From Buxus sempervirens (lineage: Eukaryota > Streptophyta > Magnoliopsida > Buxales > Buxaceae): a stretch of 64,000 bases of DNA. Where the stretch lies: contig OX387194.1 of the NCBI GenBank assembly GCA_947561395.2, positions 13,936,048-14,000,047 of the forward strand, written 5' to 3'. Positions 1 through 64,000 of the stretch are shown here, one piece after another (within the stretch, counting starts at the first letter, position 1; each line of letters begins with the position of its first letter). Position numbers and translations under genes: made by a program. The notes under the pieces were generated by a model. That model ran no database searches. It worked only from the letters and a program-made list of their open reading frames with translations, and was not told where the DNA came from.

Positions 1-1076
1 TAGTGCGGCCTGGTCTAGGCCGAGGTTGTTGATCGGCAATGGTTTTTTATTTGTTATTCAAGTTACCATCCGCATGCTTCAATAAGACATCAACTTTCAC
101 GAGCTTTATATTGGTCATGTTGGTAGGTCACTCGTGACTTGCACATGCACTGGTATTAGACGTGTTGTCGTGAATCCATTAATCTTTGATCGGATTGGTA
201 TGGCCTCCGCGGAAGTGGTATCCTTGATTGGATTCATTGTATTGGTTATTCAGGTTACCACCGTGTGCTTCAATGAGACATCGTCTTTCATGTGCTTTAT
301 ATTGGTCATGCTAGTAAGTTACTTGTGACTCGCACGTAGAAGCTATGATTTGGCCGTGTTTGATGATCACTCATGACTTGCACATGCACTGGTATTAGAC
401 GTGTTGTCATGGATCCATTAATCTTTGATCGGATTGGTATGGCCTCCGCGGAAGTGGTTTACTTTTATGTTGGTTTTGGACTGTGGATTGTACTCGTCAA
501 CCCATTCGTGGGTGGTCCGCGTTGATGGTTGTCGAAGGAGATGGTAGTGACTATTGGTGCGGGCTCCATCTATCATGTAAATCGTGATGTGGCGAACTAT
601 GGGGCAAGAATATCTTATTAAGTGGTTTCATTTCATGAGTCCTATTATGTCACACGTGTTTGTTTGGATTGGTAATTGTTACTGTTATATCATCGTATTA
701 TCGTGGATTTGGTTTTAATGTTCACCTCGTAACTATCTTTGTTATACATTATGGACTGTTTTACTTCATCCATCTGCTACTTGTTGAGATTTATTCTCAC
801 TCCGGTTTCTCCCCTTTTTCAGGTACTCTTGGCAAGGACGTCAAACTTTGGGTTAGTTGTAACGGGGTAGATTATATAATTATAGATCTGTCCATGGAAT
901 TGGAATCCTCTGTATTTGATAATCATTAATCAATAATGAAATTGTTTCATCTTTTTCCGCATTTGCTCTAATAAATAAGTGGGTAAAAGTTATAAATTAC
1001 CCAATTTCTTTAGTAGTTTTGTTTATTTACCATAGCACCTCGAGTTTGAGAATGGACCCAGAACCAGGGCATTACA
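1..1076 (+). mobile_element. Gypsy-type LTR, 3' part, cut by window start
   Basis: The stretch ends in ...GGGCATTACA at 1076, the usual CA end of a plant Ty3/Gypsy LTR. Around 770-845 it has the same order of signals (CTACTTGTTGAGA, CTCAC, TTTTTCAGGTACTC) as the LTRs ending at 54922 and the window end. A diverged tandem duplication lies in 50-465: the CATGCACTGGTATTAGACG block occurs near 143 and again near 381. It is a fossil without coding capacity here, and its left end lies outside the window. Confidence 0.5.
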
Positions 1077-2651
1077 GTAAGTCATTTTCCAGAAAATAGC
1101 TATCTTTTAGGAAAATCATTTTACATTGTATTATATTTTACATGGAAACAAACACGTGGAAAACCCCATTTTCTGCTGAAAACATTTTCTGCATTAGATT
1201 TTATATCAAAACAAATGGAGACTAAAATCAAAAAGTATGCCCATTTCACAAAAGCAGGAAAATTCCCGCTCAGAATTTTAATTGGTAAATATTAATTGGT
1301 AATTATTCTGGTTTCAACCATCGGTAATTATGAGATGGTTAATTACCAACAGTAAAACTGCCGATAAAAATCCATTGTATTTGTTTTATTTATATTTTCA
1401 CATGCTGTATCATTTTACTGTCGATAATAGAAAGTTTATTGGTGATAGTAGACGTCGATAAAATTATATTTTGGTCTGCATCTTCATAGGCAACGCTTAT
1501 TTATATAAATATCATTTAAGTAATCTCTATTTACTTAAAATATTATATGTAAATAAGTAAATATCTCTCATTTGAATCCATCAAAAATAATTTCAGACCC
1601 AAATTCCAAATGAATAAAAAGTCAACTTTTTAGTTCAAAAACAAAATCCAGTTTTCGGGGTCCTGTGGAAAATTTAACCATTGTAAGGCTAAGGTATTTG
1701 TCAACTTTTGAAAGTCCAAAAATTCAATTATACTAAAACCCTGATTTTCAGCAACAAAAAAAAAAAAGAAAGTTATCTTGAAATCTTGTCTTAATAAAAA
1801 TTCATTCCTTTTGTCCAAAGTCAACAAAATTTCAGCAGAAAAGTTAACTTTGTACAAAAGGTTGATTTTGGGTCTTTTCCTTAGTGATTTTGAATTCAAA
1901 TGAGTCATGGATCACAAGCCCAGTGCTAAGAGCTGAAAATTTTCAATAAAAGATTTCTCCTCTTATGATTTATCCAAAACCATGCAATTTTGGGATACAC
2001 CCTCTTAATTTTTTTCTCATTATTAATACAAACAAGTTAGAAAAACCACTATATAAATCGAATATGCAAGTTATGCACTAAACTTTTTTATTCAAAGAAT
2101 GAATTTTATCATGTTTCACAGTCTTACTCTTAGCAAATCATTCATAGCATTGTTGTACTTGCAAATATTATGACTACAGGCTATCCATCACTTGATCACT
2201 AGTGATTATGTCCTTCTTTGGAATCTGTAGTATTATCAATTTAAAGCCTTTACCAATCCAAAGAAGATATTCCAAGTTCTGCAATTACCTAATGCAAGTT
2301 TTTTTCTTCTTTTACCTAAAAGAAAAAATATATACATTGTAATAGCACCTAAATTTCTCTCATATTTCATCGAAGATCATAACATTAAATCAAAAAAAAA
2401 ATTTAATAGGTAGCATCTCTTTATCTATATATTGGTTGAAAGGGAAAAATATATAAACAATCCTTTAGGAAGAGATCTTTGAGATCTAACAATATCTATA
2501 TTTAACAAGTTATATAAATTTATTCATTTTATTTAAATGAAAAAAAAATTAAGAACTTAGATCTAACAATATCTATATTTAAAAAGTTATATAAATGTAT
2601 TCATTTAATTTAAATCATTAAAGTTATATAAAAATTAAGAATTTAATTTAA
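1077..2651. other. Non-genic AT-rich stretch
   Basis: No gene seen. The part at 1077-1180 has TTTTCC/GGAAAA inverted motifs typical of small MITE ends. 1555-1920 resembles the AAAGTCAAC-rich body of the LTRs elsewhere in the window. 2280-2370 is repeated in diverged form at 44895-44985. A short tandem repeat of ATCTAACAATATCTATATTT occurs at 2477-2590. Confidence 0.4.
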
Positions 2652-2659
2652 ATTCTGGC

Positions 2660-3323
2660 TAGGGGTGTCAATTAGTTCGGTGTAAACTAAATTCTGATTG
2701 AACTAAACTGAAAAATTTTGGTTTGGTTTGATTTTCTTCATAGTTTGGCTCGGTTTCGGTTTGGAAAAGCTCAAACTGAATTAGTTTGATTTGGTCCACG
2801 GTTTAGGTGACTAAAAAACCAAACCGAACCGAGCAATTAGTTTGGTGTAAACTAAATTCTAATTGAACTAAACTGAAAAAAATTGGTTTGGTTTGATTTT
2901 CTTCATAGTTTGGCTCGGTTTCGGTTTGGAAAAGCTCAAACTGAATTAGTTTGATTTGGTCCATGGTTTAGGTGACTAATAAACCAAACCAAACCGAGAA
3001 AACCTGAACTATATTATTAAAATACATATAATATGTATACAGAAAACCAAATTTTGTGGCCATCAAAGTTTTTTTCTTACATAGCAATCATTTTCCCATT
3101 TTCCATCGTTGATGTACGAATTGCGTGTGAAAAATGAACATAAATGTAAACTTTTGGTTTTTCACTTCGATTTACGGGTTAATCAATTAGTTTCGGTTTG
3201 TTTTCGGTTTAAAATCATAAATTGAAATTTTGTTTGGTACGGTTTTCTGTTTTAATCAACACAATTTAGTTTAGTTTACGTTTGTTAAAAAAACCATACC
3301 AAACCAACCGAATTATTCCCCTA
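2660..3323. mobile_element. Non-autonomous hAT-type element (MITE), copy 1
   Basis: The left end is TAGGGGTGTCAATTAG and the right end is AATTATTCCCCTA, an imperfect terminal inverted repeat. The flanks ATTCTGGC (2652-2659) and ATTCTAAC (3324-3331) match at 6 of 8 bases, which fits the 8-bp target duplication of hAT elements. The interior holds a 165-bp tandem duplication (units starting near 2670 and 2835). The second copy of the family, at 12297-12799, lacks that duplication. No transposase is present. Confidence 0.72.
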
Positions 3324-3331
3324 ATTCTAAC

Positions 3332-3889
3332 TACGCTCGCTGTATACTACCGGCTCCTAGCACTAGAGGAAATGCTTTCGCATGGAGACCAACCTTAAAG
3401 GCATAGGAGTAGTTCAGTGAATTAAGTGTCGTGCATGAAGAAAAAGAGACAAAACATTGAGGAAGAGAAAAAAAAATCTAATTAGGACAAGTTTGACAAT
3501 TTCATTTGAGAGATTAAAAGTTAACTCTGCAATCAATAAATAAAAACTTCTTAAAAGGGAGGAAAACATTCCCACAAACAAGGGAGAAAAACATTCTTCG
3601 TATCTAAGAATTAGTGTAGATATTTAAATAAAATAAAGAAAGAGGGAATTTGACGGTAAATGTTAAAATCACTGGAAATTGACAATATATAGTAAAATTC
3701 AATACCCAACTCATATGTCCAAGTGGCCAAATGGGGCCCTTGTTATTCGGACGTCCATGACTAACAGGAGCCGCACTAGGAATCCTTCCACCTTGAAATT
3801 GGTATTTGTCTTATATCTTTAAAAAATGACAAATATACCCCCAAACGAAGTTGCATGCTAATGAGGTTGATTTACTGAGAAATTATAAA
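3332..3889. other. Non-genic spacer
   Basis: No gene, RNA or clear repeat end is visible. The sequence is AT-rich with a few purine tracts. Confidence 0.35.
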
Positions 3890-3985
3890 GCGCGATGAAG
3901 ATGATTGAATAAGAAACTATGAATCGTCATGAAGCACAGGCATATGTTGTTAGTTCTCTAACGACCACAACAAAACTTCCCAATC

Positions 3986-4197
3986 TTTTTTTTTTTTTGT
4001 TTTTTTGGAACTCAGGGTATCCGAGCCGGCTTATGCTCAATAGACTAATCCTTAAGGGTCCACGCAAGAACTTACAACCCACATGGCCCGGGTAAGTCTA
4101 AGGCCCATAGACCTTATGCAGGTAGCCCAAAAGAATTGATAGCACCTAAATGGTTTTGAACCTAAGACCTTGGAGGGAGCACACCGCAGGCCCCAAG
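3986..4197 (-). mobile_element. SINE (tRNA-type) in B3 copy 1
   Basis: On the minus strand the element begins GCTTGGGGCCTGCGG, carries a pol III B-box-like motif GGTTCAAAACC (about 4152-4162), and ends in an A-rich tail, read as the T-run at 3986-4006 on the plus strand. It is flanked by near-identical direct repeats CTTCCCAATC (3976-3985) and CTTCCCAACC (4198-4207). The uninterrupted site survives in the paralogous copies as AAAACTTCCCAACCATATAA (about 9463 and 38533). A diverged relative lies at 19822-19998. Confidence 0.75.
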
Positions 4198-4325
4198 CTT
4201 CCCAACCTTATACAACCCTTTCTGAAAGCTCTATGCTCTCTACTTTCAAATATCAAGAAGTGTTGTAAACCCAATTGATTCTCCCTTTCAAGATATTCAA
4301 CAAAACCTCTGCTCTTTAAATCTGG

Positions 4326-4327
<2 letters not shown>

Positions 4328-4383
<56 letters not shown>
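4328..4383. repeat. (CT)n microsatellite in B3 copy 1 UTR
   Basis: An uninterrupted CT run of about 55 bp. The equivalent UTR position is a CT run of about 45 bp in copy 2 (9609-9653) and only a short impure CT stretch in copies 6 (near 38685) and 7 (near 46697), so the repeat expanded within the family. Confidence 0.9.
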
Positions 4384-4388
<5 letters not shown>

Positions 4389-4492
4389 CTCGTTTGATTC
4401 TTGTTATTGATTTCCTTTCCCGCTTTGCTTCTTCAAATAAATCTCACACAATATCCATTTCATTCTGTCAAACGGTTTTATGTGAATAAGAT

Positions 4493-4928
4493 TAAGGCTG
4501 TCAATGGGTCGCATTCTGATCCGATAACCATCTAGTTTCAATTAAATTTATCTGATTTAATCGGATCTTTATCTAATGTTCGGCGGATCAAATACAAATC
4601 CAAATATTAGATCCATTTAATAATCAGATTCGGATCTTACTATATCTGTATGATAAAAATCCAAATCCAATTAAATTTATTGAAATTCTTAGAATTTTAT
4701 AAAGTTGTTTATGTAAATAGGCTAACATACTATATAAGTAAATAGACTAACATACTATATGTGAAAGTAGTAGGTTTGAAAAAGTAAATTTAATCGGATT
4801 TTCGGATTTTTAATCGGATTCAGATTCAATAACAAATATGAAGGATCCGTTGGATATCCTACAACTTAATCGGATTCGGATTCAGATCTGGGTGGATCCG
4901 GTCCGAATCCGACTCGTTTACACCCCTA
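4493..4928. mobile_element. Non-autonomous hAT-type element with perfect TSD
   Basis: It starts TAAGGCTGTCAATGGGTCG and ends CGTTTACACCCCTA, diverged inverted ends. The 8-bp flanks are identical: AATAAGAT at 4485-4492 and 4929-4936. The filled site matches the empty paralogous site GTGAATATAATGCC near 38851 in B3 copy 6. The body is built from repeated TAATCGGATTC-type motifs. No coding capacity. Confidence 0.88.
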
Positions 4929-5090
4929 AATAAGATGCCTTTGTGGTTCTATTTCTTGAGAGAACTCTCTCAATTTTTCTTTTAATTTTTTTTTGTTAAA
5001 TAGGTTTCTGCAAGCATTGCCTAATTATATCATCTTTTTATATTATCTCTTAACTTTCTAGTTCTTGTTTCTTGGAAGCTCTTACATGAG

Positions 5091-8011
5091 TGTCAGCACC
5101 TCATTTTTGCGCATCAAAAGTGCCAAAAATGAAAACCCTAATTTAAAAGTCAAACTATAAAAGGGTCAAAAAATTGACTTTTTGATCTGGTGCAAATTAG
5201 CCATCATACTTCCTACCATTGAATAGAGGATTCTGACACGATTCTAATGCAATCAAGTTTGCCTCAATCGGAGTCCGAATGAAGAAGTTATGGGCTGGTC
5301 AAACCTGAGAAAAGCAGAAATCGGCTGTCTGATAAACCCCAGATCAGCTGTTCAAGTTTATCCCAGTAGAAAGAGCATCTCGACAATATCCTGACGCAAC
5401 TGAGTTTGCCAGAATCAGGGTCCCGGATAAGGAGATATGAGCAGATTAAGATTCCGGATACGACTTCATGCTTCTGATAAAAACCCGAATTTGCTACAAA
5501 ACTCTAGCTCAATGGATAGATGATCTCAATCTGATTCCAACACTACTAAGTTTGCTGAAATTAGACACCAGATGGAAGAGTTATAGGCAGGTCAAAAATT
5601 CTGTCAAACTACACACGTGGCAAAAAATTAAAGAAAGGACAAAAATAAAAAAAATCTAACAATAAAATAATAATATAATAGAAATATATAAACATTTAAT
5701 TTAAATAAAAAATAAAAAGAAAATTGAAAATGCATATGCGTTTAAACAAAAAATCTAAAGAACAAAATAACAATAAATATGAAATATCTAATAGTTAAAA
5801 TAAATAAATAAAAAAGAGAGTATGACAACGCATTCTCACACATAAAGAATGCGTTGAAACAATAGCTCTAAAGATAAGGATGAAGAAGAAATTAAATTTT
5901 GGTTGCATTGGGCATAAAATTAAAATTCGGTCACATAGTGTGACAAAAATATGTTTTTGGTTCATTTTTTTCACTATAAAAGGGGGGGCCAGCCCCTATT
6001 ATTTGGTAAGCTGGACCCCTCCCTACTTCTCCCCTTTGGCTTTGCACGACCCCTCCTCCTTTACCTTATCACTGCATCCTAAGGCTCCCATCTCTCTCTC
6101 AAGCTCTATTCTTCTTCAACCTCCCTCCTTACCTCTTCAACCTAGCTTGAAAGAAGGTCTAAGGAGGAGTTCTTGCAAGTGAAAAAGGTGTTGTCCAAAC
6201 ACCATTTTGCTGCAAAAGGGAGCCAAGCGCATCTTCAACAAGGGTTTAAACCCCCAAGGTGAACCTCTTTGTCTCTTCTATTTGACATACTTGAAGATGA
6301 ATGAGATATGAGCTGTTTTAAACCCCCAAGGTGAACCTCTTTGTCTCTTCTATTTGACATACTTGAAGGTGAATGAGATATGAGTTGTTTTATTTTCCTT
6401 TTCTACTATTTTTCTTTACTATGACTTGTTTATCCATTCCCTCTTCACTTTCTTCTCATGGCCACATGCAAACAACCTCCCAAAGTAAGGGGTAGGTTTC
6501 GATTGAACCAAAGAGGGGAGGAAAGGTCTTTTGTTTGATTTCTAATGTCCTAAAATTGCTGTTTTTATTGTTATTTTCTCTTCATTTAATAGGGGAGCAT
6601 GTTCCCCTTTTCCCTAATCTAATGTATCCCATGTGTAATCCGCCTTTTCCCTTCTTTGAATGCTCTTTTTTTTAAGCTAGATGGATGATTCATGCTAATA
6701 TAATCATGCTATAAATAGAGTGTTATACATGTTGAGTTTTTTAATTATTTATTTTACTTGCACATGGCTTAGATATTATTTTAAACATGCATGTAAGTTT
6801 CCATCATTCATAAGCACATGGAGCATGCACATGCATATGAATCACACACATTAAATTGTCTTATGTATTTTATCATGGTTTTTATTTCATTTTTAGCTAG
6901 TGTTTTACCCCTATGAAGTTAGCCTTATCTTTCCTTTTTGACATATTTCATGTACATTTTTGCATTCTTGATCACTAGAAGTATGTTAATTCAAATCTTG
7001 TTTATTCTACCACTTGATCCTTGCATATGTAAACACACACGTCGTCTCTTATACATGAGATGCATGAAGATGTAGGTGTTTTCCTTGTGGTTCAAAGCAT
7101 GAACTCTTGAATCCATCGGATTGATTTTTTATGTGTGTTAGTTGTTGGATCCAGAATGGAAGAGACAAAAAAAAAAAAAAAAAAAGAAAAAAGAAAACAA
7201 GGACACTCAAGTCCCTGTTGATTTAATGGAGTTGGTTCAAGAAAAGGGGAAGGTAAATCCCAACCTTCCCCTATTCCTCTTGGTTGCAAACCCCCCTAAG
7301 AAGAAGCTTATCATCTTCCTTTGGACCACTGTGGGCCCACACAATTATTGGAACTCCCTGGGAAGCCCAAAATCAAAAAGCCCATTTGGAAAATTTGAAA
7401 AAAAAAAGGCATTTTTAGGCTGATCTGACAACTCAGGTTGGATCAGCCCTTTCCCCTTCATAGCCGACAAGTGTTTTCGGCCACATTATAAAAAAAAAGT
7501 CCAAATTTTCATTTTCTAACCCTTTTGTCTTTCTTAGCTAATTTTAATTGAACCAGATGAGCCAGTAGGGTTTCTGGGTCACCCTGAAACCCAAGATGGG
7601 CCCTGGGCCTTCTAAGCCCAACATGGGATCCAATGGGCCTTCCAACGGGGCCCGTGTCCGACCCACTTCACTAAAAGGCCAAAAGATAAAATCAATTAAA
7701 GGGGACCTACACCTTCGATGGTCCCTACCATACCAAATGAAGTGCATGATGGCTTAGAAACAAGGTGAGTAGACTAAGTTGACTCGAACCAGGGAGACCC
7801 GAGGGACCTGTCAACCGACGGGGCGGGCTAAGGTGTCTTTGGACTTCCCCAAACGTAACAGAGAACTTAGCCAGAATCTCTAAAAAGCCGCAAACCAACC
7901 GAATTAGACCTGAATAGGTGCCCTGATGTCTGGCTGCCCCCATCAAGCAGTGACAACTCCGAATTCCCAGAGGCACGCACTCCCACGTGCGCCTCCGTGC
8001 GGCCGTGCACA
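5091..8011 (+). mobile_element. LTR (probably solo), TGTCAGCACC family, in B3 copy 1
   Basis: It begins TGTCAGCACCTCATTTTTGC and ends CGGCCGTGCACA, the TG...CA ends shared in reverse orientation by the elements at 21072, 25721 and 58948. A TATA box (TATAAAA, 5975-5981) suggests plus-strand transcription. A 72-bp tandem duplication lies at 6245-6389. A GGGCCC-rich block (7540-7720) is shared with 61145-61500. The flanks continue B3 copy 1, as seen by alignment to copy 7 near 47100-47160, so this is an insertion, but a 5-bp target duplication is not clear. No internal retroelement genes. Fossil. Confidence 0.68.
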
Positions 8012-9606
8012 TAATGGGTTTATAGGGATGCACATATTAGAGATCGTTTGATGTAATACTTGACCATTCTTTGGCTTTCTTTCTAATGTTCTATTTAATA
8101 AATGAGCCACATTGTATAAGAACTGATTCTGTCCTTTTTTTTTTTCGTTCTTCATTGTAGAAAAATCTTGAATAGTTCTCCGGGTGCTATTTGTTTTTAT
8201 GTAGAGAACCTACATCGTTTGAACCCCTATAAACAATTTGGAATCTCTATCTACATATCTAGCATAAGAAAGAAGTGTGTTTAAGATGGCAAGAACCTGC
8301 ATGTTTTGGGTTTTCTCAATTAAGAACAATCATGTCCAACAATCAGGGCAACAAGAATTGAAGTGAAGGACATGGAAGCACAAAGCAGGCCCAAAAGCCC
8401 CTACGGCTAGTAAACTCCTATTCTTAGTCACTTTCAATTTAGCTTGCCTTAACTCTTTCTGTAAGATGTAAACTGGTAAGGTGGATAAGCATACACGGAC
8501 TTCATAACTGCCCAAGTTACTGATAAACTTGCCATTTTCACTGTTTGGGTTGTTCAGAATTTGATTGATTGAGGGTCTTATCCATATTTTGGCAAGCCCA
8601 TGAGAAAACAGCTTTCTTAGTTAATTGGTGATTTGTTGTTAAAATTTCTATAGCTAATTTGTGAATGATAGGGCAAGGCCTCACTAAGAATCCACCAACC
8701 ATTAGTCCATTATTGAGACTGAATTGGGATTCTACTAGCTCACTTAATGGATGAGCAGGAAAATCCAAGCAAGCCTTTGCACAAAAAACGCGGATCAGTG
8801 ACTGGAATTCACTTATTTTCGCGAATAATGCTATCAAATTATTCAGTAACTTCACATTTTTAATGATTCAGCAGATTGAATGGGATGATGAAGTGAATCT
8901 AGAAGATTTGTATAATGTTGAAGACACCGAAACTTTGGATGAAATTTTGAAGAGAAGTTCTCCCTCTTAGAAGTGAAACACCATCTGATGAAAGGTCTTC
9001 AAACGTAATGAAGTCACCTCAAGACCCAGAGGGTATCAAAGCAACTGCAATTCCTACGAGTGATGCGATAAAGGACCTTCTATGTAAAGCTCAAAGAGAA
9101 AGACCATTTGATGAAAATTCATGGCTAAGATTGAAAATGATAGACACAGAGCAGATAAGGCTACTAAGGACAAACCACTTCACCCGAAACATTATTAAAA
9201 GGGTGTAAAAGTTTCTATTTCCAAGGGTTATTTAATACTCTTTAAAAAAATTTATATATTTGATACTAAACATTTACAGAGAAAAAACGAGAAATGGACG
9301 ATCTATAGCAATTAAAACCCGTCTCAAGTGCGGACTTGCGTCCTACCAAAAAATAAAAAAAGTGCGGACTTGCGTTAGATAAAGGGCCTGTGTTTGAGAG
9401 ACTATGAATCATGAGGAAGCCGCATCACACACTATCAGATCGCTTAACGCTCGAATCAAAACTTCCCAACCATATAACAGCTTGCCGCCAAAGTCACTTT
9501 CAGAAAACTCTCAGTTATACTTTCAGAAGTCAAGAAGCTCTCTGTAGAACCAATTTGTTCTCTCTTTCAAGATATCCAAGACAACCTCAGCACTTTATGT
9601 CCGGTA

Positions 9607-9657
<51 letters not shown>

Positions 9658-10282
9658 TCCATGTTTGTGATTTCAAGAATTCTATGAGTTCTTACCAGCT
9701 AGAATTTTTGTTTCTTGAGCCGATTCATTGTCCTACAGTTGAAAATTTCTCTTTATTTCGATTGGATTCTTGTTCTTGTTATCCATTCTGGCTCTGTTTC
9801 TGGTTTTATGTGAATGAAGAAGAGAAGGATAAAATATATGAGGGAGTAGAGGCAGATGTTTACGACGAACAACGGAGGAAGTATCCTGTTGTACTGCGTG
9901 GATATGGATTGGAACCCTGTGAGGACACCGTCAAATTGTGGGCTTTCCGCAATGATAGCACTAGTTCTAGACTTTCCTTTTACGTGGAGATTTCAAAGAC
10001 AACAGAAACAGAAACTGCCACTGCTAATCCTGAAGGTCAATCAGACGTCCAACATTAGATAAGCAAATATGGCTGCCCCGGTGAAAGGGAAGAAAAAGAA
10101 GAAGGTGAGCCTCAAAACTCAAGTGAAAAGGAAGGAATGAAGAAGGCACTCAAAGGCACCAATTAGATGGATAAGTTGGATGAGACAACAAATCAGTTAC
10201 ACACAACGCATGGAAAAGAATCATAAGAAGAAACAGTTCATCTATAGATCGACTTATTGTACTTTCTTCTCTATCTCTCTGT

Positions 10283-10283
<1 letters not shown>

Positions 10284-10329
<46 letters not shown>
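10284..10329. repeat. Poly(C) tract, 46 bases
   Basis: A pure C run in the 3' part of B3 copy 2. At the same place copy 7 has only CCCCC (near 48805), so this is a homopolymer expansion, or possibly an assembly or sequencing artefact. Confidence 0.9.
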
Positions 10330-10829
10330 ATTTTTTTAGTTTCTGTCTCTTGTTTTTGGTTAGATTCGTTCCACAGAGATTTAACACAGAAATTTGTTTG
10401 AAGCATTGTGTGATTGTTAAACAGAAACAGGAGAAAACTGTTTGAAGCGTTCTGTGATTGTTGCACGATAAACTCTGTGCAGGTAGCTAATTTGAGGATT
10501 CGTGTGATTAATTTGAGTGCATAATGAGAATAACAGTAGACATCAACTATGCTAGAACATTTAAAACGAAACAATTAATAAATCCACTGAAACGAACCAA
10601 CTATTTGCAGAAAATTCAGCTTAGAATCGAGAGAGATACAGATCGTTCGAAAATTAGCGAATTTAGCACAATTAAAAGCTTAAATTCGATAAGAATTCAA
10701 GTTAAAGGGTTTGAGTTCATACCATGACAAGTTTAAGAGCAAAGAATACAAAAGCCGACAGACCGATGGATAGAGAGAGAGCGGAGAGGATTCGAAGGAT
10801 TTGGCGCCACAGCTAAGGTTTTAAATGTG

Positions 10830-11083
10830 GGGAAAATTACGGTATACCCTATCTTTTAAAATATTATTCCACAATACGCTACTTTCACAACCATGTTTGC
10901 ACTGGTTTTATAAACAAAATGACGGAATGCCCTACTGAATATGTTAGGAGACAAAAAAATGCCCCATTTGCCCCTGGTTTACAACTCACAAACTCAGTTT
11001 TTATACTTTAAAACCGGTTTTAGATTAAACCGGTCTCTTTTTTAAAAACCCAACTCTTTCATTCTTCTTCAACCCTTCCTTTT

Positions 11084-11119
<36 letters not shown>

Positions 11120-11503
11120 AACCATTGTCTTTGCCTAATAGTTTCTAGTGCAGAAGCATTGGCGGCGAAATCCCTGGCAATTTCCACCATGAAAGCTCTC
11201 GGTTTTGCAATCTAGGTCGGAGGATGTTGAAGAAAGGTAGTTTTCAAAAGGAAGGGTTGAAGAAGAACAAAACATTTGGGTTTTTAAAAAGAGATCGGTT
11301 TAACCTAAAACCGGTTCAAAGTATAAAAACTGAGTTTGTGAGTTGTAAACCAGGGGCAAAAGGGACATTTTTTCTCTCCTGACATATACAGTAGGTCATT
11401 TTGTTATTTTGTTTATAAAACCAGTGTAAACTTGGCAATTAGTTGTAAAGGTAGTGTATTTTGGAATAATGTTTTAAAAAACAAGGTATACAGTAATTTT
11501 CCC
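10830..11503. mobile_element. Mutator-type foldback element with perfect 9-bp TSD
   Basis: Long terminal inverted repeats of roughly 280 bp start GGGAAAATTACGGTATACC and end AAGGTATACAGTAATTTTCCC in reverse. The two arms meet around a short GA-rich spacer (11085-11220). The flanks TTAAATGTG at 10821-10829 and 11504-11512 are identical, the 9-bp duplication expected of Mutator-like elements. Copy 7 keeps the related unfilled site AAGGTTTTAAATATTTC near 49240. No transposase is present. Confidence 0.88.
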
Positions 11504-11842
11504 TTAAATGTGGGAGCCAATGACCAATTTCTCCAATCACTCCTCGTTTGACATCCCATAGAGATGTTGCCACGTGGAGTGTGCTTTGAGACAGATGGTG
11601 TCAGATCATGGCCCAATTCCAACCCGATTCCAATTAAATAATCCAATTTAATTAAAAAAATTTTCTATTAAATATCTTTAGGGTCAGTTTCGGATCCAAA
11701 AAATAAATCCATTTATAATCAATTTGAATTCGGACTCAATCACATCTGTTCAATAAGATCCGAATCAAATTAAATTATATAAATGTTTATAATACATAAA
11801 AATTTTGAAGGATTATTAAAGTAGTTTTTTCTTTTTTTTTTT

Positions 11843-12240
11843 GGAGAAATTTACACTTACCTCCCTTCTAGTTTTTAACAATTACAAATACCTCTCCTGA
11901 GGTTTCTAAAATGACATTTACCTCCCCTCTATTTTTTATTGTCTATTTCATATCTCCCTTTTATACAAATTTTACTAAAATTTCATTATGTTTTGATGAA
12001 TTTATCCTTCTTTATAAGATTTTGAGATTCTTTAATAATTAAATAATTTCTTAAAAGTTTAAAAATCATGGGTGATGTTATTATTTAAAATTTTCTTATT
12101 TCAAATAAAAATTTTATAACGGATAAAATAGTTAAATTATATTTTGTAAATCTAATAAGGGAGGTAAGTGTTATTTTTGAAACCTTACGGGAGGCATCTG
12201 CAGTTGTCAAAAACCATAAGGGAGGTATACATTGCTTTGA
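11843..12240. mobile_element. Second foldback element, Mutator-like
   Basis: Inverted ends of about 85 bp carry the repeated theme TTTACACTTACCTCCCTT on the left and AAGGGAGGTATACATTGC on the right, with AT-rich sequence between. The ends and target duplication are not sharply defined. No coding capacity. Confidence 0.6.
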
Positions 12241-12296
12241 CTTAATCTTAACCATTCACCTTCCATCTTATGTCTACTCCGTCCTACAATTTTGGC

Positions 12297-12799
12297 TAGG
12301 GATGTCAATTAGTTTGGCGTAAACTAAATTCCGATTGAACTAAACTGAAAAAATTTGGTTTGGTTTGATTTTCTTCACAATTTGGCTTAGTTTCAGTTTG
12401 AAAAAGTTCAAATTGAATGAGTTTGATTTGATTCACGGTTTAGGTGACTAATAAACCAAACCGAACCAAGAAAACCTGAACTATATTAGTATAATATATA
12501 TAATATGTATACGGAAAACCAAATTTTGTGGCTATATTATTATAATACATATAATACATATAATATGTATACAGAAAACCTGAACTATATTATTATAATA
12601 CATATAATATGAATTGCGTGTGAAAAGTGAACATAAATGTAAACTTTTGGTTTTTTGCTTCGATTTACGGTTTAATCAAGGTTTAAAATCATAAATTGAA
12701 ATTCAGTTTGGTACCGTTTTTCGTTTTAATCAACATAATTTAGTATAGTTTACATTTGCTAAAAAAAAACCAAACCAAACCAACCAAATTATTCCCCTA
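12297..12799. mobile_element. Non-autonomous hAT-type element, copy 2
   Basis: Same family as 2660-3323: TAGGGATGTCAATTAG at the left, AATTATTCCCCTA at the right. The flanks ATTTTGGC and ATTTTATT share 5 of 8 bases, a decayed target duplication. A local repeat of ATACATATAATATGTATAC lies at 12490-12610. Confidence 0.68.
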
Positions 12800-14169
12800 A
12801 TTTTATTTTAATATCGAACTAGTTGATTTACTCATGCTAACTTGCTAAGCACAAGAAGATATATTTTTCATACATAATATTTTATTAAATAATGTAAAAT
12901 ATATATTATTTTCTTTAAATTTATGAGTAGGAAATTTTGACAGTATATATGTTAAATAATGGACCAATAGTTTAAAAAATTACAAAACATAGAACAAGTG
13001 ATAAGAAAAAATATACTTTTTAATTAAAAAATTTTTTGATAGTAGACATATATTACTGTATATTGATTTGACAGATAATTGAGAACGAGTATACATATAT
13101 TTTGTTTAAATAATGGTTTAATTTTTTATAATTATAAATTAATGATACTTTTTTAAAATAATTGAGAATTAGTCTCATAATCTCTATCAAAATTAATGAT
13201 ACTTTTTGATAATTAATCAAATTAAAACAATAATGAGGGCATTTTTGGAAGACATCCTTTGTAAGCAATAAAATGACATTCATTCTCAATTATTTAAAAG
13301 AAATATTATTGTTCTCAAATTACCAAGAATTGGGTGACTAAATATGGATTATTTTTTTTAAGAAAATGACCAAAACCAATTTTCCCCACTAAAAACCAAT
13401 TCCCCAAAAATTTATGTAAAGGATAATGGATTATTTTTTTAAGAAATTTATCAGGTGAGAATTAGGTCTCCTTATTGGTAATGAATTATTTGTTGGGCCC
13501 TATTGCACTTTAATTTAGGTTATATCCTTGCATTTGCAAAAGTATATCTTTGATTGTTAAATTAGTTAAAGATAATTTTGGGGCTTTAGGACTCTAAAAA
13601 GATAACAATTAATTAAATAATTTAGTTAAAGATAATTTTGACATGGGCCCAAAAGGGCCATTGGAGAAACGGGGCTTATTCACATGGATGAGAGGGAGCG
13701 TAAGATAAGTTATTTTAATGTGAGCCCAAAAGGGACATTGGAGAAAGAAGGAGATGTCCACGTGGATGAGAGAGAGGATGGGGTTTGAAGACTCTATTTA
13801 TATATATTATATGATATGATTGGATTTTGGTTGGATTTTGATAATATTTAAAATTTTTTGGTTCCGATTAATAAATCGGTTCAAATATAGATTTAGCATG
13901 ATTTGAAATTTTCTCTTTTCAGGAATCAGTCTATTGATGATAATCTTGGTGCAAAAAATAACCAAAAAAAAGCATGGTTAAATTGAATCATGTTTAATTT
14001 TCTGATTTTCATATTCTGGGTCATGTTCCCAGACGGTGCAGCAATAAATGGCTCAAGCTCAAATTAGATCCCAAGAGCAATTTTAGTGGAAGGTGGAAGG
14101 TTCGAATCTTTTTGAGTAAGCTAATCTTTATGTTAGTCTTGTACGGTTCCTTTGTTATCATGTTTCGAC
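12800..14169. other. AT-rich spacer with a dispersed repeat at 13460-13800
   Basis: No gene. 13560-13790 carries two copies of a block centred on GGGCCCAAAAGGGCCATTGG followed by an ACATGGATGAGAG-type motif. The same block occurs on the opposite strand at 49500-49700 and on this strand at 50640, so it is a dispersed repeat, perhaps the end region of a DNA transposon family. The rest is AT-rich without structure I can name. Confidence 0.5.
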
Positions 14170-14485
14170 AAGGTGAGCATTTCTTCTAGAGCCATAATCC
14201 GGTGGTTCAGTGAAACCACCAGATGAGATGCATTTTAGGGTGTGGGTCCTACTATTGAAAAGTGCCATCCATCCATAAGTTTCATGCTAGAACCACTAAG
14301 TGGCTCCAGATGAAACGATCTCTTCAACAAGAGGTCTCTTTTGGGTCGAAACCCTTAAACCCAAAATTTTTCAAAAAGTCAACAAAATTTTTTTTTCTTG
14401 GGTCCTTTGGGAACCCTAAATCATCCTTAGGTATATGGATGGGTAATACATGGAATGATATCGTCTACAATGCAATAAAGCATTG

Positions 14486-14632
14486 GAAACTGAAACGGCT
14501 GTGAGATGCTGTCATGTGGAGTATCTCACGGTTATGTTTTTTCATTTATGTAAATGTGTCAGGTGGGTCTACTTAAATAAACACTAACTGTGAAATGCTC
14601 CACTTGGCAGCATCTCACGGTCAAATCAGTAT
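14486..14632. repeat. 147-bp insert between 18-bp direct repeats
   Basis: ACAATGCARTAAAGCATT occurs at 14468-14485 and 14633-14650. The insert between them has inverted ends built on TGAGATGCTG...CAGCATCTCA. It could be a very small DNA element with an unusually long flanking duplication, or a local rearrangement. The flanking motif is itself partly palindromic. Confidence 0.45.
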
Positions 14633-14919
14633 ACAATGCAGTAAAGCATTACAGACGACTTCACTCCGTAATACTTCGAATAGGGATTTATGTTGGAAAA
14701 TAAAGGCAAAATCTGCAGAATTCGTACCTCTAATCGCTCCAATAATCAGAAAATTAAGATTGACTGAAATATATATTGAAGTAGGTAAGGATGAGACATG
14801 TATTAGATCAGCTCTCTTTACGACATTTCGCAACTATGTGGAGAAGTTATGATGCAGCAGATGAACAATGCGATGCGCCAGGATACAGTAGCCTAGCCTG
14901 CTTGCTGTATATACGTTTC

Positions 14920-15766
14920 CTTTATAGAATCGTGGGCTTTCCACAGTCACAGCACTCGTAGACTTTCCTTTTACATGCAGTCGTCGAAGACAATAGGACA
15001 AGAAACCCTGGAACAATGAACTACGTGCAACTATAAGCGAAATACCAGTTGTTGAAAATCCATCGGTAACATTGGAAATCAGAGAGAAGATAAGGCAAAC
15101 ATGTGAAAAGGGGAAGCCAACAATGAAGAACCTACAAGTGAATGACACATTAAAGTCTCTGAACGGACTGAAATTAACTAAAGAAGATTTTGATGCTATT
15201 ATCATTCCGGTGTTGAATGCAAAAGAGAAAATCAAAATACATGATAGAGTAGAAGCAGATGTTTACGACGAAGAATTGAGGGAGTATCATATGATTCTAA
15301 AATACAAGAGCCGGAGTTAACCATCACAGACTTTCCTTTTATGTAGAGGTGTCAAGAGCGAAGGAAAAGACTCGGAAATGAAGAAGATGGGTGCAACAAA
15401 TCAGTGACACAACGCATGGAAAAGAATCAGAAAAAGAAACAATTCACCTATAGATCGATTTATTGTGCTTTCTTCTCTCTCTCTCTCTCTTTCCCCCTTT
15501 TTGTCTCTTGTTTTACGTTAGATTCGTTCCACAGTATTTGAACACAGAAGATTTGAGCATATTAAACAGAAACAATAGAAAATTGTTTGAAACATTGTGA
15601 CATTGTTGAAACTATAAACAACAGATGAACTCTATAGAGATGGCTAGTTTATGGATTCAACACTGATTAATTTGATTGCATTATCACAATAATAGTGGAA
15701 ATCAAATATTTTAATGCAAATAACAAAAACAACACCGAAAAGAATCAACTATTTGCCAAAAATTTA
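14920..15766 (+). pseudogene. B3-domain gene copy 3, scrambled fragments
   Basis: Two pieces lie in the wrong order. First is a C-terminal piece at about 14929-15020 that reads SWAFHSHSTRRLSFYMQSSK, matching WPFRG...RLSFYIEVSK of copy 6. Then comes an N-terminal and central piece at 15024-15320 that reads VVENPSVTLEIREKIRQTC and continues through LKSLNGLKLTKEDFDAIIIP to DVYDEELREYHMILK before a stop. The 3' UTR follows (CATGGAAAAGAATCAG, then a CT tract). The B3 core with the TGGW motif is absent. It lies inside the candidate TIR element. Confidence 0.72.
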
Positions 15767-15945
15767 GAGATCGTTTCATCTTGTGCCACTCAGTGGTACC
15801 AGTGTGAAAGGTGTGGGTGAATCGTGCAAATGGATACCACTTCCCAATAGGGGGTCCACACCCCCAAAATACATCCCAGTTGGTAGTTTCACTAAACCAC
15901 CGGGGTTTGGTTCCAGAAGAAATGCGTTCATTTTAAATCGTTTGG

Positions 15946-17612
15946 TGTGCGACCATAATATGTCTGAAAATCACCTGTAGTTTGTGCCGCAATAGTGAGT
16001 GCTGCGCTAGGATGGAAATTTTCATCCCGGACTGCCCGGTTTGGCCTTGTTTATATTGGGCTTTGGAACTAGGGGCGGGTTTTGGACCTTTTGGTGAACC
16101 CGAATCCGTCCCCATCGGGTTGGTAGTGGGTCAAGTCTGACCCACGCGGGTTTTGGACCTTTTGGTGAACCAGAATCCATCCCTATCGGGTTGGTAGCGG
16201 GGCAAGTTTGACCCGGCTGGCATATAAAATACAAAAGAAAATTTAATTTTAAGAAAATAGTATATATACATTAATAAAATATGTATTTCTATATATACTA
16301 TAAATGAAAGTAATATTTAAAATACATTAAAAATAACATTTCAAGGCCCCTAAACATTAGGGTCGGGTTTGGGCAAGTTAATGTTAGCCCGGCCCAAACC
16401 GGCTGGACTCCAAATAAGTTTTTTCCGTTTTTTTTTCTTTTGAAATTGAGTCTAATACTTTTGAGGAAGCCAGCTAGCCTAATAGGCTCTAACTAGGACT
16501 GTCTTTTTCTTTTTTTTTTTAATAATATAATAACTAGGACTGTCAACGGGGTCGAATACGACTGAATTCAAATATTAAAAAAAAAAAAAAACAGTTTTGG
16601 TTTTAATTTATTTGAGTTCGAAATTGAGGTTCTTATATTTTATTAATTTAGTTTTGGTTTAAGAGGGTTCATTAAGTGGCTTAACCGACAATTAATTCGT
16701 TGAATCGCCTGGTCTCTAATAATACAGACAAAAGGCCTTAAGGCCTCTAAAGTTGTTATAAAGACAAAAGAGGTGGTTGTTATTTCCTTTAAAATAGTTG
16801 ATTATAATATAAATAATGAAGATTAAATCAACTATTTATATCCCAGTTAATAACTTGCACCAGTATTCAACATATGTAATAATATTCATTATAATACAAA
16901 TAATTAAGATTAAAAGTAGGTTAGAATTAAAGTATATATATAATTTGAATATTCGATGGAATATGACGAATTTTGTAATCGTATTTGAATTTATTCAAAT
17001 ATTGATATCCTTAACCTTACTCAATCCGACACATACAATTATACAAATTGGAATATTCAAATCGGGTCGGATAAAAATTCGACCCATCGATGCCTCTAGC
17101 TGTGATCAACATTAAATTTATTGTGATTTAGAGAAAATTCTAACATGGATTGTAAAACAGTAGGAAGCCAAAAAAAAAACAATATTATTTAAAATATGAG
17201 CCCAAAGAGCTGGGCCGGGGTTAGGCAAGCCCTAACCCCTAATTACTAATATGCAAGGGGAGGTGCCTTTCAGTGACTATGTACATGGAGTATAGGTTAT
17301 AACAGAGTACAGATCAATAAAGTCATATGGTAGAGGATTTCTACATAAAATTTGGATCTGTTTTGAATTGCACATAATCAAGAACTGGAGTTCAAATCCT
17401 TTATGACTGTAATGTGGCAGGTTAGGATTTAGCCCAACTCACTTATTATTTTTATATATTTAAAATGTTATTTTCATATATATATAATTATAATTATAAT
17501 TTATATATCCTATTTTAAGAACACAACTTTATACATTGTAGGCTTGTGAGAAAACTAAGAAGAAAAAATAATAATAAATGAAGACATTTGAAAGTAGTTA
17601 GACATAGCATGC
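15946..17612. other. Non-genic repeats
   Basis: No gene. 16081-16220 holds a 71-bp tandem duplication centred on TTTTGGACCTTTTGGTGAAC. Starting at 16535, TAGGACTGTCAACGGGGTCG pairs loosely with CGACCCATCGATGCCTCTA ending at 17098, which suggests an old hAT-type MITE without a recognisable target duplication. The remainder is AT-rich. Confidence 0.45.
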
Positions 17613-17710
17613 ATTAGGGAGGAAATGGAGGAGAGTAAGTTAAGATATTTTGGTCGTATAAAGCAAAGACCTAGAGATGCACGTATAAGGTATGAGAGTA
17701 TGCATATTCA
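17613..17710 (+). mobile_element. LINE ORF2 tail fragment
   Basis: The plus strand reads EEMEESKLRYFGRIKQRPRD (about 17619-17678) and continues ARIRYES. This resembles the conserved end of plant LINE reverse-transcriptase proteins, in which a EEKMRE..LRWFGHV.RRP.DAP.RR phrase is typical. Only about 30 codons are present, so it is a scrap of a dead element, bordering B3 copy 4. Confidence 0.6.
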
Positions 17711-18595
17711 TTAGGGTTTGGATTCGTGCTATTGGCATTTGGATTCTCTCCGGTTAACTTGTCATGGTATGAACTCAAACTCTTTGACTTGAATTTTTTA
17801 CCGTATTCTAGCTTTTAATTGCGTTAAATTCGCTAATTTTTGAACAATCTACGTCTGTCTCGATTTGAAGATAAATTTTCCACAAATATTTGTTCTCCTA
17901 TTAGTCTGCTTATGCAATCAAATTAATCACTCTTGAATCCTCAAATTAGCCATCTCTATAAAGTTTATCTGCTGTTTATAGTTTCAACAATCTCACAATG
18001 CTTCAAGCAATTTTCTCATGTTTCTGTTTAATGTGCTCAAATTTAGAACAAATCTCACCCAAAACAAAAGACAAAAACTAATTAAGATGAATTCTTTCTT
18101 TTTCTGACTCTTTTCCATGCGTAATATCCAAATGATTTGTTGTCTACAAGTGCTATGAAGGTGGAAAGCCCACAATGTCAGTGTCTTTATAGGGTTTCAA
18201 CTCAAGTTCACTCCAGATATCCGCCACTCTCTCGTAAGAACATGAAACTTAAAAACTCTGGAACGTATTGCAGCATCATATGTTACTTACTGACTTCTTC
18301 GTTGTAAACATCTAACTCTACTCCTTCGTGGATTTTGATTCTCTCTTCTTCTCCCAACAAGGAAGGATAATAGCTTCAAAATCTTCTTCAGATAATTCCA
18401 GTTTATTCAGAGATGTAAGCGTGCCATTCATTTGTAGTTTCTTCATTATTGGCTCCTCCTTTTTACTTGTTTGCATTATCTTCCTTCTAGTTCCCATTTT
18501 AGTGATTAATTTCTTTGACAACTTGTATTTAACTCTGATTCTTTGCCTTCAACCTGTAGAATCATGAAAAATGCCAAGTTAGATGAGTAGTATTG
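17690..18595 (-). pseudogene. B3-domain gene copy 4, inverted pseudogene
   Basis: On the minus strand the frame at 18521-18318 reads KKLQMNGTLTSLNKLELSEE then DFEAIILP, matching the start of the B3 domain in copy 6. It runs on as a disrupted B3 core (18300-18150, ending WAFHLHST) and a 3' region down to 17690. The middle segment that copies 2 and 7 lack is present here (LMLQYVPE...), so its absence there is a derived deletion. Frame breaks make it a pseudogene. Confidence 0.7.
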
Positions 18596-18599
18596 TGTT

Positions 18600-18855
18600 A
18601 AAAGTGGAACAAATCTGGCCTAAAACAAGATGTAGACCACCATTCCTACTAAAAGCCCAAATTGATAGTATAAGTGAACTTTATATATTTAATATATTCC
18701 TTAACACTCCCCGTAGGTCAGACTCAAACCCATTTTTTTAGGGGACCCATTTTTAAGGAGACCCTACACGTGGAATATTTTTCTCAATAAGTGGAGTGGA
18801 GGTTTGAACCCAAGACCTCAACATTTACCTAAGGCTATGATACCAAGTAGAAAAA
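18600..18855 (-). mobile_element. TRIM/Copia-like LTR remnant
   Basis: On the minus strand a primer-binding-site-like phrase TGGTATCATAGCC (18834-18846) is followed about 130 bp later by a purine tract ACGGGGAGTG (near 18705-18714) and then LTR-like sequence to about 18600. This order (PBS, purine tract, LTR) is that of a small terminal-repeat retroelement whose other LTR is missing. Fossil. It separates B3 copies 4 and 5. Confidence 0.45.
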
Positions 18856-19653
18856 AAAGAAAGAGAGAAAAGAAAGTACAATAAATCTATCTATAGATGA
18901 ATTGTTTCTTCTTCTGATTCTTTTCCATGCGTCGTGTCCAACTGATTTCTTGTCTGATCCAATTTATCCGTCTTCTTGGTGCCTTTGAGTGCCTTCTTAC
19001 TTCATTTTTCAGAGTTTCTGGTTCTATTCCCAGACAACTCTATGTAAAAGGGAAGTCTACAAGTGCTATGATCGTGTCTTCATCGGGCTTCAACCCAAAT
19101 CCTCTTCAGATAATTTAAATCCTTCCAGATATGTAATGGTGTCATCCTTTTGCACTTCCTGCATTAGTGGGATCCTTAATGATGCAATTGACTACATAAA
19201 AAAACAAAACAAATAGCAAGCACAGATTAAAAAAATATTCAAGATTGTCCTTAGGAATGAGGAACAGAGAGAAAGATGGAGGGTGGGAGGGAGAGGCAGC
19301 AAGTAAATCGTGATATATAACAAAAAAAAAGATAACCAAATTAAGAATGGTCAAGTTTTATATCAAATGATCTCCAATGCATGTATCTGTAGAAACCCAT
19401 TTAAGAACGCAATGAGAAATTTCAAGAGGCAAGAATGTGAAGTTTAGCTTCAGTCTCTCTCTTGAAAAAAAACTTATCCTAATTAGCTTTACGCCTTCCT
19501 CAGTGTTTTTGTCCTTTTTTACTCTTAACAATTTTTATGCACTGAAACATAAACTCGTACACCAGTTTGTCTCAAATATCTGTAGGTGTCTAGTCATAGG
19601 CAACATTTTTTTTTTTTTTTTATCAGACTCGTCATCAAATTCTTGACATCATC

Positions 19654-19658
19654 TTCTT

Positions 19659-19709
<51 letters not shown>

Positions 19710-19715
19710 GTAATG
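19654..19715 (-). mobile_element. Poly(A)-only retroposition scar
   Basis: A T48 run (19661-19708) plus GGTAATG is flanked by a perfect 17-bp direct repeat AAATTCTTGACATCATC (19637-19653 and 19716-19732). This is what an extremely 5'-truncated minus-strand SINE or LINE insertion leaves: a target duplication and almost only tail. Confidence 0.72.
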
Positions 19716-19821
19716 AAATTCTTGACATCATCGAGACTAGTCATAGGCAACATATGCATTAATCCCTGAGACTAGTCATAGGCAACATATGCATTAATCC
19801 CTGAGAGCTCACATTAATTGG

Positions 19822-19998
19822 GTATCTTTTTTTTTTTTTTTTTGAAACTCAGGTATCCGGGCCCACTTAAGCTCAACTTTTTTTTTATTTTTACACTCAC
19901 TAATCCTAGTCCCCGAGAATTCTCCAGATAAGTCTAACGAGGATCCACAAGGTCGGAGGAAGTTTAAGGCCCTGACGGAGCACCTTCAAGCCCCAATC
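19822..19998 (-). mobile_element. Diverged SINE-like element
   Basis: Next to a T-run, GAAACTCAGGTATCCGGGCC parallels GGAACTCAGGGTATCCGAGC of the SINE at 3986. Shared phrases such as ACTAATCCT and AGTCTAA follow in the same order. Flanking duplication not found. Confidence 0.5.
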
Positions 19999-20624
19999 CT
20001 TGACCACCATTATTTTATTTCAAGATTTAGATCTGAATAAATACCAAACAATATAATAATAATAAGAAAGAAATTTCGTACCCAACCACGGTCCGAAATC
20101 AAGATCCGAATATGAATCCGGCAATGTTGTCATTTAGTATTCAATATTTTATTGTTTCTAAACAGCCATTCGGTGGCCGTAGAGGCCTTTATATAGAGTC
20201 TCCGGCTGAGAATCTTTTCATTCGCCAGCGATGTGGGATGAGAAGTCTTTCAAGTCTTAACCATCTTGATTTGGCCGTTAAAGATCTAATAACATGTGCC
20301 CGGGCTTCATGATGATGATTCCTGGACTCTCAAATACAAACAGTCTACGTAACAAGGGTCCCATTAACGGTCTACGTAACAAGGGTGAAACCATGGTTGA
20401 ACCATGGAGCTGTTTGATGCCATTACCTGAACTGTGAAGTTTTAGATTCAGTCCCTCTCTTGAAAACATTAAAATATATATATATATATATCCTAATTAG
20501 CTCTATGGCTTCGTTTTGTTCTTTTTTCTTAAACAATTTTTGTATTGAACCATAAACTCATCACCAGTTTGTAGCCTTTCATCCATTAGCCTAAGACCTG
20601 TTTTAGCTTACCTGTAGGTCTCTA

Positions 20625-20790
20625 GCCATAGGTAACGGGTGGATTAATTGGGTAAACCCACCCTGATCCGCCCCCTAAATGGTTCCAGTTTGGCAGCCTT
20701 AAATCAGTTTAGGGTTTAGCTCAACCCGACCCGAACCCACCATAACCCAAACTTTAATATATACCTTAAGATATATATTTTGACATATTG
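20625..20790. repeat. Partial hAT-type MITE
   Basis: CCACCCTGATCCGCCCCCTAA and the sequence after it align with the left half of the element at 44265-44614 (CCACCCTGCCCCACCCCCTAA). No right end is visible. Confidence 0.45.
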
Positions 20791-21960
20791 TGTCAGTAGA
20801 ACGGATTCTAGATCCAAATTCGTCCGGAATAGTTGAATACAGAATATGTTATTTCATCTATGGAATTGAATAGGCGGTTAACAAGTTTTAGATTAGACTA
20901 AATGAATCCATACTAAAAAAAAATTTTGCCTGACTAAGATCAACTTAGTAGAAGCTTGGGATTTATTTGTTTATGTATACTAGAACTGGGGAGAATATTC
21001 CCCCAAATTCTGACCCTCCTCTTTTCTTCCAAGGATTATCCTCAACAAACAAAACAATCCCTAGCTATAACTGTGCACACCCGCGTCAATTCGGGTCACG
21101 CCGGCACGCGGATGCCAATCTGGGTTTGTGGTTAACTCGCTTTTGGTGCGGTTCTATGTGATCTGCACTTAGCCGGCTGGGTTAAGAGCCGCCACCACCT
21201 ATTGAGTTCGGGTGTAGGTGATCACCCAGGTTTAAAAATGGTCTAGTCAAGAGACTCAACTGAGTGACCCAGGGAAGTCCTTAGACACCCTGGATCACCC
21301 TACAACGTACAGGTTCCCACAAGTTGATGATTGGACTAATCCTAACATGCCACATCACACGTCTCTTGGCTCCCATGGTTCGATTGGCGTTGGACCGGTG
21401 TGGTTCAATCCAAGGCCAAGTAAGCCCTTTCTGGGTTTGGTTTATTTTGGTCTTTTATACAAATTAAATCCATGGGTTGTGGGCCAATTCCTGATTGGGC
21501 CCCTCAGTAGGCCCAATTCTTGGGGTTCCATTTTGCCGGAACTGTTGGAGGTCTTTCTTTTAAATCTTGTGGGCCATTTAATGGTTTGGGCCTAAGGGGG
21601 TCGAGTAAACCTTTCACTGTAACTGGGTTGTTTGTGTAATCATTCATCCACTAATGAGATTTATACAAGGGTATAGTGGGGATCGGGGATTTACAACCAA
21701 TTCACCATAAAACAAGAACATGTGGAGCCTTTAATTCCCTTCCAGCCTAGTAGGGCATAGCAATCGCAAGCAACTTGATCGCACTTTAACCCTCTCTCTC
21801 TCTCTCCAACAAATCAAACATCTTTTCCCTACTTTTTTATCCATTTCTCTTAATCTTATCTAGTCTCTCTCTCCAACGGACCCAAGGATCATCCCTTTTA
21901 CCTCCATTTTTTTTAATTATCTTTAATTAATTTCCCCTCCTTTAGGACTCTCATCTCTAA

Positions 21961-23002
21961 GGTACTGTTTAGTAATGCTTTTCAAAAGTGTTTTTTGCTT
22001 TTGAAAGCAAAAGTATTGTTTGATTATGCACACATGAAGCAATTTATAAGAAGCAAAAAAACAATTTCATTGCTTTTCAAAAGAAGTATAAAAATGTTGC
22101 TTCTTACTTTAACCATAAATTTGCTTTCTTACTTCTAAAACCATCGACACAAAACTAGGCCGGAAAAAAATTGACCCATCATGTCCAATCCAACCCAAAT
22201 AAACGGGTTCAGGTTGACCCGTGTAATAGTTGGGTCGGGATGGGGATTTAGTAACCCATTCGTATTTAGATCAACTCAAATATAGCCTAATAATGATCCG
22301 TTTAACCTGATAATGACCTGTTTAACATGATAATGACCCGTTTAACACAATAATGACCTGCTTAACCCGATAATGATCCGTTCAACCCGATAATGACCCT
22401 TTTAACACAATAATGGCTTGTTTAACACGATAATGGCCCGTTTAACCCAATAATGACCCGTTTAATCCGATAATGATCCGTTTAACCCGATAATGACCTG
22501 TTTAACTCGATAATGGCCCGTTTAACTCGATAATGACTCGTTTAACCTGATAATGACCCGTTTAACCCTAAATTGTATCACTAATTCGCATTATTTTGTA
22601 TTAGTGTATATTTTTATAATTAAAAAATAAAACAATTTTAATCGAATTGGTGGGTTGAACTCAATTATTGGTGAGTTGGGTTTGGCTTTGGGTTTTCCCA
22701 ACCCACCAATAAACATATTCAACTTGAACTAACCCGATTATTGCTCAACCCGTTAAAATATACGTCAAGTATATTTTTAAGTAAAATGCATCAACTATTT
22801 ACTGTAGTTTTATATAATAGCATAAAAACAATTAATTTATATGCTACTGTAATTACCAAACATGCTTTTTTGCTTCTTAGTAGCAAAGCAAAAGTTTACC
22901 AAACAGCTTTGCTTCAACAAAAGATCTTCTGAAAAGTAGAAAAGTACTTTTTGCCTTCTTGCTTTTAAAAGCAAAAAAGCAAAAGTGTTACCAAACAAAG
23001 CC
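21961..23002. mobile_element. Non-autonomous PIF/Harbinger-type element nested in the solo LTR
   Basis: The left end GGTACTGTTTAGTAATGC and the right end, reversed GGCTTTGTTTGGTAACAC, are inverted repeats continuing through AAAAGCAAAAAGC-rich sequence. The target duplication is TAA (21958-21960 and 23003-23005), the 3-bp TWA target of Harbinger elements. The interior carries the 20-bp minisatellite at 22282-22565. No transposase. Same family type as 45222-46074. Confidence 0.8.
22282..22565. repeat. 20-bp minisatellite, about 14 units
   Basis: Units of the form GATAATGACCCGTTTAACCC, 20 bp each, with scattered substitutions (ACCCG/ACCTG/GCCCG; AACCC/AACAC/AACTC). The array is wholly inside the Harbinger-type element. 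Confidence 0.92.
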
Positions 23003-23638
23003 TAAATCTCCTACTTAAATTCAAACACTCCATTTTTTATTTTTATCTTTAAATTCATCCCTATCCACATCACTCATGACATGTGGCAAGCTGCTAGGGT
23101 GGCAATTATGCAATTTTAATCGGTGACATATGCCTTTCCAAAGAATTTTAAAAAGCCTCCCTTAAATTTGTGATAATTGCACAAAATCCCTTTGTGTCAA
23201 AATTACCATTTTGCCCTTCACTTGTCCATTTTCTGAATTTCTTGTTCTTTTGAAGTTTTAGGACTTGTGCACATTTCCATTTAGACCCGTGCAAAATTAG
23301 GGTGCTTACAATAACAACCCCTTTTTACCGATTTGTTACTCCACATCAACATAACCAAACAGTGTATGATTTGATCTCTTGCTGGAGTTGTTTCTAAGTG
23401 GGCCCAACGTAATTTACTATGCTTGTGGCGTGCAATCCCCTAGTATTAAGAAGAACGAGCGTGCAATCTCTTGGTATTAAGAAGAAAGGCTTACATACTG
23501 ACCATTTATTTAATTTCTAATATTATATAATTTCTTCTATTGCAAAATCTTTAATTTTCTTCTAATGTCTCAAAATTAATTTCTAGCTTAAGTTTGGCTA
23601 GGTTTAGCTTCATAGTTGGCAATTTTCTTTGCTCAATG

Positions 23639-24768
23639 TAGGGGTGCTAATTGAGCCGGCCAAGCCCAATACAGGCAATTTAGCCCTTGCCTACCCCATT
23701 TTCCAAAACACCTGGCATGGCACGTCCCACGGTGAGGTTAAGGGTGGGTCATGCCGTGCCGTGGCATTCAAGCTAACAGGCCATCCGCGAGCCACATAAT
23801 AAATAAAAAAATTCAGAAAAAAAAAAACCTTTTACATACCATCCAAGTTACAAGAGAAAAGCCAAGAAGGTTTTGCAGAGCATATATGGTTTGTAAACAG
23901 TCCTTGAAGATGCAACAATACTTACATTGTTATACAATAAAAGCCAAAAGGAAACCTTCTCTCGTTGTGCATTAGCAAGGTGGAGAAGGTTCTAATATTT
24001 TATCGCAACCTATTACCAAGATTACAACAAAATATCAGAACCTTCTCCCCCATGCTGGCCTGGCATGATTAGCATCCCTATGCTCTGCAAAACCTTACAC
24101 GAAAACAAGATATTTTATACTAGTAATCAGGTTTTATCTCACGTCTAAGTAGAGTTCGAAAGCTCCTTATTGAAGAACCATTTGAAGATAGAATCTGATT
24201 ACTAGGGCAAAAGAAAATGAAGAAAGAAAAAAAAATTATAACTTTGTTAAGAGTCTTGTTTAGAGATTTGCCAATGGGCAAAATCTTATTTTGTGCATAA
24301 ATAGTTTGCCCATTGGCAAAATCTCTAAACAAGACTCTTAGAAATTAGAAGAGATGAGAAGATCAGTGTGGTTGGGAGTGAGAAGGGTTAGGCCTATTTA
24401 TAGAATACCAAAAGTGGTTTTTTACCACCTCTACCCTTAAATATTACTGTTATTTAGCTATTTGAATGGTAGAAATGGTCATTTTGCAATCAATTACAAG
24501 TATATCCCCCTGATATGACTATTATATAACTGTTGAGGGATAAAACGGTAAAAACTCCCCCCCCCCAAAAAGAAAATTTTTAATGCCAAAGGGCTAGCCG
24601 TTTGGCTTGCCCGCACTGTGCCAGCATGATGGGTGCCCACGGGCTGGCACGTTCCAGCTACCACCAGCGTGCTTCGCAGGCTGTGCCTTGCCAGGCCTAG
24701 GGCTCGGTATAGCTCACTTGGCACAGGCCATGCTATGCGGTGCCGGCCCTGCCCGATTAGCATCCCTA
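23639..24768. mobile_element. Non-autonomous hAT element with perfect 8-bp TSD
   Basis: It starts TAGGGGTGCTAATTGAGCC and ends GCCCGATTAGCATCCCTA. Flanks are GCTCAATG at 23631-23638 and 24769-24776, identical. The interior has two further inverted repeats: AAGGTTTTGCAGAGCATA (near 23869) with its reverse near 24078, and a hairpin at 24248-24343. Subterminal GC-rich motifs (GGCTGGCACG, CGGTGCCGGCC) are typical of hAT binding regions. No transposase. Sister element at 30034-31030. Confidence 0.9.
24248..24343. repeat. Long hairpin inside the hAT element
   Basis: Arms of about 35 bp: TTAAGAGTCTTGTTTAGAGA on the left and TCTCTAAACAAGACTCTTA on the right, including TTTGCCAATGGGCAAA / TTTGCCCATTGGCAAA, with one single-base offset and a short loop. 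Related, more diverged hairpins lie at 30330-30440 and 30465-30590. Confidence 0.82.
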
Positions 24769-24776
24769 GCTCAATG

Positions 24777-25720
24777 TATATTTGAATCCCAATGAATTTT
24801 ACTGCAAAAGTGCAAACTTCAGCCCGAGAACATGGAGCAAAAGTGAAAGCACCAAATTTCAAAATATGTTCACTTTGGGAGAAATTCCATTATATACATT
24901 ATGGTTTCCATAACTTAGTTGATTTTTTGTTCCACGGAAATGTCTATTGGCATTTATACTTGGGTTGAAGTGTGCTACTTATCTTCAAAGATTTAGGGGT
25001 TTCTTTCTAGATACAACATATGCTATTTGGCTGATAGAAAAAGTACAAAATTGCAGGTTTCTATCTTTTTCTTGATACCCAACATATGTTATTTGGGCTG
25101 ACATTCCATATCTATTTCAATTTTCCGCTCACAGTTTTCAAGTTACAACTGCTTAATACGATTCTTATAATTATTTGAATAATCAAAATCATTCTAGCAG
25201 GATTTGAATTTGTTTTCCAACCATTAAATCTCTATTTGTACTTCTGATACACCATCTTTTGCAACTAAAAAGGGGTTTGGGTCCATTTCAGATGCTGCTT
25301 GGGAGGCTGTGAAGCATCTAGAGGAAGCCCTAGGTGAGCGTTTGAGGAGTTTGAGGAGATCATCGCCCATGACTGTGATCTGGTGTCAGTATTTTTCTTC
25401 CACTTTCTCGCTGATCATCTTAGGTGAGTTTTGTTGAAATCAGCCTCTCGTTTTTATCCTTGCAGCGTCCTTCATCTAGCTACACTGCCACAAGCTCATC
25501 GAGAGGAGTTTGGAGCCCTGGCTGTGAACCCCTATTTGGATATTGTCTGATTCAAGTGGATTCGTTTCGTGTTTGATCTTATTGAAGATGGAATCGGCAA
25601 GTGAAGACTCTGACAACCCGGACGAGGATGACAGTGGAGGGTTGCTATCAGTTTTTCCCGGCTGGAAAGCTGGACATGGTTACCCCATTTTCTGGTTGTG
25701 TCTTTGTTTTTTGTTGTTAG
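24777..25720 (+). other. Spacer with possible exon-like pieces
   Basis: No recognised gene. 25296-25341 reads DAAWEAVKHLEEALG between an AG acceptor-like and a GT donor-like site. 25588-25680 reads MESASEDSDNPDEDDSGGLL, an acidic stretch. Both look somewhat coding but no family is recognised, and no continuous gene can be built. Confidence 0.3.
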
Positions 25721-25968
25721 TGTGCGCACCTTGTGCATGCTGAAAAAACGTGTTACATGTTTTATATGGAGTCGCCACTACCTGAAATGGTGCAGGTAGA
25801 CACCCTGTTGATTTTTGGTCTGAACCAATGATTCCGAATAAACGACCCGATTACAACCTAGGAAAGTCCTTGAACACCCTGGGTTGCCCCACCGAAATGG
25901 GTTCCCTTAAATCAGTTGGATTGTATTTGGGTTGTTTTACTATTATTTAATTTTTTTTATCTTTTAAC

Positions 25969-26005
<37 letters not shown>

Positions 26006-26132
26006 TTATGATCACATGTGTACAAATATTGGAGGAATGAAGGTTGTTATACTACATCCTATACAAAATATAATACATATAAAAAAATCTAAAATAAAGA
26101 AATTCAAATCATGGAGCAATGTACTTGGTTAC

Positions 26133-26222
<90 letters not shown>

Positions 26223-26588
26223 TCTTTTATTTTTTTCTTATTTTATTATTATTATTTTTTTTTTATCTTTCTCATATATACAAGGGATTAGAGGAATTAA
26301 CATGTTACATTATACATGAAGCAAAATAAGAAGGTTTATTAAGATATTCTAGTGAAGACAAAAAAAAATTCAAAATGAGTAGACCTATGGTCAACTAACA
26401 AAAATACAATCCTTAGCCACATCATTTAATCTTTTATTTTTCTTTTCATTGTTTTCTTATATTTTTTTATGATAATTTATTTAAACAAAGCATGTGCTAA
26501 AAAAACTCAATCATATTTTTTTTATTGCTTTCCTTATGCCTTTTCTTATTTTTTTCTTTTCTTTTCTTTTATGATAATTTCTTATGCC

Positions 26589-26668
<80 letters not shown>

Positions 26669-29071
26669 TATATATATTTGTTCTTCTTTCTAAGGATTTG
26701 GAGAAAAGGAGAGTTGTTATAAAAGTGACAAATGTTTAAAATAATTAAGGAAAATAAATATGTTAGTTAGGCATATTATCTAAAAAATTAAGAAAAGAAT
26801 AAAAAATCTAATTATTATAATTAAATATGTTAATTAAGCATATTATCTAAAAAGAAATTGAGAGAGAAAAAAAATTAAAGAAATAACATGAAAGAAATAA
26901 TAAATGAAAACTAGGGGTTCTTAAAAAGGGTTTTAAAGAAGGACTAATCATAAAACACTATAAGTTTTTTTTAAAATCCTTGAACTTTTCAGAATAGCAA
27001 ATTAGGCCAAGTGTTTATCAAATTCTCAAAACTCCACCCCCAAAAACAATCGTTCAACAGAAATCTTTTTTTCATTTGACTTCCCCATCTTTCAATCCCT
27101 CTTTCTTATTTCACTCTAATTCTTATGAACCTCCTTTCCAACTCTCAAACAAAAGAAAAAGGAGCTTTAAGAACAGCCGCTAGTGGCTGTCTAACAGCCA
27201 CCTGCGGCTGTTCATTTTCTCTAACCAAGCTCAGCCATTTCGGCTGAGCCAATTTCTCATCCCTCCTGCTCCTTCACTTTCTATTCTCTTCCTTTTATTT
27301 CCTCCAATTCCTAACTTTCAAACAAAAAAAAAACCATAACCATTTAAGAACAGCCGCTAGTGGCTGTCCAACAACCACCTGCGGCTGGTTTTTTTTTTTT
27401 TTTACCAGGTGCAGCTGTTGTTTTTTTTTTACCAAGTTCGGCCTTTCAACATCATCCAATGATGCTATTGAAACAATTCTCCTTCCAATTCTACAGCATA
27501 ACCAATTCTTCTTTCAATCCTTTCAAAAGCATTACCATTTAAGAACAACCTGTTTTTTTTTTTTTTACAAGTTCGGCCTTTCAACAGCATGACCAATTCT
27601 CCTTTTAAATCTACATTTTAGCTATTGTTTCTTTTATTTAAACACTTTAACTTGAGCAACATAAGAATGAGTAAATGGTAAATGAATTAAACCATGGCCG
27701 AACACCTCCTCTGTTTTAAAAGAAGTTTAACAGGTTCGGCCATGCATCAAATGATCATGTTTTATAATAAAAAAAATCATAAGCATGGTTATCATTCCAT
27801 TCATTAACAATTCAACACACAAAAAAAAAAAAAAAACTCAGAGATTCTAACTAAGAACCACTGTTATGTCTTGGCCATAACAGTGATTCAAATTTAAACC
27901 TAGAACACAAGCATGCTTCGGCCAAAAAAAAAGGTGATTATCATATCATTTTAAATAACACTAAGAAAAAATTCGGCCATACATTGATATATCATTTTTT
28001 ATGTGACAATTGAACAACACTAAGAAAAAATAAAAAATTCGGCCATAACATAACAGTGACATGTTTTATATTATTTTCATTTGACAATCTAACAACATAA
28101 AAAATACTTGATTAAAAATAAACAAACAAAAATAGAGAAAAAAAACCTGATATAGGATTGATTTCTCGAAAGCTAATGAGCTCAACTCCAAATGTTCCCT
28201 CTTACCTCTTGCACAACCTTCTTCCTCCTTTTTCTCACTTCCTTCTTTGCTTTTTTTTTTAAGAACTCTCTTCTTTTGATTCTCTTCATTTTCGCTCCCA
28301 ACTTCTATCCTTTTTATAGAGAATTCTCACCCCTTCAACTTCTTAACCTCTAACATTTCCTCTTCTTCTCCTAAACCCCTCCTCTCCCTGACTTCTCCTC
28401 TTCCTCTCTTAAACATCTAACTCCTCATCTTCCTCTTTTAAACACCTAAACTCCTAACTCCTCCTCTTCCTCTCTTAAACACCTAAACCCCTAACTCTTC
28501 CTCTTCTTCTCTTTAAACACCATCATTTATTTAGGTTTGGTCAAAGTCTATTTTGTCCCATATTTTTTAGGCTTATATTTTTTTTAAGCTTAGTCTCATT
28601 ATCTCAAAAGAATATAAGTTTGACCAATTCGTCTAACACAAGTCTATTTTTTTTTATTTTCTTTTAATCTTAAAACTTTTATTAACTTTGTTATTAAATT
28701 TTTTATTTATTTGCATAACAAACCACATTAGAAAACTACTTATTTACTAAAAGAACCCCAAAAATTTTCATTTTTCACTAGTTACATGGCAAACACCATG
28801 GCGTACACGTGGCTACCATGTGGCATCCAATTTCGATTTTATACAAATCCCCAAACCGCCTTTTATTTCTTTTATTCATAACTTAGCCGTTTGAGATTCA
28901 ATTTGAGCACGATTTGGTGCATCAGAATCGGCTCAGAATTCTCTTTATTATGCGCTTGTTATTTCAAAAAGACGGGTTCACTATAAAAACCTCGATTTAC
29001 GTGCCCACATATATGCCGATTTAAGATATGCTTCTTGGACAATTTTATGGTGCAAAAATAGGGTGCTGACA
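25721..29071 (-). mobile_element. LTR (probably solo), TGTCAGCACC family
   Basis: The ends TGTGCGCACC and GGGTGCTGACA are the reverse of the 5091 copy. Flanks GTTAG and ACTAG match at 3 of 5 bases, differing by transitions, so a decayed target duplication is plausible. A TATA box is expected on the minus strand near 28310 (CTATAAAAAGG). Simple repeats have grown inside: (TA)n at 25973-26000, 26133-26182 and 26593-26687, and TTTA units at 26182-26225. A GC-rich motif AGAACAGCCGCTAGTGGCTG repeats with a spacing of about 178 bp (27167, 27345). No retroelement genes. Fossil. Confidence 0.65.
26133..26687. repeat. (TA)n and (TTTA)n microsatellites
   Basis: Long TA runs at 26133-26182 and 26593-26687 and a TTTA run at 26182-26225. 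The tyrosine/isoleucine-rich open frames here are artefacts of these repeats. Confidence 0.92.
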
Positions 29072-29076
29072 ACTAG

Positions 29077-30033
29077 TTTGTTTATCTTTTGGTTGATCAT
29101 GCTATTGATCTTCATTGGTATAGTCAGTTTTTGTTTCTTTTTGTAGTTGGGGAGTCTTGGTGTAGAGTTTGGTACTTGTTAAACTTTTATAGGGGCAGGT
29201 TCTAGTTCATCAAAACCCTCCCTGAATGCACCTCGATCATTGCCATCTCTAGTTTCACTAGATATATTCAAATGAAAAACATTTTATGTGCGAAACATTT
29301 CTAGGAAAAGATTTTCCTTATCCTTTTTTTTTCTACTATTAGTATGTAAAATAGAAAATATTTTTGATTTATTTTCTTAGCCTAGAAAGAATATGTAAAT
29401 ATCAAAAAAAAAGTTCTACCTTATTTAGCCTCCTCAACAAGGAGTTAGAGGTGTTAGCGGTATTTCTAGTTATCCTTTTCTTTTTCTACCATTTCTACGT
29501 AAGATAGAAAAAAATTTTAGATTTATTTTCTTAGCCTAGAAAGAATATGTATGTATCAAAACAAATTTCAAGTTTTCTACCTTATTTAACCTCCACAACA
29601 AAGGGTTGGTGGTGGTTGTGGTGACAATGCAGATAGTGGTGACATGGTACTAGTTGTAGTGGTGGTGGTGGTTATGCTAGTAGTTTTTGGGATGATTTAA
29701 ATGATAGTGGTGGTGATGTGGCAATGGTGAGTGGAGATGGTGGAGGTGGTAATTTTGATGATTGTGGTAACAACGGTTGTGATAGACGAGCCGGTGCTCT
29801 AGTACAATGGTGGTATCGATGGTAATGTGGTGGTGGCCGGTGATGTTGGTTGTGGTGGTAGTTCTAATGGCAGAGCGTAGTAGCAACAATGGTAGTGGCA
29901 ATTGAGATGGCAGCAGCATGATGGAGGTAGTTTTCCTTTCTTGGCTTTGGAATTAAAACTTGGTCCAAGGATGGTTGGACTAATGGGGTACCATATTTGT
30001 TGCAATTGACATTTAGATTTCCGTATCCCTTTG
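29077..30033. other. Non-genic spacer with duplicated and GGT-rich blocks
   Basis: A 154-bp period tandem duplication (TTATTTTCTTAGCCTAGAAA at 29368 and 29522) is followed by a GGT/GTG-rich stretch (29600-29935). The latter is similar in composition to the reverse of the ACC-rich core of the element at 45222. The minus-strand frames rich in H, L and P are composition artefacts. Confidence 0.5.
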
Positions 30034-31030
30034 TAGGGTTGCTTATCGAGCCGCAGGTTGGGCACGGCACGGCCTAGATGGTAAACGTGTCGTGCCCCAT
30101 GGGCTAACGAGCCCACCGTAGGCCACACTTAATTTTTTTTTTTTTTAAAAAAAACCATAAAGATGGTTTGAAAAAAGAAACCATAAAGATGGTTTTTTTT
30201 TTTTTTTAAAAGATGATTTTTTGAAAAAAAAAAGTCATTTACTCTTCAATAATTGAAGCAAGTAACACTTTTGCAACTCATATGTAGACGTGACGAGGTA
30301 GAAATGAAGAAAAACAAAATGATAATTTTGTAAGAGCCTTCTTTAAAGATTTGTCAATGGTCGGACTCAGGGATGCGCCCATGTGAGCACTTAGTCTTTG
30401 TCGACCATTGGCAAAATCTTTGAACATGACTCTAAGAAGAAAATGAAGAAAGCAACAACAAAAAAATTCATAACTTTCTTTGAGTTTTGTTAAAAGATTT
30501 GCCAATTGTTGGCCTAAGGACGCCCCCACGTGAGCACTCTGTTGAGTCTGCCGACCATTGGCCAAATCTTTAAATAAGACTCTAAGAAAGTAAGAAGAGA
30601 TGAGATGAGAAGAGGTGTGGTTTGGAGTAGGAAGGGTTAGGCCTATTTATTAAAAAAACAAAAGTGGTTTTAACCACCTCTACTCTCGAACATGGCTGTT
30701 GGAAGGGTAGAACAATTACAAGTTATATTCCTCTAATATGGCTGTTATGTAGCTGTTGAGCGGGGGGTGTTAAAATTGTAAAGAAAAAAAAAAAGTAAAA
30801 ACACCTTGGAGTGGGGGGTGGAGGGGAAAGGGCTATCCATTGGAACAGCACGTGGGCCGTGTTACCTGCATGCTTCGTTGGCTACAACCCACTGGGCCAC
30901 TATGCCTGCCCCCCTAGGCATAGCATCACCCGCTAGGAGGGTACAAGCCGTGCAGGGCCACGCACGGGCACACTTTAAGCGTGCGGGGCCTTGCCATGCC
31001 CGTGCCGGCCTTGCCCGATAAGCATCTCTA
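30034..31030. mobile_element. Non-autonomous hAT element, sister of 23639
   Basis: Left end TAGGGTTGCTTATCGAGCCG, right end TTGCCCGATAAGCATCTCTA. The flanks TCCCTTTG and TCTATTTA share 5 of 8 bases, so it is older than its sister. The interior repeats the same plan: GGGCACGGCACGG subterminal blocks, A/T-runs and two hairpins around GCCAATGG/CCATTGGC. Confidence 0.75.
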
Positions 31031-31109
31031 TCTATTTATATATCTTTAATATATATGTTCATTAAAGTGGAAGTTTGAGATTTAATATATTGTTTATTTC
31101 ATTGTGTAA

Positions 31110-31995
31110 ACATGCACATCAAATAGATAAGTAGATTTTGAGGATAAGGATGTTTATCTTTTAATCTTCACTTAGTAATCCATATTAATTTGGATAAATT
31201 GATAAATGTAACGCAAAAAGTGGGTTAATATATAAAAATATAATTATTAATAGAATATTGATATTACATAGTTATCCTTATTATCTTTTATAAATTGGAA
31301 AATATAATTTTATCTCGATAAATAATTTTCAAATAAGTTAAATTTAGTAATCGGCAATTTTACAATAATTCTCATTTGTATTCTTTCAAAACATCATATT
31401 TCTTTTCAATAACATTTAAAAACTGTATATTAATAAATGATGTTATTGAAATTTGTTAAAATTAATTACTGCCTAATTTTTATAACAGAACATCGAATAA
31501 GTACATTATTTATTATAAATTGATTAATTAATAGTATACTAATCACTTTATTTTCATATCAAGAACACTGAATAAGTGTGTTATTAATCAAATATTCATA
31601 AATATAATTAGCTTGAGATTAATTTTAATGACAATCAAATAGATAAGTTGATTATGAGGATAAGGATGCTTATCTTTTAATCTTCACCTAATAGTCCCAA
31701 TTCGTTTGAATAAATTGATTAAAATAGCTTCTTCTTTTTAAATTAATTTTAACAAAATTGAAGTTTTATTTGTGTTATAATTAATCACACCCTCAAAAGG
31801 TGGGCTAAAATTTATAAATTTAATTATTTAGGGTTAATATTTATAAATTCAATTATTAACAGGATACTAAAATTATACACATATTCCCATTATTTTTTTT
31901 AGAAATTAAAAAAATATAACTATCTTCATAAATAAATTTCAAATAAATTAAAATTAGATATCATATTAATAATATGATAATTTACAATACTGTTG
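31110..31995. repeat. AT-rich tandem duplication, about 520-bp period
   Basis: AATAGATAAGTAGATTTTGA with the following 90 bases (31115-31200) recurs at 31634-31725. The TTATTAATAG...ATTGGAAAATATAA block at 31245 recurs near 31850. The two halves have diverged substantially. No gene. Confidence 0.65.
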
Positions 31996-33228
31996 TTTAC
32001 ACCCTATATAGACCAACGAATAAGATAAGGCCACGTGGTACCTACACGACCTACTTAGGCCATGGCATAAGCAGACGTAGGCTTTGTACAGTTAGGCAGG
32101 CCATGTCAGCATACGCATAGACCAAGAGTGCAGTTAAGGTCATGCAGGCCAATGCGACAAACCACATTCATAACTATCAGAAGATCATGCCATCGGTCAT
32201 TTGAAGGTAACCAATTTAAGATCGTGGCCGAGCGGTTATCTTTCAGGAGCAGAAGACTGTAGATGACCAACCTCCATGAAGATCGTGCAAGAATAGAATG
32301 TTGAACAAACCGTCAAAGATTGGCTATAAAAGGCACAATTTCGAAGAGCTCGAGGACACAATCCATCCAACCGCAACCGGTTATAATATTATTTTGATCA
32401 TCCATGATCTTTATCCCCTCTCCTACACTGTAGTCAGAAGGATAAATTAGGACTTCTCTCACTACTTCCAGTCGCAGTGACACCTTAGACCCCTCTTTAC
32501 TCCGATCAACACCAGAATCCTACCACCGGAGGGTAAATTGAGACCGCCCCTGACTTGTAGTTCTGTGTCCACAGAATCCCGAGCAGCCAGTCCCAAGACT
32601 CGCTATGATCAAGCCAGGTGACTTGTGTATTTTCGAATAAACAGCAATCCAAGGTGAACCCCCTAAATTGGCTTTACTAGCAGCCGCCCCCTTCCTCCTG
32701 CTCTTGTACCCAATTACGGCTATAAGACCAGGACATGCTGATCCTGCAAGCCTTGTCAGTTTTCTTCTTACTTTTTATTTCCTTTTTGGAGATTATCTGT
32801 TGTCGCTTTCGGCCGTCGGCCGATTTTATAATAAAAGAGTTTTGTGCCATTAATTGCTTTTGCTATCAAACACTTACAAGAACCCAAACGAAGACCGAAC
32901 CCCTAGTCTTCATATTATCGCCTGACCGGTTTTATTACAGGTGACTTGCAGTACGACTGAACCGATCCCCGGTTTAGATTCGGAACAGGTGCCCGGGGTC
33001 AGGACCCGACCCGAAATCATTGTATCAAACGATACTAGCACGCCCACGTAAAAACACGTCATCAACATCGCCACGTGTCCACACTGACCCAATTTCGGAG
33101 GAACAACTGTCCATTAAGACTCACCGTTTTACTTGTATTAGCCTCCATAATTCACTTACAGCAAATATCATACACTTTGTGTACAAAGTAAATGGCAAGT
33201 TTCTAATTGTCACGCAAATAATAGAATA
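31996..33228 (+). mobile_element. Unclassified LTR-like fragment with a promoter
   Basis: This stretch is more GC-rich than its surroundings. It begins TGTTGTTTACACCCTATATA and has a good TATA box (GGCTATAAAAGG, TATAAAA 32325-32331) followed by CT-rich leader-like sequence and AATAAA (32636-32641), an LTR-like order. No second LTR or retroelement gene is seen, and the ends are uncertain. The motif GTGGCCGAGCGG at 32225 is only an A-box look-alike. Confidence 0.35.
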
Positions 33229-33979
33229 CTAGCAATGTGGCCCGTGCGATGCACGGGCAAATAGTTTTAATAATTATTTTGACTCAGCTGTCTTCTTTTA
33301 AATGCCAAGTCTACCCTATACCTTAGAATAAAAGGGATAAAGTTGTCAGTATCCTCAAACTCCTGGAAGGGGCAAATTGTTAAATACAACAAAAGATCTA
33401 GGTGGAAAATGAGAGCAGTAGGCATAACAAAATAGGTTTTGCCTGATTAAAAAAGCAATGTGAAGATAGAGTAAGATTTGACTGAAATGCAAAAACAAAA
33501 ATTCACTTCTATTTAAAATATGTATCCATTGCAATGTTATAGCTTAATGAAGGTTAAGATGTAACTAAATCTAAATTAGTTCAATTTCAGCTTGAACTTT
33601 ATGCCTAAAAAATAGTCTCATTGCGGTCTCCAAGAAGGATTCTTCATTCTGAGTAGGACCAGATTGATGTCAGAAGATTAACCATAAGCTGCAATGATGC
33701 CATATGAAATAGATGAGAATGCTACTACAAATTCCAAATATAGAAAACAAACAATGCTTAGCACATAATATATGATTCCAAAGAAAATGAATGTTGTGTA
33801 ATAGTAGAGTAGCACAAACGAAAGTGACATTTAAATTACAATATGTTGCTAAGATAAATGTAATGAACTTTGGTTGGATATATGCAATACAGCAGAAGCA
33901 AATAATGGATGCAATGGAACCTCCATACAGTTGCCGAAAAAAGCAATGGGACCTCCATTTCTTGGTTCTCAGTTACAAT

Positions 33980-34291
33980 CTAAACCAATAATGAAAACCC
34001 ATGATGACTAGATTGTTCTTGATGATTGAAACGGCCGCCAAAGGAATTGGAAATTAAATAGGCTAATTTGTAGCGTATAATGGGAATGTCAAAATCTGCA
34101 AGAACACCCAAGATCTTAACCATGATTGTCAAGCCGTGTCTGGTGAACTCTATTGAATTCTTCATCGCCGTCTTCACATCATCCATCAGCGTTGAACACC
34201 TCCAATAGCCCTTCTCTTCTAAATACGCCTCCTGATCCATGATTGGTGCAGTCTTTATGTCGTTTATCCTTGACAAAGATTCCAAATTCAT
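33980..34291 (-). CDS. Unrecognised 103-codon frame inside the Helitron
   Basis: Reads MNLESLSRINDIKTAPIMDQ, then EAYLEEKGYWRCSTLMDDVK, then a hydrophobic-helix-like part (LTIMVKILGVLADFDIPI) and ends SHHGFSLLV. Codon and residue use look like real protein rather than random AT-rich frame. A TTGTAG acceptor-like site precedes it by 14 bases, so it may be a captured last exon. I do not recognise the family. It lies in Helitron orientation with no sign of its own promoter. Confidence 0.4.
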   Translation of the reverse strand: MNLESLSRINDIKTAPIMDQEAYLEEKGYWRCSTLMDDVKTAMKNSIEFTRHGLTIMVKILGVLADFDIPIIRYKLAYLISNSFGGRFNHQEQSSHHGFSLLV

Positions 34292-36442
34292 CCCCTCCCT
34301 ACCTACAAGGAGGTCAGTAAGGCATTGAGATGATCAATATGTGGCTTCCTCGAAATGGCTCTCGCTCAATGCTGCCCTGACACTAAGGTTGTTGGTTCTA
34401 GCTGTCTATTATGGAGGAGGCAAAGTGTCATCAAGGTGGAACTCGAACTAAAAGGCGTACTATAAAATAGAAAAGTCTGAAAAAAGAAAAAACAAAGAAA
34501 GAAAAAAACCTTAGACATAATAGCAAACGACAGGAAGTGGAACCTGAACTATGTGGTTCTGTAGGAATGGGTGATCAAAAGTAGGATGCTGAAAGAGATG
34601 GACAGTTGATTATATCTCCATCTGGACCCTGTTTCAACATCAAAAATCAGTGAAGATGGCATGAATTCTTATGCTCATTGCCTAATACCATTGACAAACC
34701 CATCAAACAAAGACATGAAATATCAACGAACCCCATAAACACAAATTTTCACGATAAATAGATGGAATCACCCAAACTACAGGCAAAATAATTTTTTAAA
34801 AAAAATTCATGAATACTTAAAGAGGAAATAGTCAACAAAATTTTGGGAAAAGAAAAGAAAGTCACCTTAATGCTTTTCAAGGCAGGTTTTTTTAAACACT
34901 TCAAGTGCTTCTGAACCTTGAAGTTCTGCAGTGAAATGCTCATCCTAATGGCATAAGATAGCAGCACAAAAGCCAGAAAGCAGAGAAACACTATTGTCAA
35001 GTAAATATTTTGGTTGTGCATTTCCACAAAGCCTAGCACACCATATAAGATTCCTAATTCCTATAACAACCGTTTACAAAATAAAAATTAATATAACTCA
35101 GCAATTTATATCTAATGGGGAAGGCATAAAGCAAATGAAGATATACAACAGCCATTGGCTGAATAAAATATCAGAGCAATACCCATTAGTTCTTTTGTTA
35201 GATTAAAAAAACTATTTTTACTAATAAAAATTAATCAAACTCAACAATTTATAGTTGGGGAAAGCATAGAACCAACAAAAATACATAGCAATCACTAAGT
35301 AAATAAAATATTAGAGCAATATCCATCAGTTCTTCTGTTAGATTAAAAAAATGTTGTATTAGGTAAAGAAAGCTAGCAGAATCGGTAATCATATTTGTTA
35401 TCAACATAGTAAGTAGAAAGGCACAACTAAAAGGGTCGGATTGGAGACACAAACTTTGCCCTCAAAATGTGATATAGCCTTAATGACATTATGTTGATCA
35501 CTTTCAAGTGAATGTTTCATCATTGTTTAAGAGGGAAATTCTGGATGAGCTGATTATAATTATTCTAGCAACCAAAGTGAATAGTATAAACAATGTTGTA
35601 ACTTCTACAACTAATACGACTCCAACGTGGAGATAGGACTCTTAACATGGAGTGGAGAAGAACCTATTGTCTTTCGGGTATTTTCTTCTTTAGCTGATGC
35701 TTCAGAGGAACGACTACCCCTGTTTTCGTTGGGGTTTCATTGATGAACTCCTCCGGTCAAGGTTTCTCACTCTTCCAAGTGATTCCGCTGCTTGCTGATC
35801 GATCTGAGGCAGTGCTTAAACAATTCAATTGTGAATTCAGATGAAAAAGCCAATCAATAACAAATATTTTCACCCAAAATACACCAACGTCAGAAAAAAA
35901 AAAAAAAAAGGGGATCGAATTCCCTAAACTGCAAGCAAATAAAAACCTAACCGTAAAATTAAGTAGAGCTGAAATTGTAAAAAATAAAAGATAAATAAAG
36001 CGCATCAAAATGTAAAAACGAACATAAAAGAGGAAGTATTCTAAGAATGGAGAAGATGCAGTCAAAAATTCCACTTAAGTATTGCGAAGCACATGAGTTT
36101 AAGACCAAAGATCTAAAAAAAATCACACTGTATTAAACAATCTACATGAAAGTATTTCTTTTTCCCATTGCATACTAAAAAGATGGCAGATAAAAGGAAA
36201 CCCATGATTTTCCCCCTAATTTTTTGCTCATGAGTACCAAGATGATCGACATAAACTCATAAAATTCATTAAACAGATGGAATTTCATTTACAGCTCTAT
36301 TGTTTGATAATTTGGAGAAAACTTCTCACAGAAGGAAAATGAACCGTTGATGATCATCAGTATAAGCCATAACCTCTCCTATTCTAAAGACAATACATAA
36401 GAAAAACAACCACAAACACTTGGTATTCAAACGGAGTATCAC

Positions 36443-36850
36443 CTCAGGGATCTTCGGTCCCGATGGTTAAGCAACTAAACATATCTTCCAAAGTCTTGAA
36501 CGGCTGCTCATAGCTACGGTAGGTCTCCAAGTCTACCTTCCGGAGGTACGGCGCTCCGTCGACAGCGACCTTCACATACGTACAGCTGCTGATCAACGCA
36601 TTCCTCCTGAACGATCTCATTGGTGGCCATCCAACCACTTGAGTTCTGAAAGCCGGAACACAAAATTCAAAACCCAACATTAACAAATATAATTAACCTT
36701 TTCTTCAAGAATTGAACAGTTCTTGTAATCTTACTTTGCAGTGGACTGTTTCCCGGCTATCGATTGAGACTCCACTGTGAGTCGTCACTCTTAATCGACT
36801 GAGAGTCTTGAGACTGAAAGAGGGAATAGGGATTCAGGGAAGGAGAGAGA
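36443..36850 (-). pseudogene. Aux/IAA auxin-response repressor fragment (domains II-III)
   Basis: Aux/IAA proteins repress auxin response factors in the nucleus and are degraded through the GWPP degron on auxin binding. Exon 36645-36444 (minus) encodes [16 protein letters not shown], the domain II degron, then [20 protein letters not shown] and ...[11 protein letters not shown], domain III. The preceding exon ends at 36735 (...IAGKQSTAK, donor GTAAGA) and joins in phase through an AG acceptor. Domain I (LxLxL) and the second half of the PB1 region (domain IV, GDVPW) are not found, and the frame ends in EDP-stop. It is a partial gene inside the Helitron. The region 36850-37320 may be its CT-rich leader (a short MEEEEAASPR frame near 37058). 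Confidence 0.82.
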
Positions 36851-37525
36851 GAGAGAGAAATAGAGGAGGGGTGGGGGACTGGGAGACGGGAAGGCGCAGC
36901 GGCGCCGTTTGGACGGCTCAGAACAGGCAGATTCCGCCGGGCACGGTTGCGGAACCCTTAAAAAAAACATAAAACGGAAGAAGAAGAGAGCGAGATAGAG
37001 AGAAAGGGGGATGGAGGGGGTAGGCAAGGGATACCTGGGTGATGCCGCCTCCTCCTCCTCCATCACCGGGAAGATAGGTAGAGCCGTAGAAGAGAGGGAA
37101 AGTGCAAGAGAGAGGGAGAGAGAAAGACCGCACGGCGCCTTCGAGGGAGTAAGAAAGAGGAATAGTCTCGAAGGGCTGCGGGAGAGAAGAAGATTGATCG
37201 AAGCTTGTTGATCGGGGTCAGGAGCCTTCTTCACAGAACGAAGCCCCAATTTTTTTTTTCTTCTCGCCAGAAGTTTGGAGCTTTCTCGAACCCTCTCGAC
37301 GGTAGCTCTTTCGGGAAACAACAGAGCATCTGTAGAGAAGGGAGAGACAGGGAGGGTTCAGAGCTTTCTGGAACTCTCGACTGGAACTGTTTCGGGAACG
37401 ACGGAGTTTTTTTTTTATTTTTTTGTGAGGCTCGGGCACGCCAAAGCACGCGAGGCTGTCCTGAGCCTCCGAAGCAACGGGGGGGTGACACGTCAAGCGC
37501 CACCCCCTTTCGCTTAATATATAGA

Positions 37526-38199
37526 TACTACTTATACACACAACCAAGGCTCGATACCACATTCTTGGGAAAGCTAAACACAATAGTGCAAGTGAAAGAA
37601 ACCCCTTCCCGTCTATGTGTGAATTACAAAGAGAGAAACACCTAATGTCCAAACCTCAAAGAAAATTATAGAAACCAAACAAGTTAAAGGAACACACACA
37701 TACAGTACAGTTTGATGATATAAAGATTTAATATATTTGCCTAAGTTGATGGGGTAGAAAAAGATAATCTCGATCTCTCAAGCAAAACTCGAGGATTACA
37801 TTCAAAGGTAATAGAAAGAAACAAGGTTACATCTCCAAAGGCTTCTTCTTCATAGAGAAACAAAGAACTTCACAAGCTTTCATCTCCTTCAACCTTCAAT
37901 ATCTAGGTTGAAAACCCTTCTTCTCTTGTTTCTAAGAGGTAGAAGTTCACTCTCAAAACCTACAGAAAACCTTCTCTAGCTAAGAAAACCTTTTACATAG
38001 ACAACAAGTAGATACATGCTAATCACATGAGTTTTAACTCTTCAGAAAGGACATGAGATCCCCGCATGGGGCTAAGCACAACCCCATGTCCAAACAGTAG
38101 ATAATGGTCAAAAATTCACTTCACATGTAGACTAGCCAACGCTGGCATGTTAACAAGGAAAATAAAGAGTGAGGAAGATTCCAAGAGTTCCAAGAAAAA
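37526..38199. other. Spacer without recognised features
   Basis: No gene or clear element end is seen between the Helitron and B3 copy 6. Confidence 0.35.
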
Positions 38200-40649
38200 A
38201 ATAAAAAGCGCTGATCAAGAAAGATCTTAATACCCAAAGAAGTAGACAGTGGCCAGAGACCTACAGTTTCACCCGAAACATTATTACAAGGGTGTAAAAT
38301 ATTCTATTTCTAAGGTTTATTTAATACTCTTTAAAAAAATTTATATATTTGATATTAAACATTTACAGAGAAAAAACGAGAAATGGACGGGTTATAAAGA
38401 AAGATCTTATAACCCGTCTCAAGTGCGGACTGCCAACGGAACCCTTGTCAGATAAAGGGCCTGTATTTGAGAAACCATGAATCATCAGGAAGCCCCATCA
38501 CACGTTATTAGATCTCTTAACGCCCAAATCAAAACTTCCCAACCATATAACAGCCTGCCGCCAAAATCACTTTCAGAAAACTCTCAGTTATACTTTCAGA
38601 AATCAAGAAGCTCTCTGTAGACCCAATTTGTTTTCTCTTTCAAGATATCCAAGACAACCTCAGCACTTTAAGTCCGGTAACCTCTCTTTCTCTCCCTCTC
38701 CATGTTTGTGATTTCAAGAATCCTATGAGTTCTTATCAGCTAGAATTTCTGTTTCTTAAGCTGATTCAATGTCCTATAGTTGAAAATTTCTCTTTATTTC
38801 AGTTGGATTCTTGTTCTTGTTATCCATTCTGCCTCTGTTTCTGGTTTTATGTGAATATAATGCCTTTTCGATGATTGAAACAAAGTCATTTCCTACCTTC
38901 AGAAATTCTTATACCAAATTTGAAAATCTAGCATAAAAAGAGAAGATATCCGATGTCTTCCCTTTGAAAGAACGTAAAGAAGAGACCTGCAGGTATAAAC
39001 ACCTTTCAACTGACTTCACCAAGCTTTCAGAACAATACTTTTTGCCGTGATGTATCATCCTCTTATTTCTTTCATTTCGCAACACCTATGAAATAGCAAC
39101 TTGACACATTCCAAAGACTGCTAGGTCTAGTAGTTCCTCTGTTTCATTTCTAGCATTGAAGCAATAGATCAAGGTGACTGGATTGAACTCAAGAGGTATG
39201 AAATTTCACAATGACCAATAGTCTCCTTACGCTTGCACATTTCTCATCTCTTGGGTATTTGTCATCCTCTTTTAACCACATTATCTATGGTTAGAATTTT
39301 GGCTTGACTTGACGTCCACAAGAAGAAAGAAACTCTAGTAGGGTATTGCCATGGCAAATCAAACTATGAGCTTGAAAGAATTCACAGCAGAGATGTAGTG
39401 CTTAAAACAACAGAGTACCAAAAAAACCCCATCCTTGTTTCATTTCCAAAGAAGAGACCTGCAGGTATAAACACCTTTCAACTGCCTTCACCAAGCTTTC
39501 AGAACAATACTGTTTGCCATGATATATCATCCTCTTATTTCTTTCAATTCGCAAGACCTATGAAATAGCAACTTGACACATTCCAAAGACTTCTAGGTCT
39601 AGTAGTTCCTCTGTTTCATTTCTAGCATTGAAGCAATAGATCAAGGTTACTGGATTAAACTCAAGAGGTATGAAATTTTACCATGACCAATATTCTCCTA
39701 TAAGCTTGAAAGAATTCACAGCAGAGATGTAGTGCTTAAAATAACAGAGTACCAAGAAGACCCCATTCTTGTTTCGTTTCCAAAGTAAGGCATCCATCCC
39801 CCGGCCTATAGAAATGCCATGCAAATTCTAAAGCAAATTCATCCAAGAATCCAGCTTCCAATCCCGCAAATTTCTACTTTTAGCTTTCTTTTATGACATT
39901 AATAGATTATTGATTCCGGGATGGTCAAGATTGAAAACAGCACCACAAATTTCTTGTGGCTTAGGCCCAATACAAAACAGAATATTTGAGCAATAAGTTG
40001 AGCGAAAATTCATAAGAGGAGTGTTCTTGAAGATGGAGAATCATGGCTCATCTATGAATTCAACTTCTTTCTGTAAGGGTTGTCTTCAAGTATATGTTCT
40101 TGGGTCATGTCTGTAACTTCAGTCAGTGGAATCTTTGATGACTAATATAGTGCAGACTTAGCATTATCAGGTAAAAGGAAAGTACTGTTAAAATCAGCTG
40201 AAACCATATTGTTACAATAAACTGAATCTATTCATTCATCATCTCCTTCCTCACATTTTTTATGTGTCCTATAATGATTCTGTGATTTATTGGAGGATAA
40301 ATATTTCTGTGAGAATAATATATTTATATATTTTTTCGATCGAATTTCTCATTGCTTTCTTATGTTCTAGTTCTGCTTCTCAGACTTCCACAAGTGTTTC
40401 ATCATTGTCTCTTGGAAGAACTACAAATATTTGTTTCATTCCTCCTTCCGTCTCTCTCTGTTCCTCATTCCTAAGAACAATCTTGAATAAATCTGTGGTT
40501 TCTATTTTGCTTTTTATGCAGTCAACTGCATCATTAGGGATCCCTAATAGCAATTTTGAAGAATCAGAAACACAGCAAGAACCTGCTGAAGAAGTGAACA
40601 AGAAGCGTGCTGAATAAGCCAAGAACTGGTTTATATAAACAGAACAACC
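38200..40649 (+). other. 5' flank, UTR and upstream introns of B3 copy 6
   Basis: Aligned with copies 2 and 7: upstream block (38200-38460), leader (38470-38860), and an intron-like part present only here. The latter holds a 472-bp period tandem duplication (units from 38981 and 39453 starting AGAGACCTGCAGGTATAAAC). A possible untranslated or alternative exon at 40523-40617 follows a TTTTTATGCAG acceptor and reads STASLGIPNSNFEESETQQE before a stop, 30 bases ahead of the proposed start codon. Confidence 0.55.
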
Positions 40650-42038
40650 ATGTCCAACAATAAGGGTAAAAAGAAAGCTAGAGATGGACAAGGCAGCACA
40701 AAGCAGGCCCCGCAGCCCCAACAAAATGTATACTCCTAACCTCAGTCTCTTTCAATTTAGCTTCCCTTAACTCTTTCTATAAGATATTTATTGATTGTAT
40801 TCTTGTTGAGGCAAATAAGTTTAAACATATCTGATTTAAAATATCCATTCCATGAGCACTTCATAAGTGCCCATGTTACTGAAAAACTTGCCATTTGAAT
40901 TGTTTGAGTTGTTCAAAATTGACACATTGGGGTTTTATCCATATTTTGGAAAGTGCGTGAGAGAACAACTTTCTCATGGTGAATTGTTGTTAAGACTTTT
41001 AAGGATAGTTCATTGAACAATTGGCCAATTATTCCCTAAGAATCCATAACGATAGTTCATTGAACAATTGGCCAAGTGTTCCCTAAGAATCCATAAATCA
41101 TTACAAACACCGACTTGGGAAATCTCTAAGGCTGTTGTAACTGAGCAATTCAACTGGCAAAGTAAATTGGTGAGACTGAAAATCCAAATCATTGCACCAA
41201 AAACATGGATTGGAATGAGTGGAATTCACTTATTCTCACAAAGAATACTATCAAATAGTTCAGTAACTTCACGTTTTTAATGATTCAGCAGACTGAAGGG
41301 GAAGGTTTGGAGTTAACTGAAGAAGACAATGAAATGACTGCAACAGCTTTGAAGAGTGTTAGACAACAAATTGCAACTATGGATGAAACGTTAAAAAAAG
41401 TTCTCCCAGTGTATAAGAAATTCGTTGAAACCACTACAACTTCCTCAAGCAAAACGATAAGCAAAGCACCAGTTGAGGAAAATTCATCACAAACATTGGG
41501 AATTAGAGAGAAAATAAGGCAAACGTGTAAGCCAATAGTGAAGGAACTGCAAAGGTCTGACACTATTGCATATCTGAAAGGACTGGAATTACCTAAAGAA
41601 GGTTTTGATGCTGTTGTACTTCCTATGTTGAATAAAGAAGAGAGCATCAAAATACAAAATGGAGTAGAGCTAGATGTTTATGACCAAAAAATGAGGACGT
41701 ATTCTATGATACTTCAATACTGTCCTGAAAGCAAGACTCATTTTCTTACTGGAGGATGGCTGAAATTCAGTCGTAATTTTGGGTTGAAACCCTTTGAAGA
41801 CACCGTCACATTGTGGCCTTTCCGCGGTCTTCAAACTCTTAGACTTTCCTTTTACATAGAGGTGTCAAAGACAACAAAACCAGAAACTCTGAAAACTGAA
41901 GCACCTGCAAGTCCTGAAGGACCATCAGAAGTGAATAAGGCACTCAAAGGCACCAAGAAGATGGATAAGGAGGAAGAGACAACAAAGCGGTCGGACACAA
42001 CGCGTGGAAAAGAATCAGAAGAAACAATTCATCCATAG
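40650..42038 (+). CDS. B3 domain-containing protein (DUF313 type), copy 6, intact
   Basis: Predicted nuclear, plant-specific protein with one B3 DNA-binding-type domain. Proposed exons are 40650-40727 (MSNNKGKKKARDGQ...) and 41292-42038, joined in phase 0 by a 564-bp GT-AG intron ending GATTCAGCAG, giving 274 residues. The alternative single-exon start at 41280 (MIQQ) gives 252. The B3 domain spans about residues 93-196 of the 252-residue form: LKGLELPKEGFDAVVLP, DVYDQ, the core FLTGGWLKFS and the LWPFR...LSFYIEV end, as in At1g05920-like proteins. The C-terminal tail is charged (KKMDKEEETTKR). It is the only copy of seven with the whole domain open. Expression and DNA targets are unknown, and many relatives are poorly studied. 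Confidence 0.8.
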
Positions 42039-44264
42039 ATAGATTCCTTGTGCTTTCTAGTCTCTTTCTCTTTGTTTTCCCTTACTTTTTTTTAGTTTTT
42101 GTCTCTTGTTTTAGGTTAGATTCGTTCCACAGTGTTTGAATACAGAGATAGAAACACAAAAAAATTGTATGAAGCATTATCAGATTGTTGAAACTATGAG
42201 CAGCAAATAAACTCTGTGCAGATGGCTAATTTGAGGATTCGAGTGATTAATTTGATTGCATAATCAGAATGATAGTAGAAATCAACTATGCTAGAACATT
42301 TACAATGAAAACAACGGAAAAGAATCAACTATTTACAGAAAATTTAGCTTCGAATCCAGACAGATACAGATTGTTCAAAAGCACAATTAAAAGCTAGAAT
42401 TCTATAACAATTCCAGCGATAGGGTTTGGGTCTATACCATGACAGGTTTAAGAGCAAAGAATCCAAAAGCCAGAGAGAGAGAGAGAGAGAGAGAGGATGA
42501 GAGGGATTTGGCGCCAGGATTTTAAATTTTCTTTGTCTCGGTGGGAATGGATGACTTTTTTTTCATTTGAGCCCCTTGAGACAGTTATTGTATAATTCTG
42601 GCATATGCTTACAAGAGTTATAAGAAGGATGCACTCTGTTCACTTGGTTTTATTGTCCATCCATAATCCATATGATTCTCTTCCCTAATTGAGAATTGGA
42701 TTTCCATTTTTCCAATTTTTTGATTCTTCACATTAAAAAGGAAAGTTTTGACATCCTATGCACTTTTCTCCTCAGATTGCCCCATGGAGAGTGTACTTTG
42801 AGAGAAATGTTGCCACATGGACAGTAGCTTTAAGTTTAGGTATTTAAACAAGCAATCAAAGAATTGATTATTTAACTGTAGCATTACATTTTTATATGAA
42901 AGTTGAAATATAGAAAAAAGAATGATAACCTTTACTTTATTCGAATATGACCATTCTGAAGTAAGCCTGCTAATGCAATATAAAATATAATTAGTACAAA
43001 TACATAATAAAATAATAGTATTAGCATTTGATAATGCAAGTGGAAATAATGTTGCAATTGCTATTTTAAAAAGTCAATTAAACTTAAGTTTAGAGAGAAG
43101 TTTATTGTATATTTGATGTGCTTGTCACATTATAAATTTAATTGTGTAAGATCGCATAAAAATCGTAGAAGATAAAATAAAAATATTAAAATGCAGCAAG
43201 ATTTTTAAGAATTTCTAAATCATTACATAAAGACTTTTAAAGTTTCTTGTGAAAGTAATGGAAACCTAAAAATGCAGCAAAACTCACCAAGATGTAAAAA
43301 CATATGTGGAATTCAACATTTTTTGTGCTAGGCACTACTTTAGAATTTAAGGGATTTTTAAAGTTTTTTATAATGCAACTAAACTTTTATCTAGGTTTAT
43401 TATCAAACATACCTAAGTATTTTATGCACATTTATAAAATATAAATTGTGTTTTTCAATAAATAAACTAATTTGTTTTAGTATTTGTCCACCAATGGAAG
43501 CCAAAATTTTAAAATATTGTAAAGAAATGCCCCCTTATATTGTTTGGCAACCATAGTAAATCCGATGATTAAATTGATAGGAGTAGAATGTTTAATAGAA
43601 GCTATAAATGAAAATATAAACACATCATGCACGATAGAAATGAACAGAACTAAAAAAATCTCTTGCAAACACTTTTTTAAAAATAAGCAATAAAATATCT
43701 AGAAGTAGAAAAACTCGCCAAATGCATGCACCATTACCAGATGATTTCCCCTGGAATGTAATAACCTTAGAAAGGAGGGGGAAAATTTGGCAACTAATAT
43801 CATCAAAATTGGCCAAGAAAATACAAGGCCCCCAATTATAATTATTAGGTAAAAGAGCAATGAACTCTTTTAATGTTTTGGCATGCTAGAAGCAACATTA
43901 TAGTCGTGTTCCTATGCTTGAAACCATGGCACGTGAACTAATAACAGTTCTAATTCCACAGTTGCACCGGAGTTAGCTTTTTTAGTGCATGTGGCCAGAT
44001 GGTGGACAATTATCATCGTAGATTAATGCAAAAAATGATGGAAGCATGTGTTTGCTGGAATGATTATCTAAAAGCAAATCAAAGCACAAAACTTGGCTAT
44101 TAAGGAGCTGCTTCCAGGAAGAGTTAGAAGATTTAGGAATTGATGATTAGTCTAAGTTTTTGTAGTCAATGTAAAAGAATAGATGTTTTCTTTCCTTTGT
44201 TTTTAACCAAACTAGAAATAAAAGAAAGATGAGAGGGTGCTAATCTAATTAGAATGTGCTCATA
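42039..44264. other. 3' flank of B3 copy 6, then AT-rich spacer
   Basis: 42039-42540 is the 3' UTR/flank shared with copies 2 and 7 (AAGAATCAACTATTT, GA repeat at 42475-42495, TTTGGCGCCA). Weak homology to copy 2 resumes at 42780-42830. The rest is AT-rich and holds no gene I can see. Confidence 0.45.
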
Positions 44265-44614
44265 TAGAGATGGCAATGAGGCAGGTTAAACTGATAATCC
44301 ACCCTGCCCCACCCCCTAATGTTTACGGTTTGGTATGCCACAAATCCAAATAAAGGCGGGTTCGAGTTTAGCCTAACCCAACATTCATAAATTTAACTAT
44401 TATTTTTATTTTTTAAATATTATTTTGATATATGTTATATATAAAAATACATATTATATTAATAAATATGTTATAAATGTATATATTCTATTTGAAGGAA
44501 CACTTTTTTTTTTGGCATTTTCTATACGCTAACCGAGTCAAACCTGCCCCGCCCTTCACCAACCCAATAAGGGCGGGTTAGGGTTTGGTGAAACCTAACC
44601 CGTTGCCATCCCTA
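44265..44614. mobile_element. Small hAT-type MITE
   Basis: Left end TAGAGATGGCAATGAGGCAG, right end AACCCGTTGCCATCCCTA, inverted. Flanks TGCTCATA and TGATAACA share 5 of 8 bases. It carries GGCGGGTT/AACCCGCC subterminal motifs. Confidence 0.68.
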
Positions 44615-45221
44615 TGATAACATTTTTGGCTACAAACAAGTTAGAAGTGATATGTACCACTCTACTAATCAAGTAATATTTACCACTATGCTAATCAAAT
44701 ATCCAGATTATGCCCTGACACATTTTATTATTCAAATAATACATCTTATAATTAAATAGAATATTTATATCAATATTAATACATGTAATGGATGTAAAGA
44801 TAATTAGAATTTTGAGTTAGCCAATTTTTCTGCTTGTTGGCGTAAGAAACATGCTTTCTAGTAAAATGAGATATTCAAAGAAGACTGTTACACATATTGC
44901 AATTACCTAATGCAAGTTTATTTCTTCTTTTACTTAAAAAAAAAAAAGAAAAAAATTACCTAATATTTCTCTCATATTTCACGTGACATGTAGACAAAAC
45001 CAACACGGGCACATGACATTGAAAATTACAAATGATGAAGATCCCAAATAAAAAAATAAAAAGAGGGGGATCTCATGGGTGTTGAATGACCAAAGGATGC
45101 AAAGAATGAATAAAGTGAAAATTTTGAGTACTTTGTGTATCAAGATTTCCAGATACTCCACTAAGAACTTAGGCAATAACCCTTATCCGAAAGAGAGTAA
45201 AGAAAAACTATTGCCCTCTTA

Positions 45222-46074
45222 GGCTGCGTTTGGCATTGCTTTTTGCTTTTGCCTTTTTGCTTATTTAAACCAAATCAAGTTTTTTGAAGCAATAAGCATG
45301 TTTGGTTTGTGCTTGCTTTTGCTTCTCATGATGAAGCAAAAGCAATCTAATTGCTTTTCTTGAAAAGCAAATTCTTTTGCTTCTCATTTTTTTATTTTTT
45401 GCTTCTTGTGCTTATTCTTATTAATCTAATACCAACAACCTACTCTCACCACCACTTCCATTTACTACCATTACCAACCACCACTATAAAACCATCCACC
45501 ACCACCCTACTAACACCATCCACCCTCACTTCCCGCCATGGGCACCACAACTAACACCACTGATCTACCCACCATTACACCTCATCCACCATCACTAGTA
45601 CCACTTATCACCCACCACCACTATTACTACCATCCACCACCACCCGTCACCCCACCACTAAAACGACCAAAGCACTCCCACCACTACCTACCACCATCCA
45701 CCTATGACACCACCACCTACCACCCTCATAGCCCCACCATGACTATCACCACACACCCACCACCCCTACCGTCGTTATCACTACCACCCACTGGGAAACC
45801 TTCACCACTCCCACCACCATTACTACTATCACCAGCCATATATCCACTACCGCCACCGTCCCTTACCATAATAGTACATTTTGTCATATTATTAACTAAG
45901 AAGCAATTTTTATACTTTTGATTTTTCTAAACATGCTTTTTTGCTTTTTTCAACAAAAACATATGTGAACCAAACTGTTTTGCTTCACGAAAAGATCTTC
46001 ACGGAAGCAAAATCAATCTAATAGCTTTTCTTGCTTTTTAAAGTAATAAGCAAAAAGCAATGCCAAACACTGCC
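45222..46074. mobile_element. Non-autonomous PIF/Harbinger-type element with ACC-rich core
   Basis: Inverted ends GGCTGCGTTTGGCATTGC and, reversed, GGCAGTGTTTGGCATTGC. Target duplication is TTA at 45219-45221 and 46075-46077. The core (45430-45870) is a degenerate (CCA/ACC)n stretch, so the long P/T/H-rich frames there are composition artefacts. It lies just 5' of B3 copy 7. Confidence 0.85.
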
Positions 46075-46144
46075 TTAATTTGTTCAAGTTTCGTACTTGT
46101 GTATGTTATTGGTCATTAAAAATCCAAAATAAAAACTTAAAAAA

Positions 46145-49100
46145 AGCAATGATAAAGAAAGATCTTAATAACCAGAAGAACATAGACTATGGATAGATGC
46201 CTACAGGTATCTGAGACCAACCTAAAAAAGGCCTTGGGCAAGTGGATGAAGGGCTACAAACTGGTGTATGAGGTTGATGATTACTGCAAAAAAATTGTGT
46301 AGTAAAGAGAGAAAAAAAAATACTGTGGAAACCATAAAGCTAATTAGGATAAGTTTTCTATTTTTTTCAAGAGAGGGAGTGAAACCAAACCTGCCCGTGC
46401 AGGTAATAATTTAGAACTCTGTAAAATGTTTAGGGAGGCAATAGCACCCAACCCCCGGCATGGTTCAACCCTAGTTTCACCCAAATTTTTTTTAATTAGC
46501 GAAATGGTCTTTACTTGAGAGACTACGAAGCATCGGGAAGCCCCGGTGCATATCATAAGATCGCCAACGCAAACATTACAAGTCTGCCGCCAATGCCACT
46601 TTCAGAAAACTTTCAGCTATACTTTCAGAAATCAAGGAGCTCTGTCGATACAATTTGTTTTCTATCTTTCAAGATATCCTAGAAAACCTCAGGTAACCTC
46701 TCTCTCTCTCTCCCTCCCCATTTGTGTGTTTTCCAGTTTCAGCGTGAATTTCTATTTCTTTAGCTGATTCAAGGTAGTAGAGTTGAAAATTTTGTCTTTG
46801 TTTTCGTTTGATTCTTGTGATTGGTTTCCATTCTAGTTGCTGTTTCTTCAAAGAAATCTCACAAAAATATTGGTTTCCTTTCTGGTTTTATGTGAATAAA
46901 GCAGCTTCTTGATTACTGCGAGTTCTTGTTAGTGCTATGCTTTCTGGTTGCCTTTCTTGGAAGAACTCATACAAATTTTCTTCTAATCTATGTTACACAA
47001 ACTATTTCCGTGAGCATAGTATATTTTTCATATTTTTTTCCCATCGAATTTCTCATTGCTTTCTTGTTCTGTTTCTTAGACTTCCACAAGTGTTTCATTC
47101 TTGTCTCTTGGAAGAACTATAAAAATTTATTTGCATTTCGTGATAAATGGGTTTCTAAAAATGCACGTATTGGAGATTATTTGATATTAAACTTGAACAT
47201 TCTTTGGCTCTCCCTCCCTGTCTCTGTCTTTCTCTCTGTTCCTCATTCCTAAGAACAATCTTGAATAAATCTGTGGCTGCTATTTGTTTTTTATATAGGC
47301 AATTGCATCATTAGGGATCCCTAATAGCAATTTGGAAGAAGTCTCTTGAACACAGCAAGAACCTATTGAAGAAGTGAAGAAGAAGAAGAGTGTTGAATAA
47401 GGCAAGAACTGGTTTTGGGTCTTGTCAATAAATATAGACAGCAACAATCAGGCTGACAAGAATGCTAGTGATGGAGCAAGCAGCTCAAATCAGGCCCAGC
47501 AGCCCCTACAACCAGTATACTCCTAAACTCAGTCTCTTTCAATTTAGCTACCATTAACTATTTCTATAAGATATTCATTGATAGAATTCTTGTTAAGGTG
47601 AATAACCATTAACATCTCTGATTTAGAACTTACCATTTGCACTGTTTGAGTTGTTCAAAAATTGATTGATTGCGGTTTTATCCATATTTTGGAAGGTGTG
47701 TGAGAAGGCAACTTTCTAATTTTATTGGTAAATTGTTTTTAAGACTTTTACGAATAGTTCATTGAACAATTAGCCAAGTTTTCCCTAAGAATCCATAGAT
47801 CATTACAAAAACTGACTTGGGAAATCTTTAGGGCTGTTGTTAATGTGCAATTCAACTACGAAAGTAAACTGGTGAGACTGAAAATCCTAACAATTGCACC
47901 CGAAACATGGATAGAAACGAGTAAAATTCACTTATTCTCACAAAGAATACTATCAAATAATTCAGTAACTTCACATTTTTAATGATTCAGCAGACTGAAG
48001 GGGAAGAAGATACGGGGTTAATTGAAGAAGACATTGAAGTGGCTTCAATGGCTTTGAAGATTCTTAAACATATTACAACTTTGGCTGAAATGGCACGAAA
48101 ATTTATCTCAGCGTTAATGAGATGCAGTAAAATGACTACAGTTTCCTCAAGTGACAAGATAAGCACAGTATCAGTTGTAGAAAATTCATCACTCACATTG
48201 GAAATTATAGAGCAGATAAAGCAGACATATAAGCCACTAGTGAAGAAACTGAAAGGGCATGCCTATGACACAACCACGTATCTGAAAGGACTGGAATTTT
48301 CTACAGAAGATTTTGATGCTCTTGTTGTTCCTGTGTTGAATGAAGAAGAGAAGGACAAAATATATGAAGGAGTAGATGCAGATGTTTACGACAAACAACA
48401 GAGGAAGTATCCTGTGATACTGCGTGGATATAGATTGGAACCCTGTGAGGACACCGTCAAATTGTGGGCTTTCCGCAATGATAGCACTTCTAGACTTTCC
48501 TTTTACGTGGAGGTGTCAAAGACAACAGAAACAGAAACTGCAACTGCTAGTTCTGAAGGTCCATCAGACGTCCAACATTAGAGAAGCAGATATAGCTACC
48601 CTGTGAGAGGGAAGAAAAAGAAGAAGAAGGTGAACCTCAAACTCAAGTGAAAAGGAAGAAATGAAGAAGGCACTCAAAGGCACCAATTAGATGGATACAT
48701 TGGATGAGACAACAAATCAGTTACACACAATGCATGGAAAAGAATCATAAGAAGAAACAGTTCATCTATAGATCGACTTATTGTACTTTCTTCTCTCTCT
48801 GTCTTTCCCCCTTTTTTTAGTTTTTGTCTCTTGTTTTAGGTTAGATTTGTTCCAGAGTGTTTGAACACAGAAATTTGTTTGAAGCGTTGTGAGATTGTTA
48901 AACAGAAACAGGAGAAAATTGTTTGAAGTGATTAATTTGATTGCATAATGAGAATAATAGTAGAAATCAACTATGCTAGAGCATTTAAAAGAAAACAACT
49001 AAAACCACTGAAAAGAATCAACAATTTGCAGAAAATTTAGCTCAGAATCGAGAGAGATACAGATTGTCCAAAAATTAGCGAATTCAGCACAAGTAAAAGC

Positions 49101-49245
49101 TAAAATTCGATAAGAATTCAAGTGAAAGGGTTTGAGTTCATACCATGCCACGTTTAAGGGCAAAAAAATCCTGAAGCCGACAGACGGAGAGTGAGAGAGA
49201 GAAGGCGGAGAGAATGGGAGGGCTTTGGCGCCACAGCTAAGGTTT
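46145..49245 (+). pseudogene. B3-domain gene copy 7, B3 core deleted
   Basis: All blocks of copy 6 are present in order except its intron duplication. The exon at 47994-48581 (ATG option at 47982) is open for about 199 codons and reads DTTTYLKGLEFSTEDFDALV..., DVYDKQQRKYPVILRG, then YRLEPCEDTVKLWAFRN. Relative to copy 6 it lacks 19 codons in frame, including the TGGW core. The first coding exon (47440-47510) keeps its frame, but its ATG is replaced. It might be transcribed, but a B3 fold without those strands is unlikely to bind DNA. I call it a pseudogene, or at best a B3-less protein. Confidence 0.65.
46189..46302 (+). CDS. Small repeated open frame upstream of B3 copy 7
   Basis: 37 codons: MDRCLQVSETNLKKALGK then WMKGYKLVYEVDDYCKKIV and a stop. 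Diverged or broken counterparts lie at the same position upstream of other copies: GTGGCCAGAGACCTACAG at 38249, and minus-strand ATGGCTAGAGACCTACAG near 20630 and ATGACTAGACACCTACAG near 19600. Function unknown. It may be an old exon carried along by the duplications. Confidence 0.3.
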   Translation: MDRCLQVSETNLKKALGKWMKGYKLVYEVDDYCKKIV

Positions 49246-51542
49246 TAAATATTTCATTTATTTATTTCCTATATTTTTTCCCTATTATATTTATCAGGCG
49301 TTTATATATTTATTTTTTCTTGTATTTTTATCTTGTTTCTTATATGGGAGTGGGACGTTTGTTTGTATATTTTTGATAAAATATTTTTTAAATAATCTAT
49401 ATCTTGTTTCTATATATTTTTCTCCTAAATTTTCTTAGTAACATTTTTTTAAATAACATAATCATATATACATAATAAAGCAGAGTACAGAAACACCGCC
49501 TTCTCTCTCCTCCTCCACGTGGACATCCCCTTCTTTCTCCAGTGGCCCTTTTGAGCCCTATATTAAAATAATTTATTTATAATTATTTTTCTAAAAGAGA
49601 TAATGTTTGAGAGTCTTGAAACACCATATTCTCTCCTCCAAGTGGATATTGGCCTCTTATATCCAATATCCCTTTTGGGCCCACATCAAAATAATTTATC
49701 TACAATATATCAATACTTTTCTAAAATAGATAATATTTGATTTTTTTTTCCTTATCTTTAACTTAATTACTATATATCTTACATAAAGTCTTAAAACCTC
49801 CCATAGCCCTTTTGGCCCCACAACATTTTGTAATCAATATTTATAATTAAATTAAAATTTAAGTTTTTTTTTTTTTCACTTTCACATCCCTAAAAAATCC
49901 TTTCCTAAAATCTTTAATCTCAAATAAGATAACAGAAAACAAAAATATTTTATATTAATGAGATATTAAAAATATCTCTCATTCACAATTTTTTTAGTTT
50001 TATTAATTAGAAGATAATATCAAAATATCGTAATTTAATAGATACAATTAACCTAAGGTTTAAGACATGTTTCTAATAAGAAAAACCTAATATTATTATT
50101 AAGAAAAGAAAATATTACGCTTTTAGAATCTTTATTAATATATCATATTTCTCTTAAAAAAGATAATATATGAAATTCTATATTTACCAAATTAGGATAA
50201 ATATAACATATTTCAATAATTTTAGAATCCTAATCAAAGATATGAAATAGGGTATGTACAATAAGGGAATACCCCTCCACAGTAGTCAAAAATCGCCAAT
50301 TGTGCACGACAAGGCTAAGCTTGGTCCCTCTATCTATACAGCCATATTTTTGGCCCTATCAAACACTGTATATTTAAATACATATGTTCCTGTGCTTAGC
50401 ATAGATAAAACAACTAGTTTTATAAATAGGATATGGTTAAGATATATTTCCAATAAAAGCCATAATAATTAAGAAAAAGTATCAAATTGTTAAGTATCTA
50501 ATTACTAAATTCATCTTTTGGAGAAGTGGGACCCTATAGATAATTTGAAAATATATATTAATTAAGTTAAAGATAATGAAAAAAATTAAATACTATCTAT
50601 TTTAAAAGATTATTGATTATAAATAAAATATTTTAATGTGGGCCCAAAAGCGCCATTGCAAAAAGAGGGGCATACATGATCTTTTGGACTTACTAAGAAC
50701 ACAAAAAGTAAATATCATATCAAAGTTAACGATAAAATAACGAAAATAAAAATCCAAATACAATTATTCAAACTAAATAAAGCTCTTAACATTTGATCCA
50801 AATTTCTAACTAAGTAGGCCATCACAACAACTTATGACATTGATCCTAAAATATGCAATGCGACATATGAAGTATCTTAGAGTTTCCCTGTGACAGCAGA
50901 CACTTCTAAGTGCAAAGTCCTCCCTCACATCACTTGGACAACTATAATATTTTGCGTGTGTATTGCAATTATATGGGCTTTCATCAATTGTGAATTTGTG
51001 ATTAGACTGTTTTTTTTTTTTTTTTGGTAAATGTGATTAGACTGTTGATTAATAGACAAACAACCTATAAATGTAACCTGTTATTGGTAGTTCTAATCAA
51101 TATGTATTGATTAATCGCTAAGGTTAATCGATAAATTATCAATTAATCAACAATGTTAATTGAGATGGCTCGATTAATCGACAATGTATGGCAAATAATC
51201 GAGGTTGGAAACTGATTATTAGAATTAAAAACTCATTTTAGAATTATTTTGGGCTATTGTTTGTACACAAAAGGCTTTATACTGGGTATTGAGTGTCCTA
51301 ACAGCGTTTGTTGACTTGACGGGCATGTACTGATCAAAGCGGCTTAGACATGCATGGCCTAGTTTTTGTGTGGAGTTATAGACATGCATGGCTTTGGTAC
51401 TGAGAATTTTGTTTACTCAAATAAGCCAAACCTCAAGGATGTGCTCAATTATATATTATTCATCGCATTTCATTACAGATTGTTTGTATGCTCGGCATGT
51501 TTTATTTACTATTTATATGCTAACATATAAGAATAAAATATA
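49246..51542. other. AT-rich spacer with inverted dispersed repeat
   Basis: Blocks around CCAGTGGCCCTTTTGAGCCC (49539) and CCAATATCCCTTTTGGGCCC (49662) are inverted relative to GGGCCCAAAAGCGCCATTG (50641), and are related to 13560-13790. This may be one AT-rich foldback element of about 1.2 kb (49480-50690). 51080-51200 is dense in ATTAATCGA motifs. No gene. Confidence 0.45.
51012..51031 (-). mobile_element. Second poly(A)-only retroposition scar
   Basis: A T-run followed by GGTAAA lies between perfect 15-bp repeats TGTGATTAGACTGTT (50997-51011, 51032-51046). Same pattern, and the same GGTAA next to the T-run, as the scar at 19654-19715. Confidence 0.68.
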
Positions 51543-51840
51543 CTAGCAGGTAGCCCATGCGTTGCACGGGCAAATAAGTTTCAGAATTGTTTAAAAATAC
51601 ATTATTTTATATATTGTCTTAAAGATTAATATATCAACAACATCTAACACAATTAGGTCAATCGTCCCACTTCAATGCCAACCTGATATGGTTAGTGTCA
51701 TGGGGTTTAATATAGTTCAGACTCTTATAGGAATCTTATAGGGTGTGTTAGGATTTGTGGAAACGAGGCCTATTGCCCACACTTGTTTCAAACCTAATTA
51801 CCTTAATCTACCTATTAGCGTTTATATATATATATATAGA
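51543..51840 (-). mobile_element. Very small Helitron candidate
   Basis: The 3' end (minus) is hairpin GCCCGTGC-AAC-GCATGGGC (51571-51553) plus CTAG at 51546-51543, followed by T, closely like the end at 33229. A possible 5' end TCTATATATATATATA at 51840, preceded by A, would give 298 bp, but TA-rich sequence makes this end uncertain. No coding content. Confidence 0.5.
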
Positions 51841-52394
51841 TATATATATATATATGTAAATAGATCAATTAGTTTATATATTTTAATTAATGATAATTAA
51901 CATGCATGCAGACTCTAATCTGCATATTATCATGTATAGTAGAAGTATATGTTCTATAAGTAAATATATTAATTATTGTATATATTTTATTTTCAAATAT
52001 TAATAATCAAAAATATACAATACCATTGGGTTAACCCAATGTAAGAGTATTTATTTTATAAATAAATATATCAAATATTGTATATATATTTTATTTGAAA
52101 ATATTAATTTATCAATAATGGAGAAAAATCTACAGGGTTGTGCTATGGTCTGATTAGTCATAAAGGACCAAAATCAACAGCGTTTTATATGTGTTACAAT
52201 TATTAATTGAATCATCATGCCTTGGGCTTGCAATATATGAATAGGTTGGATCTAAACTTATTCACACTGAATCAAATCATAATTAAGATTGTTTTAGTTT
52301 GGTATCAGGGTTTTTAATTTAGTTTTGGTTTAGTGTGCGTATATAAACAAAAGATGTTCATACCATTATATATGCACCATTTACAGGCGAACAT
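51841..52394. other. AT-rich spacer
   Basis: No gene or sharp element ends. AGTATATG...TTATAAGTAAATATATT-like blocks are repeated near 51940 and 52045. Confidence 0.35.
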
Positions 52395-54922
52395 TGTAAA
52401 ATCCCAAATTTTATTAATAAATAAAATTAATTATTAAATAGACTAATTGGGTTAATAATACGCAGGAGATGAGACATTGGTTCAACCCAGAGGAGTCTAA
52501 AGTGAACTGGAAGAGATTGGAGAGCCTATATAAGGTGAGTTCATGATTTTAGGCTAAATATGGTTTAATATAATAATTTTGGTTGTTGTTGTGGCTTATA
52601 TTAGTAAGAACTAATTAAAAATAAAACATGAGAATAAAAAGGGAGTTGGTCGAACCCATAGAGTGGGGGTTGACCCAAAAGATTAGCTTGGGTTGAGGTT
52701 TAATGGCTTGATTATGTTTGGGTTAGTGAAGAGGGTATTTTAGTAAAAGGAAGAGAATGAATAAAATAACCTAATATTGCATGAGGTTATTCACGTTCAA
52801 ACCCAAAGGAATAGCCGCACGTCTACATCTCTTACCTCTATTCTTCCTTCTTCTTCCAATGGTCAATCCCTAATACTCAAGAACTTGTTGGAGTAGTCTT
52901 CGAGAAGGAGGAAGGAGTATTTTCGTTCAGAGAAACCCAAGTAAGAACAAACTAAAAGAAAAGTTTTAGTTTTGAGAGTTAGAGCATTGTTTTTGGTTCC
53001 TAAAGACATGATTTTGATCCAAAAGTGATAGAGGCTTGACGTAATCGAATAGGCATTCGTTGGAGTGATTTTGGAGAGCTTTTAGAGAAGTTTTAAGCTT
53101 CAAAAACAAGTAAGTAGTCCCTTTAAAACTTGCACAAACAGATTTCGTGTTTTGTCAATATTCATGTTTATTCGGAGATTTGATGACTTGTTTGCATGTT
53201 TTATGATGTTTTATTTGTTGGAAATTGTTCTAGCATGTTTATAAAGTACTTTAGAATGATTTAGAATGGATTTGATGCATTGGTTATTGAGTTGTTGAAT
53301 TTTTAGTGATTTACACAATTTTTCGTAAGTTGCTGTCTAAACAGACCGCCCGAACAATCGTTCGAGCGCCCCTGTCTGTTTAATCAAACCCGAGAGCAAT
53401 TAATACTCAGAAACATTGTCATCCGAACAGTCGCTCGAGCGATCTATCGAGCGACCAACCCCGAAATAACCTATGTATAAGGCCATTCGAGCGCCACTTG
53501 GCCGCTCGAGCACCCTGTCTGTCAGAATTTTGAAATTTGCCAATTAACCTAGTTTTTCACTACGGAATTGTTTTTAACCATTTTTAACCTATGTACCATC
53601 AAGTTTAGGGTATTTAGAGATAGTTTGCACTGACGGATGTTTAAAATTTGTTTTTATAAAGAATTTGGGTAGATTTTACCAAAGTGGCACTTTTACTTAA
53701 TACCATTATTCCAAAAAATTCTATTTTTAGCCAAAGTTGATTTTATGAGTTCCTACACCTGTATTTGGGTGATATGAAGGTATTTTATGCATCGATGGAG
53801 TCAATATACATTCGGGACATATTTGCACATTGAAACCTAGAATTTGGACATATGACTTGGTACATTTTGTTTTGGTTTTAGGTCATAGTTGTGACAAGGC
53901 AGGTGCCTGGTTTCTTATTTTCCGTAGGGCGGATTTGGTTATACAAATGAGGTTCTGTATTTGTGGGTGTTATTGGGAAATATGTCCATTCCTTGGTTTG
54001 TTTTTCCACTGTTGAGTGGGCTTAGCAGTTATATGGGTCCATAGAATAACTAGTAAGTGAAATGTTTATTAAAGGGGTTTGAATTTTGTGTCATAAGCAT
54101 TCCATCATCTCAAGAATGGTACCGCTCCTTGATAGGTCGGTTGCTACGTTACCCACTCTTGGATAGGTTGGGTCGTACATGCTAACCCAAGGTTGGGTTC
54201 TTCCGTTGGTGTTGAATTGCCAGATTGCAGGGTGCTTGGTCCATTTGTAATTCGGTAAGGTAGCATATTGGTGCATGTCTACTCTCTTTCTTTGATTTAC
54301 TATTTCATGAGTCCCATGAGGTGAACAACTATGTTTGATCTATTTTTCGTTAAATTGTTGTTGATCTGTATTTATTGTGGTTATCCTGATTAAGCGTTGC
54401 ATATTTTATTGTGGTCAACTATTTACACAACTACTTACTGATATGTTGTTTCTAACATTATTGTTTTATCGGTTTTGTTTTCAAATATTCCTAGAGAGTA
54501 CGTTGCTAGGGTAGAGATTCCGAAGGATTACTGTGACTACCAGGAAGAGGATTATTTAATTCTTGTGTAGGTTCAGGAGGACAAGGAGATTTGATTTAGT
54601 TTTTGTTGAGGGATTGACATTAGTTTATTTTATTTTGAGGATTTTGATGTTATTAGAAGGATTATTGGATCTTTTAATTATACAACTTTAGTGGATGTTG
54701 CTTATTTTATTTAGTTGACCATTTCCAGACTTTATGGATGAATTAATAATGAATTATTTTTGGTGGTTTAATTCCGCGCTTCTTGAAGAAATGTCGTTTA
54801 ATTCCGAACTCTGATATAATTAATGAAATTGTATAAGTCTGGATTAGTATTGTCTGGGCCTTATCCTAACAAACCGGGTTTGGGTTTATATTTTTATATA
54901 AACCTGGATCTGGGGCGTTACA
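52395..54922 (+). mobile_element. Solo Gypsy-type LTR with near-perfect TSD
   Basis: Begins TGTAAAATCCCAAATTT and ends GATCTGGGGCGTTACA. Flanks AACAT (52390-52394) and GACAT (54923-54927) differ by one transition. The region CTACTTACTGATATG...TTTTGTTTTC (54430-54485) is the shared signature also seen near 773 and 63608. 53340-53520 has several diverged copies of TCGCTCGAGCGA-type palindromes. No internal genes. Fossil. Confidence 0.82.
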
Positions 54923-54927
54923 GACAT

Positions 54928-55499
54928 GATAAGATCATTTACTCAAAATTATCATTATTTACCCTCTTGCTCTTTCTTTCCTTCTTAAAATTTTCTCTGT
55001 CATCTTTGTTAGGTCTTGTTTCTTGTGTTACATGAAAGATTCTCTATTTATTTTAGAATAAAATAAATTTATTAAGCCCTTGGAAAATGTATTTTAGTTA
55101 TTTTTATTGTTAAATATTTTAATATTTTAAAATACCCTTAAAAGACTTATAAACCCTTTTTAAAGACTTATATTACAAAAGACTTGTAAGGGTATTTTTG
55201 GAAAAAAAAATTTCTCAATTATGAAAAATGTCATTAATTATAAATTTGGAAGAATTGGTGATTGGATCTGAATTATTTTTGAAAAGTACCACTAAAAACC
55301 AATTTTCCTTTCTTCTTCCTTGGTTTCGCCTTGAGAGAGAGAGAGAGCCTTTGCTCTGTTTTGTTTGAAAGAAAACGAAAAAACCAGTTGGTCCCGTGAG
55401 AGAGAGAGAGGTGGGGAGAGAGAGCCTTTGCTCTATTCTGTTTGAAAGAAAACGGAAAACCAGTTGGTCCTGTGAGTCCGTGACAAAGAGGTAGGGATT
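54928..55499. other. Spacer with short duplicated GA-rich block
   Basis: A block (GAGAGAGAGCCTTTGCTCTGTT...AAACCAGTTGGTCC) occurs twice, near 55333-55395 and 55418-55470. No gene. Confidence 0.5.
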
Positions 55500-55833
55500 T
55501 TAAATCACGATAGCCAATCCCTTAGAATAACAGAAAGCACTCCCTACAAGCGTTGAAAATGGCTTCATTAATTCATACGGAATAACCCCAGCCCCTGTTC
55601 TGTTAATGAGTGTCAAATCCTTGTTCTTTGCATTCATTATCCCCTCGAACTCGTTCAATCTCCCGTTAAATCTCTCAAATGCTGCATGTATCACCGGATT
55701 CTCCTTCCACGCCGGCTCCGGCTCACTCCCCAGATACTCCTACTCCGGTGAGTGGTTCAACAATACGTCACATTCGTTGCTTGCATCCATGAAAGCAGGC
55801 TCTCCAATAGTGCAAGTTAGGGCTTCCTCAAAA
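55500..55833 (-). pseudogene. Lipoxygenase C-terminal fragment
   Basis: Lipoxygenases oxygenate polyunsaturated fatty acids, and the plastid 13-LOX branch feeds jasmonate synthesis. The minus strand reads LLNHSPE, a TAG (55742-55740), EYLGSEPEPAWKENPVIHAA, FERFNGRLNEFEGIMNAKNK and TGAGVIPYELMKPFS, matching the 13-LOX C-terminal phrase HSPDEEYLG...AF..F..LNE.EGII..RN...NR.GAGVVPYELLKPFS. The expected G.P.SISI terminus is replaced by SKGLAIVI. Fewer than 110 codons remain of a protein usually near 900 residues. No other LOX exon is seen nearby, so it is an isolated fragment. Confidence 0.83.
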
Positions 55834-56445
55834 TGCGGTCAAACTCCAATGGGAGAAAGAGAGAGGAATAACCCACTAATAACTATACAATAATAACTCA
55901 AAGTAAAGAAGACATCAGTGTACAGGAATCCACAGGATCTTCAAAGTAGAGAAGATTCATCATCTCAACTAACATAGCCAAACTTCTTTAACCCTGGATG
56001 CGGTCCATGCTTCTTCAAATCTCAAATTAATAAACACCATCAACTTCCTTTATAGGAGCACTCTTTATGACAGATACTTGATTTGAAGTATGTATCTTGA
56101 AAATAACACCCTTGAAAAAAATAATTATAATGAGAAATAGACAACTTGAAACAGCATCATTAAAAATTAAGGCATCTCTTATTTTGATTTTGAATGATTG
56201 ACTATACCCTTAAGCATAGTTGAAGAGCATTGGAAGAAAAAGAAAACAGAAAGCAAGGAAAATCTATCTACCACACATCGTATTAAGGAAAAAATTGAAT
56301 GTAGTACAATACTTGTAAGTATAAATTCTTTCTACTCTCCAAAAATGTAGAAAAGATTCTATCAGGTAATAGGAATCCACAGGTTTGACACTTACAATAA
56401 TGAAAGTCCAATTAAGCATCCATGCACTTCATATGAAACCAACTA
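55834..56445. other. Spacer without recognised features
   Basis: No gene seen between the lipoxygenase fragment and the next exon set. Confidence 0.35.
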
Positions 56446-58005
56446 CTTCATATTATACGAACAAACTTGCAGCAACTCATCAATACCGTCAATAATATCT
56501 ATAGCTCTATCGCACTTCACCTGTACTGCATCTCCGATTTTCCTTTTATCCTGCAACCATAAAGGTTGTCTATCAAAACTAACAATAGACTTAAAGCAAA
56601 TCCAATATTTGTAAGAAAAAATGGGTTAAAAAATGCATTGCCTTCTGATATTGAGTTATAAAATTAGGTAGAAACTGATAAGAACATAGAAATTAATTAG
56701 GCCAAGATGCATTTTCATAGCACAATAAAAATGAACTATGCATTCATTTTTTATATTTAAAAATGTTTAGCTGTCCAAAATATCAAATTGTATTGTGTCA
56801 AAATTCATAGTTGAAAATTCCCCAACAACCAAAAATTTTCAGGTAGGAAAAAACATGGCAAAACTTTTAAGGTATCGAAAGGAGAAAACATCTACCCTTC
56901 TATTTTGTTATGATCCCACTAATAGCTTTTCCATGAATGTCTTTGTTTATCGTTATAATTGTTTACATTCGTGAATGTTTACTTTAATTCTTTTCTTTTC
57001 TATCAATTTTTTTAGTATTTTCCATTGTACTATTTCCATAGACTATGGAAACAACATAAGGACTAAAAAGGAAAGAAAAAAAATACATAAAATTCATAAG
57101 TTCTCTTGCCTATATATTAAATTCAAATGCCGCAATTTTTCCTTGTATACCAAGCTGGACAGAACAAAAGGTCTTCGAAATAAAAAGAAAAAAAATTCAC
57201 TTACATTGTTAGTTGATGTCTAAGTTGACCCAAATAGAGTGTATCAGATGATCAATGCTATTCGTCCCACCATTTCTCCATAAGAACTACAAAACCAAAA
57301 TATAAACCTCATTGCTTACAGAAAGATAACCCATAAATCAAAAGGCAAAATAAATGAATAAAGGTTGATATACTTACATTTGCCAAGGCATTTAACTTGT
57401 CTGAACCTGGTGAGTTCTCATTTCTTGAATTCCAAACAAAAGTGACCTGAACCCTACCTGAAAACAAATACAGGTTAAATAATTGTAGACTTTTTATTAA
57501 GTCTCATTTCCCCTTGGGTTGCACTGTAAATAATTTTAGCATGTGTTCATCCAGCAACCATTTCTGTATCTCTCTGCTTTTGGGAGGGACGTGTTGTGTA
57601 TGGTCACAGCCATCTGCAAGCACCTATCGTTATCCATCAGACTTGAAAATCAAAACAAACCAAAATCATGGAATTCCACGTGATATGTGCCTTGATAATT
57701 TTCTAGTAGTGCTAAAGATATTGCAAACCTGAACATATCGCAATTCACCTGTCCCCTGGTCTTCATGGTATGGCTCCACATTCAACTCAGTAACACCTAA
57801 GAAACATAGAGGACAGACACCAATTCCCTTACAGTTTGTACTCATTTCAAAATCTTCTAAATGATAAAATGGAGAAAAGTTTCCATACAAATAACGTACC
57901 TTTTCTTAGCATTTCAACAGCAACATTGATATTCGGATGATCTTGATGGTCTTCTATGATAAAAGGGCAAGGTGAATCTGGCCTCTTTATCACATTCACC
58001 CACAT
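56446..58005 (-). pseudogene. RNA (uracil-5-)methyltransferase-like exon series, partial
   Basis: Minus-strand exons with GT-AG borders: about 58005-57900 (...FIIEDHQDHPNINVAVEMLR), 57796-57729 (GVTELNVEPYHEDQGTGELR), 57613-57559 (MAVTIHNTSLPKAERYRN), 57457-57378 (GRVQVTFVWNSRNENSPGSD...LNALAN). Phases agree at all three junctions. From memory this is the central part of a plant RlmD/TrmA-like RNA methyltransferase, ahead of the SAM-binding core. That core is missing: a further exon-like piece at 56550-56446 (DKRKIGDAVQVKCDRAIDII) does not fit the family and ends in a stop. The 5' side is cut by a Copia LTR fragment. Family assignment is moderate; the fragmentary state is clear. Confidence 0.62.
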
Positions 58006-58465
58006 TCACCTTGAGGAGGAGTCTTGAGATTTTGCCACATCAGCAAGAAAGCATGAAAGGCGGTGTTCAATTAATTGGAGTTAATTAGAGCTGAGTCAAT
58101 GTAACTTATTTAGTTAACTTATTAACTGTAGTTAGGTTTTCCATATAAAAACAGAGGATACTCGTGTAAACAGTTAATTTATTTAGTTCTTTATCCTCTG
58201 TTTTTATATGGAAAACCTAACTACAGTTAATAAGTTAACTAAATAAGTTACATTGACTCAGCTCTAACTAACACCAATTAATTGAACCCTGCCTTTCATG
58301 CTTTCTTGTTGATGTGGCAAAATCTCAAGACTCCCCCTCAAGGTGAATGTGGGTGACCGTACTTTCTTGTTGATGTGGCAAAATCTCAAGACTCCCCCTC
58401 AAGGTGAATGTGGGTGACCGTAATAAAGAGGCCAGATTCACCTTGCCCTTTTATCATAGAAGACC
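57948..58465. repeat. Large inverted duplication of exon plus Copia LTR fragment
   Basis: The left arm 57948-58160 and right arm 58192-58465 are near-identical reverse complements around a 31-base loop. Each arm holds part of the methyltransferase exon (GGTCTTCTATGATAAAAGGG) joined to a Copia-type purine tract (TTGAGGGGGAG on the minus strand) and LTR sequence. The right arm has an extra 61-bp tandem copy (units near 58301 and 58362), which accounts for the length difference. The LTR part is a fossil fragment. Confidence 0.85.
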
Positions 58466-58947
58466 CGCAAGAGATGATGAGTTGCACAAATTGAATCACA
58501 TATTAAAGAAAATGGAAAAGCAAGCTTGCATAACAATAAGGAAATTATGATGGTTCAGACCATTACAATGAGGAATGTCAACGACATTATGTGTACCCTC
58601 TTCGTAAAGTCCGATCAAAGGGCTCATCGAAGAACCATGAACGGTTAGTTTAGAACTTTAGCGTGCCATCTCCATCCCCACTAGGACAAAAAAAAACATT
58701 ATCAAATGCCCTTGAAGAACGCCAAAAATACAGAACACCCGGAGATCAACCAACATCTTTCGTACCAATCTGCAAGTGTCGAAGCTGAAATCCAAGACGC
58801 CGAGGTCCTTGAAGAAATCAACCACCTCGTCAAGTATAACCGGACGATGGAGATTCCATTCCTGGGTACAACCTAAGCATCTGCAAATTCAAGTAAGTTA
58901 GAGCTATTTCATGGGCGCAAGGTAACTATTTGAAAGCTGAAACCCTC
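58466..58947 (+). other. Spacer with a 56-codon open frame
   Basis: 58706-58876 reads MPLKNAKNTEHPEINQHLSY, then QSASVEAEIQDAEVLEEINH, then LVKYNRTMEIPFLGTT and a stop. Composition looks protein-like but no family is recognised. It could be a scrap of a gene or of a transposon protein. Confidence 0.3.
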
Positions 58948-59756
58948 TGTGCGCACCTCGGGCGCGTGGAAAAAGGCGTGTTACATGTATTATGGAGTCA
59001 CCACTACCTAAAATGGTGCAGATAGATACTTTGTTGATTTTTGGTCTGCACCAGTGATTCCGGATAAGTGACCCGATTACAACCCAGGGAAGTCCTTGAA
59101 CACCTTAAGTTGCCCCATCGAAGTGGGTTCCCTTAAATCAGTTGGATATTTAATGGGCTATCTTATTTATTATTTTTTTTTAATTTTTTATTTCTTTTCT
59201 AATTTTTTTTATCATTTTAAGTGTACAACAAATATTAATCTATATGTACAAGGCCTCCACAAAATTACATCGAAAGTAACGCAATATGGACAAAATGAGA
59301 CCATGCTAAAACAATTGAAATTGAAACCACTTAATCTGAAACCAAAACACTCACTTCCCTTCTTCTTTTTTTTTTTTTTTTTTTAATTTTATATCTGTAC
59401 AAGGGTTTAAGGGGAGGGGATTTCAAGGCTGCATCTTGTAAAAAGACAAAATAAAAAAAAACACATTCAAACATCAATAATGAAACCAAACTAAATAATA
59501 CTACAAAACTAAATATGTACAATTCGGTCACTTCAAATAAAATGCTTTAGCCTCTCATAATAACATATCTACATTGGGAGAATGGAGGGCCACTATGGTA
59601 CATCTCATGTAGTAAGAAAACAAAACAAGAAAAAATGTGAAAAAAATCACAAGAGACAAAAGAAGAAACATTTTCAACCACAAGAAAGAATCATAGCTTC
59701 AATGCTTGTCTCATTTGCTTTTTCCCTTTCTTATTATTTATTATTTTTTTGTTTTT

Positions 59757-61140
59757 TGTAGCACCCCGGAACCAGGTCAACACGTGTCGGTTTTATACTG
59801 GCTCCCGAGCGCTATTTTTTTAGGGCCCAAATTGTGATGAAAACTAACCTAAGAAACTAACCAAAGCAATTATAATCTAATCCTAAAATTTTCGGAAAAT
59901 CTGCTATATAACGTCTGTAAATACGAGAATGGGCTAAGCCCTCAAACCACAAAATCAACACCTGATAAACGCAGTTTATATATATCGATTCAAAAAAACC
60001 TAAACCATCACATATGCACAGGTCAAAATAAATTTCACTAAGTTCTCTCTCTCTCTTTTCATTTACAATATGTACAACATGTACAGTTTCAAAAATGACA
60101 TGTACAACTATCCAACAAAAAGTTTCTTCTCAACCTCTAGTCGGGACGGTAGTAGTCTTCCGGTCTATAATCCGGGTAACCCTCGAACTCGACTCCACTA
60201 CGTGCCACGCTCGCCGGGTCTGAAAACAAAACCGGTAAAAACGAAAACTCGCGTGAGACTAATGTCTCAGTAAGTAGCACAGTGCATGGGATAAACAGTT
60301 TATGCAGTTTCAATAAATAAATTAACATGCTACATAGTATACAATTAATTCCAACAAATCATGCGAAGAGCAATTCACATATATCAAAGAGCAATTCACA
60401 TAACAATACAATTTCAGAGAATAAAGTGTGTGCAAGATTCATGAATTAGCGTGTCTGTCAATCGAGTTAACACCCTTAGCCGGTTTGCCACCTCACTACT
60501 CGCCTTCGAAGCCGCGCACGGTCATCGTACGAGTGGAGAACCCACGCATGGGCTGGCACGCTGCAGCTCATCGATCCCACACGAAGGCCTCACCGATCCC
60601 ACACGATGGTATGCAAGTGGCCCGAGGTATTAACACGACAAGCCAACACTAACGCACGATCTAGACGGACTGTGGATCCATGACTCTCTATGCGGCTTAG
60701 ACTCGTATAAGATTTAACTTTGCAAATATTTTACCAACCAGAACCGGTAAGAAATCAACTACCTAAGTAAAATTCAATTCAAGTGAACCTCGCTGTTCAC
60801 TTACCTTTAAATCCAGAGGCCATTCTGCCTTTCAGAATATCAGAGGCTCATTGCCTTTCTCACTAACAAGAAGCATAAACATCAATTTCCACTTATGAAT
60901 CTCATATCAATTTTTATCGAACTAATCGTTAACAGAATAAGGTAAAGAAAAATTTTATAAACCAAATTGTTTGATTTTGCAGTTTTCTCTGCAAAATTGA
61001 TTCTAACTAGGTAATTGAAAACTCAACCTGAATTAATTTATGAGGAATCAGTATGCATGCCATATATCGTTGGAAAGCTCTACGAGTCTAGCTTCTAACG
61101 CAACAAACGGTTCGTAATTCGGAGTTTCCTTTTATTTGAT
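59757..61140 (-). mobile_element. Nested Gypsy-type LTR (right end approximate)
   Basis: TGTAGCACCCCGGAACCAGG at 59757 is the reverse of a GGGGTGCTACA LTR end. ATGTCTCAGTAAGTAGCAC (60261) is the reverse of the CTACTTACTGAGA signature at 63608. The surrounding family continues again near 61145, which bounds the insertion on the right. Exact right end and target duplication not found. Fossil. Confidence 0.5.
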
Positions 61141-62429
61141 TTTATCTTTTTATTGATTTAAATGGAGTGGGTCGGACCCGGGTCCCGTTGGAAGACCCGT
61201 GGGCTGCCATGGTTGGGCTTTGGGCCCAGTTGGGTTATTGGGTAACCCATTTGGTTATCTTATTTATTTACACATTACATGGGCTTAGTGGGCTTGGATT
61301 TGGCCCATTCGCCAAGAGTCAAGTGGTCTTGGGCCTGTTTATTGAAAACAAGCCTGGTATGGACCAGTCAAAAGTGGGCCCCACAAGTGGGCCAAAGGTG
61401 GTCTTGATGGGCCCATCTAGGCCCAAAGTCCAAAATGGGCTTAAGATAGCCCAAAAGGTTAAAGGGGGTGGTTCAAGCCGGCTTAGGCCGGATCAAGTCA
61501 AACCGAACCAAGAAATTACACTTTTTACATTATTTTACATCTGCCCGTGTTTTCTTTACGGACCGCCTTGCCCGTGAATCATTTACGGTCTTCTTTGTCC
61601 GTGAATCAAACACGGTCCCGACTGGACCGGCCTGAGTTTACGGGCGCAACCTGGTTTGCATGTTTGCTGCAGATTTCCATCTGGATCATTTCCGTGGCTT
61701 TCTTGGGACCTCCAGTGGCTTCTGTGGGTTTCTTCAACTCATCCAGATGCTTCATTTGGCCTAAAAGGCCTTCTTCCTTCTCTTTTGGGTCTTGTGCTTC
61801 TTTCCTTCTTTTCTTGTTCAATCAACCACAATCCTCATTCAAGAGAGGGGAGGATATGTTACAAAGATTCTCACATCACAATGTCATGTTAAAGAACAAA
61901 GTGGATCATTAAGTTTGTTGATTAAAGTATCCTTTAGATACTTTCTTCCTTTCTTTTTTTTTTATTGTAATAATCCACTCTTTATTATCATCATTTCATG
62001 ATACTCAAAACAAACAGCAAATGAGTTAGTAGCATTGTGATAAGATGAAAGAAAACTTAAATGAAATGATTCATTAAAAAGAAGTGAATACAAAAATTAC
62101 CACACTAGTGCTTCTTTGATTTGGTGATGGAGTGACTCCCTAGAGATTTCGGCAGCGCTTCCGCGTCCTCCAAGGTTTGTTGGGATGAATTGGGAAGGGC
62201 TTGGTTAGACTTGGTTAAATGGCTTTGATCAATGGAGGGTAAACAGGATGCTTGGGCATGGTTTTGGGGTAGTCTTATAGCATAAGGGTAATTTGGGTAT
62301 GAAAAAGAGTTTTGGTTAGGAGTGGTGGTGGTTGGGCAGCATTTGGTCGTGGAGTACATCAGGAGGGAGAGGGGGTAGGCCAGAGAGGGATGGATTGTTC
62401 AAATAAGGGGGGTGGCCTCGCTATTTATA

Positions 62430-62700
62430 GGCAAAATTTCCGTGCCCGTATTTCACATTTATAGGCAAAATTTCCGTGCCCGTATTTGAAATACGGGCAT
62501 GCCTTGCCCGTACTTCAAGTACGGGCGTGCCTTGCCCGTAATTCAAATACGGGCGAAAAACGAATATTTGCAATTATCGCAGATTCGGCCGTACGGGACG
62601 CGTGTCCCTTCGTACGGTGACGCGTGTTTTCTTCCGGAATCTTGCCTGTATTTCCAATACGGGCATGCCCTGCCCGTAAATCAAATACGGTCCAGCACGT
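62430..62700. repeat. Array of palindromic TGCCCGTATTTGAAATACGGGCA units
   Basis: Five to six diverged units of about 27-30 bp, each a near-perfect palindrome (TGCCCGTATTTG / AAATACGGGCA), lie inside the LTR near its presumed promoter. Related CCGTGAATCA / ACGGTC units occur at 61540-61620. Confidence 0.8.
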
Positions 62701-63248
62701 TTTTAAAATGTTTGGATTTCAAACCTTTATTCAATTTGGTTTTTTGCAAGATTTTTATTCGATTTTTCGATTATTTTATTAAAAAGCGAGATTCTTTTTA
62801 TTAAAATATTATTAAACACATTTATCTTATTTATTTTATTGGTTTATTCCATTTTTGCTGCCTTTTTTGCCACATGGGCAGTTTTTCTGAAACTTCAACT
62901 GCTCATAACTTCTTCATCCGGTGTCCGATTTCAGCAAACTTAGTGTCGTTGGAACCGGCTCGGAACCACCTATCCACTGGGGTCAAGTTTGGCAGCTGAA
63001 TTGGGGTTGAGCAAAAAGTCAACTTTTTGCTACCCAAAAGTTTGACCAGTTCATATCTTTCTCATCTGGACTCCGATTCCAGCAAATTCAGTTGCGTTGG
63101 AATTGTGTCGAAACGCTCTTTTCAATGAGATGAAGTTCGATGGCCAAATTTACTTGAATCAAAAAGTCAAATTTTGACCCCCTCAGGGTTTGACTTTTGA
63201 CTTTTTATTTTTCTTTATTTTGGGGGATGCAAAAATCAGGTGCTAACA

Positions 63249-64000
63249 CCGAGTGTTGTGGAATCCCAACCATATGCACATCCATGCTTGGCAGCTCTCC
63301 ATGTGAGTTCTACTCATTCACAGATGCCTAACAGGATGTTACACATATTGTTTATTCCGCCATTGTAGTTATGTTTCTGCCACGATTGTGTCTTCGCTAT
63401 TGCGGCTGTCTCATTCTTTTATCCTCAGTGGAAGCGTGTTATTTCATGGCATGTGCCTTATATCCTCAGTCCGTGTACTTGGCGGGATACTTCTCGAAGA
63501 CTATTCGTATGATTGTATCATTTTATATTTCTCCGTGTTTGAATCTATCGTGGTTAGACTGATTTAACGTGGCATATCTTATAATTTTTTAAATTTATTT
63601 GCATGACTACTTACTGAGATGTTGTTTCTCACATTTTTCGTTTTATCGATTTTGTTTTCAGATATTCTGGGAGAGGACGCTGCAGGGGTAGACACTCCAA
63701 GGGATTTTGTTGACTACTAGGAAGAAGATTATTTTATTCTTGTGTAAGTTTAGGGATCATTATTATTTAATTGACTTGGTATTTTGAGGGATTGTATTAG
63801 TTTTTTTTTATTTAGATGACCTTGGTGGATGTTGATTCATTTTTATTTTAGTTGACCCATCCAGACTTAGTTTGATGGATTGGTATTGGATGTTTTATTT
63901 TTATATTCCGTACTTCTTGGAAGAATATATCTTTTATTTCCGTATTCTGATTATATTTACAGAAATTCTTTAAGTATGGATTAGTTATGCTGGGCCTTAT
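63249..64000 (+). mobile_element. Gypsy-type LTR fragment leaving the window
   Basis: From about 63600 it aligns with 54430-54865 of the solo LTR: ACTACTTACTGAGATGTTG, GTAGACACTCC, GAAGAAGATTATTTTATTC, and GGATTAGTTATGCTGGGCCT at the very end. The left edge abuts the 58948-63248 LTR. The right end is outside the window. Fossil. Confidence 0.65.

Follow-up and report, generated by a model that had tools for sequence, protein, structure and literature searches.

Between positions 33229 and 37525 of a 64,000-nucleotide stretch of Buxus sempervirens DNA (the window), a fragment of an auxin-response repressor gene lies between sequences that look like transposon ends. A sequence-only reading had taken this segment for a Helitron with captured Aux/IAA exons, and the question is whether such a capture took place, how it may have come about and whether the captured piece does anything. 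The features are collected in Table 1, where q denotes the element coordinate.

Table 1. Features of the element, in window positions and, where given, element coordinates.
Feature	Window position	Strand	Element coordinate	Remarks
Whole non-autonomous Helitron, 4297 bp	33229..37525	(-)	q = 37526 - window position	
Helitron 5' end	37331..37525	(-)	q1-195	also found in further Helitrons of this genome
Leader piece, from a small gene family (exon and intron)	36845..37126	(-)	q400-605, q636-681	probably 5'UTR
30-bp remnant, left of the Aux/IAA piece	36760..36789	(-)	q737-766	common to older elements L032/L033
Captured Aux/IAA genomic piece, 296 bp	36462..36757	(-)		degron QVVGWPPM
Aux/IAA exon-1 tail	36735-36757	(-)		
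Aux/IAA intron 1	36646-36734	(-)		
Aux/IAA exon 2, minus its last base or so	36462-36645	(-)		degron and start of PB1
Piece of SR-rich RRM protein gene	36004..36464	(-)		exon end, 5' splice site, intron
TGA closing the Aux/IAA frame	36444..36446	(-)		just past SR junction; CGA in L005 and SR donor
Shared body	33967..36022	(-)		common to L032, L033 (88%), L037 in part, L005 (94%)
Neprosin (activation peptide) gene piece	34534..34993	(-)	q2533-2992	tentative
Pectin methylesterase (PMEI-PME) gene piece	34080..34402	(-)	q3124-3446	
3' half	33229..33983	(-)		common to Helitrons L035, L038; replaces 3' end still in L005
3' terminal hairpin CCCGTGCATCGCACGGG	33241..33257	(-)		8 nt before CTAG

Both termini were found on the minus strand as claimed. 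The 5' end at 37525 reads TCTATATATTAAGCG preceded by A, and the 3' end at 33229 reads GCCCGTGCATCGCACGGGCCACATTGCTAG followed by T. The hairpin (CCCGTGC-ATC-GCACGGG) and the CTAG after it correspond to a Helitron CTRR end with its nearby upstream hairpin. Genome-wide, the 31-nt 3' end (at most 3 mismatches) gave 75 matches and the 24-nt 5' end 190, compared to 0 for either reversed-pattern control, and q1-195 was matched elsewhere in the genome at ~81-82%. In agreement with the reported absence of Rep/helicase, none of the 142 PF14214 matches fell into the window (150 of 173 RepHel candidates scored). The element belongs to the recognised non-autonomous Helitron subclass. Among the same scored candidates, a RepHel-bearing one with a 1485-aa open frame was located at about C3:55668026-55683103. 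Its 5' end matches that of the element at 90% over 110 bp, and the 3' hairpin and CTAG followed by T are present; the final bases ahead of that T agree only partly with those of the element (end regions read only).

At least four loci (L001-L004) in the 676.5-Mb genome run from the common 5' end to the common CTAG end, a lower bound as the best 40 of 343 candidates were scored. L001 is the window copy, and L002 and L004 are complete elements, 3' end included. L003 kept GGCCACATTGCTAG followed by T and is the sole copy of five to have lost the hairpin. A different Helitron 3' end closes the fifth, L005, which otherwise has the common 5' end and the greater part of the body. The 5' TC end TCTATATATTAAG is present in all five copies, each with A before and T after the insertion, and the flanks of the four full copies are unrelated. 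K2P distances range from 0.003 to 0.014 among L001-L004 and amount to 0.03 towards L005.

An empty AT site was sought with partial success. When the flanks of L004 are joined, a single Na+/H+ exchanger frame results (PF00999, E 4.4e-8; one stop replaced by X). Thirteen out of 20 exchanger paralogues, L004's own locus excluded, continue beyond the junction at residue 66 and reach at least residue 74 (28-49% identity), and the other seven end short of residue 74. Proteins were compared because a repeat close by filled the hits of the DNA search (40 of 177 candidates scored). For the window copy there is no clean empty site, since a different Helitron, truncated on its 3' side, occupies that position in the most similar flank paralogue among the best 40 of 1306 (C1:28807297).

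The captured piece matched Pfam AUX_IAA (PF02309) with 86.7 bits (E 2.7e-24) over profile positions 69-153 of 222. It is the sole PF02309 match in the window, and no Aux/IAA homology was detected there beyond the element ends; it stops inside the element. The capture claim of the first reading is supported, since neither of the two findings named there as refuting it, a lack of further copies with these ends or homology running into the flanks, was obtained. The closest match was a complete Aux/IAA gene, L023 (C21:6636045-6636340), with 265 of 296 positions identical (89.5%) without gaps and 395 bits. Twelve other Aux/IAA places, taken from 59 PF02309 matches, were compared; their exons were rejected as donors, being far less alike (best 43.7 bits, 83% over 41 bp). 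A lost sister gene is a possible immediate source. A retro-copy is ruled out by the retained intron, whose splice sites are intact in all five copies, in agreement with the first reading. The QVVGWPP degron is likewise kept in five of five. While degron and orientation had been read correctly, the supposed domain III is the first part of PB1 only. Domains I and IV are missing as reported: donor exon 1 (LxLxL) and donor exon 3 had no significant tblastn match in the window (lowest E 4.2 and 1.0, respectively). Like Aux/IAA repressors, the predicted piece has the degron and the first 43 PB1 residues (6-48 of the 113-residue IAA17 PB1 construct, PDB 2muk); unlike them, it has neither domain I nor the rest of PB1.

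The element is a chimera, which had been overlooked in the first reading: it also holds leader, SR/RRM, pectin methylesterase and probably neprosin pieces. The leader piece is 90% identical to C10:43482619-43482848, with further homologues at 70-77%. An ATG is found in its closest relative, L028, and is missing in L071 and L072, which is why the exon is probably a 5' leader. The SR piece shares 422 of 469 alignment columns with C8:2151583-2152050, where the flanks encode RS repeats and an RRM. The neprosin assignment is tentative: similarity to C10:33051082-33051628 is 84% on the DNA level over q2533-2808 and 70% over q2817-2992, and the Neprosin_AP match (E 7.5e-4, 20.4 bits) is under the Pfam cut-off of 39.2. 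The pectin methylesterase piece is 76% identical to C21:200954-201285 (tblastn E 3.4e-22), a frame that matches PMEI and Pectinesterase. Pfam returned nothing usable for the element's own pectin methylesterase piece, for the long frame over the leader or for the neprosin-like frame of L026. K2P distances were 0.19 for pectin methylesterase, 0.14 for neprosin, 0.11 for Aux/IAA and 0.08 each for SR and leader.

The order of these modules suggests a nested history. The 30-bp remnant (29/30 matched, E 3.8e-8) and the shared body (q1504-3559) flank the Aux/IAA and SR block, and they are only ~180 bp apart in L032; L037 shares the body from q2344 on at 87-89%. Judged by these comparisons, the Aux/IAA and SR block lies within an older element, although L032 and L033 are called older Helitrons partly by inference because their 3' ends are degenerate and a recognisable 5' Helitron end is missing. 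The 3' half matches L035 and L038 at 94-98% in two blocks, which are separated by ~230 bp in L035, whereas the 3' end of L005 reads GCCCGTGCAACGCACGGGCTGCACGCTAG followed by T. The 3' half would accordingly have been exchanged later than the Aux/IAA and SR capture. Each of the four junctions shows microhomology of 2-4 bp, as judged visually with no control; as the matches are short and the sequences diverged, end joining or nested insertion with deletion is possible as well.

For the captured exon, 9-10 replacement and 3 silent changes common to the four counted copies were found at 143 and 40 sites, that is 0.07 and 0.075 per site. The changes were counted by eye with L002 excluded (codon list out of register owing to a 1-bp intron gap), and the range reflects a V-to-I change in the junction codon that may derive from the SR piece. 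A proline was introduced into PB1, presumably in its first helix. On these counts a constrained coding exon was rejected; the exon appears to evolve as if unconstrained, and no constraint is detectable in its substitutions. The Aux/IAA piece is most likely a neutral passenger. The observations lend no support to either role proposed in the first reading, a small auxin-sensitive interactor or an siRNA source.

The data as a whole are very probably explained by a non-autonomous Helitron that captured host-gene pieces, presumably by template switching, exchanged its 3' half and spread. The ends, the copies, the closest donors, the order of the modules, both kinds of 3' end and the lack of visible constraint are observed directly, whereas the capture step, the direction of the changes, the RepHel involved and any silencing are inferred. 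Its mobility would depend on RepHel proteins supplied by other loci of the genome. The older element would already have held the pectin methylesterase and probably the neprosin gene pieces. During its repair or replication, synthesis may have switched template into the Aux/IAA gene on C21, then into the SR/RRM gene on C8, before it returned to the older element, leaving an intron-containing host genomic stretch of ~740 bp in place of the ~180 bp found in relatives. One descendant would later have acquired the 3' half of other Helitrons in place of its own and then have spread to at least four places, carrying the Aux/IAA piece as a passenger that may be methylated.

Among the alternatives, small RNAs made from the copies might act in trans to silence the donors of the Aux/IAA, SR and pectin methylesterase pieces. 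This is improbable. Several near-identical copies exist, and a maize precedent is described in PMC13317346. Uninterrupted identity extends over 40 bp against the Aux/IAA donor and over 48 bp against the SR donor, enough for 21-24-nt RNAs, which makes this reading slightly less improbable. C-to-T/G-to-A changes make up 6 of 10 single-copy changes in L001 and 14 of 20 in L004, as methylated DNA would give, but just half (3 of 6) in L002 and none (0 of 5) in L003. Such a bias indicates methylation at most and not an action in trans, and the overall divergence from the donor is ~10%.

Very unlikely is a functional degron peptide, the small auxin-sensitive interactor suggested earlier. If the leader exon were transcribed and spliced to Aux/IAA exon 2, a 76-aa peptide (MEEEEAASPR-[T/A]QVVGWPP...) could result, spread by the Helitron to several loci, itself degraded auxin-dependently and competing with Aux/IAA for TIR1/AFB receptors or ARFs. 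The intact splice sites, the degron kept in every copy and the ATG in L028 would fit, and so would the leader-exon frame (phase 2), which joins exon 2 in frame and gives a fusion of 76 aa without a stop in L001-L004 and a longer one in L005. Such joins are, however, in frame by chance in ~1 of 3 cases, and the leader relatives without ATG speak for an untranslated exon. The substitution pattern with its similar replacement and silent rates, the proline, the missing part of PB1 (43 of 113 construct residues covered) and the missing domain I and IV exons all disfavour the peptide. A native, degenerate Aux/IAA gene at which Helitron ends fell in by chance would account for the genomic, unprocessed exon-intron structure, but it is refuted by the recurrence of piece and ends at four unrelated loci and by the window being free of Aux/IAA homology outside the element.

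The element can be set beside known systems. In Dong et al. 2011 (PMC3288121), maize Helitrons with gene fragments, acquired stepwise, likewise show conserved ends with differing interiors, several host-gene pieces from different chromosomes, sequential capture including insertion into an ancestral element, and multiple termini explained by nesting. Different from that account, the donors here include Aux/IAA and the 3'-half exchange is documented by L005. Bat Helraiser/Helibat elements (PMC4778049) share the TC...CTAG ends, the 3' hairpin, the AT target and the 3'-end diversification, the hairpin being lost in L003 here. Helraiser captures via 3'-end read-through, whereas the Aux/IAA-SR block is internal, between two older-element stretches. 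PMC3260210 reports a Ds element with an IAA-hydrolase fragment, which is also a transposon with an intron-containing auxin-related gene fragment copied from another chromosome, but a hAT element rather than a Helitron, and with a hydrolase instead of an Aux/IAA repressor. None of the papers among the matches listed describes an Aux/IAA fragment in a Helitron, a weak result since the slash in Aux/IAA is not searchable. PMC3503983 was discarded as a Helitron-IAA precedent, 'IAA' being a table column label there.

The element illustrates, in well-documented form, a known process of plant rolling-circle transposons; it shows no sign of a gained function, and its link to auxin is probably incidental. 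Its value lies in an unusually complete record of assembly: within one genome one can name its closest donors, its nesting, a candidate autonomous partner and a relative that bears the alternative 3' end. Capture models, namely 3' read-through versus internal template switching, therefore become testable across sister species.

Both Helitron termini proposed on the minus strand by the sequence-only reading were confirmed: in the window (C21:13936048-14000047 of a 676.5-Mb genome), the element begins at 37525 with TCTATATATTAAGCG after a bordering A and ends at 33229 with GCCCGTGCATCGCACGGGCCACATTGCTAG before a bordering T. Other copies with the same termini were found on C22, C9 and C3, giving at least four full copies including that of the window among the best 40 of 343 matches. 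All copies are bordered by A and T, and a blastn comparison of their flanks yielded only two small common repeats, both located hundreds of bases outside the termini. Genome-wide and with up to three mismatches, the 3' end pattern (31 nt) was matched 75 times and the 5' end pattern (24 nt) 190 times, compared to 0 for both reversed-pattern controls. The C9 copy has lost its 3' hairpin but retained GGCCACATTGCTAG before the T; it could tell whether hairpin-less copies remain mobile. A fifth locus (L005) has the 5' end and q1-3559 in common and then continues into a different Helitron 3' end.

Two further arrangements of Helitron ends were observed. The window has a second 3' end on the minus strand at 51544 (GCCCGTGCAACGCATGGGCTACCTGCTAG before T, hairpin 51554-51570). 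At C15:26938948-26939178, a 3' end stands head to tail against a 5' end missing its first TC (CTAG directly followed by TATATATTAAGCG), an arrangement that tandem or rolling-circle read-through might have left. The window also contains frames at 41259-42038, 47961-48581 and 14997-15320 (plus) with common wording (e.g. EADVYD/ELDVYDQ..., ILKY/ILQY), presumably a local B3-type or similar plant gene family.

Captured pieces and copies of the element (q, element coordinate, 37526 minus window position)
Feature	Coordinates	Orientation	Relation
Window element (L001)	window 33229-37525	minus	
Copy L002	C22:19082853-19087162		99% to window element
Copy L003	C9:37116545-37120823		99%, covers q1-4258
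Copy L004	C3:60634504-60638824		97% to window element
Fifth locus L005	C3:55902860-55906434		94%
Leader piece (probably 5' leader)	q400-681	sense	exon and intron sequence from a small gene family
Aux/IAA piece	q769-1064	sense	C21:6636045-6636340, 265/296 identical, no gaps
SR-rich RRM-protein gene piece (SR)	q1062-1522	sense	90% to C8:2151583
Neprosin piece (probable)	q2533-2992	sense	Neprosin_AP E 7.5e-4, under curated cut-off
Pectin methylesterase piece (PME)	q3124-3446	sense	76% DNA; tblastn E 3.4e-22 with PME frame of C21:200954

Evidence for an empty insertion site was modest and confined to the protein level of L004. Its joined flanks give a single Na+/H+ exchanger frame (PF00999, E 4.4e-8, residues 2-97, one stop replaced by X) with the junction at residue 66. 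When the first 77 residues were searched against the genome, excluding the copy itself, 13 out of 20 paralogues extended to residue 74 or further, one ended at residue 69, and the other six fell short of the junction. For the window copy, the flank paralogues listed (best 40 of 1306 matches) gave no clean empty site, because the closest of them (C1:28807297-28807908) has another Helitron, truncated at its 3' end, in the same A/T position. Either two insertions occurred at one site or an older common insertion was replaced later.

The search for a donor among Aux/IAA genes led to one locus, which reads as a complete gene with a domain I (ETELTLGLPG), the degron and both domains III and IV. It scored 395 bits, compared to at most 43.7 bits for the 12 other Aux/IAA exons compared. 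A genome-wide search with PF02309 gave 59 matches, five of them Helitron copies. The captured piece starts in the tail of exon 1, retains intron 1 with both splice sites and ends about one base short of the exon 2 end. The degron and splice junction read earlier were upheld, but of domain III only the start of PB1 is present; this start corresponds to residues 6-48 of an IAA17 construct 113 residues long.

All five pieces, as far as identified, have their sense strand in the element's orientation. The order within the leader is rearranged: in the donor, the part matching q636-681 comes before the one matching q400-605. Two related elements without Aux/IAA (L032, L033) contain q737-766 and q1504-3559 about 180 bp apart; both have a degenerate 3' end and no recognised Helitron terminus on the 5' side. 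The Aux/IAA and SR pieces are placed exactly between these two stretches, so that both most likely entered an element already holding the PME and neprosin pieces. From q3543, the 3' half is 94-98% identical to Helitrons whose interior differs (L035, L038), and L005 retains the 3' end type of L032 and the related L037. K2P distances to the closest relatives were 0.19 (PME), 0.14 (neprosin), 0.11 (Aux/IAA), 0.08 (SR) and 0.08 (leader), with 0.03 for L005 and 0.003-0.014 among L001-L004. Four junctions, read by eye and without a control, have 2-4 bp of common sequence; template switching would be compatible with this microhomology, which does not prove it.

Helitron_like_N had at least 142 matches in the genome (best 150 of 173 candidates, certain loci counted more than once). 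One at C3:55675084 is a RepHel (Rep/helicase) frame of 1485 aa, open throughout, between a 5' end at ~C3:55683103, 90% identical over 110 bp to that of the window element, and a 3' end (GCCCGTGCATCGCACGGGCTTCTTGCTAG before T) at ~C3:55668026. From the end regions, we infer that they bound one 15.1-kb element, a candidate, not proven, autonomous partner.

Relative to the donor, the four copies used for the count (L002 was left out) have 10 replacement changes on 143 sites and 3 silent ones on 40 sites in common; the two rates are therefore alike, and one of the ten may belong to the junction. Comparison with paralogues assigned L-to-P, L-to-F and A-to-T to the lineage of the element, at positions which we take to be the first PB1 helix. 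L001-L004 contain an open fused frame of 76 aa (MEEEEAASPR-[T/A]QVVGWPP...), which extends further in L005. Its ATG occurs in the closest leader relative (L028) and is absent from two others (L071, L072). In L001-L004 the Aux/IAA frame ends at a TGA derived from C-to-T at a CpG; the codon is CGA in L005 as well as in the SR donor. Among single-copy changes, C-to-T/G-to-A made up 6/10 in L001, 14/20 in L004, 3/6 in L002 and 0/5 in L003, a pattern with which methylation would be compatible in two copies at most. The longest stretches fully identical to a donor measure 40 bp for Aux/IAA and 48 bp for SR, so that a small-RNA effect is conceivable, if unlikely. The captured Aux/IAA piece is likeliest a neutral passenger.

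Captured pieces are treated as small-RNA sources in a review (PMC13317346). Maize Helitrons have taken up several gene pieces in successive steps, one of them an insertion within an ancestral element, and have multiple termini (PMC3288121). Helraiser captures through 3' read-through (PMC4778049), which alone does not account for the internal block seen here. A maize Ds element with an IAA-hydrolase gene fragment (PMC3260210) differs in both transposon and gene. By these comparisons, the window element adds a well-dissected case to the already known process of Helitron gene capture.
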